Below are positions 1-31,059 of a stretch of 31,059 bases of DNA, in pieces. The stretch is from positions 1 through 31,059 of IMG/VR virus record IMGVR_UViG_3300023210_000139. The stretch is one strand, 5' to 3'. How positions within the stretch are numbered: position 1 is the first letter of the stretch; each line of letters opens with the position of its first letter. The DNA comes from a virus. Below the pieces are notes generated by a model that worked only from the letters and a program-made list of their open reading frames with translations, did not search any database and was not told where the DNA came from. Both the position numbers and the translations under genes were made by a program.

Positions 1-180
1 TTCATCATATATATATAATATCATATAAGAGATATATTAAAATATATCTATATAATATCATATATATAGGATATCATATATATAGGATATCATATAATAT
101 ACTAAAAGGTTTCAATTAAAAAAATAAAGTTATGAACAGTTTATTTACTTTTCCAAGTAGACATCATTTTTTCTCCTGTT
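1..180. repeat. Left copy of end-redundant sequence; AT-rich intergenic region
   Basis: Bases 1-180 recur at 30864-31059 with the same sequence apart from one additional 16-base unit in the right copy. This means the contig is circular with overlapping ends, or less likely a linear genome with direct terminal repeats. Bases 1-120 are almost pure A/T and non-coding. They contain a 9-base inverted repeat (30-38 and 41-49, AGATATATT / AATATATCT), repeated TATAATATCA words, and tandem units at 61-92. On the circle the region lies between the end of the last lysis gene (141) and the start of the first early gene (30793), so it separates the ends of the transcription map. A replication origin or a bidirectional boundary are both possible; nothing here proves either. 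Confidence 0.9.
61..92. repeat. 16-bp tandem repeat, two units
   Basis: Two perfect copies of TATATATAGGATATCA lie at 61-76 and 77-92, flanked by partial units. Each unit contains the palindrome GATATC. The other copy of this region, at 30924-30971, has three units, so copy number differs between the two ends of the same contig. The units are iteron-like in size and arrangement, but no cognate binding protein can be named from the sequence. Confidence 0.9.
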
Positions 181-530
181 CTGCCGACTACATAGCCGCC
201 AATTCCTAGTTGTAAAAGATTCCAGAACTGGTCCTCTAATACCGGCATTCTAAGGTCAAATAACGGCGCAATAAATTTACAATAAACCACTATACCTCCA
301 AATGAAAGCATAAGGATAGGCCTCCAAGACCTTTGCAACCAATTACCTTTTGCCTCAGCAATAATAATGTCCGTTTGCATTTGTTGGAGTTCGTTTTCCT
401 TTTGCTTTAAAACCTCAAACATTTTTCTTTTGGCCTCCAGGCGTTCCTCATCGCTAGTAAATAATTCATCAATTAAATTACTGACCGCAGAAAAAACATT
501 CTTACCGAAAAATTCAACTATTTTTTTCAT
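141..530 (-). CDS. Holin-like membrane protein (3TM holin type)
   Basis: 129 residues. The N-terminal half is charged and probably helical (Glu/Lys-rich, residues 25-58). It is followed by the motif GNWLQRSWRP at 62-71 and hydrophobic segments at about 72-92 and 103-117. The WLQRSWRP block just before the first membrane segment is characteristic of the three-TM holin family linked to gene-transfer-agent and phage release (PF11351-like; recognised from memory). It should sit in the inner membrane and time release of the amidase encoded upstream at 673-1110. Its ATG overlaps the stop of the 47-residue gene (ATGA), so translation is probably coupled. It is the last gene of the late transcript; no hairpin terminator is evident after it, only the AT-rich region. 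Confidence 0.75.
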   Translation of the reverse strand: MKKIVEFFGKNVFSAVSNLIDELFTSDEERLEAKRKMFEVLKQKENELQQMQTDIIIAEAKGNWLQRSWRPILMLSFGGIVVYCKFIAPLFDLRMPVLEDQFWNLLQLGIGGYVVGRTGEKMMSTWKSK

Positions 531-670
531 TTTCTTTTAGCGTTCCAAGTTTCGTAACAAATGGCTATCCTTTGGGCCGTTGGATATTCACTTTTCATTG
601 TTGCATCGTTTAAACATTTAGATACGAATTGCGACTGTGTATCTTCTGACTGGGGCGTTGGTATCGGCAT
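527..670 (-). CDS. Small conserved-looking phage protein, 47 aa
   Basis: This short gene starts at ATG 670 and ends in a TGA that overlaps the ATG of the holin-like gene (ATGA). The protein begins MPIPTPQSEDTQSQF and ends near QRIAICYETW. The layout (Pro-rich start, one Cys in the first half, then EYP..QR.AIC..W) matches a small protein I remember in many unrelated phages, often near structural or lysis genes, with no known function. It lies 2 bases downstream of the amidase stop. Coding status is supported by the exact fit between neighbours and by the pattern; function is unknown. Confidence 0.75.
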   Translation of the reverse strand: MPIPTPQSEDTQSQFVSKCLNDATMKSEYPTAQRIAICYETWNAKRK

Positions 671-672
671 AA

Positions 673-1110
673 CTATTTGATGTTAGAAATCCACTTATAT
701 TCTTCGTGCGCGTCAAAGTTTGGGCAACTCTTAGAACTAAATTGATTATGGTTATAAATTACGGCCGTTTTATAGTCGTCTTTTAAGCAAAGCAATAAGT
801 CTTGTAAGGACTCCTTTTGCTCAGGAGTACGGGTGTCTTTATTAACCCACTTTCCTTTTTTCTTTTTCTTTTCATATCCGCCAATATAGCATATCCCGAT
901 GCTATCGAAATTATGGTTTAAAGTATGGGCCCCGGAGCGCTCTAAAGGGCGTCCCTCCTCCACCGTACCGTCTAATTTAATAACATAGTGGTAACCAATA
1001 TCGGACCACCCGTTACCCTCAACGTGCCATTTCTTAATTTCTGCTGCATCAATATCTTGACCTTCTTTTGTAGCCGAGCAATGAATTATAATTTTTCTTA
1101 TTTTCCGCAT
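673..1110 (-). CDS. N-acetylmuramoyl-L-alanine amidase (T7 lysozyme-like endolysin)
   Basis: Amidase_2-type endolysin that cuts the amide bond between N-acetylmuramic acid and L-Ala in peptidoglycan. From the ATG at 1110 the protein has 145 residues; an in-frame TTG two codons upstream is less likely. Zinc ligands fit T7 lysozyme: His10 in IIIHCSATKEG, His121 in YNHNQFSSKSCPNF, and Cys129, with Lys127 as the catalytic lysine and GYHYVI at 39-44 supplying the Tyr (T7: H17, Y46, H122, K128, C130). There is no signal peptide, so export needs a holin, consistent with membrane proteins at 141-530 and 1713-1871. The length equals the T7-type single-domain enzyme, with no cell-wall-binding domain. 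Its start overlaps the preceding 44-residue gene by 13 bases. Confidence 0.92.
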   Translation of the reverse strand: MRKIRKIIIHCSATKEGQDIDAAEIKKWHVEGNGWSDIGYHYVIKLDGTVEEGRPLERSGAHTLNHNFDSIGICYIGGYEKKKKKGKWVNKDTRTPEQKESLQDLLLCLKDDYKTAVIYNHNQFSSKSCPNFDAHEEYKWISNIK

Positions 1111-1232
1111 ATACAAGTTTTACAGTTCTGAACATTTACTTTTTTTGAGTCTAGCCACTTATTCCATTTGGAATAGGCTCTTGCCTTATTACACTCTAGC
1201 CAGTCGGCTAATTTTCTTAATCCTTTAATCAT
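1098..1232 (-). CDS. Small Cys-containing hypothetical protein, 44 aa
   Basis: ATG at 1232, stop at 1098-1100, ending inside the start of the amidase gene. The N-terminal part is basic and amphipathic (MIKGLRKLADWLECNKARAY) and the C-terminus carries CKTCICGK, a compact cluster of three Cys that could bind metal. The gene fills the only gap between the 155-residue gene (stop 1243) and the amidase. I do not recognise a family. Such small Cys-tailed proteins recur next to lysis genes in Bacteroidetes phages (recollection, not checked). Coding is likely because the overlap and spacing match the rest of the operon. Confidence 0.6.
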   Translation of the reverse strand: MIKGLRKLADWLECNKARAYSKWNKWLDSKKVNVQNCKTCICGK

Positions 1233-1242
1233 AATTTAATAT

Positions 1243-1710
1243 TTATATTGGGCAACTAATTGTAGTTTGAAATGAAGTGTTTGAAATCGGTGCATAAACA
1301 TATACATAAACAGGGCTTAATGTACTAACCGTAAATTGTGCCGTTCCTTGACCTATACCCTGTATTGTTTCAGGAGGTAAACCTCTGTCAGCCAAAGCAT
1401 TGTTTAAATCTGTTTGGTATAATGTGCTACCTCTGTATCCTGTGTCTAAAATTACAACTCCGTCTTGCACTATAACCCATTTGTCTGGTAGGTCATACGC
1501 TTGATATGTCAAAGTCGAGGTGCCTGTAACTCCTAAATTAAAAACGTATCTTTCTGGATAGTCTTGGTTTCCTGTATAGGTGTATAATTGCCCACAATTT
1601 CCCTGTATCAATGCACAAAACTCTGGAAACTCTGGAACACTAAATTTGTTGCTTTCGTCTCCCCACCAGGATTTGCAATATATATCTCCCCAACCTATCG
1701 TATTTGCCAT
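1243..1710 (-). CDS. Putative virion/fibre-associated protein, 155 aa
   Basis: The protein starts MANTIGWGDIYCKSWWGDES; the IGWG/WGD/SWWGD pattern at the N-terminus is typical of small structural proteins in Flavobacterium phages, where IGWG-type motifs repeat. The rest is rich in Thr, Gly, Tyr and Val with no charged helices, suggesting a beta-rich domain such as a tail-tip or fibre component. Four Cys (two near the N-terminus, one in GNCGQLY, one in the last five residues) may stabilise it. It sits between the membrane protein at 1713-1871 and the lysis genes, downstream of the large fibre-like protein, which supports a role at the host-contacting end of the virion. Function is an inference. 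Confidence 0.6.
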   Translation of the reverse strand: MANTIGWGDIYCKSWWGDESNKFSVPEFPEFCALIQGNCGQLYTYTGNQDYPERYVFNLGVTGTSTLTYQAYDLPDKWVIVQDGVVILDTGYRGSTLYQTDLNNALADRGLPPETIQGIGQGTAQFTVSTLSPVYVYVYAPISNTSFQTTISCPI

Positions 1711-1712
1711 AA

Positions 1713-1871
1713 CTATTGTTCTTTATTTTTATTTATTAAATACCATTTATTAATGGTGTAGCCTATGGACACAACCAAAAGAATTATTTTTAAGGTTGTA
1801 TCTATGTTAGAGAAACTCATTGCGAGGCTCGTTGCGTTCATTCCTAGTATTTTTACATCTTGCATTTCCAT
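1713..1871 (-). CDS. Small membrane protein, 52 aa (holin/spanin-like candidate)
   Basis: ATG at 1871, one base after the stop of the upstream gene, and TAG at 1713-1715. The central stretch LKIILLVVSIGYTI (27-40) is a single strongly hydrophobic segment, followed by a basic tail (NKWYLINKNKEQ). One TM helix with a positive C-terminus predicts an N-out/C-in inner membrane protein. The gene lies in the lysis neighbourhood, so a holin, antiholin or holin helper role alongside the 129-residue protein is plausible. A second ATG two codons in (1865) is an equally possible start. Confidence 0.65.
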   Translation of the reverse strand: MEMQDVKILGMNATSLAMSFSNIDTTLKIILLVVSIGYTINKWYLINKNKEQ

Positions 1872-1872
1872 T

Positions 1873-2151
1873 TTATTCTGCCTCAGGGTTCCATTCCCAA
1901 TTATTAATATCTATTAAATAGTCATCTGTATCAGGATCAATACTATATTGTTTAAAAGCCTCAGGCTCGGGCATGTTATCATACCATAGGCCGTCTACAA
2001 TATAAGGCCCTTTTGCGCCCTCTATTTCGCTTATTACTTGTCCGCCTAGCAAACTGTAATTATCCTCTCTATCTATTCCCTTAGCGGCTACCTTTAGGTC
2101 CTCGTAAGTTGGGAACTCATACTTTAGCCAGGTTATATCCCCTATCTTCAT
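1873..2151 (-). CDS. Hypothetical acidic protein, 92 aa
   Basis: The ATG at 2151 overlaps the TGA of the 656-residue fibre-like gene (ATGA), indicating translational coupling. The protein is acidic with many aromatic residues (KIGDITWLKYEFPTY at the start, DINNWEWNPEAE at the end) and no membrane segment or Cys. Position directly behind a large fibre-like protein suggests a chaperone for fibre folding or a small virion component, but no family is recognised. Confidence 0.6.
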   Translation of the reverse strand: MKIGDITWLKYEFPTYEDLKVAAKGIDREDNYSLLGGQVISEIEGAKGPYIVDGLWYDNMPEPEAFKQYSIDPDTDDYLIDINNWEWNPEAE

Positions 2152-4118
2152 ATTTTTGTAAGTTGTATTAATACATCATTTTCTTGATTTTCTTTCCAAG
2201 TTCCATACTCTAAAAGATAGTCATTTCTTTTGCCAAAAAACTCAATTGTACTTATAAATTTTGCGTTATACATTCCCTCTCCAGTATCGTAAGCGGTACC
2301 GTTTACAAAAACTTTATTACTTCCAGTTTTAAATGCAAATTTATTTACTCCGGAGTTTAAATATATAAAGTTAATACCTTCTATTTGCGGTCCGTTTATA
2401 TAGCCCTGAAAGTCTTGAGCGGTATTATCTTGTAAATACATTACATATCTAGTATTAGCCTTCTGAAAGGGTGTAAGGTCGCCAGTATTGTAGGCGTTTA
2501 TAGGAATCTCATTTCCTAAGGTAATAAAGTTACGTTTTCTAGTCCTTAAACTCGATGGCGAGTAAGTCGCTATGCGTGTGGTAATTTGCCCAAAGTTTAA
2601 AGCGGTACCCGATCCAAACCCGCCTTGGTTTTCCTTATTTACGTGGGCGTCCTGGTTGTCAACCCAAAGACTAAAATATATAGTTTCGCACCTATCGTTA
2701 GAATAAAACGGGTCAAAAACCTGCTCCGTTACAAGGTTAGGTAATATTAACTGGCTCAAACTTGCGGCTACGACGCTAGAGGTGGGAGTTGCAATATAAT
2801 CGTTATGCCTATATTCAACATTTAACCTTTCCTGTGCGCCTACTCCCTGGGTTTCAAGTTCTAATTGTTGGCCCCACATTACTAAATATTTCTCCTTCCA
2901 AATTTGTCTTGCTAGTCCGGTATTAAGTGGGACATTTTCATTAAATAATTCTCTACATAAATCAGCGGTTGTGCCTAACTGGGCACCCCACCACATAAAG
3001 CGGCAATATCTAAATTCAGATTGCTCCTCCGGGCTATTTGTATAAAATATTGTAACCCTTAAATAATCATTTGGGCAGTCCTCAAATTGTACGTTGTCAA
3101 CTATATAAAAATTCTGTGCTAAAGTCGGGTCCGTATTTGCTGAAAAGGTGTGCGTTCTATTTAATAAATCAACCGTAAGGAATGACTCGGAGTTTTCGCT
3201 TGATACGTCCCAACCAGTATCAGAAATCCCACTAGTTGTGGCGTCCATTCGTATCGCTAAGGTGCTAAGATTAAGCGTGTCAGCGTTTGCGTTTAGTTCC
3301 TCATCCGGTTGATTTCCCGGGCACGATTTTGGAGTAAAGTTTCCCTTTGTTGTAACCCATTGTTCATCTAAAGCGCCAACCCAAACATAAAAACTATATG
3401 TCATTTTCGGCTTTTTATCTCCCGCGCTATGTTGAAATTTAGAGTCTAAAATTCTCCCATACATCCTCCCAAGAGTTGGTGCTTTCCATAGATTCTCATA
3501 GTTCGGGTCCGTTAACGCAAACGGGCTTTTTGGAAAGGTGCCGCTTATATCTTGGTCCGTTATTCCATAGTTTTGGAATTTGTCCTGGCTGTTAGTGCAT
3601 AGCCTTTCTATGTTTTCGTTTTCGTTTAGGTCACGGTTTAAAAGCCTCCATATAGTAGTGCCGCCGGATTCTGCTCCGAGTTGAGTTCCATAAGATAGCC
3701 TATTTTCAACGGGGCCCTTAATTGCAAGCCCGGCCACGTTTTTATTCCAGTTTTGAGAAACATTATTTTTATAGTCAACCTTTACGCAAGGAAAGGAGGC
3801 GTAACCCGGGTTCTGGTATTCGGTTAGGCCCCTGTATAATCCATTATTTGCCGGATATCTATATCTGTTTGCGGTTCCGTTAAATCCGCTCTCAAAAGGG
3901 AGGTTATAGTATAATTGAACGCTACTTCCCTGTCCGCTTGTAGTGTCTACTGCTTGCAGTTGGCACTCCGTAATTTTTTGAGGTACAACCCAACTCCCCG
4001 CGGATGATTTTGTAACCGTACTTGGAGAGGAACTTTTCCAGCCTCTCCAGCCTACAACATAGTCCATAAAAGTATGGGCCGAATTAATTAGCGCTTTTTT
4101 CCAAGTGGTCTTTCCCAT
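2148..4118 (-). CDS. Large virion protein, probable tail fibre/receptor-binding protein
   Basis: 656 residues. It starts with a short basic/aromatic segment (GKTTWKKALINSAHTFMDYV) and is otherwise rich in Asn, Thr, Gly, Tyr and Trp, as in beta-structured fibre or adhesin proteins. There is no enzyme motif, coiled coil or signal peptide. Scattered Cys (for example SFPCVKV, RLCTNSQ, KSCPGNQP, EDCPNDY, RYCRF, DLCREL) are more than usual for a phage fibre. It follows portal and connector genes and precedes the lysis block, a usual place for fibre genes. Its first 31 bases overlap the end of a small basic gene at 4088-4222. The receptor-binding assignment rests on composition, length and position only. 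Confidence 0.5.
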   Translation of the reverse strand: MGKTTWKKALINSAHTFMDYVVGWRGWKSSSPSTVTKSSAGSWVVPQKITECQLQAVDTTSGQGSSVQLYYNLPFESGFNGTANRYRYPANNGLYRGLTEYQNPGYASFPCVKVDYKNNVSQNWNKNVAGLAIKGPVENRLSYGTQLGAESGGTTIWRLLNRDLNENENIERLCTNSQDKFQNYGITDQDISGTFPKSPFALTDPNYENLWKAPTLGRMYGRILDSKFQHSAGDKKPKMTYSFYVWVGALDEQWVTTKGNFTPKSCPGNQPDEELNANADTLNLSTLAIRMDATTSGISDTGWDVSSENSESFLTVDLLNRTHTFSANTDPTLAQNFYIVDNVQFEDCPNDYLRVTIFYTNSPEEQSEFRYCRFMWWGAQLGTTADLCRELFNENVPLNTGLARQIWKEKYLVMWGQQLELETQGVGAQERLNVEYRHNDYIATPTSSVVAASLSQLILPNLVTEQVFDPFYSNDRCETIYFSLWVDNQDAHVNKENQGGFGSGTALNFGQITTRIATYSPSSLRTRKRNFITLGNEIPINAYNTGDLTPFQKANTRYVMYLQDNTAQDFQGYINGPQIEGINFIYLNSGVNKFAFKTGSNKVFVNGTAYDTGEGMYNAKFISTIEFFGKRNDYLLEYGTWKENQENDVLIQLTKI

Positions 4119-4222
4119 AACTTTATATCTATATCTTTATTATCTTTTATCAAGAATTGTTTAAGCAATTTTACATTGCCTTTTTTTGGTACTGAATTTC
4201 TTGTTTTCTTTTTATCTGCCAT
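4088..4222 (-). CDS. Small basic hypothetical protein, 44 aa
   Basis: ATG at 4222, 18 bases after the stop of the connector gene; TAA at 4088-4090 inside the next gene. The protein is strongly basic (ADKKKTRNSVPKKGNVKLLK near the start, ERPLGKKR at the end) with no hydrophobic core, as in nucleic-acid-binding or virion-internal peptides. It is the only sensible reading frame in the 120-base gap between the genes at 4241 and 4118. The family is unknown. The 31-base overlap with the next gene and the short length keep confidence moderate. Confidence 0.5.
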   Translation of the reverse strand: MADKKKTRNSVPKKGNVKLLKQFLIKDNKDIDIKLWERPLGKKR

Positions 4223-4240
4223 CTATATCGGACATGTCAT

Positions 4241-4741
4241 TTATAAAACCCAACCGGTAAAGTCTGCCGTATAGTCCGGCCACATTCCGTCTGAATCGTT
4301 ATTATTATATTCAGGAAATAAATTGTTATTATAGCACATATAATCTAGAAAGCGTCTAGTATAAAATTGGGCAAATTGCCTGTGCCTATCAACCAAAGAA
4401 TCAACCTCCTGAGGCGTCGCGGTGTCAGAGTTTTCGGACCGGTGTTTAAATACTCCAGAATTCTGTATTTGGTACGAACTAAACGGAAGGTAATCCACCA
4501 TTGCATAGTGTATCAGCATATCCTTTAAATAATCATCAACTAAAAGTTTGTAATCTCCGGATAAAGTCCCGGCAATTATCTTTTCTTGTATGGCGTTATA
4601 AAGCGCCGTTCCTAAATAATTTTGAATATGTATGTCTTGCGATATACGAATAAATTGTATGAACTTTTGAGTGTCAACATTTCCCGCAACGATTGTGTTC
4701 CGAGTTAAATCTTCTCTACTAATAAATAATGCTCTTGCCAT
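4241..4741 (-). CDS. Head-tail connector/head completion protein
   Basis: 166 residues, mostly helical. Features: FISREDLTRNT at 6-16, then QKFIQFIRISQDIHIQNYLGTALYNAIQEKI (split here by helices at about 25-55) and LVDDYLKDMLIHYAMVDYLPFSSYQI. This pattern (long helix ending in LGTxLYxxI, then a second helix with a Tyr/Phe-rich turn) is what I know from DUF6712-like neck proteins in Bacteroidetes phages, which sit at the portal exit. It lies 3 bases after the portal stop, in agreement with a connector. The C-terminal tail is Asn/Asp/Trp-rich and probably flexible. Family assignment is from memory of the pattern. Confidence 0.65.
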   Translation of the reverse strand: MARALFISREDLTRNTIVAGNVDTQKFIQFIRISQDIHIQNYLGTALYNAIQEKIIAGTLSGDYKLLVDDYLKDMLIHYAMVDYLPFSSYQIQNSGVFKHRSENSDTATPQEVDSLVDRHRQFAQFYTRRFLDYMCYNNNLFPEYNNNDSDGMWPDYTADFTGWVL

Positions 4742-4744
4742 AGT

Positions 4745-6547
4745 TTATTTTGTTGGGTATGCTCCTTGATTTGGCATATTTACAGGCGCCGTCTTAGCCT
4801 GTTTGCTTCCCCTTGGATTTGGTTTATAGGTTTTAGGAATTTCTCCGGTTTTCTTAAAGTCTTTGAAATCGTCCGACACTGTTGTATTCTTTTTAAGGCG
4901 GTATAAGACCTCTTTCCAAGCGTGGCGGCAGTAAATTCCGCCCTTGAATTTAAACAAATCAAACGCCTGTCCTTTGTGGCCTAGTTCCTTATTTACTCCA
5001 CTTCTACTGGCGCGGTCAATATCCTCTAATCTATAAACAACATTAGATCGCGAAAGGCGCATCATGTTTGAGCAGAAATCTCTACTTTTATTTGAGGGCT
5101 TAGTGGACTTTTTAAAGTACCGATATCTAATTTTATAATTTTTACTATCTAAATAACTAAAACCGTTGGGCTTTGCGTATATCTCGTTTTTAAGTTTTGT
5201 AAGCATTGACTTTTTTGGTGCAATACAAATATTGGCCCAGTCATCAGCCGATAGGTTCTCCTCGTCGTAATCTCTAGAATCGACCTCCTCCCACTCATCC
5301 GACATTTTATCGCCTTTTAATTCTGAAAGTACGGCTTTATATCCCTCATCGCTTAGGTCGACATTTACTCCAAGTTCAACATCATTAACCGTTGTCGCAT
5401 CATCCGCTTTCTCTCCGGTTTCCTTTTCTATTTGCTCGCCTGATTGTGCATTTTCTAGGTCAGCGAATTCAAGCGGTTGTAACGTCTTGAAATATAAATC
5501 TAGGGATATGCCATTAAACGCTAATATCTCGTCAAACGCGGATAGTAACAACTCCTGTATGGGCCTAATAACAACGTTATCCATTAAGGTACTGGCCGTC
5601 TTAAGTTCATCGGAGTTATTTCCTAGTCCTGTATTGTCCTTTATTCCTAAAAGCATAGGGCTCACCACTCGGTGGGCCACCATAATTTTTTTCATTGATT
5701 CATCACTAAGAAACTGGTATTGGTTATGCGCGTCGCTTAACTGGACCGGCGTTATACTACTGGCCGTCTCCGCATTTTCATTAAAACTAAGAATAAATTT
5801 ACCGGCGTTACTCGAGCCCTGGAACTTTTGCTTTATTGAATTTTCAATATTGCTTCTCTCCTCCTCATTTGGAACCCCATTGTTAAAATTTATTAACATC
5901 GAGGGCGCTAGTCCTTGCATGATATTGTTGAGGTGGTAATTGCTAATCTCCTCCTCTAATTCCGCATATTGAAGGCCCCCCTGATAGTCCACCGGGGAGT
6001 AAAAATAATGACCGGCAACATAAGGCCTCACATATAAAATCTCAATCTTTTCTTTACTAGTTCCAAACGCCGGAATTCTAGGCAAGTCCTCATTTGGTTT
6101 TACATCACTCCAGTCAGCGCAATAATAAAAACCTTTTATTTCTCCGTCTTCTTTATCGCAAACCTCCATTGCTAAAGTTTCAACCGGAATATGCCCAACC
6201 TTTAATATTTTATCGTGCTTTGTGTTATATGCGACTTGAATTGCGCATTGGCCCATTAATTTCAGGTCATAGGCTAACTTTCGTATTACCTCGTCGGTTA
6301 ATAGTGAAACCATTTGCGCATACTCATTCGGGCTATTACTAGAGTCTGTTGCGTCCAATCCTTTACCAAATACCATTTGAGAAACGCCGTTAATTATTGC
6401 GTTATTTGTAGGCGAGCCGGTGTACCGATCTATTAGGTATTGAAAATAAGAATTATTCTCCCCATAGGTCACATATTCCGCGTTCTGTTTTATCTCAATA
6501 TTTGGAGAGGTGTAAGAACTTAAATTTACTAATTTAATTTTACCCAT
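4745..6547 (-). CDS. Portal protein with C-terminal extension
   Basis: 600 residues. Portal-like features: TGSPTNNAIINGVSQMVFGKGL near 43-64, the wing/stem region with GLAPSMLINFNNGVP, and the helix around ESMKKIMVAHRVVSPMLLGI followed by NSDELKTASTLM, typical of dodecameric portals that form the DNA entry vertex and dock the terminase. After about residue 375 comes an acidic linker (EKADDATTVNDVELG, SDEWEEVDSRDYDEEN), then a basic domain with Cys/His (KSRDFCSNMMRLSR, VYRLEDIDRAS, GIYCRHAWKEV) and a basic tail. A similar appended domain occurs on portals of other Bacteroidetes phages; its role is unknown to me. The ATG overlaps the preceding stop (TAATG). The portal is unusually far, about 12 kb, from the terminase genes. 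Confidence 0.85.
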   Translation of the reverse strand: MGKIKLVNLSSYTSPNIEIKQNAEYVTYGENNSYFQYLIDRYTGSPTNNAIINGVSQMVFGKGLDATDSSNSPNEYAQMVSLLTDEVIRKLAYDLKLMGQCAIQVAYNTKHDKILKVGHIPVETLAMEVCDKEDGEIKGFYYCADWSDVKPNEDLPRIPAFGTSKEKIEILYVRPYVAGHYFYSPVDYQGGLQYAELEEEISNYHLNNIMQGLAPSMLINFNNGVPNEEERSNIENSIKQKFQGSSNAGKFILSFNENAETASSITPVQLSDAHNQYQFLSDESMKKIMVAHRVVSPMLLGIKDNTGLGNNSDELKTASTLMDNVVIRPIQELLLSAFDEILAFNGISLDLYFKTLQPLEFADLENAQSGEQIEKETGEKADDATTVNDVELGVNVDLSDEGYKAVLSELKGDKMSDEWEEVDSRDYDEENLSADDWANICIAPKKSMLTKLKNEIYAKPNGFSYLDSKNYKIRYRYFKKSTKPSNKSRDFCSNMMRLSRSNVVYRLEDIDRASRSGVNKELGHKGQAFDLFKFKGGIYCRHAWKEVLYRLKKNTTVSDDFKDFKKTGEIPKTYKPNPRGSKQAKTAPVNMPNQGAYPTK

Positions 6548-6918
6548 TAGTCTAATATTATGTATTCATTTGTGCTAATAACCGGCTTATATAGGCCCTC
6601 ATTCGCGTTATATTTGTAGTTACTTTCCTGATTTATTGTCTGATTTGTTACAAAAAACGTTTCTCTAGTTAGGAGCGTGTTCCCGTCTGAAATTGTTACC
6701 TCGTAATAGTTACCATTTACGAATTTATTAGACGTTTTAAGGGCATCTGTAACCGTTATTTTGTTATAATTACCATCGCTAGTCCAGTTTACCAACTGGC
6801 TAAATACTTTATTCGTGCTTTTTGACCTTGTTTTCAGGGTAACTTCTGTATTTAAAGGCGTTTTTGGCCTAAAAATAAACGTAACATCTTGGTTTCCTGA
6901 CGGCGTTATTATCTTCAT
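6547..6918 (-). CDS. Hypothetical structural protein, 123 aa
   Basis: I choose ATG 6918, giving MKIITPSGNQDVTFIFR, rather than the in-frame ATG at 6945. The nine-base leader motif ACGTTATAT lies 5 bases upstream of 6918, exactly as before the gene at 22895, and would be coding if the longer start were used. The protein looks beta-rich (alternating Thr/Val/Asn, single domain, no Cys) with segments such as NEVTISDGNTLLTRE-like strands, suggesting an immunoglobulin-like or tail/neck accessory fold. It lies between the tail tube-like gene and the portal, preceded by a terminator at 6963-6996, so it probably starts its own transcript with the portal. No family is recognised. Confidence 0.55.
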   Translation of the reverse strand: MKIITPSGNQDVTFIFRPKTPLNTEVTLKTRSKSTNKVFSQLVNWTSDGNYNKITVTDALKTSNKFVNGNYYEVTISDGNTLLTRETFFVTNQTINQESNYKYNANEGLYKPVISTNEYIILD

Positions 6919-6922
6919 ATTA

Positions 6923-6931
6923 ATATAACGT
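6923..6931 (-). promoter_or_regulatory. Leader motif ACGTTATAT (copy 1 of 4)
   Basis: On the minus strand ACGTTATAT ends 5 bases before the ATG at 6918. Identical motifs precede the genes starting at 10846, 18435 and 22895. It follows the terminator at 6963-6996, so this gap may contain a promoter; the motif could be a promoter part, an operator or a translation-initiation leader. Confidence 0.5.
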
Positions 6932-6962
6932 ATAAATTTAGGCAATTGTCACGAAAATAGTC

Positions 6963-6996
6963 AAAAAAAAAGCACCCTAAACAAATAGAGTGCCTT
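6963..6996 (-). terminator. Rho-independent terminator after tail tube-like gene
   Basis: In the minus transcript a stem of AAGGCACTC with GGGTGCTTT (two G-U pairs), loop of 10, is followed by a run of eight or nine U's (6963-6971). The wobble pairs fit only the minus transcript. It lies 35 bases after the 7031 stop and would end or attenuate transcription of the highly expressed capsid/tail tube genes before the portal. Confidence 0.8.
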
Positions 6997-7030
6997 AAAC
7001 GTACCTATAAAAGTACTTATAATTACCTTT

Positions 7031-7567
7031 TTACGGGTTAATTTGGTTAGGAGATACCGTTACACCTAAAGTTGTAATATCGCCAACTGTAAAATTAGCC
7101 GGTTTCTTCTCCATTCCTTGCATTGTAAGCGTGTATCCTGATAGGTCGCCCATAGCGGCCCCGGTTACAATTGTGCCCCCGTTGCAGTCCATCCCGTATT
7201 CTAGGCCGGCAACAAACAGGTTCCCGTTGTTATCCTCAATTATACAGTGAGGCCTAGCGACTGCCAATAGGGCAATCTGGTCGTTTGTTTCATAGTCTAA
7301 CTTATGAAAAGTAAGGTTTAATATTTGGTCATAAAATGTAGTCCCGTTATCCCTTGAACTGGTAATTGTTTGGTCGAATGAAGACGTCCCCTTAAGGTCG
7401 TATTCGTAAACCGTACCACTCGCAAACGTAGTTATTTGTGCTGATGTTGCCGGGTTCGCATACGTAACCGCACCTAACGTCCCAAAGTCCGCAAAATACA
7501 CCTTAGTAAGGCCCCCAACGCTATCTTTACAGGGCTCAACTCTGCCCTCTGTAAGTAAACATGCCAT
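7031..7567 (-). CDS. Major tail (tube) protein-like
   Basis: I start at ATG 7567 (MACLLTEGRVEPCKDSVGG), 178 residues. The longer in-frame start at 7606 lies inside the terminator stem at 7581-7616 and translates to an implausible leader. The protein is beta-rich; GGLTKVYFADFG, VYEYDLKGTSSFDQTI, RDNGTTFYDQILNLTFHKL, and AAMGDLSGYTLTMQGMEKKPANF resemble tail tube proteins of Bacteroidetes phages (recognised pattern, not searched). Separate terminators on both sides (7581-7616 and 6963-6996) suit a gene needing high, independent expression, as for a tube protein present in many copies. Alternative: a head decoration protein, since it directly follows the capsid gene. Confidence 0.6.
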   Translation of the reverse strand: MACLLTEGRVEPCKDSVGGLTKVYFADFGTLGAVTYANPATSAQITTFASGTVYEYDLKGTSSFDQTITSSRDNGTTFYDQILNLTFHKLDYETNDQIALLAVARPHCIIEDNNGNLFVAGLEYGMDCNGGTIVTGAAMGDLSGYTLTMQGMEKKPANFTVGDITTLGVTVSPNQINP

Positions 7568-7580
7568 AGATTTAATTTTT

Positions 7581-7616
7581 AAAAAAAAGGGCGCGGCGTA
7601 AACCAAACGCCCCTTT
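7581..7616 (-). terminator. Rho-independent terminator between capsid and tail tube-like gene
   Basis: The minus transcript forms AAAGG-GGCGT / ACGCC...CCTTT around a 7-base loop with a small bulge, followed by eight U's (7581-7588). It lies 14 bases after the major capsid stop and just upstream of ATG 7567, arguing against the longer start for that gene. It probably gives partial termination, setting capsid over tail expression. Confidence 0.78.
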
Positions 7617-7629
7617 AATAGTTAGTAAT

Positions 7630-8598
7630 TTATCCTTTATACAAAACGATATCTGAACCGATACCAAACTGAACTCCGGCAGTAAATCTCATCACAACTC
7701 GAACATTCTGTGAGCCTAAAGTGTCCGCCATATCAATGACCTTGACAACATTTGTGTCATTTAATAAACCAGTTCCAAAATAGAGGTTTGACTTTCTAGC
7801 CGCTACCATTTCGTTAGCACCTAATCCGTTTGTTACGAATACCTTGATACCATCAAAAGTTAATGCTTGGTTTCCATACCATTGAGTACCTTTATTATCT
7901 GTACCTTGTGCTCCACCTGTTAGAAGTGAAAATCCACCCAATGCTCTCACGTATGCACGTGCAATATTTTGAGAAACATAAATATAAAGGTCCTCCTTAC
8001 CGTAAACTCCGGTTGGTATATCGTCAACCAAACGGCCCATTTCTGCTATAACATTGGCCGCGGTAATTGCTACCGGTAAAGTTGTCTCAATAACTCCCGA
8101 ACCGGCAGTTTGAAATAATGGAACAAATCCCTCAAATGAATCAGCGCCCGCGGCACCATTCCATATTTTAGTTTCGATAAATTCAGAAACCTCAGCACTA
8201 GAATGTGCAATTAAAAAGTCACTAAATTTTGGAGGCAATTTGTCAAATGCCGAGTAACCCATAGATACCGCAGCCCAATCATTTTGAAACTGCTCCTTAC
8301 AAACAGTCATGTTTTGTTGGAAAGGTAAAGGCTCTAATACTTGCTCGCCTAATGTAATATTTGCCGTATCTACATAGTCACAAGATGCCGAGCGAATCGA
8401 ATCTGTATTTGTGAAAGTTGATATCGTTTGTTTGAACTTTATGTTTGGCTTAATTGTGATACCGCCGTTGTCTAAAGTTACTCCAGAAAATAAAGCCGCA
8501 GCGATATATTCTCCCGCCCACTCACCACTATATGTAGGAGTTCCGGCCGCGTGTGCCGGTTGCGGTTGTGCTAGTCTTGTGTTATACTTTTGTGCCAT
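7630..8598 (-). CDS. Major capsid protein
   Basis: 322 residues, starting MAQKYNTRLAQPQPAHAAG. It has the appearance of an HK97-type major capsid protein of Bacteroidetes phages: an Ala/Gly-rich N-terminus, then EWAGEYIAAALFSGVTLDNGGITI, a helix around FIETKIWNGAAGADSFEGFVPLF, ITAANVIAEMGRLVDDIP-type spine helix, DLYIYVSQNIARAYVRAL, and GIKVFVTNGL with a beta-rich C-terminus ending FGIGSDIVLYKG. The gene follows a scaffold-like acidic protein (8610-9242) and is followed by a strong terminator, the usual arrangement. The capsid lattice type is inferred from family resemblance only. Confidence 0.85.
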   Translation of the reverse strand: MAQKYNTRLAQPQPAHAAGTPTYSGEWAGEYIAAALFSGVTLDNGGITIKPNIKFKQTISTFTNTDSIRSASCDYVDTANITLGEQVLEPLPFQQNMTVCKEQFQNDWAAVSMGYSAFDKLPPKFSDFLIAHSSAEVSEFIETKIWNGAAGADSFEGFVPLFQTAGSGVIETTLPVAITAANVIAEMGRLVDDIPTGVYGKEDLYIYVSQNIARAYVRALGGFSLLTGGAQGTDNKGTQWYGNQALTFDGIKVFVTNGLGANEMVAARKSNLYFGTGLLNDTNVVKVIDMADTLGSQNVRVVMRFTAGVQFGIGSDIVLYKG

Positions 8599-8609
8599 TT
8601 TTTTTAATT

Positions 8610-9242
8610 TTAAATGTTTGCGACTCTCTCCATAATCTTGTCTAATGTAGACCTCGAACGGTTAGAACCTAATTTGAATTTAACTTTGTTTTGATCTTCT
8701 CTGTTTGGGTTATGTTTAAACAATTTAGTTTCTTCTAACTCCTCTTTTACTACAAGGGTGTCGTCTTCTTCTTTGCCCTCATTTAATCTAGCCTCAACCT
8801 TAGAAACCATTTCTTTAATTTCGTTAACCGCGTCAGTAAATTCTTGCTTTGATACATAGCCTCCCTCAAACTCCTCAGAGTCTTGTGGGCTATCGTCGTC
8901 CGCTAATTTAGTGTCGGATACATCATCTTTGATATCCTCTTTTGCGTCGGCTATGCCGTCTTTGTAACCTTTCTCTTCGGCCTCAGGAATAGTCTCTAAT
9001 CCTACCTTCCCAATTTTTCCAACTTCTCCCACTACTAAAATACGACCGTCTTCCATTTCATACTCGCCAACTGGCAATGGTACACGCTCATCTTCTGTAA
9101 CAATAAAAACTGAATTTCCCTCAGAGAATTCGTCCGCTTCTAATACTGTCCCGTTCGCTAACTTCATAGTGGCTAATTTAACCTCTACTTCCGCCTTTGT
9201 TAGGAAAGTATCAAAACGCTTTAAAATGTCAACTGCGTTCAT
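8610..9242 (-). CDS. Scaffold-like acidic protein
   Basis: 210 residues, very rich in Glu/Asp/Lys. The N-terminal third (residues 20-85) looks like a compact beta domain (KLANGTVLEADEFSEGNSVF, VPLPVGEYEMEDGRILVVG). The middle is a disordered acidic stretch with DDVSDTKLADDDSPQDSEEF, followed by a predicted coiled-coil helix (EFTDAVNEIKEMVSKVEARLNEG) and a basic C-terminus (KFKLGSNRSRSTLDKIMERV). A coiled coil plus basic tail immediately upstream of the major capsid gene is the layout of scaffolding proteins, where the tail binds capsid subunits. It is downstream of the XkdF-like protease that would remove it. Family match not checked. Confidence 0.65.
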   Translation of the reverse strand: MNAVDILKRFDTFLTKAEVEVKLATMKLANGTVLEADEFSEGNSVFIVTEDERVPLPVGEYEMEDGRILVVGEVGKIGKVGLETIPEAEEKGYKDGIADAKEDIKDDVSDTKLADDDSPQDSEEFEGGYVSKQEFTDAVNEIKEMVSKVEARLNEGKEEDDTLVVKEELEETKLFKHNPNREDQNKVKFKLGSNRSRSTLDKIMERVANI

Positions 9243-9314
9243 AAATTTAATTTAAATTAATAATTAATACTCTACTATATAACTTTGTATTTTTTGTAAC
9301 TGTGCGTTTAAGGA

Positions 9315-9935
9315 TTATCCTACTTTTGATATTGTGATTTCTGCTGATGTAGTAGCCTCGTCATTGACTTGATACTCTCCGATATTGTAATTGTATAAAC
9401 CACCTTGTGTTAATCCTGCTCCTGTTGAATAGTCATTATCTCTTAACATATAAATTTGCAAAAGACCTTCGTTTGGATATGTAACATCAAATTTCATATT
9501 CAATTCTATTGGTTGGATTGATGCATAGTTCGGTAAGTTTACTGCTGTTACTCCATAAATAGGTGTTCCATAAAGTTCTGGCTTAATACCTATCACACAA
9601 GCACCTCCATCTCCCGCGGTTCCTTGCCTTGCTACTGTTAATTTAAGCCTTACAGTATAAACTCCTAATTCAGAAAATAAAATATCTCCATTTGTTTTGA
9701 CTGTAACACCTCCTGCTGATTTTTCAATACCAGAATAGGTAATTGGTTGCCAATTATTATTTGCTACTGTAAAAGGTTGGTCAAGATAATTAGACGATGT
9801 AAGTAATATGTTTGACTTTTCTTCAAATTTACTTGCTAAAATTTTACTTGTAACATTGTTTTGTACGATAGGAATTACGTCTGTTGCGGTTACGGAGGTA
9901 ACCTCCGGCAATTGTGTTATGGTTTTATTGCTCAT
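9315..9935 (-). CDS. Fibre-like protein with C-terminal beta domain
   Basis: 206 residues. The N-terminus ITQLPEVTSVTATDVIPIVQ is the conserved attachment segment found at the start of many phage fibre or head-spike proteins. The remainder is a single beta-rich domain (IEKSAGGVTVKTNGDILFSELGVYTVRL pattern, Tyr/Gly/Asn-rich end) with a C1q/TNF-like jelly-roll feel. Its place between protease/Cys-rich protein and scaffold/capsid genes suggests a head fibre or decoration protein rather than a tail fibre. Base and codon use look unlike its neighbours (less GC at third positions), which fits a recently exchanged receptor- or surface-binding gene. Function is inferred. Confidence 0.6.
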   Translation of the reverse strand: MSNKTITQLPEVTSVTATDVIPIVQNNVTSKILASKFEEKSNILLTSSNYLDQPFTVANNNWQPITYSGIEKSAGGVTVKTNGDILFSELGVYTVRLKLTVARQGTAGDGGACVIGIKPELYGTPIYGVTAVNLPNYASIQPIELNMKFDVTYPNEGLLQIYMLRDNDYSTGAGLTQGGLYNYNIGEYQVNDEATTSAEITISKVG

Positions 9936-9966
9936 TGTGTGTCTGTTTTTAATTTTTTTAGTCTAA

Positions 9967-10239
9967 TTAGTTTGGACCGGTTTGCCATACAAGGCTATAA
10001 ACACTCCCGTCAGGGTTAGTCCCTAGAATTCTAACACTCGGGACGTTTCCGGCCCCGGGCTCTGTAATAAGTAAATTTTGTAAAAACGGGTTTGTGCCCT
10101 GATTTCTACTAATTCCTTGGTTCCATAGGTAACCCTCGCAGCACTCGTTTGAGTACGTTAAGCCGTCTGTACATAGGCAACCCGGCTTTGACCTTTTTAC
10201 TCCCCATATTGGGTTAGCGTTTGGGTTATTTTTTCCCAT
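9967..10239 (-). CDS. Small Cys-rich hypothetical protein, 90 aa
   Basis: N-terminal half contains KRSKPGCLCTDGLTYSNECC, four Cys in CxC...CC spacing that could bind zinc or form disulfides, followed by GYLWNQGI and a Gly/Pro-rich C-terminal half ending VWQTGPN. The KxxGCLCxDGxYSxxCC pattern recurs in phages of Bacteroidetes near capsid genes (recollection). It overlaps the end of the protease gene by 14 bases. A small virion component or maturation factor is likely; no biochemical role is known to me. Confidence 0.6.
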   Translation of the reverse strand: MGKNNPNANPIWGVKRSKPGCLCTDGLTYSNECCEGYLWNQGISRNQGTNPFLQNLLITEPGAGNVPSVRILGTNPDGSVYSLVWQTGPN

Positions 10240-10846
10240 TGATTAGCATATTATAAATTTCTTTTAAGGTTTCCATAGCGACCTCCTCTTGGCTTAAAGT
10301 TTTTAATCCGTTCGGGTTTGTGTTACTTGCCTTATCCGCAAAATATCCCTCAATAGAGAACCCCTTTACCTTTCCAGTTAAAACAAAATCGTTCCATATC
10401 TCGTCGTTATCAACCTTGACGGCGCCCATCCAAGTACCCACCGGGACGTCCATTCCGTAAAGTCTAGACTTATCTTTTTGCTCATCTTCTACGATCCAAC
10501 TTTCAACTAGGCTAAGGCCGTAAATTTTACTCTCATGTTCTAGAGTACTATTGCCTTGCTTTCCTGTTTTTAAAAACATTTGCGCGGCCTTGTTTACCGT
10601 ATCCTTACTAAAATAAATATAGTACTCCGAGCCGTCCTCATCTTTGCGATAAATTGGCTTGTTTGGAACTAACAAAGCCCCTAGTAAAATCTTCTTTTTT
10701 TTATCTATTTCTTTAAACTTAAACTCTTTTGATTTAAGCGCAATAAAATCCTCCTCAATAGCCGGGGACTCAACTATGCTAATAGCGTCAATTCCGGTTT
10801 CAAAATCCTCCTCATCTAAAAATAATTCAACAATATCTAAACTCAT
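10226..10846 (-). CDS. Prohead protease (XkdF-like)
   Basis: 206 residues. The N-terminus DIVELFLDEEDFETGIDAISIVESPAI is the typical XkdF lead segment. It is followed by KILLGALLVPNKPIYRKDEDG, a YYIYFSKDTVNKAAQMFLK helix, then GNSTLEHES with His104 and KVKGFSIEGYF with Ser164, the likely His/Ser catalytic pair of this prohead-protease family. The enzyme would cleave scaffold and capsid subunits during maturation, agreeing with its place upstream of scaffold and capsid genes. The start ATG at 10846 follows a leader motif ACGTTATAT (10862-10870) and an AAGGA stretch that could act as a ribosome-binding site. Catalytic residues are inferred by pattern. Confidence 0.75.
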   Translation of the reverse strand: MSLDIVELFLDEEDFETGIDAISIVESPAIEEDFIALKSKEFKFKEIDKKKKILLGALLVPNKPIYRKDEDGSEYYIYFSKDTVNKAAQMFLKTGKQGNSTLEHESKIYGLSLVESWIVEDEQKDKSRLYGMDVPVGTWMGAVKVDNDEIWNDFVLTGKVKGFSIEGYFADKASNTNPNGLKTLSQEEVAMETLKEIYNMLINGKK

Positions 10847-10861
10847 AATATATCCTTTTTT

Positions 10862-10870
10862 ATATAACGT
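10862..10870 (-). promoter_or_regulatory. Leader motif ACGTTATAT (copy 2 of 4)
   Basis: ACGTTATAT on the minus strand ends 16 bases before the protease ATG at 10846, in the 30-base gap after the tape measure gene. It is the same motif as at 6923, 18454 and 22900, again exactly in front of a gene. Confidence 0.5.
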
Positions 10871-10876
10871 TTGCTT

Positions 10877-12859
10877 TTACAAACTTGTTGTTTCTATTAC
10901 GTTTCTTTCCATACTTTGGGCCGTTGTAACATCACCCGCCACGACAAACGCCTGAACCGGTGTATTATTATTATCGCCTAAGACGTCCGCTAACTGGTTA
11001 GTTTCTGAGCCGCCGACTACATTAAATGACGGACTTATTGGCTGAGGTGCCGGTGCCGGCGCCGCCGGTGAGCCTCCTCCTCCGCCCCCTCCGGTTCCGC
11101 CTATCGCGCCCGCTACTGTCTTAGTTTTCTTAACCGCCCCTAATATACCGGATACAATTCCGACGGCCGTTCCGGCGTATGCTATTAGTCCGGGAATAGC
11201 GGCCGGGAACCCAAGCGCTAAAGTTGCGTTTAAACCTGATGCGGTATCCGCGGTCGATTTAACGCCCTTAAGATTTGCGTCGGCTATTGCCATAGTCGCT
11301 TTATTTTTTAGGACACCTAGGTCAACCATTAACTCCTGTGCGGCCATTAGTTGCTTTGCTATTAGCGCCGCCTTTCCCATTGCTGACTCGGCACCGAAAA
11401 TAGTTGATAGGGTGTCTAATGTTTGGAGTTTGGCTTGCCTTTTCTTTTCCTCATCTGCCTCAATTTGAGCGACGCGGGCAATATCTATTTCGGCCTGTGT
11501 TAATTCAAGTTCGTTTATTTTATCTTTATATTCTTGCTCTGCATCAACCCGGGCCTGTGTGCCCTCCGCATATAACTCCCTTTTACGCTCTAGGTCCGCG
11601 AGTGCAATCTCATTTTGCTTATCTAAAAAGGCTTGCTCTAGTTCTAGTTTTTTGGCGTTGTCAGTTTCTTGGTCTATTAGGGCTTGAGCGTTGGCCTGTT
11701 GCCTTAGGCCCTCCGCCTCAATACCAGTTAAAACTAAGTCATTTTTTTCTTTTAATAGTGCGGTTTCGTTTACTAATTGCTCAGATTTTAGCCCGGTAAC
11801 TTTTGCGCTAATTGCTAATAGTTCCGTTTCGGCTGAGTACAATGAATTTTTTAGTTCCTCAGATTCCCCCTCTAATTTAATTTGTTGTTTAAGGTTATTT
11901 ATATTTGCTTGGGCCGCTTTTTGCTCGGCCGCATTTTGCCTAATTAAAACCTCTCCCAGTTCCTTATTTGCCGCGATACGCTCATCGACTGATTTACTAA
12001 CATCATCTCGAATTTGTCTTTGCTTTTCGGCCTCCTCATCATATTGCTCAATAAGCCTTTGTTGCTCAAGGGCAACCCTCTCGTAATTCTTTTTTAATTC
12101 AACTAAATTTTTAGCCCTAGTAACCGCGGACTTAACATCTAGGTCCTCCATAACCTTAGATACTCCCTCGTAAGTTGCCGTCGCTAAGGCGCCGACTTCT
12201 GATACCGCCTCAGAAAAATTATCAGCCACTTGCTTACCGGCCTGAACCGCCTCACTTGCAACCTCAGACATATTCGCCTTTGTCTGTCTTATTTCTTTAT
12301 TTAATCTTCTAATAGTCGCAGGGTCTTTATCTCCAAAGAAAGACTTCTCCCAAGCCAATTGTACTTGTTTTACTGCCAACTGAATTGCATAAAATGACAT
12401 CTTTAAAGGAGTGATAGCGATAGTCAATAGGCCACCTATAACCTTTTGCATTGCATCAAATCCGCCAGTCGCCTCATTTACTTTAGTGAAAACCTCAACT
12501 AAGGTATCGGATACCTCCTTAAAAATAATACCAATCGCGGCAAATACTGTCTCGACCGCATCTGCTACTTCTTGGTTTCTCATTAATGCTTCGGAAACCT
12601 TGTCTACTATTTTCATTATAATACCAAACCCGGCCGCTTTCATAGCAAGGCCGACGCCCTTAAATCCTTTGGCTAACATTTTTGTGGACTTCGCGCTAGT
12701 TTCCGCCGCCTTAGTTGCATTTTTAAGTTCTTTAACGTGGGCTTTAGATTGTTCGGCCTGTGCCTTTTCAAGGTCCTCAATAGCCTTAGTCATTTTTTCA
12801 ATGCCTTTCAGGGCACCGGTAACGTCGGCCTGTAATTTAATCGTTTCAACTGTTGCCAT
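10877..12859 (-). CDS. Tail tape measure protein
   Basis: 660 residues. The N-terminal 60 residues are helical and Lys/Glu/Ala-rich; then hydrophobic segments (FKGVGLAMKAAGFGIIMKIV, VFAAIGIIFKEV, VIGGLLTIAITPLKM) alternate with long coiled-coil stretches rich in Glu/Gln/Lys/Ala (about 230-480). It ends with another hydrophobic region, a Gly run (GGTGGGGGGGSPAAPAPAP) and a short folded tail. Helical length with hydrophobic patches is the signature of a tape measure, which sets tail length and may form a membrane channel. By the rule of about 0.15 nm per residue a tail near 100 nm is expected. Unusually it lies upstream of the head genes. Confidence 0.88.
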   Translation of the reverse strand: MATVETIKLQADVTGALKGIEKMTKAIEDLEKAQAEQSKAHVKELKNATKAAETSAKSTKMLAKGFKGVGLAMKAAGFGIIMKIVDKVSEALMRNQEVADAVETVFAAIGIIFKEVSDTLVEVFTKVNEATGGFDAMQKVIGGLLTIAITPLKMSFYAIQLAVKQVQLAWEKSFFGDKDPATIRRLNKEIRQTKANMSEVASEAVQAGKQVADNFSEAVSEVGALATATYEGVSKVMEDLDVKSAVTRAKNLVELKKNYERVALEQQRLIEQYDEEAEKQRQIRDDVSKSVDERIAANKELGEVLIRQNAAEQKAAQANINNLKQQIKLEGESEELKNSLYSAETELLAISAKVTGLKSEQLVNETALLKEKNDLVLTGIEAEGLRQQANAQALIDQETDNAKKLELEQAFLDKQNEIALADLERKRELYAEGTQARVDAEQEYKDKINELELTQAEIDIARVAQIEADEEKKRQAKLQTLDTLSTIFGAESAMGKAALIAKQLMAAQELMVDLGVLKNKATMAIADANLKGVKSTADTASGLNATLALGFPAAIPGLIAYAGTAVGIVSGILGAVKKTKTVAGAIGGTGGGGGGGSPAAPAPAPQPISPSFNVVGGSETNQLADVLGDNNNTPVQAFVVAGDVTTAQSMERNVIETTSL

Positions 12860-12862
12860 AAT

Positions 12863-13003
12863 CTATTTTTCTTTAATTGTTTTTAAGGCCCTTTTAAGGT
12901 CTTTAAATGTTTGAGGGTACTTATACTTGCCTTTTGCTATTTGAATAGTTAGAGAGTCTGTATCGCCTATTAGAGGCAGTAAATCTAGTATGTTTTTTAA
13001 CAT
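12863..13003 (-). CDS. Small hypothetical protein, 46 aa
   Basis: ATG at 13003 lies one base after the stop of the 773-residue gene, and TAG at 12863-12865 is 4 bases before the tape measure ATG. The peptide starts MLKNILDLLPLIGDTDSLTI and ends in a basic helix (FKDLKRALKTIKEK). The tight fit between two large tail genes and absence of any other frame in this gap support a real gene. It is not membrane-spanning. Role unknown; a tape measure chaperone or small tail protein would suit the position. Confidence 0.55.
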   Translation of the reverse strand: MLKNILDLLPLIGDTDSLTIQIAKGKYKYPQTFKDLKRALKTIKEK

Positions 13004-13004
13004 C

Positions 13005-15326
13005 TTAAAATATATTTAATAATTCCATAGTACTCTCCCCGGTCGTTAAGTCAGCGGTTACCTTATTTATAGTAAATTCCCTATTACCAATTAAAACTGT
13101 ATCGGCTAAAGAAAAGTTTAGTAAAAAATCTAAGGGCAATTTTACGTTGTACTTAAATAGTCTATTTCTACGATCAAAAACTCTAATAATATAATTCTGA
13201 TAATAGTTCTGAAACAGGCTATTATTTTGTCCTCCATAATCTGTCAAACTCCAAGTGTTTATTTCTGAACCAAAGTTTAAAGATATACTCGGCGCGACTG
13301 TTGGTCCGCCTAAACTGTTAGCATTACTAACCGTCCAGTACCTATTAAAAGGTTGCCTACTCGACGCGGCCGGCTCTTCCTTTACATCTAAAGGCCTAAT
13401 TCCATCTAACCAGTTTATAGGAGTGTTTCCCGCATCATCATTATAAACCCCATAAAATAATAGCGGCTTACCAAATGCGGCGTTTAAATTGTCATCTAAA
13501 AAGGTCCCCTGTTGAATTGTTGTTTGTGCCCCGGAGGTCAGGTCGGACATTCTTTCATAAAGTGCATGTTCAAACGGGCTTTCAATTTTATACGTTCCTT
13601 GTTTAGACGCGCTTGCTACATACCTTAACTCCCCGTATTCCCTGTTATTTATTTGCCCAAATTTTTGAGATAAAATAGATACTGGTTTTTGATATCCAAA
13701 GTTGACCTCGCTAAAAGGTAAGGCCTCATCAACGGTGTGTTTATCGCTATGGACTAATTTTGAAAGGTCCCACGTTTTAGTGCTTGCTGAGTAGAAATCA
13801 TCTAGAGGTTTAACAACCGTAATTCCGTCTTGAAAAAAGGCGGTTAAATTAAAAGTTTTAAATAGCCCGGTTAAAAAGTCTAAGGTCTTAATTTCTGGTA
13901 ATTGTTCCGTTGGTACAACGTCAACTTCTAACTGAAGGGTGCCCACGTCTGGTGTGTAATTTGCTGAAAAAGTATAAGTGTTCAAAACAGGGACACAGTT
14001 AATTTCTCCTATCCCACCCGCATTATTATATAAACTAGCAATCCTAGTTTGGGCCTCCATTTTAATATTTAGGTCAAAAGCAAATGCCTCATCACTTTGA
14101 ACTTGTAAAGAGTATGCCCCCGAATAATTATCGCTTACTAATTCAGATTGTAATATTCCATAAATTCCTCCCGGCTGGTTACCTCTTTTAATAATTATAT
14201 CTGTATCTCCAATCACCCCGACTTGTGATGCCATAACGATATTATTTTCGTTATCGTATATCTGCCAGTCAAAGGCAAAGTTTGCCGATGCCGCCGTCGG
14301 AGTTATTTCCCAAGTAGTCCTCCAACTCCTAGGGTCTGACGCGGGCACATAAGCCTGTGAACCTAATTGAATCCCTACGGTCAGCCCTTGCATCTGAATT
14401 TCAAAGGGAGGCTCGCATTCATCTAGACAGTCTTGGTCGCACTGGGCGTCAAATGCCGCCCCAAAAAAATCACAGGAGTTCGTTGCTATATTGGAACAAG
14501 TGGCACTTTTATATGCGGTATCTAATCGACCGCCCCCGGTCATTGGGCCCTTATTTCTACTCATCCAAAGGTAGAGGTTTTCTGTGGCCGCGGTATAAAA
14601 AAAGTCTGAACTAAATTGTAAATTATAGGTTTGCTCAATAGCCCTTAGGATTAGATCAACTCTTATGGCCGGTTTTAAATCATTGTAAAAAACACCACTT
14701 TTATTCTGACTAGTATTACTCCATAAATTTGTGTAATTCGTAACACTTCCACTAGGGCTTGAAACGTAATTAAACGCTACCGAATGACTTATCAAAGGAT
14801 ATATAAAGGCGGCCTCATAAAGAACGCCGTCCACTGTTTTATCTAACCCAATATTTAGACCTTGCCTTGCAGAGTTATTGTCATTTGTAAATAAAAACCC
14901 GGCTGAGTTTAGCCAAGTTAATTGGTCCAACTGGTCCTCTGAAATTACATTTTTAAGGTCCACCGTTTCTCCTAGGAAAGTAATATTATAAAATTCAGGG
15001 TTTCCGTCTTTCATTTTTACGGAGTTAAGGGTTATAAACCCTCTCCTGAAAGGTAAATAATTTAATTCTAATACGGCCGGACTTCTAAAATTTGAGTTAT
15101 AACCGTCAATATCCGGGTTATACCAATGTTGAAATAAGGCGTTATTTGCGTCCGATGCCGGGAGCGTAAACGGCTTAGTAAAGTCAGTCCTTACTTTTTC
15201 AATATCCCGTATATCTTGCAAGGTCATTGTCAAAGAAACTTTCTCATCTTCGTACATATCCACCTTTCTCAAACTATTAGAATCGTTAAACTGACTTTGT
15301 ATGTATAAAACTAATTCTTGTGCCAT
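13005..15326 (-). CDS. Large tail/baseplate-like structural protein, 773 aa
   Basis: The N-terminal region (residues 1-130) has LQDIRDIEKVRTDFTKPFTLPAS, LELNYLPFRRGFITLNSVK and FYNITFLGETVDLKNVI, a pattern I know from large distal tail proteins of Flavobacterium phages. This is followed by beta-rich, Asn/Ser/Thr-heavy domains and a C-terminal part with RLFKYNVKLPLDFLLNFSLADTVLIGNREFTINKV, resembling baseplate hub folds. Residues 277-304 hold five Cys (277, 285, 296, 300, 304) around DAQCDQDCLDEC, unusual in a virion protein. It sits directly upstream of the tape measure and follows the 439-residue tail gene with one-base overlap, consistent with a tail-tip complex. Confidence 0.6.
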   Translation of the reverse strand: MAQELVLYIQSQFNDSNSLRKVDMYEDEKVSLTMTLQDIRDIEKVRTDFTKPFTLPASDANNALFQHWYNPDIDGYNSNFRSPAVLELNYLPFRRGFITLNSVKMKDGNPEFYNITFLGETVDLKNVISEDQLDQLTWLNSAGFLFTNDNNSARQGLNIGLDKTVDGVLYEAAFIYPLISHSVAFNYVSSPSGSVTNYTNLWSNTSQNKSGVFYNDLKPAIRVDLILRAIEQTYNLQFSSDFFYTAATENLYLWMSRNKGPMTGGGRLDTAYKSATCSNIATNSCDFFGAAFDAQCDQDCLDECEPPFEIQMQGLTVGIQLGSQAYVPASDPRSWRTTWEITPTAASANFAFDWQIYDNENNIVMASQVGVIGDTDIIIKRGNQPGGIYGILQSELVSDNYSGAYSLQVQSDEAFAFDLNIKMEAQTRIASLYNNAGGIGEINCVPVLNTYTFSANYTPDVGTLQLEVDVVPTEQLPEIKTLDFLTGLFKTFNLTAFFQDGITVVKPLDDFYSASTKTWDLSKLVHSDKHTVDEALPFSEVNFGYQKPVSILSQKFGQINNREYGELRYVASASKQGTYKIESPFEHALYERMSDLTSGAQTTIQQGTFLDDNLNAAFGKPLLFYGVYNDDAGNTPINWLDGIRPLDVKEEPAASSRQPFNRYWTVSNANSLGGPTVAPSISLNFGSEINTWSLTDYGGQNNSLFQNYYQNYIIRVFDRRNRLFKYNVKLPLDFLLNFSLADTVLIGNREFTINKVTADLTTGESTMELLNIF

Positions 15327-16645
15327 TATCTTACCTGATTTATTTCGTCGTGCGCCGACTGAAATTCGATTTTATAGTCAATTACTTTTTCTTGTAAGTG
15401 CGTTTTATATAATAACTGTTTAGACTTTAAAACAACCGGCTCAATATCTAAAGCGATATTAACATTGTCCCTTTCCTCCTGTGTTTGATATTTAGTAATC
15501 CAAATTTTTTGGCTTAAAAATAATTCTGTAAGTGTGGTATTTTGGGACTCCGGTATTAAGCCCGTATTTAGCGTGTAAGACTTTCGGCCTTGCTCTCCGA
15601 AGGTAATATATTGGTGGGCGTCAACATTGTAACTAGGGTCCGCCCCGGCGGTGCTTGTCGGTATGCTTAAAAGGTTTCTTTTAAAGGTATCCCCGTTAAC
15701 TGATATTGAGGACTTTTCCGCGCCAGTCATCCAAAAATTCTCTAGGGCCCCGAACGAATTAATAAACGTTACTTTGTAAGGAGTAAATTTGTCCTTTACT
15801 ACATAGTTAACCTTTATATATAGAATCCTAGTATTTTCTGATATCGTAACCCAGGTTGTTGGGTGATTATTTTCAGGGCACCAAAATACTGCTTTTGTTG
15901 GATTGTTCCCGGTTGTCTCTATCTCTCCATACCACGTCTGGTCGACTAGGGTGTCCCATTGGGCCAAGGTTTGCGGCTGAGTGCTAGGCTCTATATTGTC
16001 CGCATACTGGATATAATTGTCCGAGCGCGTGCCGTCATTTGTAAGAACTACGGTTTTAGACAATCCGTCTGGTACGCCGGTGCCTATTCTCTGACCGGTA
16101 TAAAAACGAATTGTTACGTCTGTGCCTTTAGTAACGACCGACGGGATTTGTATCGGCTCAGATTCCGGGACCGTTATTTCGTAATTATTACTTGCATAAG
16201 CGCCCGCGATATAATCATCGCCGGGGTCCGGTTGAAGTACTTTAGTTTCTACTTTTGGGTTAACGCCCTTATTAAATAGTCCGAACCCTTTTGAAAATGG
16301 TATCGGGTCAGGGTCCAGTTCAACAACCGACCCAATTTGAGTATTTGTCTCGTCAAAAAAAGTAGTGCTTGCGGATAAAAAATAAGTATCTGTTTCGTAG
16401 GTCCCGTCATAGGTAACCGTTAAGTAATCATTTACTAACTGGGAGAGGTCTAAAACAATCAGGTTTGAAACCCCTAGTGGCTTTTTATTAATCGTGTATT
16501 GTGGGCTTACCGTAATATCAGTAACAAGGCCATTCCAAATAAAAACTTGTGTTGTCGTGCTTGCAACTGGAACTCCAGAAACCAACCCATTTGGTCGGGC
16601 GGTAAAATAAAACGGGCTCCTTGATAATCTTAATATGCTACTCAT
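15326..16645 (-). CDS. Structural tail protein, 439 aa
   Basis: A beta-rich protein (SILRLSRSPFYFTARPNGL at the N-terminus, then repeated Thr/Val/Tyr strands) with no enzyme motif, coiled coil or membrane segment. The last 60 residues are more helical and charged (LFLSQKIWITKYQTQEERDNV, KVIDYKIEFQSAHDEINQVR). The stop overlaps the start of the 773-residue gene and its own start overlaps the gp10-like gene by 4 bases, so the three are translated as a set. Position between tail completion genes and the baseplate-like protein suggests a tail-tip or distal tail component. I recognise no named family. Confidence 0.55.
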   Translation of the reverse strand: MSSILRLSRSPFYFTARPNGLVSGVPVASTTTQVFIWNGLVTDITVSPQYTINKKPLGVSNLIVLDLSQLVNDYLTVTYDGTYETDTYFLSASTTFFDETNTQIGSVVELDPDPIPFSKGFGLFNKGVNPKVETKVLQPDPGDDYIAGAYASNNYEITVPESEPIQIPSVVTKGTDVTIRFYTGQRIGTGVPDGLSKTVVLTNDGTRSDNYIQYADNIEPSTQPQTLAQWDTLVDQTWYGEIETTGNNPTKAVFWCPENNHPTTWVTISENTRILYIKVNYVVKDKFTPYKVTFINSFGALENFWMTGAEKSSISVNGDTFKRNLLSIPTSTAGADPSYNVDAHQYITFGEQGRKSYTLNTGLIPESQNTTLTELFLSQKIWITKYQTQEERDNVNIALDIEPVVLKSKQLLYKTHLQEKVIDYKIEFQSAHDEINQVR

Positions 16646-17184
16646 TTCTTATTTTTTTTAAACAATATTTCTACATAGTCCGCGGTGTCCTCACTAAACG
16701 CAAGGGCTATTTCTTGGGCCATATTTTTAGTGTACCTTTCAAACGGTTTCGTTAAAAACAAGGTCGGCTTTATTCCCTTTTGGTATATGCTATTTGCTAT
16801 CATCCAAGCGATGTTTTTTCTAGGGATAAAACGTCCCTTATCGTCCCTCGGCGCAATACCTCTTCTCACGATCCATTTATCAAGCGCCGGGCCCGGTGGC
16901 ATTTTACTTGTATATTTATATTCTGTTTTATATTTTTTCTTTATTCCTGAAACTCCCTTGTCCTGAAACTCGCCGTAAGCGTTCATCGTTATCCCGCTTG
17001 TAATGACTCCGTTTTTGTCTTTGGTATCTATGGGCTTGATTGAATCGTTAAGGCTCCCTGAGGCGTTATAACTGCCATACTTGCCACCTTTAGCAAGGTT
17101 TGCTTTGGCCTCTGTTATAATCAGGTCCCTAATAATACTAATTGCCGTATTAGTTCGGTTTAATAAGTCCTTTAATTCTGGCAT
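16642..17184 (-). CDS. HK97 gp10-like minor tail/neck protein
   Basis: 180 residues, basic. LNRTNTAISIIRDLIITEAKANL forms an N-terminal helix, followed by NASGSLNDSIKPI, a beta region with MNAYGEFQDKGVSG, and PPGPALDKWIVRRGIAPRD with NIAWMIANSIYQKGIKPTLFL. The arrangement 'helix, sG.L..si, Y..f.e.G, p......wi..kGi, A..i...I...G..p' is the layout of HK97-gp10 family proteins, which help join tail to head. The gene overlaps the tail-terminator-like gene by 13 bases, matching the usual gp10-terminator pairing. Confidence 0.7.
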   Translation of the reverse strand: MPELKDLLNRTNTAISIIRDLIITEAKANLAKGGKYGSYNASGSLNDSIKPIDTKDKNGVITSGITMNAYGEFQDKGVSGIKKKYKTEYKYTSKMPPGPALDKWIVRRGIAPRDDKGRFIPRKNIAWMIANSIYQKGIKPTLFLTKPFERYTKNMAQEIALAFSEDTADYVEILFKKNKK

Positions 17185-17663
17185 ACGTTTATATCATTTT
17201 TAACAAAAACATCAAAAGTATATGCCCACCCGGCAAGGTCATTTTCAAACCTATCGTGGAACGGCTCGCAAGTTCCCTGTCCGACTAGTTCAAATAAATC
17301 GGTCCTCATTGTGTACCGGGCCATTGACTCATTCAGTAAGTTTATAACCTTTAATTGCGTATTTAAAACATCTTGCTCATTGTCTAGGCCGTACATTAAA
17401 ATATCAAATTCGGTTGCATCAGGGTCCGCCTTTGACTGCCATACAATATCCATTGAAAGGATAGAAACATTAAACCTAATAACGCCCTTTTCTAATACGG
17501 CCGAATTAACCATTATATGCGACAAAGGAAACATATCTTGTTTGTTTAAATCGACTTGCGTTATATCCCCATAGGTACACGTTTTAACATCCGGGCTATT
17601 TAGTAAAAAGTCCTTTAACTTTTCGGTCACTCTATAAAATGCCGAGGCTCCATCGTTTGCCAT
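17172..17663 (-). CDS. Tail terminator/tail completion-like protein
   Basis: 163 residues. The layout (N-terminal helix FYRVTEKLKDFLL, strands around SHIMVNSAVLEKGVIRFNVSILSMDIV, a QDVLNTQLKVINLLNESMARY helix, and a final GWAYTFDVFVKNDINVC strand) fits the small alpha/beta tail-completion proteins that cap the tube. It lies between the tail assembly chaperone and the gp10-like gene. Its ATG overlaps the stop of the -1 frameshifted chaperone tail (TAATG, 17661-17665), a coupling that makes sense only if that frame is translated. Family is inferred from context and topology. Confidence 0.6.
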   Translation of the reverse strand: MANDGASAFYRVTEKLKDFLLNSPDVKTCTYGDITQVDLNKQDMFPLSHIMVNSAVLEKGVIRFNVSILSMDIVWQSKADPDATEFDILMYGLDNEQDVLNTQLKVINLLNESMARYTMRTDLFELVGQGTCEPFHDRFENDLAGWAYTFDVFVKNDINVCQN

Positions 17664-17938
17664 TATCTCCTAGATTTATTTTTATTCATTTTATTTTGCA
17701 TTTCCTGTCTTTCAATATCTGATTTCTCCTTGTCAAAGCATAGCGCTAAAAAGCAAGTGTGAAAGTTTAGTTTAGTAATATATTTAATTCGCTCAACATT
17801 TCCTTTAGTGAGGTGGTAAACTGAACTATACCATCCCCATTTTCTGTTAAAGCCCGCTCGAGAATCGTACCCTTCTCCTCCTGAGCCTCCTCCAAATAAC
17901 TCGTCATAGTTTTCGACAATTCTATCCCTAAAGTGTAA
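17663..17938 (-). CDS. Frameshifted C-terminal extension of tail assembly chaperone (GT-like)
   Basis: In the -1 frame relative to the 222-residue chaperone an open frame runs to a TAA at 17663-17665 that overlaps the next gene's ATG. It has no start codon where it becomes coding. Read after a slip at the T9 run (17937-17945) it adds 91 residues: IVENYDELFGGGSGGEGYDS, then RKWGWYSSVYHLTKGN, NFHTCFLALCFDKEKSDIE and a basic end. The WGWY..VY.L..G / H.C..L.F.KEK pattern is familiar from tail chaperone extensions in Bacteroidetes phages (memory). The full product would be 257 residues. It would work like lambda gpGT, bringing tape measure and tube protein together. The amino-acid pattern and fit to the next gene support it; slippage itself is inferred. 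Confidence 0.7.
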   Translation of the reverse strand, partial: LHFRDRIVENYDELFGGGSGGEGYDSRAGFNRKWGWYSSVYHLTKGNVERIKYITKLNFHTCFLALCFDKEKSDIERQEMQNKMNKNKSRR

Positions 17939-18435
17939 AAAAAAACAATGGAATGAAATACTGCGTCTAAGGGCATTTGTTTCATTGACTCGTGGTATAT
18001 ATCCCCCTCGTAGTCTTTAATTGAATACAGGGCCCCGGTTCGCGTTTTAGTCGGGCGATACAGGACGGACATTGCCTTGTGCATTTTATCCCAGTCGCCT
18101 AGAAAATTGTCGAGGTCAATATACTCCCCGAAAGTCATATCGTCTAACTTTGGTATAAACGAAAATTCAATATCACCCATTTTAAAGTGGCGGACTAGTT
18201 CCCCCTTTTCATTTAGCACCCCGGTTATAATTTTAACAATTCGGTTAACTTCTGAAACTGGAAACCTCATCGCGGTTGCATAAGGTACGTTGCAAAAAAT
18301 TTCAAGCATTTTAAGACTTAAAAAGGTTTCGCTAACTTCACTCTCCCCGCTTGGTCCGGCAACGGCTAAATAGCGTTGATACTGGCCTAATGTCATTTCT
18401 GATAGGCTAGAGGGTACTTTTATTTTTAACTCCAT
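17767..18435 (-). CDS. Tail assembly chaperone (G-like), zero-frame product
   Basis: 222 residues starting MELKIKVPSSLSEMTLGQYQ. The TLGQYQ / MTFGEYIDLDNFLGDW pair, FSFIPKLDDMTFGEY and the helical C-terminal half (EMLSELNILLN end) resemble chaperones found upstream of tail genes in Bacteroidetes phages. At codons 164-166 (GTT TTT TTT) a T9 run allows -1 slippage to a 257-residue form; both frames stay open over about 55 shared codons. The gene starts a new unit: it follows a terminator (18493-18524) and a leader motif ACGTTATAT at 18454-18462. It is cytoplasmic and probably absent from virions. Alternative: simple hypothetical with accidental overlap, which I think unlikely. Confidence 0.7.
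   Translation of the reverse strand: MELKIKVPSSLSEMTLGQYQRYLAVAGPSGESEVSETFLSLKMLEIFCNVPYATAMRFPVSEVNRIVKIITGVLNEKGELVRHFKMGDIEFSFIPKLDDMTFGEYIDLDNFLGDWDKMHKAMSVLYRPTKTRTGALYSIKDYEGDIYHESMKQMPLDAVFHSIVFFYTLGIELSKTMTSYLEEAQEEKGTILERALTENGDGIVQFTTSLKEMLSELNILLN
17937..17945 (-). other. T9 slippery site for -1 frameshift in tail chaperone
   Basis: The zero-frame codons are GTT TTT TTT TAC, containing T TTT TTT in slippery phase. A -1 slip reads TTA CAC TTT and continues for 91 codons to 17663. Nine T's also favour transcriptional slippage. The position, late in a tail chaperone-like gene upstream of tail genes, matches the conserved G/GT arrangement of long-tailed phages. Confidence 0.7.
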
Positions 18436-18453
18436 TAAAAAGGCTTTATAGTT

Positions 18454-18462
18454 ATATAACGT
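18454..18462 (-). promoter_or_regulatory. Leader motif ACGTTATAT (copy 3 of 4)
   Basis: ACGTTATAT on the minus strand, preceded by AATAAA as in the copy at 22900, ends 19 bases before ATG 18435. The gap between the terminator at 18493 and this gene holds no other feature, so a promoter or leader element for the tail transcript is the best guess. Confidence 0.5.
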
Positions 18463-18492
18463 TTTATTTATATTAATTCTAATTCAGGATAG

Positions 18493-18524
18493 AAAAAAGG
18501 GCCAACCTTTTAGGGCCGCCCTTT
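18493..18524 (-). terminator. Rho-independent terminator
   Basis: In the minus transcript AAAGGGC (18518-18524) pairs with GCCCTTT (18496-18502) around a 15-base loop and runs into U's (18493-18498). The same AAGGGC/GCCCTT stem with a 15-base loop forms the terminator at 29459-29491. It ends the short unit driven by the promoter block at 18961-19010 and containing only the 89- and 41-residue genes. Confidence 0.8.
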
Positions 18525-18542
18525 ATAATTTATTATTTAATT

Positions 18543-18668
18543 TTAGATCATACTTGCCTCAAAGCAAGTTCCTGAGCATACACCCTTATCGGTGTCCATT
18601 GGCGTGCCGCATTCCGAGCATTCAAATTCCTTCTGCTCGTGCGGGTTTAAACAGTCATACCAATCCAT
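18543..18668 (-). CDS. Small zinc-ribbon-like protein, 41 aa
   Basis: ATG 18668-18666 overlaps the TAA of the 89-residue gene by one base (TAATG). The peptide has CSEC at 17-20 and CSGTC at 31-35, four Cys in CxxC...CxxxC spacing with an acidic N-terminal segment (MDWYDCLNPHEQKEFE), so one zinc site is likely. It forms a two-gene unit with its upstream partner between a promoter block and a terminator. Small zinc-ribbon proteins of this kind often bind a host polymerase or nucleic acid, but nothing specific is visible here. Confidence 0.65.
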   Translation of the reverse strand: MDWYDCLNPHEQKEFECSECGTPMDTDKGVCSGTCFEASMI

Positions 18669-18937
18669 TACACACATTCTTTTATTGAGTCCTCTAGGCG
18701 CTCCTGTAAGTACGCGTTATGCGATGCGTGTCCGGTTCGTACTATACTAACCCAAGTTGAGAGGTCCCGGTGTAAATTTATAATATCAAATACTAGGGTC
18801 CCTTGAGGGTGCTCAACATATAGTTCTCCGTCCTCCTGATGTAGTGAGTAAGTCTCGCCTACATAAACATTTCTTGCCTGTTCCTTTAGGGCCCATATTT
18901 CGGCCTCGTGCTTTTTAATCAATTGTGCTTTAGTCAT
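18668..18937 (-). CDS. Hypothetical protein, 89 aa
   Basis: An N-terminal helix rich in Lys/Glu/Ala (MTKAQLIKKHEAEIWALKEQ) is followed by a small beta segment (ETYSLHQEDGELYVEHPQG) and a His-containing helix (LHRDLSTWVSIVRTGHASHN). No known family is recognised. It is the first gene after the promoter/operator block at 18961-19010 and is cotranscribed with the zinc-ribbon peptide. The isolation of this pair from the tail operon by a terminator suggests timing different from structural genes, perhaps early or middle expression. Confidence 0.6.
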   Translation of the reverse strand: MTKAQLIKKHEAEIWALKEQARNVYVGETYSLHQEDGELYVEHPQGTLVFDIINLHRDLSTWVSIVRTGHASHNAYLQERLEDSIKECV

Positions 18938-18960
18938 AATATTGTTTTTTTTAAATAATT

Positions 18961-19010
18961 AATATACGGCAATATATACTTACTTTACGATATACACAAA
19001 TGTTTATAAC
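18961..19010 (-). promoter_or_regulatory. Promoter/operator block B
   Basis: On the minus strand TTATAAACATTTGTGTATAT is followed after a 13-base interval by TATATTGC and then GTATATTAAT, with an A-rich leader of about 30 bases to ATG 18937. An almost identical block is at 26391-26440. TTTG followed 19-20 bases later by TATATTGC resembles the Bacteroidetes -33 TTG / -7 TAnnTTTG promoter. The conserved 19-base core (18991-19009) extends beyond what a promoter needs and may also bind a regulator or DnaA-like protein. Confidence 0.65.
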
Positions 19011-19018
19011 TTTATTTT

Positions 19019-20173
19019 TTAACGAACTGTATATTTGCCATAGTTCGGACGGCCTAGTTTATTGACTATCGAATATCTGAGGGCGTCTAAAGCGTGGTTG
19101 AAAGCGTCGACCGGCTTGTTTGTTATATTCCCGTTTTTATCCTCGATATATTTATAGTTTCTAAGTTCCTTTATCATGTTTGTTGAGTCCTCTGTTACGT
19201 GCAATCGATACCGCCTTATCATATCAATACCGAGGTTTATTGCGCCCTTGTAAGTGGGCTTTGTATTCCAACCCATACGATGTATCTCCTCAATACTTTT
19301 AGGCTCGGAGGAGTCGCACCATATCTCATCGCGCCTGTCTAGGCCGAGCGCTTTAAACTGGTTACCAATATCCTGATTTGTCATTCCGGTTCTATAAATT
19401 ACCTCCCGGCAATACATATCATCGCCCTCAATATAAGTTTCGATTAAAGTTGTCGGGTCATTCGAATATCCAAAGTCAAGCCCCCGCCCAATAAACTTGG
19501 CCCCCGGTGGTATATTAACAACGGTTTTAAACCTAAATATAAGGCTCTGACTGGCCCCGCGCTCTCCTAACCCATAAACCCTCCAGTAGTTCTCATCAAT
19601 ATCTTTAAGGCGCTCTATTTCGCTTATTATATTTTCAGTCAAAAAAGGGTTATCTAAATACGTGGTTTGATAAAACTCAACATCGTCCCGGGTTAAAACT
19701 TTATCATATATCCAGTGAAACTCCTCGGACGGATTAAAGTCTAATATTATCTTTTCGCTAGTTCTAAATATCAACTGTTGCCAGTCCTCAAAGTTTAATT
19801 CGTTGGCCTCATTTATAAAAAGTAAGTCTCTTTTACGACCTCTAATTTTTTGCGGTTGATCTAAAGATATAAATTCAAACCGGTTACCATTTAAGAAATA
19901 TTCAGAACTGGATTTGTTATGAAACTCGTCCCGGTAAATATTGTATTCTTTTAGAATTTCAAAAAAGTCCCTCATTGACGTTGACCGTACCGCCGGAAAT
20001 GTCTTTCGACAAATAGTTATTGTCTTGCCCTTGTTATTATACGAGTAACTAAATATTAGCCACATCAAAATATTATAGGTTTTGCCGGACCGGGTTCCGC
20101 CTTGCTCTACAATAATTTTTTTACTAGAATTATTTAAATGGTTATAAACTTTATTAGTTCGAATCTCCCTCAT
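19019..20173 (-). CDS. terL: Terminase large subunit (PBSX-type)
   Basis: 384 residues; ATPase and nuclease that pumps DNA into proheads. Walker A is GGTRSGKT (25-32); ICRKTFPAVRSTSM is the adenine/arginine segment; Walker B is DLLFINE (116-122) with Glu122 catalytic; the coupling motif lies around DFNPSEEFHWIY (145-156). The nuclease domain has Asp233 (RGLDFGYSNDPTT), Asp287 (IWCDSSEP) and the C-terminal Asp-rich helix DAFNHALDALRYSI, giving the RNase H-like acidic triad. Length and order agree with the PBSX family. The ATG lies 20 bases inside the small-subunit gene. A promoter/operator block starts just after its stop. Confidence 0.93.
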   Translation of the reverse strand: MREIRTNKVYNHLNNSSKKIIVEQGGTRSGKTYNILMWLIFSYSYNNKGKTITICRKTFPAVRSTSMRDFFEILKEYNIYRDEFHNKSSSEYFLNGNRFEFISLDQPQKIRGRKRDLLFINEANELNFEDWQQLIFRTSEKIILDFNPSEEFHWIYDKVLTRDDVEFYQTTYLDNPFLTENIISEIERLKDIDENYWRVYGLGERGASQSLIFRFKTVVNIPPGAKFIGRGLDFGYSNDPTTLIETYIEGDDMYCREVIYRTGMTNQDIGNQFKALGLDRRDEIWCDSSEPKSIEEIHRMGWNTKPTYKGAINLGIDMIRRYRLHVTEDSTNMIKELRNYKYIEDKNGNITNKPVDAFNHALDALRYSIVNKLGRPNYGKYTVR

Positions 20174-20507
20174 CGATAACTTTTATACTGAAAACATTAT
20201 CCCCGTCGGCACCCGTAATTTCTTGGCGCTCTACATAGCCTCGCTTTTTACCTTTGGTTTTTAAGTAAAATATTGTTGCGGCGGTATTGCCGTCTAATAT
20301 TTGCTTGTGCAACTGGCTCTCGGCCATATCTAAAGTAACGTTTTGTATATCGTTTACTGCCGCCCTGAATTGGGCGTCGTCTTTAAGCCATTGGTAAAAC
20401 TGGGTTCTACTTATATCAATTTTTTTACAGGCCGTTGTGACCACTCCTAGGGATTTCTCAAGTGATACTAGGATAGCCTTTTTATTGTGTTCGGTTTGTT
20501 CGCTCAT
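20154..20507 (-). CDS. terS: Terminase small subunit
   Basis: 117 residues. An N-terminal helix-turn-helix (VTTACKKIDISRTQFYQWLKDD, here about residues 23-44) would bind the packaging site; a central helix (MAESQLHKQILDGNTAATIF) drives oligomerisation; the C-terminal part with TKGKKRGYVERQEITG is typical of small terminases acting with PBSX-type large subunits. It overlaps terL by 20 bases. No obvious cos sequence was seen nearby, so the packaging mode is unresolved. Confidence 0.88.
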   Translation of the reverse strand: MSEQTEHNKKAILVSLEKSLGVVTTACKKIDISRTQFYQWLKDDAQFRAAVNDIQNVTLDMAESQLHKQILDGNTAATIFYLKTKGKKRGYVERQEITGADGDNVFSIKVIDEGDSN

Positions 20508-20523
20508 TTTTTATATTTTTAAA

Positions 20524-21201
20524 TTATCTATGCCAGGAGTCGTCTGAATTTTTACCCGGCTCATTTAGTAGTAAACAGTCCGGGCGGTAAATATCTTTAA
20601 CCTCCATTGACGGCTCCCACGTTGAAAGCCTATTGTCTTGCGGCTCCTTTATTATAATACCCTTTTTAATGTCTTCTAAGGCCTTCTCCATAAGCCTAAC
20701 CCCCATAGGTTGCAGTTCTTGTCTCCATAGCCTAGAGGCCGCCTTTCCTGAACTCATAGATAGCAATTCCGGTTGTATAAAACAAAACTCTTGATATGCA
20801 ATATCGCCCCTATCTATTCCGGCGTTTAACCAAAAGACCGTCCCCCCGGTAATAGCCTCTTTCATTTTGATTGCCCACTCAATTGAGGCCCTTCCTCTAT
20901 GCCTAGGCAAAAGGCTCGGATGATATCCTATCCAACCCAGTCTTGGAATGTAACGGGTTTTCTTTCCTATATAATCAAAACTATGCGCGGTTATACCAAG
21001 GTCCACGTTTTTAGGCATCAGGTCCGCGGATAGAGCCCCGGACGTAACCGTTGGGATATTCCACCTTTTAGCGATAGGAGAAATATATTTATCCCCAAAC
21101 GGATAACATACGCCAACAACCTCAACCCCCTCCATTTTAATACATAATTCTAGTATTTCAGCACCATAATATTTTTGACCGCTAATAAAAACTCTAAGCA
21201 T
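20524..21201 (-). CDS. Formyltransferase-fold protein (formyl-THF type)
   Basis: 225 residues of the methionyl-tRNA formyltransferase / formyl-THF hydrolase fold. The core motif is IGYHPSLLPRHRGRASIEW (91-109), then GGTVFWLNAGIDRGDIAYQE (119-138). By comparison with Fmt (N106, H108, D144) His94 and Asp130 are kept, but the Asn position is Gly92. The HPSLLPRHRG version is closer to the hydrolase domain of 10-formyl-THF dehydrogenase, which also lacks that Asn. There is no C-terminal Fmt tRNA-binding domain. It is 2 bases behind the GNAT stop and 16 bases before terS, so it belongs to a cassette with ABC/GNAT and ParB-like genes. I infer that it formylates or supplies a one-carbon unit to a base or nucleotide; free formyl-THF hydrolysis is possible. 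Confidence 0.75.
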   Translation of the reverse strand: MLRVFISGQKYYGAEILELCIKMEGVEVVGVCYPFGDKYISPIAKRWNIPTVTSGALSADLMPKNVDLGITAHSFDYIGKKTRYIPRLGWIGYHPSLLPRHRGRASIEWAIKMKEAITGGTVFWLNAGIDRGDIAYQEFCFIQPELLSMSSGKAASRLWRQELQPMGVRLMEKALEDIKKGIIIKEPQDNRLSTWEPSMEVKDIYRPDCLLLNEPGKNSDDSWHR

Positions 21202-21203
21202 AT

Positions 21204-21743
21204 TTATTCATTTTTATTCCCTATATATTTAAAACCTTGGACGGCCCTAAAATGTCCGCCAAATCCTCCACTAATTCCTTTCTCTCCCCTTTTTATTGAC
21301 GCCCCAACTATTGACTTCTGGGATTGTTTTTTATTACCGCCAAATAATACTTGGCTTTTAAGTACCCAGTTCTTACTCCTATTTAGAAACCCTATTAACT
21401 GAGGATGGCTAGTGTGAAATATAGTGGGCAACTTGTGGCCTTTTCGGCCGTTCCCCTGTTTGTGATATTCCATAACTAACTCTAAAAATTTCGTTCCAAC
21501 TCCGGCACCTTGCCACTCAGGCATTACAACTAATCTTGTCGCCCTATATGCTCCGGCAGTAAACATCGGGCAAACGGCGAGGTGTGATACTAATTCTCCG
21601 TCAACTGTGCCAATAAAATATTCAGCGGCCGGCGGAAAGTTTAGATCTAAATAATAATGCTCTTTAAAATACTTCCAGTAACTGCGGTTGACCTTCCAAA
21701 CATCCAGTTTGATTCTTGGCCGTTCTCCAATATCGTTTTTTTT
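21204..21743 (-). CDS. GNAT acyltransferase, C-terminal half of a frameshifted ABC-GNAT protein
   Basis: The GNAT frame is open from 21743 and carries 59 codons upstream of its only ATG (21566; MFTAGAYR). These 59 codons read sensibly: GERPRIKLDVWKVNRSYWKY, LNFPPAAEYFIGTVDGELVS. The core RLVVMPEWQGAGVGTKFLEL contains the acyl-CoA binding motif Q-G-A-G-V-G, and FHTSHPQLIGFLNRSKNW follows. A TAA sits exactly at the A-run edge (21744-21746), so this part can only be joined from the ABC gene by a -1 shift in the A10 tract at 21736-21745. Joined product: 379 residues. Mu Mom, a DNA-modifying enzyme, has the GNAT fold, and this could be a relative (inference). If it starts at 21566, the first beta strands of GNAT would be missing. 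Confidence 0.75.
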   Translation of the reverse strand, partial: KKNDIGERPRIKLDVWKVNRSYWKYFKEHYYLDLNFPPAAEYFIGTVDGELVSHLAVCPMFTAGAYRATRLVVMPEWQGAGVGTKFLELVMEYHKQGNGRKGHKLPTIFHTSHPQLIGFLNRSKNWVLKSQVLFGGNKKQSQKSIVGASIKRGEKGISGGFGGHFRAVQGFKYIGNKNE

Positions 21744-22342
21744 TTAACCTCCCCTGAGGCAGTATCTAAAACCCAATCAGGTTGGACCCATTCAAGAATA
21801 TCATAGTGGCAAGACAATAATATTATTTGCCTGTCCTTTGTTCTCCTGAACGCTTTTGAAAATGCAAGCGCCCCGATTTTTGCTATCTGTCTATCGACTA
21901 CCGATGTAAACTCATCAACAACGGTTTGGCTATCGCCGTCCGATATTATACGAGCAAGCCCGGCCCTGAATTGTTGCCCATTACTAAGCGCGTGGAACGG
22001 CCTCAACCAACTAGGGACATCGCCTAGGCCAACGCTCGCCAGTAGTCCCGTAACGGTGTTAAAGTCCCCGTCCGGAGATATATCATCAACAATAGGGATA
22101 TCCTTACTCCAACCCTTATATAAGTCCGCAATCTTACCGCCGCCAAATAACTGTTTTCCAATCGATGTTTTACCTGAACCACTAGGCCCAACTATTACTC
22201 CTATCTTCCAGTCGTCGCCCTCTACCGGGACATCAATATCAAGATTAAATTCGTCGCCCCTTTCAGCATTAAACAAAGACTTTACTCTTGCGGCCCGGTA
22301 ACTATTAAAATTATCGGTTTTATTTCTGACGTTTACTTTCAT
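21647..22342 (-). CDS. Soluble ABC-type ATPase, N-terminal half of a frameshifted ABC-GNAT protein
   Basis: 231 residues in this frame. Walker A GPSGSGKTS (52-60), signature LSNGQ (119-123), Walker B with VVDE (141-144), D-loop SVVD (147-150) and switch His179 in LLSCHY make a complete nucleotide-binding domain. No membrane segment is present, so it is not a transporter by itself; ABC domains of this sort work in DNA repair, modification or mechanics. After VLDTASGEVKKK the frame continues for only 29 unlike residues (TILENGQESNWMFGRS...) and stops, while the -1 frame continues into the GNAT domain. I therefore regard residues from Thr203 onward as out of frame. It follows the ParB-like gene by 10 bases. 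Confidence 0.85.
   Translation of the reverse strand: MKVNVRNKTDNFNSYRAARVKSLFNAERGDEFNLDIDVPVEGDDWKIGVIVGPSGSGKTSIGKQLFGGGKIADLYKGWSKDIPIVDDISPDGDFNTVTGLLASVGLGDVPSWLRPFHALSNGQQFRAGLARIISDGDSQTVVDEFTSVVDRQIAKIGALAFSKAFRRTKDRQIILLSCHYDILEWVQPDWVLDTASGEVKKKTILENGQESNWMFGRSTAVTGSILKSIII
21736..21745 (-). other. A10 run joining ABC and GNAT frames (-1 shift or sequencing indel)
   Basis: The minus strand reads GTT AAA AAA AAA ACG in the ABC frame, ten A's in all. A -1 slip gives AAA AAC GAT ATT and enters the GNAT frame, which is closed by TAA just upstream. Candidates: programmed -1 ribosomal or RNA polymerase slippage on A AAA AAA, or a one-base deletion in a homopolymer of this assembly (A11 would fuse the genes). 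Both explanations leave ABC and GNAT as parts of one protein. Confidence 0.75.
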
Positions 22343-22352
22343 TTTTTGTTTT

Positions 22353-22895
22353 TTAAGTTACAACTATTTTGCATTTTAAACCCTGACTACTTAAAGACTT
22401 AAAAACCCTTTCCTGTTCGGCCTCATCCTTACACTCAGTAATAACCCCATATTGGGCTTTGTATCCTACTCCCTCATCATTAAAGTCAGGCGTTGGCTCG
22501 TAAGGTTCCACATCCTCCTCTAGAGGCTCCCCCGGTTGCCACACGTCCATTCCCCACTCCTTTAGTAGTTCAGGCTCCCACGCGTTCGCTAAGACGTCCC
22601 AGTCCCACTCCCCGGCGTGGCCGTTGTCTTTTATTATAAACTCCGCCTGTTGCTCCGGCGTCCAGTCCTCAGCAACTATAACATAAACCTCTTTTATTCC
22701 TAACTCAGCACAGGCCTTCCACCTCATGTTTCCGCCCAGTATCATAAAGTCCGCGTCTACAACTATCGGCCTTTTTTCTAACATCTGAGGAAACGATTTA
22801 ATTGATTCGACTAGCAATCTAAATTTTTCGTTTTTTACTATTCGAGGGTTTATTGGATTGCCCTTAATTTTACCTATCTTAACTTTTTGTATCAT
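22353..22895 (-). CDS. ParB-like (ParB/sulfiredoxin fold) protein
   Basis: 180 residues. VKIGKIKGNPINPRI (5-19), VESIKSFPQMLEKRPIVVD and the ParB motif GGNMRWKACAELGIKEVYVI (54-73) define a ParB N-terminal domain, a CTP/DNA-binding or nuclease fold in different families. It lacks the central HTH of plasmid partition ParB; the C-terminal half is an acidic linker (EPLEEDVEPYEPTPDF) and a small end domain (YGVITECKDEAEQERVFKSL). Phage ParB-like proteins of this size often lie beside terminases and DNA modification enzymes. Here it opens the run ParB, ABC-GNAT, formyltransferase, terminase. Leader motif ACGTTATAT is 5 bases before the ATG. Confidence 0.83.
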   Translation of the reverse strand: MIQKVKIGKIKGNPINPRIVKNEKFRLLVESIKSFPQMLEKRPIVVDADFMILGGNMRWKACAELGIKEVYVIVAEDWTPEQQAEFIIKDNGHAGEWDWDVLANAWEPELLKEWGMDVWQPGEPLEEDVEPYEPTPDFNDEGVGYKAQYGVITECKDEAEQERVFKSLSSQGLKCKIVVT

Positions 22896-22899
22896 AATT

Positions 22900-22908
22900 A
22901 TATAACGT
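22900..22908 (-). promoter_or_regulatory. Leader motif ACGTTATAT (copy 4 of 4)
   Basis: The minus strand reads AATAAAACGTTATATAATT directly before ATG 22895, the motif ending 5 bases upstream. It is in the 23-base gap after the DnaA-domain gene, the likely start of the modification/packaging unit. Confidence 0.5.
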
Positions 22909-22918
22909 TTTATTTTTT

Positions 22919-23377
22919 TTAGTTTGCGAATTCCTCTAGGCTATACTTTTCGACTGGGTTAGCCTCCATATCAGTAAGGACGTCCTCATACATAGCAAGC
23001 GACTTTTTATATAGTTCGTCGACATTCTCTTTAGTTAGTAGAGGTACCTTATCTTGGATATACTGCCTTTTCAGGCCGTCGGTCATATACCTAGTACCTC
23101 CCAAAACATCGTTTAAATTACGGGATAATATAGGGTTAAACTTTACGGTAATATCCCAGTTCTTTAAATGGTGTATAACGGTGCAATGCGTCGTCGGCTT
23201 TCCATTTTCGACAAAGTATTCAGCAATAGCAGTTTTAGTCATTCCGAGGTATTTGTGAAACACGAACATTAAAAGCGCCCTCGCCTCTACATAGTCCCGG
23301 CGCCTTGTATTCTTAAAAATATCAAGGCCCGTTATATTCATTAGTTTACGGCTTAAGGCCAGTTGTAATTTTATCAT
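22919..23377 (-). CDS. DnaA domain IV-like DNA-binding protein
   Basis: 152 residues. FKNTRRRDYVEARALLMFVF (21-40), YLGMTKTAIAEYF and TTHCTVIHHLKNW (62-74) copy the C-terminal DnaA signature (R.R.V.ARQ......R......S...IG..FG.RDHSTVIHA) in order and spacing, with THCTVIHH in place of DHSTVLHA. There is no AAA+ ATPase domain, only the box-binding part plus a charged C-terminal helix region. It would bind DnaA-like boxes and act on origin firing or as a repressor. TTATACACA, a match to the DnaA box TTATNCACA, occurs at 30048-30066 region, and close relatives at two promoters. The start overlaps the stop of the exonuclease gene (TAATG). Confidence 0.7.
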   Translation of the reverse strand: MIKLQLALSRKLMNITGLDIFKNTRRRDYVEARALLMFVFHKYLGMTKTAIAEYFVENGKPTTHCTVIHHLKNWDITVKFNPILSRNLNDVLGGTRYMTDGLKRQYIQDKVPLLTKENVDELYKKSLAMYEDVLTDMEANPVEKYSLEEFAN

Positions 23378-24177
23378 TATAGTTCTCCTTTTATATAATA
23401 GTTATCAATTCCGTCCGTTATTTCGGGGCCGTCAAAATCTTTGCCCTGAATATACTTTTTATAAACATCAATTGCTTTTGTAACCTTTTGTTGCCCGGCG
23501 TTATAAAACTCCTCGCTAACTCTATACTCCGCAATATCTAGGCTAGTCTTATCCAATACTAAAAAGCAAAAGTCTAAGTGGTGCTTTCCGAATAGTTCGC
23601 AGTATAAATAAGCCTGTACATCATAGCCGTATTTTTTAGCGGCGTAAGGAAACCCTTTAATATCAGTCGTTGTTTTTATATCGCAAATTAAATCATTGCC
23701 TAGCATATCGGCCTTACCTCTAAAGGGCATGCCCTGAACGTATCCAATCTCAGGAATTTCACACGCTGACTGTTCCAATAGTTCAACCGCCCGGTTATTT
23801 TTTAGCAGTGAGTCGGCCAACCTTTCGGCGTCTTTCTTTTCTTTTGATGTGTAAACCGTTCCAAACTCTAGAACCGCCTCCCGGTACGCCTTAGAATTTT
23901 TACTTGCAACGTCTACAAAGGGCAACTTATCGAACTTCTCAGGCTCTAAAACTAAAGTATGGAGTAACCGGCCGTCCCTCATTGGTTGGGACTCTAAGCC
24001 GCCCCCGTTTTTGGTTATATCGTAATACTTCTTCGGGCTATCCAATAACAGTTTTAAGGAACTGGATGATAGGGCCAGTTTGTTTAACTCCCCATAGTAA
24101 AACTCATCGTTATACATTCGGCCTATTAAGGTTTTTTTAATATATTCTTTCCCGTCTAATAATTTAATCTTGTCCAT
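23377..24177 (-). CDS. RecE-like PD-(D/E)XK exonuclease
   Basis: 266 residues. ALSSSSLKLLLDSPKKYY (35-52) with MRDGRLLHTLVLEPEKF (66-82), then the nuclease core FRGKADMLGNDLICDIKTT (152-170) with Asp157 and Asp166-x-Lys168, and DVQAYLYCELFG (186-197) with the motif-IV Gln188/Tyr. This is the arrangement of the exodeoxyribonuclease VIII/RecE family (DUF3799-like). It would resect duplex 5' ends for the ERF annealing protein at 25373-25981, giving a phage recombination pair. It is followed by a DnaA-domain gene and preceded by a 24-residue membrane peptide. Confidence 0.85.
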   Translation of the reverse strand: MDKIKLLDGKEYIKKTLIGRMYNDEFYYGELNKLALSSSSLKLLLDSPKKYYDITKNGGGLESQPMRDGRLLHTLVLEPEKFDKLPFVDVASKNSKAYREAVLEFGTVYTSKEKKDAERLADSLLKNNRAVELLEQSACEIPEIGYVQGMPFRGKADMLGNDLICDIKTTTDIKGFPYAAKKYGYDVQAYLYCELFGKHHLDFCFLVLDKTSLDIAEYRVSEEFYNAGQQKVTKAIDVYKKYIQGKDFDGPEITDGIDNYYIKGEL

Positions 24178-24181
24178 TGTT

Positions 24182-24256
24182 TTAGTTTTTAGTGTCTTGT
24201 TTAATTAATATTAATAATAATAATGCTGCGCAAATTAGTGAAATTATGTATGTCAT
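24182..24256 (-). CDS. 24-residue membrane peptide
   Basis: ATG 24256 overlaps the TGA of the upstream nuclease gene (ATGA) and the TAA lies 4 bases before the exonuclease ATG. The peptide MTYIISLICAALLLLILIKQ plus DTKN is a single TM helix with a short charged C-terminus. Coupled start, exact fit and hydrophobic bias support expression. It may be a membrane-targeted regulator or merely a coupling leader. No homolog is known to me. Confidence 0.5.
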   Translation of the reverse strand: MTYIISLICAALLLLILIKQDTKN

Positions 24257-24741
24257 ATTATTTCTTTTTGAAATGCTTTACTATATTTTAAATCTACTAA
24301 TTCCCATTCGGTTACGTCCTCGTGTGAATATAACCACCATTGGGCTATTTGGCAGTCTAAGGTATCATCGTCGGGCCTAATAAATAAATAGTGGCTAGTA
24401 TTCTTATCCTTCAGGTGGGCCCTCTCATTAACCCTTACAACGTCTAAATTGGCCGGTAGGCCTTTAACGTCTATTCTCATCCCGTTAACCTTTATATCGC
24501 AATCCTTTATTGGGTCCACGCCTAGCATTTGCGTCGCGTCGTATTTATACTTATGACTCCAGAAGAAATACTGCGCTATCATTTCGGCTTTGCAACCAGT
24601 TTGTGAAACCCTTAAATTAGGCCTCGCAAACTTTGGGAACTTCTCACCGGTATATAAATTAACCGTATCCCTCAGGCCGCCAATATAAAGCGCCTGTTCG
24701 TTAATTAAAGGTGGGTAATAAAAACTTCCTGTCGTTTTCAT
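24253..24741 (-). CDS. PD-(D/E)XK-like nuclease
   Basis: 162 residues. The core TGCKAEMIAQYFF (48-60, Glu53), KDCDIKVNGMRIDVKGLP (79-96; Asp82, Asp91-Val-Lys93) has the Glu ... Asp ... (D)xK spacing of restriction endonuclease-fold nucleases, such as phage Holliday-junction or end-processing nucleases. The region before it (PPLINEQALYIGGLRDTVN) and after it (WWLYSHEDVTEWELVDL) shows no second domain. It sits in the recombination block, overlapping the coiled-coil gene by 4 bases. Its exact role (resolvase, restriction-like) is not determinable here. Confidence 0.65.
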   Translation of the reverse strand: MKTTGSFYYPPLINEQALYIGGLRDTVNLYTGEKFPKFARPNLRVSQTGCKAEMIAQYFFWSHKYKYDATQMLGVDPIKDCDIKVNGMRIDVKGLPANLDVVRVNERAHLKDKNTSHYLFIRPDDDTLDCQIAQWWLYSHEDVTEWELVDLKYSKAFQKEII

Positions 24742-25067
24742 AAATTAGATATTTGCTTTAGTTTTTTTATTTCAGCCTGTAACCTTTCAATTTCTTGCTC
24801 GGCCTTTCGCGCACGTAAAACCGCTCTATTTTTAGCCGCCCTAAATTCTGATAGTTCCTTATCGTAAATTCTACGGTCTTGCTCCTGATTATTACCCCAA
24901 AAGAAAATACCAACTAAGGAGTCCGACAATAGTCGTAACTCCTCGTTATCTGGTTTCATTTTACACCATTTTTGTGCTATGGTACACGCTACATTTATAT
25001 GCCCGTAATACTCTAAATCTTTCGCTATTGCCATCCTGTCTAAATTATATCTGTTTGGTAGTGCCAT
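24738..25067 (-). CDS. Hypothetical protein with C-terminal coiled coil
   Basis: 109 residues. The N-terminal part (NRYNLDRMAIAKDLEYYGHI) is compact, and residues about 70-108 (ELSEFRAAKNRAVLRARKAE then QEIERLQAEIKKLKQ) form a strongly predicted heptad coiled coil. There are Cys at two positions in the N-terminal half. Start and stop both overlap neighbours (TAATG with the upstream gene, ATGA with the nuclease), so it is coupled on both sides. Possibly a dimerising partner of the nuclease or of recombination proteins. Family not recognised. Confidence 0.55.
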   Translation of the reverse strand: MALPNRYNLDRMAIAKDLEYYGHINVACTIAQKWCKMKPDNEELRLLSDSLVGIFFWGNNQEQDRRIYDKELSEFRAAKNRAVLRARKAEQEIERLQAEIKKLKQISNL

Positions 25068-25345
25068 TAATTTAAATCTATTAATTGGATCACGCCGGAC
25101 GCAATTAAATTCTTAGTTTCCGCGGTTGTCAGTTTCAAAAACTGATTGCGATACCTAGAGGTCGTATTTGAATAGTTCCAAAATTTTTGGTCTAAATAAA
25201 TATTCCCAGTATCATAACAAATAAATATAATTTTTGAATTATAAGATTGATAAAACTCCCCCTTAGGCGTTTTAATCCTGAATTGGTTAGGCACATAGTT
25301 TCCTGACCTTGGCGATTTTAGATTAATAATTTGCGTTGTTTTCAT
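25067..25345 (-). CDS. Conserved-looking phage hypothetical protein, 92 aa
   Basis: A beta-rich basic protein: LKSPRSGNYVPNQFRIKTPK, then EFYQSYNSKIIFICYDTG, IYLDQKFWNYSNTTSRYRNQ and FLKLTTAETKNLIASGVIQL. The R.SGN.V.NQF ... YQSY.SKI ... WNYS.TTS.YRNQFL arrangement recurs in phages of Bacteroidetes as a family of unknown function (recollected pattern). It follows the ERF gene by 28 bases with a CCAAGGACA stretch before the ATG that could be a ribosome-binding site. Likely a DNA metabolism accessory protein. Confidence 0.6.
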   Translation of the reverse strand: MKTTQIINLKSPRSGNYVPNQFRIKTPKGEFYQSYNSKIIFICYDTGNIYLDQKFWNYSNTTSRYRNQFLKLTTAETKNLIASGVIQLIDLN

Positions 25346-25372
25346 TTTGTCCTTGGTTTTTATAGTTTTTTT

Positions 25373-25981
25373 TTATAGTGTTTTAGCCTGACCTTTAGAT
25401 ACGGCTTTTAATTCATTTAGTAGTGCGGCCTTTACAATATAGTTATCTAACAACTTAGTAATCTTAGTTCCGTCAGCGTCGCCCTTTGCGAGCCATTCTA
25501 ACGTCTTTTGAAACTGAGGGTGCTGCTTTGTAAGTTCAACTTTTTTCGGGCCCTTAGAACTGGTGTGTTGGTTTGTTGCGTCGCTATCCTGAGTATCATC
25601 TAATAAAAATAAATTCCCAAGCGCATATTTTTTACCATAACTAGAGGCCGCCCCGAACTGTTGGGGCTTTTGCATCCCTTTAGAGTTTAGGTCAACCGCA
25701 ACTAGTGCAACGGCCGAAACGGATGTCTTACCGTCGTGATTATCTACTAAGGTCGCAATTGATTTCATTATCGGTAGGCCGGCGTCGGCGCTAACCAGTT
25801 CCTCATTTATAAGTAGTGAGCAATCTTGCTCTTTTAACATTGGCTTTATAGCCTCCAGTATATCCTCCGCAGAACGGTATTTATACTTACCAAAACTATT
25901 GGTCCGGTTTTTTGGCGCCTTAAGCGTTGTTTGAATAATTGATAATTTTTTCGTTACTGATAATCTGATACTTGTTTTCAT
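25373..25981 (-). CDS. erf: ERF family single-strand annealing protein
   Basis: 202 residues. FGKYKYRSAEDILEAIKPML (residues 30-49), the middle beta region with SADAGLPIMKSIATLV, and PQQFGAASSYGKKYALGNLF followed by DDTQDSDA match the ERF superfamily of recombinases (P22 Erf and RecT/Red-beta functional class). It would coat single strands and anneal homologous ends, working with the RecE-like exonuclease at 23377-24177. The C-terminal half after 145 is short and basic. Its ATG is one base past the stop of a 49-residue gene. Coverage of the whole family domain is complete. Confidence 0.88.
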   Translation of the reverse strand: MKTSIRLSVTKKLSIIQTTLKAPKNRTNSFGKYKYRSAEDILEAIKPMLKEQDCSLLINEELVSADAGLPIMKSIATLVDNHDGKTSVSAVALVAVDLNSKGMQKPQQFGAASSYGKKYALGNLFLLDDTQDSDATNQHTSSKGPKKVELTKQHPQFQKTLEWLAKGDADGTKITKLLDNYIVKAALLNELKAVSKGQAKTL

Positions 25982-25982
25982 A

Positions 25983-26132
25983 TTATTGGATATTGATTAA
26001 AATTGATTTTTTGATTTCTAATTTTTTAAATAATTCTACTGAGGTAAATATATCAGAGTGCAAAGATGCGTGGTGCAATTGCGCCTCTAAAATTCTGATG
26101 TCACGTCTTAAGTCGTCGGCTTGTGTTTTCAT
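25983..26132 (-). CDS. Small coiled-coil protein, 49 aa
   Basis: ATG 26132 lies 2 bases after the TAA of the 78-residue gene, and its TAA (25983-25985) is one base before the ERF ATG. The peptide MKTQADDLRRDIRILEAQLH, then LHSDIFTSVELFKKLEIKKS, is mostly helical with heptads of Leu/Ile, and could dimerise or bind another protein. It fills the only gap between two genes of the unit driven by promoter block A. Function unknown; no other frame in this stretch is open. Confidence 0.6.
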   Translation of the reverse strand: MKTQADDLRRDIRILEAQLHHASLHSDIFTSVELFKKLEIKKSILINIQ

Positions 26133-26134
26133 AA

Positions 26135-26371
26135 TTATACTTTTTCGATTAAAATTTCTTCTAGACTATAAATTCCGTTGTCGCCCGTAAAGTCAATAAA
26201 GTCTTTACCGATAATAACGGTTCCCCCCTCCTGAAATTCGATGTCCCAGTAAACGTCCTGATTGTGGTCAATAAGCCAATTTTCTAACTTCTCCTCTAAT
26301 GACGAGTCGTCCATATCTACTTGTAAAAGTCGGCCTTGCCTGTCTTGTGATTGAAAAATTCTGATGTCCAT
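26135..26371 (-). CDS. Hypothetical acidic protein, 78 aa
   Basis: First gene downstream of promoter block A. The peptide starts DIRIFQSQDRQGRLLQVDMD and continues with an acidic helix (SSLEEKLENWLIDHNQDVYW) and IEFQEGGTVIIGKDFIDFTG, so a small alpha/beta fold is likely. Acidic small proteins at the start of a phage middle operon often inhibit host proteins, but nothing here identifies a target. No Cys, no membrane segment. Confidence 0.6.
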   Translation of the reverse strand: MDIRIFQSQDRQGRLLQVDMDDSSLEEKLENWLIDHNQDVYWDIEFQEGGTVIIGKDFIDFTGDNGIYSLEEILIEKV

Positions 26372-26390
26372 TTCTTGTTTTTTAAATGAT

Positions 26391-26440
26391 TAATATGCCG
26401 CAATATACGTTTTTAAAGGATATACACAAATGTTTATAAC
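26391..26440 (-). promoter_or_regulatory. Promoter/operator block A
   Basis: On the minus strand TTATAAACATTTGTGTATAT, then TATATTGC at 26400-26407, then CATATTAATC, with a leader of 29 bases to ATG 26371. This matches block B at 18961-19010 base for base over the 22 bases 26419-26440 and closely in the -7-like part. TTTG to TATATTGC spacing is 19 bases. It drives the ERF/recombination genes. The core 26421-26439 is repeated inverted at 30048-30066. Confidence 0.7.
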
Positions 26441-26443
26441 ATT

Positions 26444-26854
26444 TTATTTTTTGTAAACGTAAGAGGCTATTGACTCCGGTAATAAAAAAACGCTTTTAGT
26501 TTCCCTTTTGCCTAGCCAATAAGACGTGGCCGGGCAGTACTTTTTTATCTCCTTAAATTCTCCTATGCCGTCAAGCCAAAACATATAAGTTCCCTCCGGG
26601 TCCGATACAAAATATATTTTAACAATATCCTTATCCAGTTCCATAAGGCGGTTATACTTTTTAACCTCAAGCATTTTATCCTCATAGTATTTAGTTCTAA
26701 ACTTCATCTCGATAACACACCTCCGGCCCTTGGGCGTAAGGCCGCTTGCATCAAATACTTTATTCCCTCCGGCGTGTTCTAACTTCCAACCGTCAAAGGT
26801 GTTTAGGAATAGTATAACGGCCTTTTCGTACTGGTGCAATTTACTCTTCGTCAT
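26444..26854 (-). CDS. Small PD-(D/E)XK/VRR-like nuclease
   Basis: 136 residues. YEKAVILFLNTFDGWKLEHA (9-28), GGNKVFDASGLTPKGRRCVI (29-48) and EMKFR (49-53) contain Asp35 and Glu49-Met-Lys51, the D...ExK core of small restriction-fold nucleases (VRR-NUC / Hjc-like resolvases). A helix with Tyr/Lys (YYEDKMLEVKKYNRLMEL) follows. At this length it could be a Holliday-junction resolvase or a flap-type nuclease in recombination, complementing NinG. It starts 14 bases inside the preceding gene and ends 4 bases before promoter block A. Confidence 0.65.
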   Translation of the reverse strand: MTKSKLHQYEKAVILFLNTFDGWKLEHAGGNKVFDASGLTPKGRRCVIEMKFRTKYYEDKMLEVKKYNRLMELDKDIVKIYFVSDPEGTYMFWLDGIGEFKEIKKYCPATSYWLGKRETKSVFLLPESIASYVYKK

Positions 26855-27056
26855 AGATACTATTTAATTCAGTTATCCAACCCTGAATAATTCTAGGGCT
26901 ACAACTGCAAGGGACTTTAAACTTATGATTAAAATACTTTGCGTGGAGTTCTGAAATTAATTGAACCTCCTCTTTGCTTACTTTTTGTGAAAGCCCGGAC
27001 CTGAATTTCTCCCAGTCCCTACGATCTAATTTTTCAAACTTTTTTATTGTAGCCAT
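26841..27056 (-). CDS. Small Cys-containing hypothetical protein, 71 aa
   Basis: ATG at 27056, overlapping neither but 1 base from the stop of the 44-residue gene. A basic N-terminus (MATIKKFEKLDRRDWEKFRS), a helix, then KVPCSCSPRIIQGWITELNS near the end. The CSC motif followed by PRII.GWI is a short signature seen in small phage proteins near sigma-like genes (recollected), possibly metal-binding with partners in trans. No annotation is supported beyond that. It overlaps the nuclease by 14 bases. Confidence 0.55.
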   Translation of the reverse strand: MATIKKFEKLDRRDWEKFRSGLSQKVSKEEVQLISELHAKYFNHKFKVPCSCSPRIIQGWITELNSIYDEE

Positions 27057-27057
27057 T

Positions 27058-27192
27058 TTAAAATCTTTTAACGTTTATTTTATTCCAGTCCTTGCGGCGT
27101 TTGTCGCACCCGCAATTTGGATTTATTTTTTTCCATATATAGGCTATGCCCGTATATTTAGTTATGTAAAATACTAGGTCTCCGAGTTTCAT
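27058..27192 (-). CDS. Small basic Cys-containing protein, 44 aa
   Basis: ATG 27192-27190 overlaps the TGA of the sigma-like gene (ATGA). The peptide MKLGDLVFYITKYTGIAYIW and then NPNCGCDKRRKDWNKINV has a C-x-C followed by a basic stretch. The NCGCDKRR-type tail is one I associate with small Flavobacterium-phage proteins found near structural and regulatory genes. TAA at 27058-27060 sits just before the next ATG. Coupling and exact fit argue for expression; function unknown. Confidence 0.65.
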   Translation of the reverse strand: MKLGDLVFYITKYTGIAYIWKKINPNCGCDKRRKDWNKINVKRF

Positions 27193-27665
27193 ATTAATGA
27201 TTTTTTAACTTTTTTAATAGTTCGCTTTATTGAGTGATAAGAGATGCCCGTCGACTCTGAAAGTTGGAGCATACTAACGCCTTTAATGCAAACTATATTA
27301 AATATTTTTTTATCGTACCAGTGGAGGTTTTCAATTTTATTTTTTATCTCCTCCGCAATATATATTAGTTCTTGCTCATAGTCATTAGAGGCCTCAAATA
27401 TGCTTTGGCGTTCAATATTTATATACCTTTTACTCTTTCTCTTATGGTCTAAAAATAAGGTTCTTAAAACCTTAAAAACAAAGTAATAATTAACCTCATG
27501 ACTATTGTATAAAATAGATTTATTGCCCTTTAATTCCCAGTCATTTAATTTGATATACATTTCCTGTACAACGTCCTCTGACGTTTCCTTATCGGCACCA
27601 AAAGACCGGACAACATTTATCCAGTCTTGATTTTTTAGGGCTAGTCTTTCTATTAATCTTATCAT
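27189..27665 (-). CDS. Sigma-70-like transcription factor (ECF-type size)
   Basis: I start at ATG 27665, which overlaps the TGA of the preceding gene (ATGA), giving 158 residues; an in-frame ATG 24 bases upstream would overlap that gene further. Residues 25-45 (DKETSEDVVQEMYIKLNDW) resemble region 2.1, LRTLFLDHKRKSKRY is region 2 to 3 linker, and the C-terminal GVSMLQLSESTGISYHSIKR is the region 4 helix-turn-helix. This is the size of a two-domain ECF sigma factor. It may direct late or middle promoters, e.g. the two promoter blocks, by recruiting host RNA polymerase. Promoter linkage is inference. Confidence 0.75.
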   Translation of the reverse strand: MIRLIERLALKNQDWINVVRSFGADKETSEDVVQEMYIKLNDWELKGNKSILYNSHEVNYYFVFKVLRTLFLDHKRKSKRYINIERQSIFEASNDYEQELIYIAEEIKNKIENLHWYDKKIFNIVCIKGVSMLQLSESTGISYHSIKRTIKKVKKSLI

Positions 27666-28510
27666 AATCCACAATGTCCACTGTCGCATTCGTTAAAGTC
27701 ATCATCAAATAATTCTGTTTGTTTAAAACTGTTTTTTATTTGTTTATAGTTAATTCCGTTTTTAAAGGTTCTAACATTATATCCAGTTTCTTGTTCTGCA
27801 TTTATAAACCATTGAAATTTATTTGGGTGCTTATCACTCATCAATTTAAGTAACACTTCGTTTCTATGAAAACATCCTACGCAATTATTCATATAAGCAA
27901 ACCTAACATTTTTATCTTTCCAGTATTTTTCTACTTGGTCTTTATATATATTATCTTTAATTAAAGGGAATACAGGTTTTTGCCATTCTATATCCGCCCA
28001 TTTGTTTTGTGTTTTTCTTTTACCTACAATAGTTTTCATTTCTAAAAAACCATTTTTATTTGTTTTATTCAACATTGTTTTTGCTCTGCTTTGTTCGTTT
28101 GCTCTAAACCCTATACGCATTTTTACAACTTGATTTATTTCTTTATGCCACCAATTAAAAATAGGTTTTAGTTTCATTTCGGTTGTGCAAAATCTTATTG
28201 TTGCATTTGGTAAGTATTTTTTACCATTCCTATCAATAACTTCATCAAAAGTTTTACCAGTAACCCAATCAATTTTAGAGCCTATATACTGTTCTAAGTC
28301 TAACATTGTATATATAATGGTATCTTCTTCTAATGTACCTATAAATTCAGTACCTAACCTATCACTAACTTGCTGTCTTATTTTAGCATCTGGGAACATA
28401 CATTTTTTATCACTTGTTCTAACTAAAGAAAATACATTGTAGTCTGCCGGGTAATTTGCAGCAATATAACTTGACGTTTTTCCACCGCTTAAAGAATTTA
28501 CAGTTTTCAT
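27662..28510 (-). CDS. PAPS reductase-like PP-loop protein
   Basis: 282 residues. PP-loop SLSGGKTSSYIAANY (6-20) with SGGKTS in place of SGGxDS, the PAPS-reductase pattern FCTTEMKLKPIF at 107-118, GFRANEQSRAK at 134-144 and FPLIKDNIYK. Six Cys, 37, 108, 210, 213, 275, 280 (NNCVGCFHRN, ECDSGHCGL), could hold an Fe-S cluster or zinc. It is an adenine-nucleotide alpha hydrolase that may act in sulfur transfer, e.g. on tRNA or DNA (DndC-like) or as a sulfate-assimilation mimic. Base use is strikingly AT-rich (some 60-base lines near 20-30% GC against over 60% in places nearby), unlike neighbours, indicating recent acquisition. It ends in ATGA overlapping the sigma-like gene. Confidence 0.78.
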   Translation of the reverse strand: MKTVNSLSGGKTSSYIAANYPADYNVFSLVRTSDKKCMFPDAKIRQQVSDRLGTEFIGTLEEDTIIYTMLDLEQYIGSKIDWVTGKTFDEVIDRNGKKYLPNATIRFCTTEMKLKPIFNWWHKEINQVVKMRIGFRANEQSRAKTMLNKTNKNGFLEMKTIVGKRKTQNKWADIEWQKPVFPLIKDNIYKDQVEKYWKDKNVRFAYMNNCVGCFHRNEVLLKLMSDKHPNKFQWFINAEQETGYNVRTFKNGINYKQIKNSFKQTELFDDDFNECDSGHCGL

Positions 28511-28511
28511 A

Positions 28512-29429
28512 TTAAAAAGGTATTTTAGTCGGGTCCCGGAGCGGCTCCTTAATTATAGTATTTCCGTTTACCTTAAAGCCTACATTGTTAGGTATTGAAT
28601 CAAATCTTATTGGCGAGTCTATCCCGGTCGGCCGTCCTCCCGTTTCTACTTCCTTAACTTTTCTTATGTGGATATGTGACTGGGTCCAGTCTGAAACGTG
28701 TTGCGTGTACCTATGTATAACTAAAAAATCATCGGCCCGGTTGACAAATTTACCACCTCCCTCAACGTCGCTTGCAAGTGGCGGTATTGGGTGCCCGGCA
28801 TATTCGTGGCCCATTGGGTGCTTAACTCTTAAAGCGGCCGTATTTGCGTGTGTATTTAACCAGACGGTTACCTTGTGGTCCTTACAAAACATTCTTATTT
28901 CGCTAGTTGCCTGATAATCGTATTCGTGACCGCCTAATGTTTTCATTAATTCGGGGTCCTTAACGAGGCTATTATACGGGTCAATCAAAAGGCCGTCATA
29001 GTTCCAAGCGTTCTTAATATGTTTACTTAATTCTAACAAGTTCCTAAAACTGTAAAGTGTTTTATTGTCTATAATTTTAAAGTGGTCGTTTATAAAATCT
29101 AAATGCTTTTTAAAGTCCATTTCTGATACTTTATTTATTGGCCTTAGATCTAAAAACTCAACCAGTTTTCTAAGGATTGAATGGCTCTCGTTTTCACTTG
29201 AATAAATTAGCCACCTTTTACCTAATTTTTTACTATATGAAAGCATCAGATATAAAATAACTGTCGTCTTTCCTACATTCGCGTGGCCTAAAACCACGTT
29301 AAAATTTGACTCCTTAAATCTGAGGTGCTCATCTATTTCAGGAACCCCGAGCCCTTCTCCCTCTTTTATCTTTCCGCTTCTAATATCTTGGAGGGTTTTA
29401 ACTACCTCCTGAAAATTTACTAATGCCAT
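28512..29429 (-). CDS. RecA-fold DnaB-like replicative helicase/ATPase
   Basis: 305 residues. VVLGHANVGKTTVILYLML (45-63) carries Walker A G-H-A-N-V-G-K-T-T and a RecA-like helix; LLID at 147-150 is Walker B with the following PYNSLVKDPE loop; VWLNTHANTAALRV is motif H3/Q-like; KFVNRADDFLVIHRY is an arginine-finger type region. No N-terminal DnaB primase-binding domain is present, so it is a core-only SF4-type helicase, or a recombination-type loader. It follows a terminator (29459-29491); TATATTAC at 29450-29457 may be the -7 box. AAAGGA before the ATG is a weak ribosome-binding site. Host DnaG and polymerase must be recruited. Confidence 0.8.
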   Translation of the reverse strand: MALVNFQEVVKTLQDIRSGKIKEGEGLGVPEIDEHLRFKESNFNVVLGHANVGKTTVILYLMLSYSKKLGKRWLIYSSENESHSILRKLVEFLDLRPINKVSEMDFKKHLDFINDHFKIIDNKTLYSFRNLLELSKHIKNAWNYDGLLIDPYNSLVKDPELMKTLGGHEYDYQATSEIRMFCKDHKVTVWLNTHANTAALRVKHPMGHEYAGHPIPPLASDVEGGGKFVNRADDFLVIHRYTQHVSDWTQSHIHIRKVKEVETGGRPTGIDSPIRFDSIPNNVGFKVNGNTIIKEPLRDPTKIPF

Positions 29430-29458
29430 TTGTCCTTTGGTTTTTTTTTGTAATATAT

Positions 29459-29491
29459 AAAAAAAAGGGCAAGTAGTTAATACCGGCCCTT
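29459..29491 (-). terminator. Rho-independent terminator before helicase gene
   Basis: AAGGGC (29486-29491) pairs with GCCCTT (29465-29470) around a 15-base loop and runs into eight U's (29459-29466) in the minus transcript. The same stem and loop length occur at 18493-18524. It lies 10 bases after the 103-residue gene stop. TATATTAC at 29450-29457 right after it may restart transcription for the helicase. Confidence 0.8.
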
Positions 29492-29500
29492 ATTGGCTTT

Positions 29501-29812
29501 TTAAAACGGTAGGTCAGACCCTAAATCCTCTACCTTTGCCCCTCTATCCGGCATGTGGTTGCCGGCTGATACCTCCCCGCTATCGTCTCCCGGTTTTAAA
29601 TAGTCATTCCACGTTGAATAAAATTTATTAGCGTCTGCCTTGGTAGTTAAAACGTCCCAAGAGATAAACCCTTTATTATTTTTATCGGCCCAATCCTGTT
29701 TGGACTTTAACCAGTCAATCATTTCTGTAACTTTAACTGATTGTTTCGCGTGCACGAATCCTAAGTCACTACCTTTAGTGAACATAAAATTTAAAAATTC
29801 CTTGTCTTTCAT
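29501..29812 (-). CDS. Hypothetical protein with SSB-like acidic C-terminal tip
   Basis: 103 residues. A small globular N-terminal part (KEFLNFMFTKGSDLGFVHAK, then VTEMIDWLKSKQDWADKNNK) is joined by a Lys/Asp-rich middle to an end PDRGAKVEDLGSDLPF. The end D-L-P-F with preceding acidic residues mimics the SSB tip DDIPF, which recruits host repair and replication proteins. No OB-fold motif is visible, so this is not an ordinary SSB. It may be a phage ssDNA-binding or helicase-loader accessory. It is followed by a terminator and has the coiled-coil gene upstream. Confidence 0.6.
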   Translation of the reverse strand: MKDKEFLNFMFTKGSDLGFVHAKQSVKVTEMIDWLKSKQDWADKNNKGFISWDVLTTKADANKFYSTWNDYLKPGDDSGEVSAGNHMPDRGAKVEDLGSDLPF

Positions 29813-29833
29813 TGTTTAATTATTTAGTGATTA

Positions 29834-30004
29834 TTATTGATTGATAAGTTCCTGAATGTTTGCATTAGCGACCTCAAGTCTGGCCACTAAAATTTCAACG
29901 TGTTTTAATAAAAATGCATTTTGTTTTTGCGCCCGTTCTAATTCCTTTTGTAGGCTTTCAATACTGTACTGTTTTACTCGTAATAAATCTGCTTGTCCCG
30001 TCAT
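29834..30004 (-). CDS. Small coiled-coil protein, 56 aa
   Basis: ATG 30004, TAA 29834-29836; too short for the usual length cut-off. The peptide has RVKQYSIESLQKELERAQKQ and NAFLLKHVEILVARLEVANA, an almost unbroken heptad coiled coil ending NIQELINQ. It lies immediately after the promoter-like boxes at 30025-30066 and terminator 30066-30098, as the first gene of that unit, with the 103-residue gene following. A 65-residue frame on the opposite strand is its antisense shadow. Function unknown; probably a dimeric adaptor. Confidence 0.6.
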   Translation of the reverse strand: MTGQADLLRVKQYSIESLQKELERAQKQNAFLLKHVEILVARLEVANANIQELINQ

Positions 30005-30024
30005 AATTTTGTTTTTTGTTTTGG

Positions 30025-30066
30025 CTAATATACAATTTTATTTTAATTTATAAACTTTTGTGTATA
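30025..30066. promoter_or_regulatory. Promoter-like box and inverted 19-base element C
   Basis: TATATTAG on the minus strand at 30025-30032, 21 bases before ATG 30004, is a -7-like box. Upstream, plus strand TTATAAACTTTTGTGTATA (30048-30066) matches the 19-base core of blocks A and B with one mismatch but in inverted orientation. On the minus strand it contains TTATACACA, a full match to the DnaA box TTATNCACA. Inverted orientation suggests a binding site rather than a plain promoter part. Confidence 0.6.
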
Positions 30067-30098
30067 AAAAAAAGACGCTATAATAAAATAACGCCTTT
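30066..30098 (-). terminator. Rho-independent terminator after ninG
   Basis: In the minus transcript an 11-base stem (30088-30098 with 30071-30081, two G-U pairs), 6-base loop, is followed by eight U's (30066-30073). Wobble pairs form only in the minus transcript. It lies 47 bases after the NinG stop and isolates the first early unit (86-residue gene plus ninG). Confidence 0.8.
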
Positions 30099-30144
30099 AA
30101 TAAAAAAACAAGTGCCAAGGACAAGTTGACTTTGCTAAGATAAT

Positions 30145-30561
30145 TTATTTATTTATATCTGCAACTTTTTGTGTATATATTTCGATTAAATTAATTAATT
30201 CAAAATCTGAAATTTTATAAATACCTCTCGATTTTTGTAATAGCCAGTCAGCGGTTCCCTCTCCAATATTAGAATCTAGCCAAACAGAGAATTTATACTG
30301 CTCTCCATACTTAAAAACATTGCACCCGGCACATTGGACCTGGCAGTTATCCTCGTCCCACCTAGTTATTAAATGTTTCCGGCTCATAAAGTGGCCGTTT
30401 TGTAATCGTTTCCAGTGATCCTTTTTACCGCAAGTTATACACTCCGAAATATCATCAACCGAATTCCTCCTCCTGATGTATATTGAAAAGATTGTATCTA
30501 GTTTTTTAACTAGCGATTTTCTTTTAGGCTTTTTAGCCTTTCCCTCCTTCTGTATTGGCAT
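30145..30561 (-). CDS. ninG: NinG-type recombination protein (Rap-like)
   Basis: 138 residues. A Lys-rich N-terminus (KEGKAKKPKRKSLVKKL) precedes CITCG (41-45), QNGHFMSRKH (54-63), DNCQVQCAGCN (71-81). Cys41/44, His57, His63 and Cys73/77/80 make the NinG zinc and HNH-like core. Lambda NinG (Rap) helps branch and joint-molecule processing in Red recombination. Here it would support the ERF/RecE pair. Length is shorter than lambda NinG (about 200) but the core is complete. It overlaps the upstream gene by 29 bases and ends upstream of a clear terminator. Confidence 0.85.
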   Translation of the reverse strand: MPIQKEGKAKKPKRKSLVKKLDTIFSIYIRRRNSVDDISECITCGKKDHWKRLQNGHFMSRKHLITRWDEDNCQVQCAGCNVFKYGEQYKFSVWLDSNIGEGTADWLLQKSRGIYKISDFELINLIEIYTQKVADINK

Positions 30562-30793
30562 CCCTTAGCAATAATTTACCGAGTTTTAAATCTATATTTC
30601 TGATAAGCCTATAAATATATTTAGAGTTTAACCGAACCTCTAACCTTTCAGACCTTAAAGACTCAACGCCGAGGTTGGTATATTGAATTGCGTCTAATTC
30701 TAAAAGGCGGTCAATTTTTTTAGTATCTGAATATGTAGAGTAAAGCATTATCTTGTTTGCTTTTTTACGCGTGGGATTGTCTGTTATAGCCAT
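30533..30793 (-). CDS. First early hypothetical protein, 86 aa
   Basis: First gene of the genome on the minus strand, 27 bases after a TATATTTA -7-like box (30821-30828). Basic N-terminal half (NPTRKKANKIMLYSTYSDTK) and helical Leu/Arg-rich remainder (SLRSERLEVRLNSKYIYRLI, DLKLGKLLLRDA). It does not resemble a known repressor or anti-restriction protein. Basic helical proteins at the head of an early operon often bind DNA or host RNA polymerase; no target is evident. It overlaps ninG by 29 bases. Confidence 0.6.
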   Translation of the reverse strand: MAITDNPTRKKANKIMLYSTYSDTKKIDRLLELDAIQYTNLGVESLRSERLEVRLNSKYIYRLIRNIDLKLGKLLLRDANTEGGKG

Positions 30794-30819
30794 TTAACTT
30801 GCTTTTAAATATTATTAGG

Positions 30820-30828
30820 GTAAATATA
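30820..30828 (-). promoter_or_regulatory. Early promoter -7-like box
   Basis: TATATTTAC on the minus strand, close to the Bacteroidetes -7 consensus TAnnTTTG, 27 bases before the first ATG (30793). A clear -33 TTG is not visible at the expected distance. The leader length equals those of blocks A and B, supporting an early promoter. Confidence 0.5.
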
Positions 30829-30841
30829 CTCTAATTTTATT

Positions 30842-30862
30842 TAAGGCCCTTAAAAGGCCTTA
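30842..30862. other. Perfect 7-bp hairpin in the AT-rich gap
   Basis: TAAGGCC (30842-30848) and GGCCTTA (30856-30862) flank a 7-base loop CTTAAAA. It is the only GC-rich element in the gap between early promoter and AT-rich repeats. A terminator is possible but no strong T-run follows on either strand; a regulatory hairpin or binding palindrome are alternatives. Confidence 0.55.
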
Positions 30863-30863
30863 T

Positions 30864-31059
30864 TTCATCATATATATATAATATCATATAAGAGATATAT
30901 TAAAATATATCTATATAATATCATATATATAGGATATCATATATATAGGATATCATATATATAGGATATCATATAATATACTAAAAGGTTTCAATTAAAA
31001 AAATAAAGTTATGAACAGTTTATTTACTTTTCCAAGTAGACATCATTTTTTCTCCTGTT
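30864..31059. repeat. Right copy of end-redundant sequence (three 16-bp units)
   Basis: 196 bases matching 1-180, with the 16-base unit present three times (30924-30939, 30940-30955, 30956-30971) instead of two. Apart from this, the two copies agree base for base. It shows that the contig closes on itself, and that repeat number is variable in the population or was mis-assembled. Confidence 0.9.
31020..31059 (-). CDS. Partial duplicate of the holin-like gene (3' end)
   Basis: The last 40 bases repeat 141-180, the final codons of the holin-like gene. It is the same gene seen through the overlap of the circular contig, not a second gene. Confidence 0.9.
   Translation of the reverse strand, partial: TGEKMMSTWKSK

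Follow-up and report, generated by a model that had tools for sequence, protein, structure and literature searches.

A 20-bp dyad repeated over three putative phage promoters is a candidate operator for a phage-encoded DnaA domain IV-like protein

The closest described systems are the DnaA box with the DnaA domain that reads it, the operators of lambda Cro/CI type, and the promoters of Bacteroidetes. The DnaA box has the consensus TTWTNCACA, and the residues of DnaA which contact it, through domain IV (PF08299; PDB 1j1v), are R399, P423, D433, H434, T435 and H439 (PMC7561715). Operators of the Cro/CI type are symmetric sites placed over promoter boxes at several promoters of one genome, and Bacteroidetes promoters carry TTTG at -33 and TAnnTTTG at -7, with the SM5 box TAnnTTGY of F. 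psychrophilum mapped at -12 to -5 (PMC9723704). The phage element described here has nine-base half-sites which resemble the DnaA box, and the phage encodes a protein with the fold and conserved DNA-contact residues of domain IV; like a Cro/CI operator it is a symmetric site over the boxes of several promoters, with a regulator that is likely self-controlled, and its three copies lie on putative promoters of the Bacteroidetes type. It differs from these systems in that the phage boxes, at promoters, oppose one another in a dyad centred on 2 bp and are relaxed at position 6 (C), in that the phage protein has no AAA+ domain, in that there is a single site per promoter and the candidate regulator has a DnaA-type rather than a Cro/CI-type HTH, and in that the promoter boxes are supplemented by the 20-bp dyad.

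The window analysed was the whole 31,059-base stretch of viral DNA, from a phage of flavobacterial type. Sequence comparison bore out the initial annotation in that a 22-nt block, GATATACACAAATGTTTATAAC, is present in two identical copies at 18989-19010 and 26419-26440. There is a third copy at 30048-30067, in which 2 of 20 positions are changed relative to the other two, with one mismatch within the 19-nt core (30048-30066). When the element pattern was searched with up to three mismatches there were 3 matches in the window versus none in 100 dinucleotide-preserving shuffles, and a search of the entire 31,059-base record gave no fourth copy. In form the element is a 20-bp dyad of imperfect symmetry (TTATAmAC-wwww-GTkTATAA), and in both 20-mers, TTATAAACATTTGTGTATAT (two copies) and TTATAAACTTTTGTGTATAA, 7 of 10 pairs are complementary about a centre between positions 10 and 11. 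This symmetry, and with it the equivalence of the third copy to the other two, had been overlooked: the core had been called inverted at 30048-30066 with one mismatch, and although the copy and its mismatch stand, the strand of a dyad carries little meaning.

The features around the three sites, where all genes treated are on the minus strand, are collected in Table 1. Each copy of the dyad covers the -33 region of a Bacteroidetes-type putative promoter. The layout is TTTG-N20-TATATTGC at site 1 and TTTG-N19-TATATTGC at site 2, and since TATATTGC fits the SM5 box at its mapped position the dyad is placed over the -33 region; site 3, with TATATTAG at -7 and only TTTA at -33, is the weakest of the three. 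We infer that the three sites lie on active promoters. The earlier description of the element as overlapping a -33 TTTG and as longer than a promoter requires was correct on both counts.

Table 1. Coordinates of the three dyads, their promoter boxes and associated features of the window
Feature	Position	Strand	Remarks
Site 1, dyad TTATAAACATTTGTGTATAT	18990..19009	minus	covers -33 TTTG (18997-19000); 9 nt after TerL gene
Site 1 putative promoter, -7 box TATATTGC	18969..18976	minus	TAnnTTGY type; dyad centre 23 nt upstream
Site 2, dyad as site 1	26420..26439	minus	over -33 of putative promoter of operon 26371 to 19019
Site 2 putative promoter, -7 box TATATTGC	26400..26407	minus	dyad centre 22 nt upstream
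Site 3, dyad TTATACACAAAAGTTTATAA (minus-strand reading)	30048..30067	undirected (.)	over -33 region, putative promoter of gene 29834-30004
Site 3 putative promoter, -7 box TATATTAG	30025..30032	minus	dyad centre 25 nt upstream
Terminator-like intrinsic hairpin	30071..30098	minus	directly upstream of site 3; ends NinG unit
Terminator-like intrinsic hairpin	18503..18518	minus	ends site 1 unit, ahead of structural genes
152-aa DnaA domain IV-like protein	22919..23377	minus	candidate dyad-binding regulator; inside site 2 operon
Phage sigma factor gene	27189..27689	minus	PHROG 1740, 6.4e-7; disfavoured as dyad binder

Each site heads a non-structural transcription unit. Site 1, in the 81-nt gap after TerL, precedes a short unit (18937-18668 and a 41-aa ORF) closed by a terminator-like hairpin, while site 2, in a 72-nt gap ahead of 26371, precedes a long operon with ERF, exonuclease, DnaA-like, ParB-like, TerS and TerL genes, so that the block does lie upstream of a small unit at site 1 but the description of two small operons fails at site 2, whose unit includes the DnaA-like gene itself. 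The NinG unit is closed by the terminator-like hairpin immediately before site 3, so that site 3 begins a new transcription unit, which starts at 30004 and includes helicase-like and sigma genes.

Other features of the window were also recorded. The 41-aa ORF (minus strand, 18543-18668), directly after gene 18668-18937, is cysteine-rich and zinc-ribbon-like and falls under the cut-off of the ORF list. Just before the helicase-like gene (minus strand, 29430-29500) a terminator-like hairpin and its T run precede a -7-like TATATTAC, and relatives are similarly arranged. Formyltransferase-like, GNAT-like and ABC-ATPase-like genes occupy 20524-22342, between the ParB-like gene and TerS. The two ends (1 to about 196 and about 30864-31059) apparently have the same sequence of repeated GATATCATATATATAG units with a one-unit difference; this is likely a terminal repeat, marking the genome as complete, and is a candidate replication origin.

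To follow the element beyond the window the wider family was gathered through TerL and helicase searches. In the closest relative (contig 3300002153_000013, handled as L004/L030), whose DnaA-like protein is 95% identical, all three sites are kept and site 1 is identical. A more distant relative with 60-87% protein identity, represented by L031 and L111 (two contigs of one metagenome which are probably one phage), has all three sites at syntenic positions with diverged flanks: TTATAAACATTTGTATATAT at site 1 (at least 18/20 positions kept in L031), and, in L111, TTATAAACATTTGTTTATAT at site 2 and TTATGCACAAAAGTGAATAA at site 3. The motif search in related phages which had been suggested thus shows that the element is conserved, being repeated at three promoters of one genome and held in position in another. 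The equivalent of site 3 in L114 is TTATGCACAATTGTTTGTAA. In still more distant relatives the position after TerL often holds a different, lineage-specific dyad (GTTATTAAAAANTTTTGATAAC, TTTATTAACTTTTGTTTATAAC or TTTACAAANTTGTAAA), and these dyads are mostly repeated within their genome, over a -33 or a -7 box.

In relatives the spacing between dyad centre and -7 box clusters at 22-25 nt; a second class, spaced by exactly 7 nt, overlaps the -7 box. Dyads of at least 7 pairs at an offset of 21-26 were present at 23% of 195 non-redundant putative family promoters, compared with a mean of 8% and a maximum of 13% in control windows. Across the analyses the site sets were partly hand-picked and partly related by descent, and P values are hence optimistic. 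Taken with the 7 of 10 pairs in the element itself, this enrichment at the equivalent promoter position puts the two-fold symmetry beyond chance. Cultured control phages gave no dyad excess (8% vs 12% in control windows). No dyads were seen in some distant DnaA-positive relatives, and none that were clear in cultured phages with distant DnaA-type HTH proteins (mumin9-1, Harreka_1, phi19:3).

We also searched 2.9 million viral contigs for exact 18-mer matches, and besides the sister phage most matches were in coding sequence; the matches in L008-L025 were rejected as intergenic copies because the opposite strand looks like a coding frame. L104 and L129 were rejected as DnaA-less controls since both carry divergent DnaA-type proteins missed by tblastn (L104 7867-8310; L129 13668-14171), one without the DHATILH signature (EATILNS) and the other with KDHTTVLY. 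Relatives truly without the DnaA-like gene (L162, L171, L181, L182, L187 and L189) are too few and too distant for a clean control, and the DnaA-less pool of 7 usable promoters also included L168 and L173, for which gene status was unchecked.

A dyad which lies over the -33 or -7 box, is lineage-specific and is repeated within the genome fits a repressor operator rather than an extended promoter or a target of a sigma factor, and centres 22-25 or 7 nt upstream of the -7 box are occlusion positions. The element is probably an operator for some phage or host regulator. Our main reading is that it is a symmetric operator for a dimeric phage regulator, most likely the DnaA-like protein, which would repress the three promoters; we give this reading a probability of about 0.47.

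The phage-encoded DnaA domain IV protein named in the initial annotation proved to be a genuine homologue. The 152-aa protein matches PF08299 (Bac_DnaA_C; 1.7e-7, 31.6 bits against a cut-off of 31.5) and the PDB profiles 1l8q (4.8e-8) and 1j1v (2.9e-4), which are DnaA of A. aeolicus and E. coli, and its AlphaFold2 model (pLDDT 90.8) matched 1j1v in a VIA fold comparison with Z 10.9 over 91 residues and rmsd 2.2. The protein contains only domain IV and a helical C-terminus, with no AAA+ domain III. Across the family R25, R33 and H64 are invariant and T66 and H69 near-invariant; by manual reading of the alignment these correspond to E. coli R399, R407, H434, T436 and H439, among which R399, H434 and H439 are DnaA-box contacts (PMC7561715). 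Sequence, fold and DNA-contact residues thus agree on membership of domain IV. The protein is fast-evolving, and in most relatives its gene lies between the exonuclease and ParB-like genes. Bacterial genomes scanned with a single-protein query returned no relative, and the literature searched held no account of regulation by phage DnaA domain IV proteins.

We tentatively regard this protein as the one which binds the dyad. The half-sites of dyads chosen by symmetry matched TTWTNCACA at 6.2 of 8 positions, versus 3.9 of 8 in arm-permuted controls. A Mantel test of motif distance against protein distance did not single out the DnaA-like protein (0.34): TerS (0.64), TerL (0.48), p136 (0.47) and p71 (0.44) correlated as well, and with correlations to many phage proteins co-variation does not pick out one of them. 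Also speaking against the DnaA-like protein, perfect DnaA boxes show no enrichment in the family (counts below), and the cultured phages with distant DnaA-type proteins have no clear dyads. Recombination within the family offers a contrast. L034/L036 have TerL 88%, TerS 79% and ParB 73% identical to the window; their DnaA-like protein is just 33% identical and their dyad is a different one, whereas L031, with TerL 87%, TerS 69%, ParB 43% and DnaA-like 59%, carries nearly the same dyad. TerS, TerL and ParB thereby become less likely binders, as L034/L036 share them at least as closely as L031 yet differ in the dyad; no other gene is excluded by the contrast.

That leaves room for another phage regulator encoded in the left half, either the conserved 71-aa or 136-aa protein, with the motif correlations given above, or an unrecognised small HTH protein. 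We consider this unlikely, since neither conserved protein matched a DNA-binding family in Pfam or PHROGs, and in L114 and L119, on the evidence of one site each, p71/p136 are close to those of the window (58-71%) yet the dyads are more divergent.

It is a good deal less probable still that the dyads are bound by host DnaA, by which the phage promoters would sense the replication state of the host. The inverted copy had been noted to match the DnaA box, and site 3 does hold a perfect box, the only TTATNCACA in the whole window, as TTATACACA; perfect boxes are also present at site 3 in L111 and L114, and bacterial DnaA is able to regulate transcription (PMC6015884). The dyad sequence, however, varies by phage clade, its commonest form in the family being TTATYAAAA without the CACA part, and the intergenic DNA of the family shows no enrichment of perfect TTATNCACA (3, versus a mean of 2.1 for permuted boxes). 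Nor is DnaA known commonly to use inverted paired boxes around a 2-bp centre.

Equally improbable is that the element is an extended -33 promoter sequence read by a host sigma or by the sigma factor which the phage encodes, for although TTTG is covered and the spacing to the -7 box is near-fixed in the window, such a sequence does not account for the dyad symmetry, for the second class of dyads over the -7 box or for a register which varies between clades (22 to 25), and the phage sigma factor has a better candidate target in CGTTATA. This sequence (core CGTTA), which resembles ECF-type -10 boxes, was found ahead of the first structural gene in 52 of the relatives' 65 upstream regions, versus 2.7 expected, and is a candidate late promoter element for the sigma factor; given this separate element before structural genes, the clade-dependent register and the dyads that may cover -7, a sigma-factor role for the dyad is unlikely. 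In the window a CGTTATAT box lies a few bases before gene starts on the minus strand at 18455-18461, 22901-22907, 10863-10869 and 6924-6930.

Under the operator reading with the DnaA-like protein as regulator, a phage-encoded dimer would bind the dyad over the -33 box of three host-type promoters which drive replication, recombination and packaging units, and each DnaA-like domain would recognise one of the inverted, relaxed DnaA boxes (TTATNMACW). Bound at a site centred near -35 (or, in the other class, near -19) the dimer would block sigma contact and so repress. Since the site 2 operon contains the DnaA-like gene, the protein would limit its own expression (negative autoregulation) and turn down the replication and packaging units, and the structural genes would meanwhile be read from separate late promoters marked by CGTTATA. 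We infer binding, dimerisation and repression, and activation rather than repression by the dyad-binding protein is possible.

With somewhat greater hesitation the proposal may be extended to the family: a free-standing DnaA domain IV without AAA+ might serve as master regulator of transcription throughout a large flavobacterial phage family, acting on paired inverted DnaA-like boxes over -33 or -7, with an operator that drifts clade by clade with the protein. The element provides a testable regulator-operator pair for a widespread uncultured phage group. If the DnaA-like protein is the binder, the DNA-reading domain of an initiator would have been reused as a stand-alone regulator with altered specificity, and the family would offer a natural series of operator variants in which to study changes in DnaA-box recognition.
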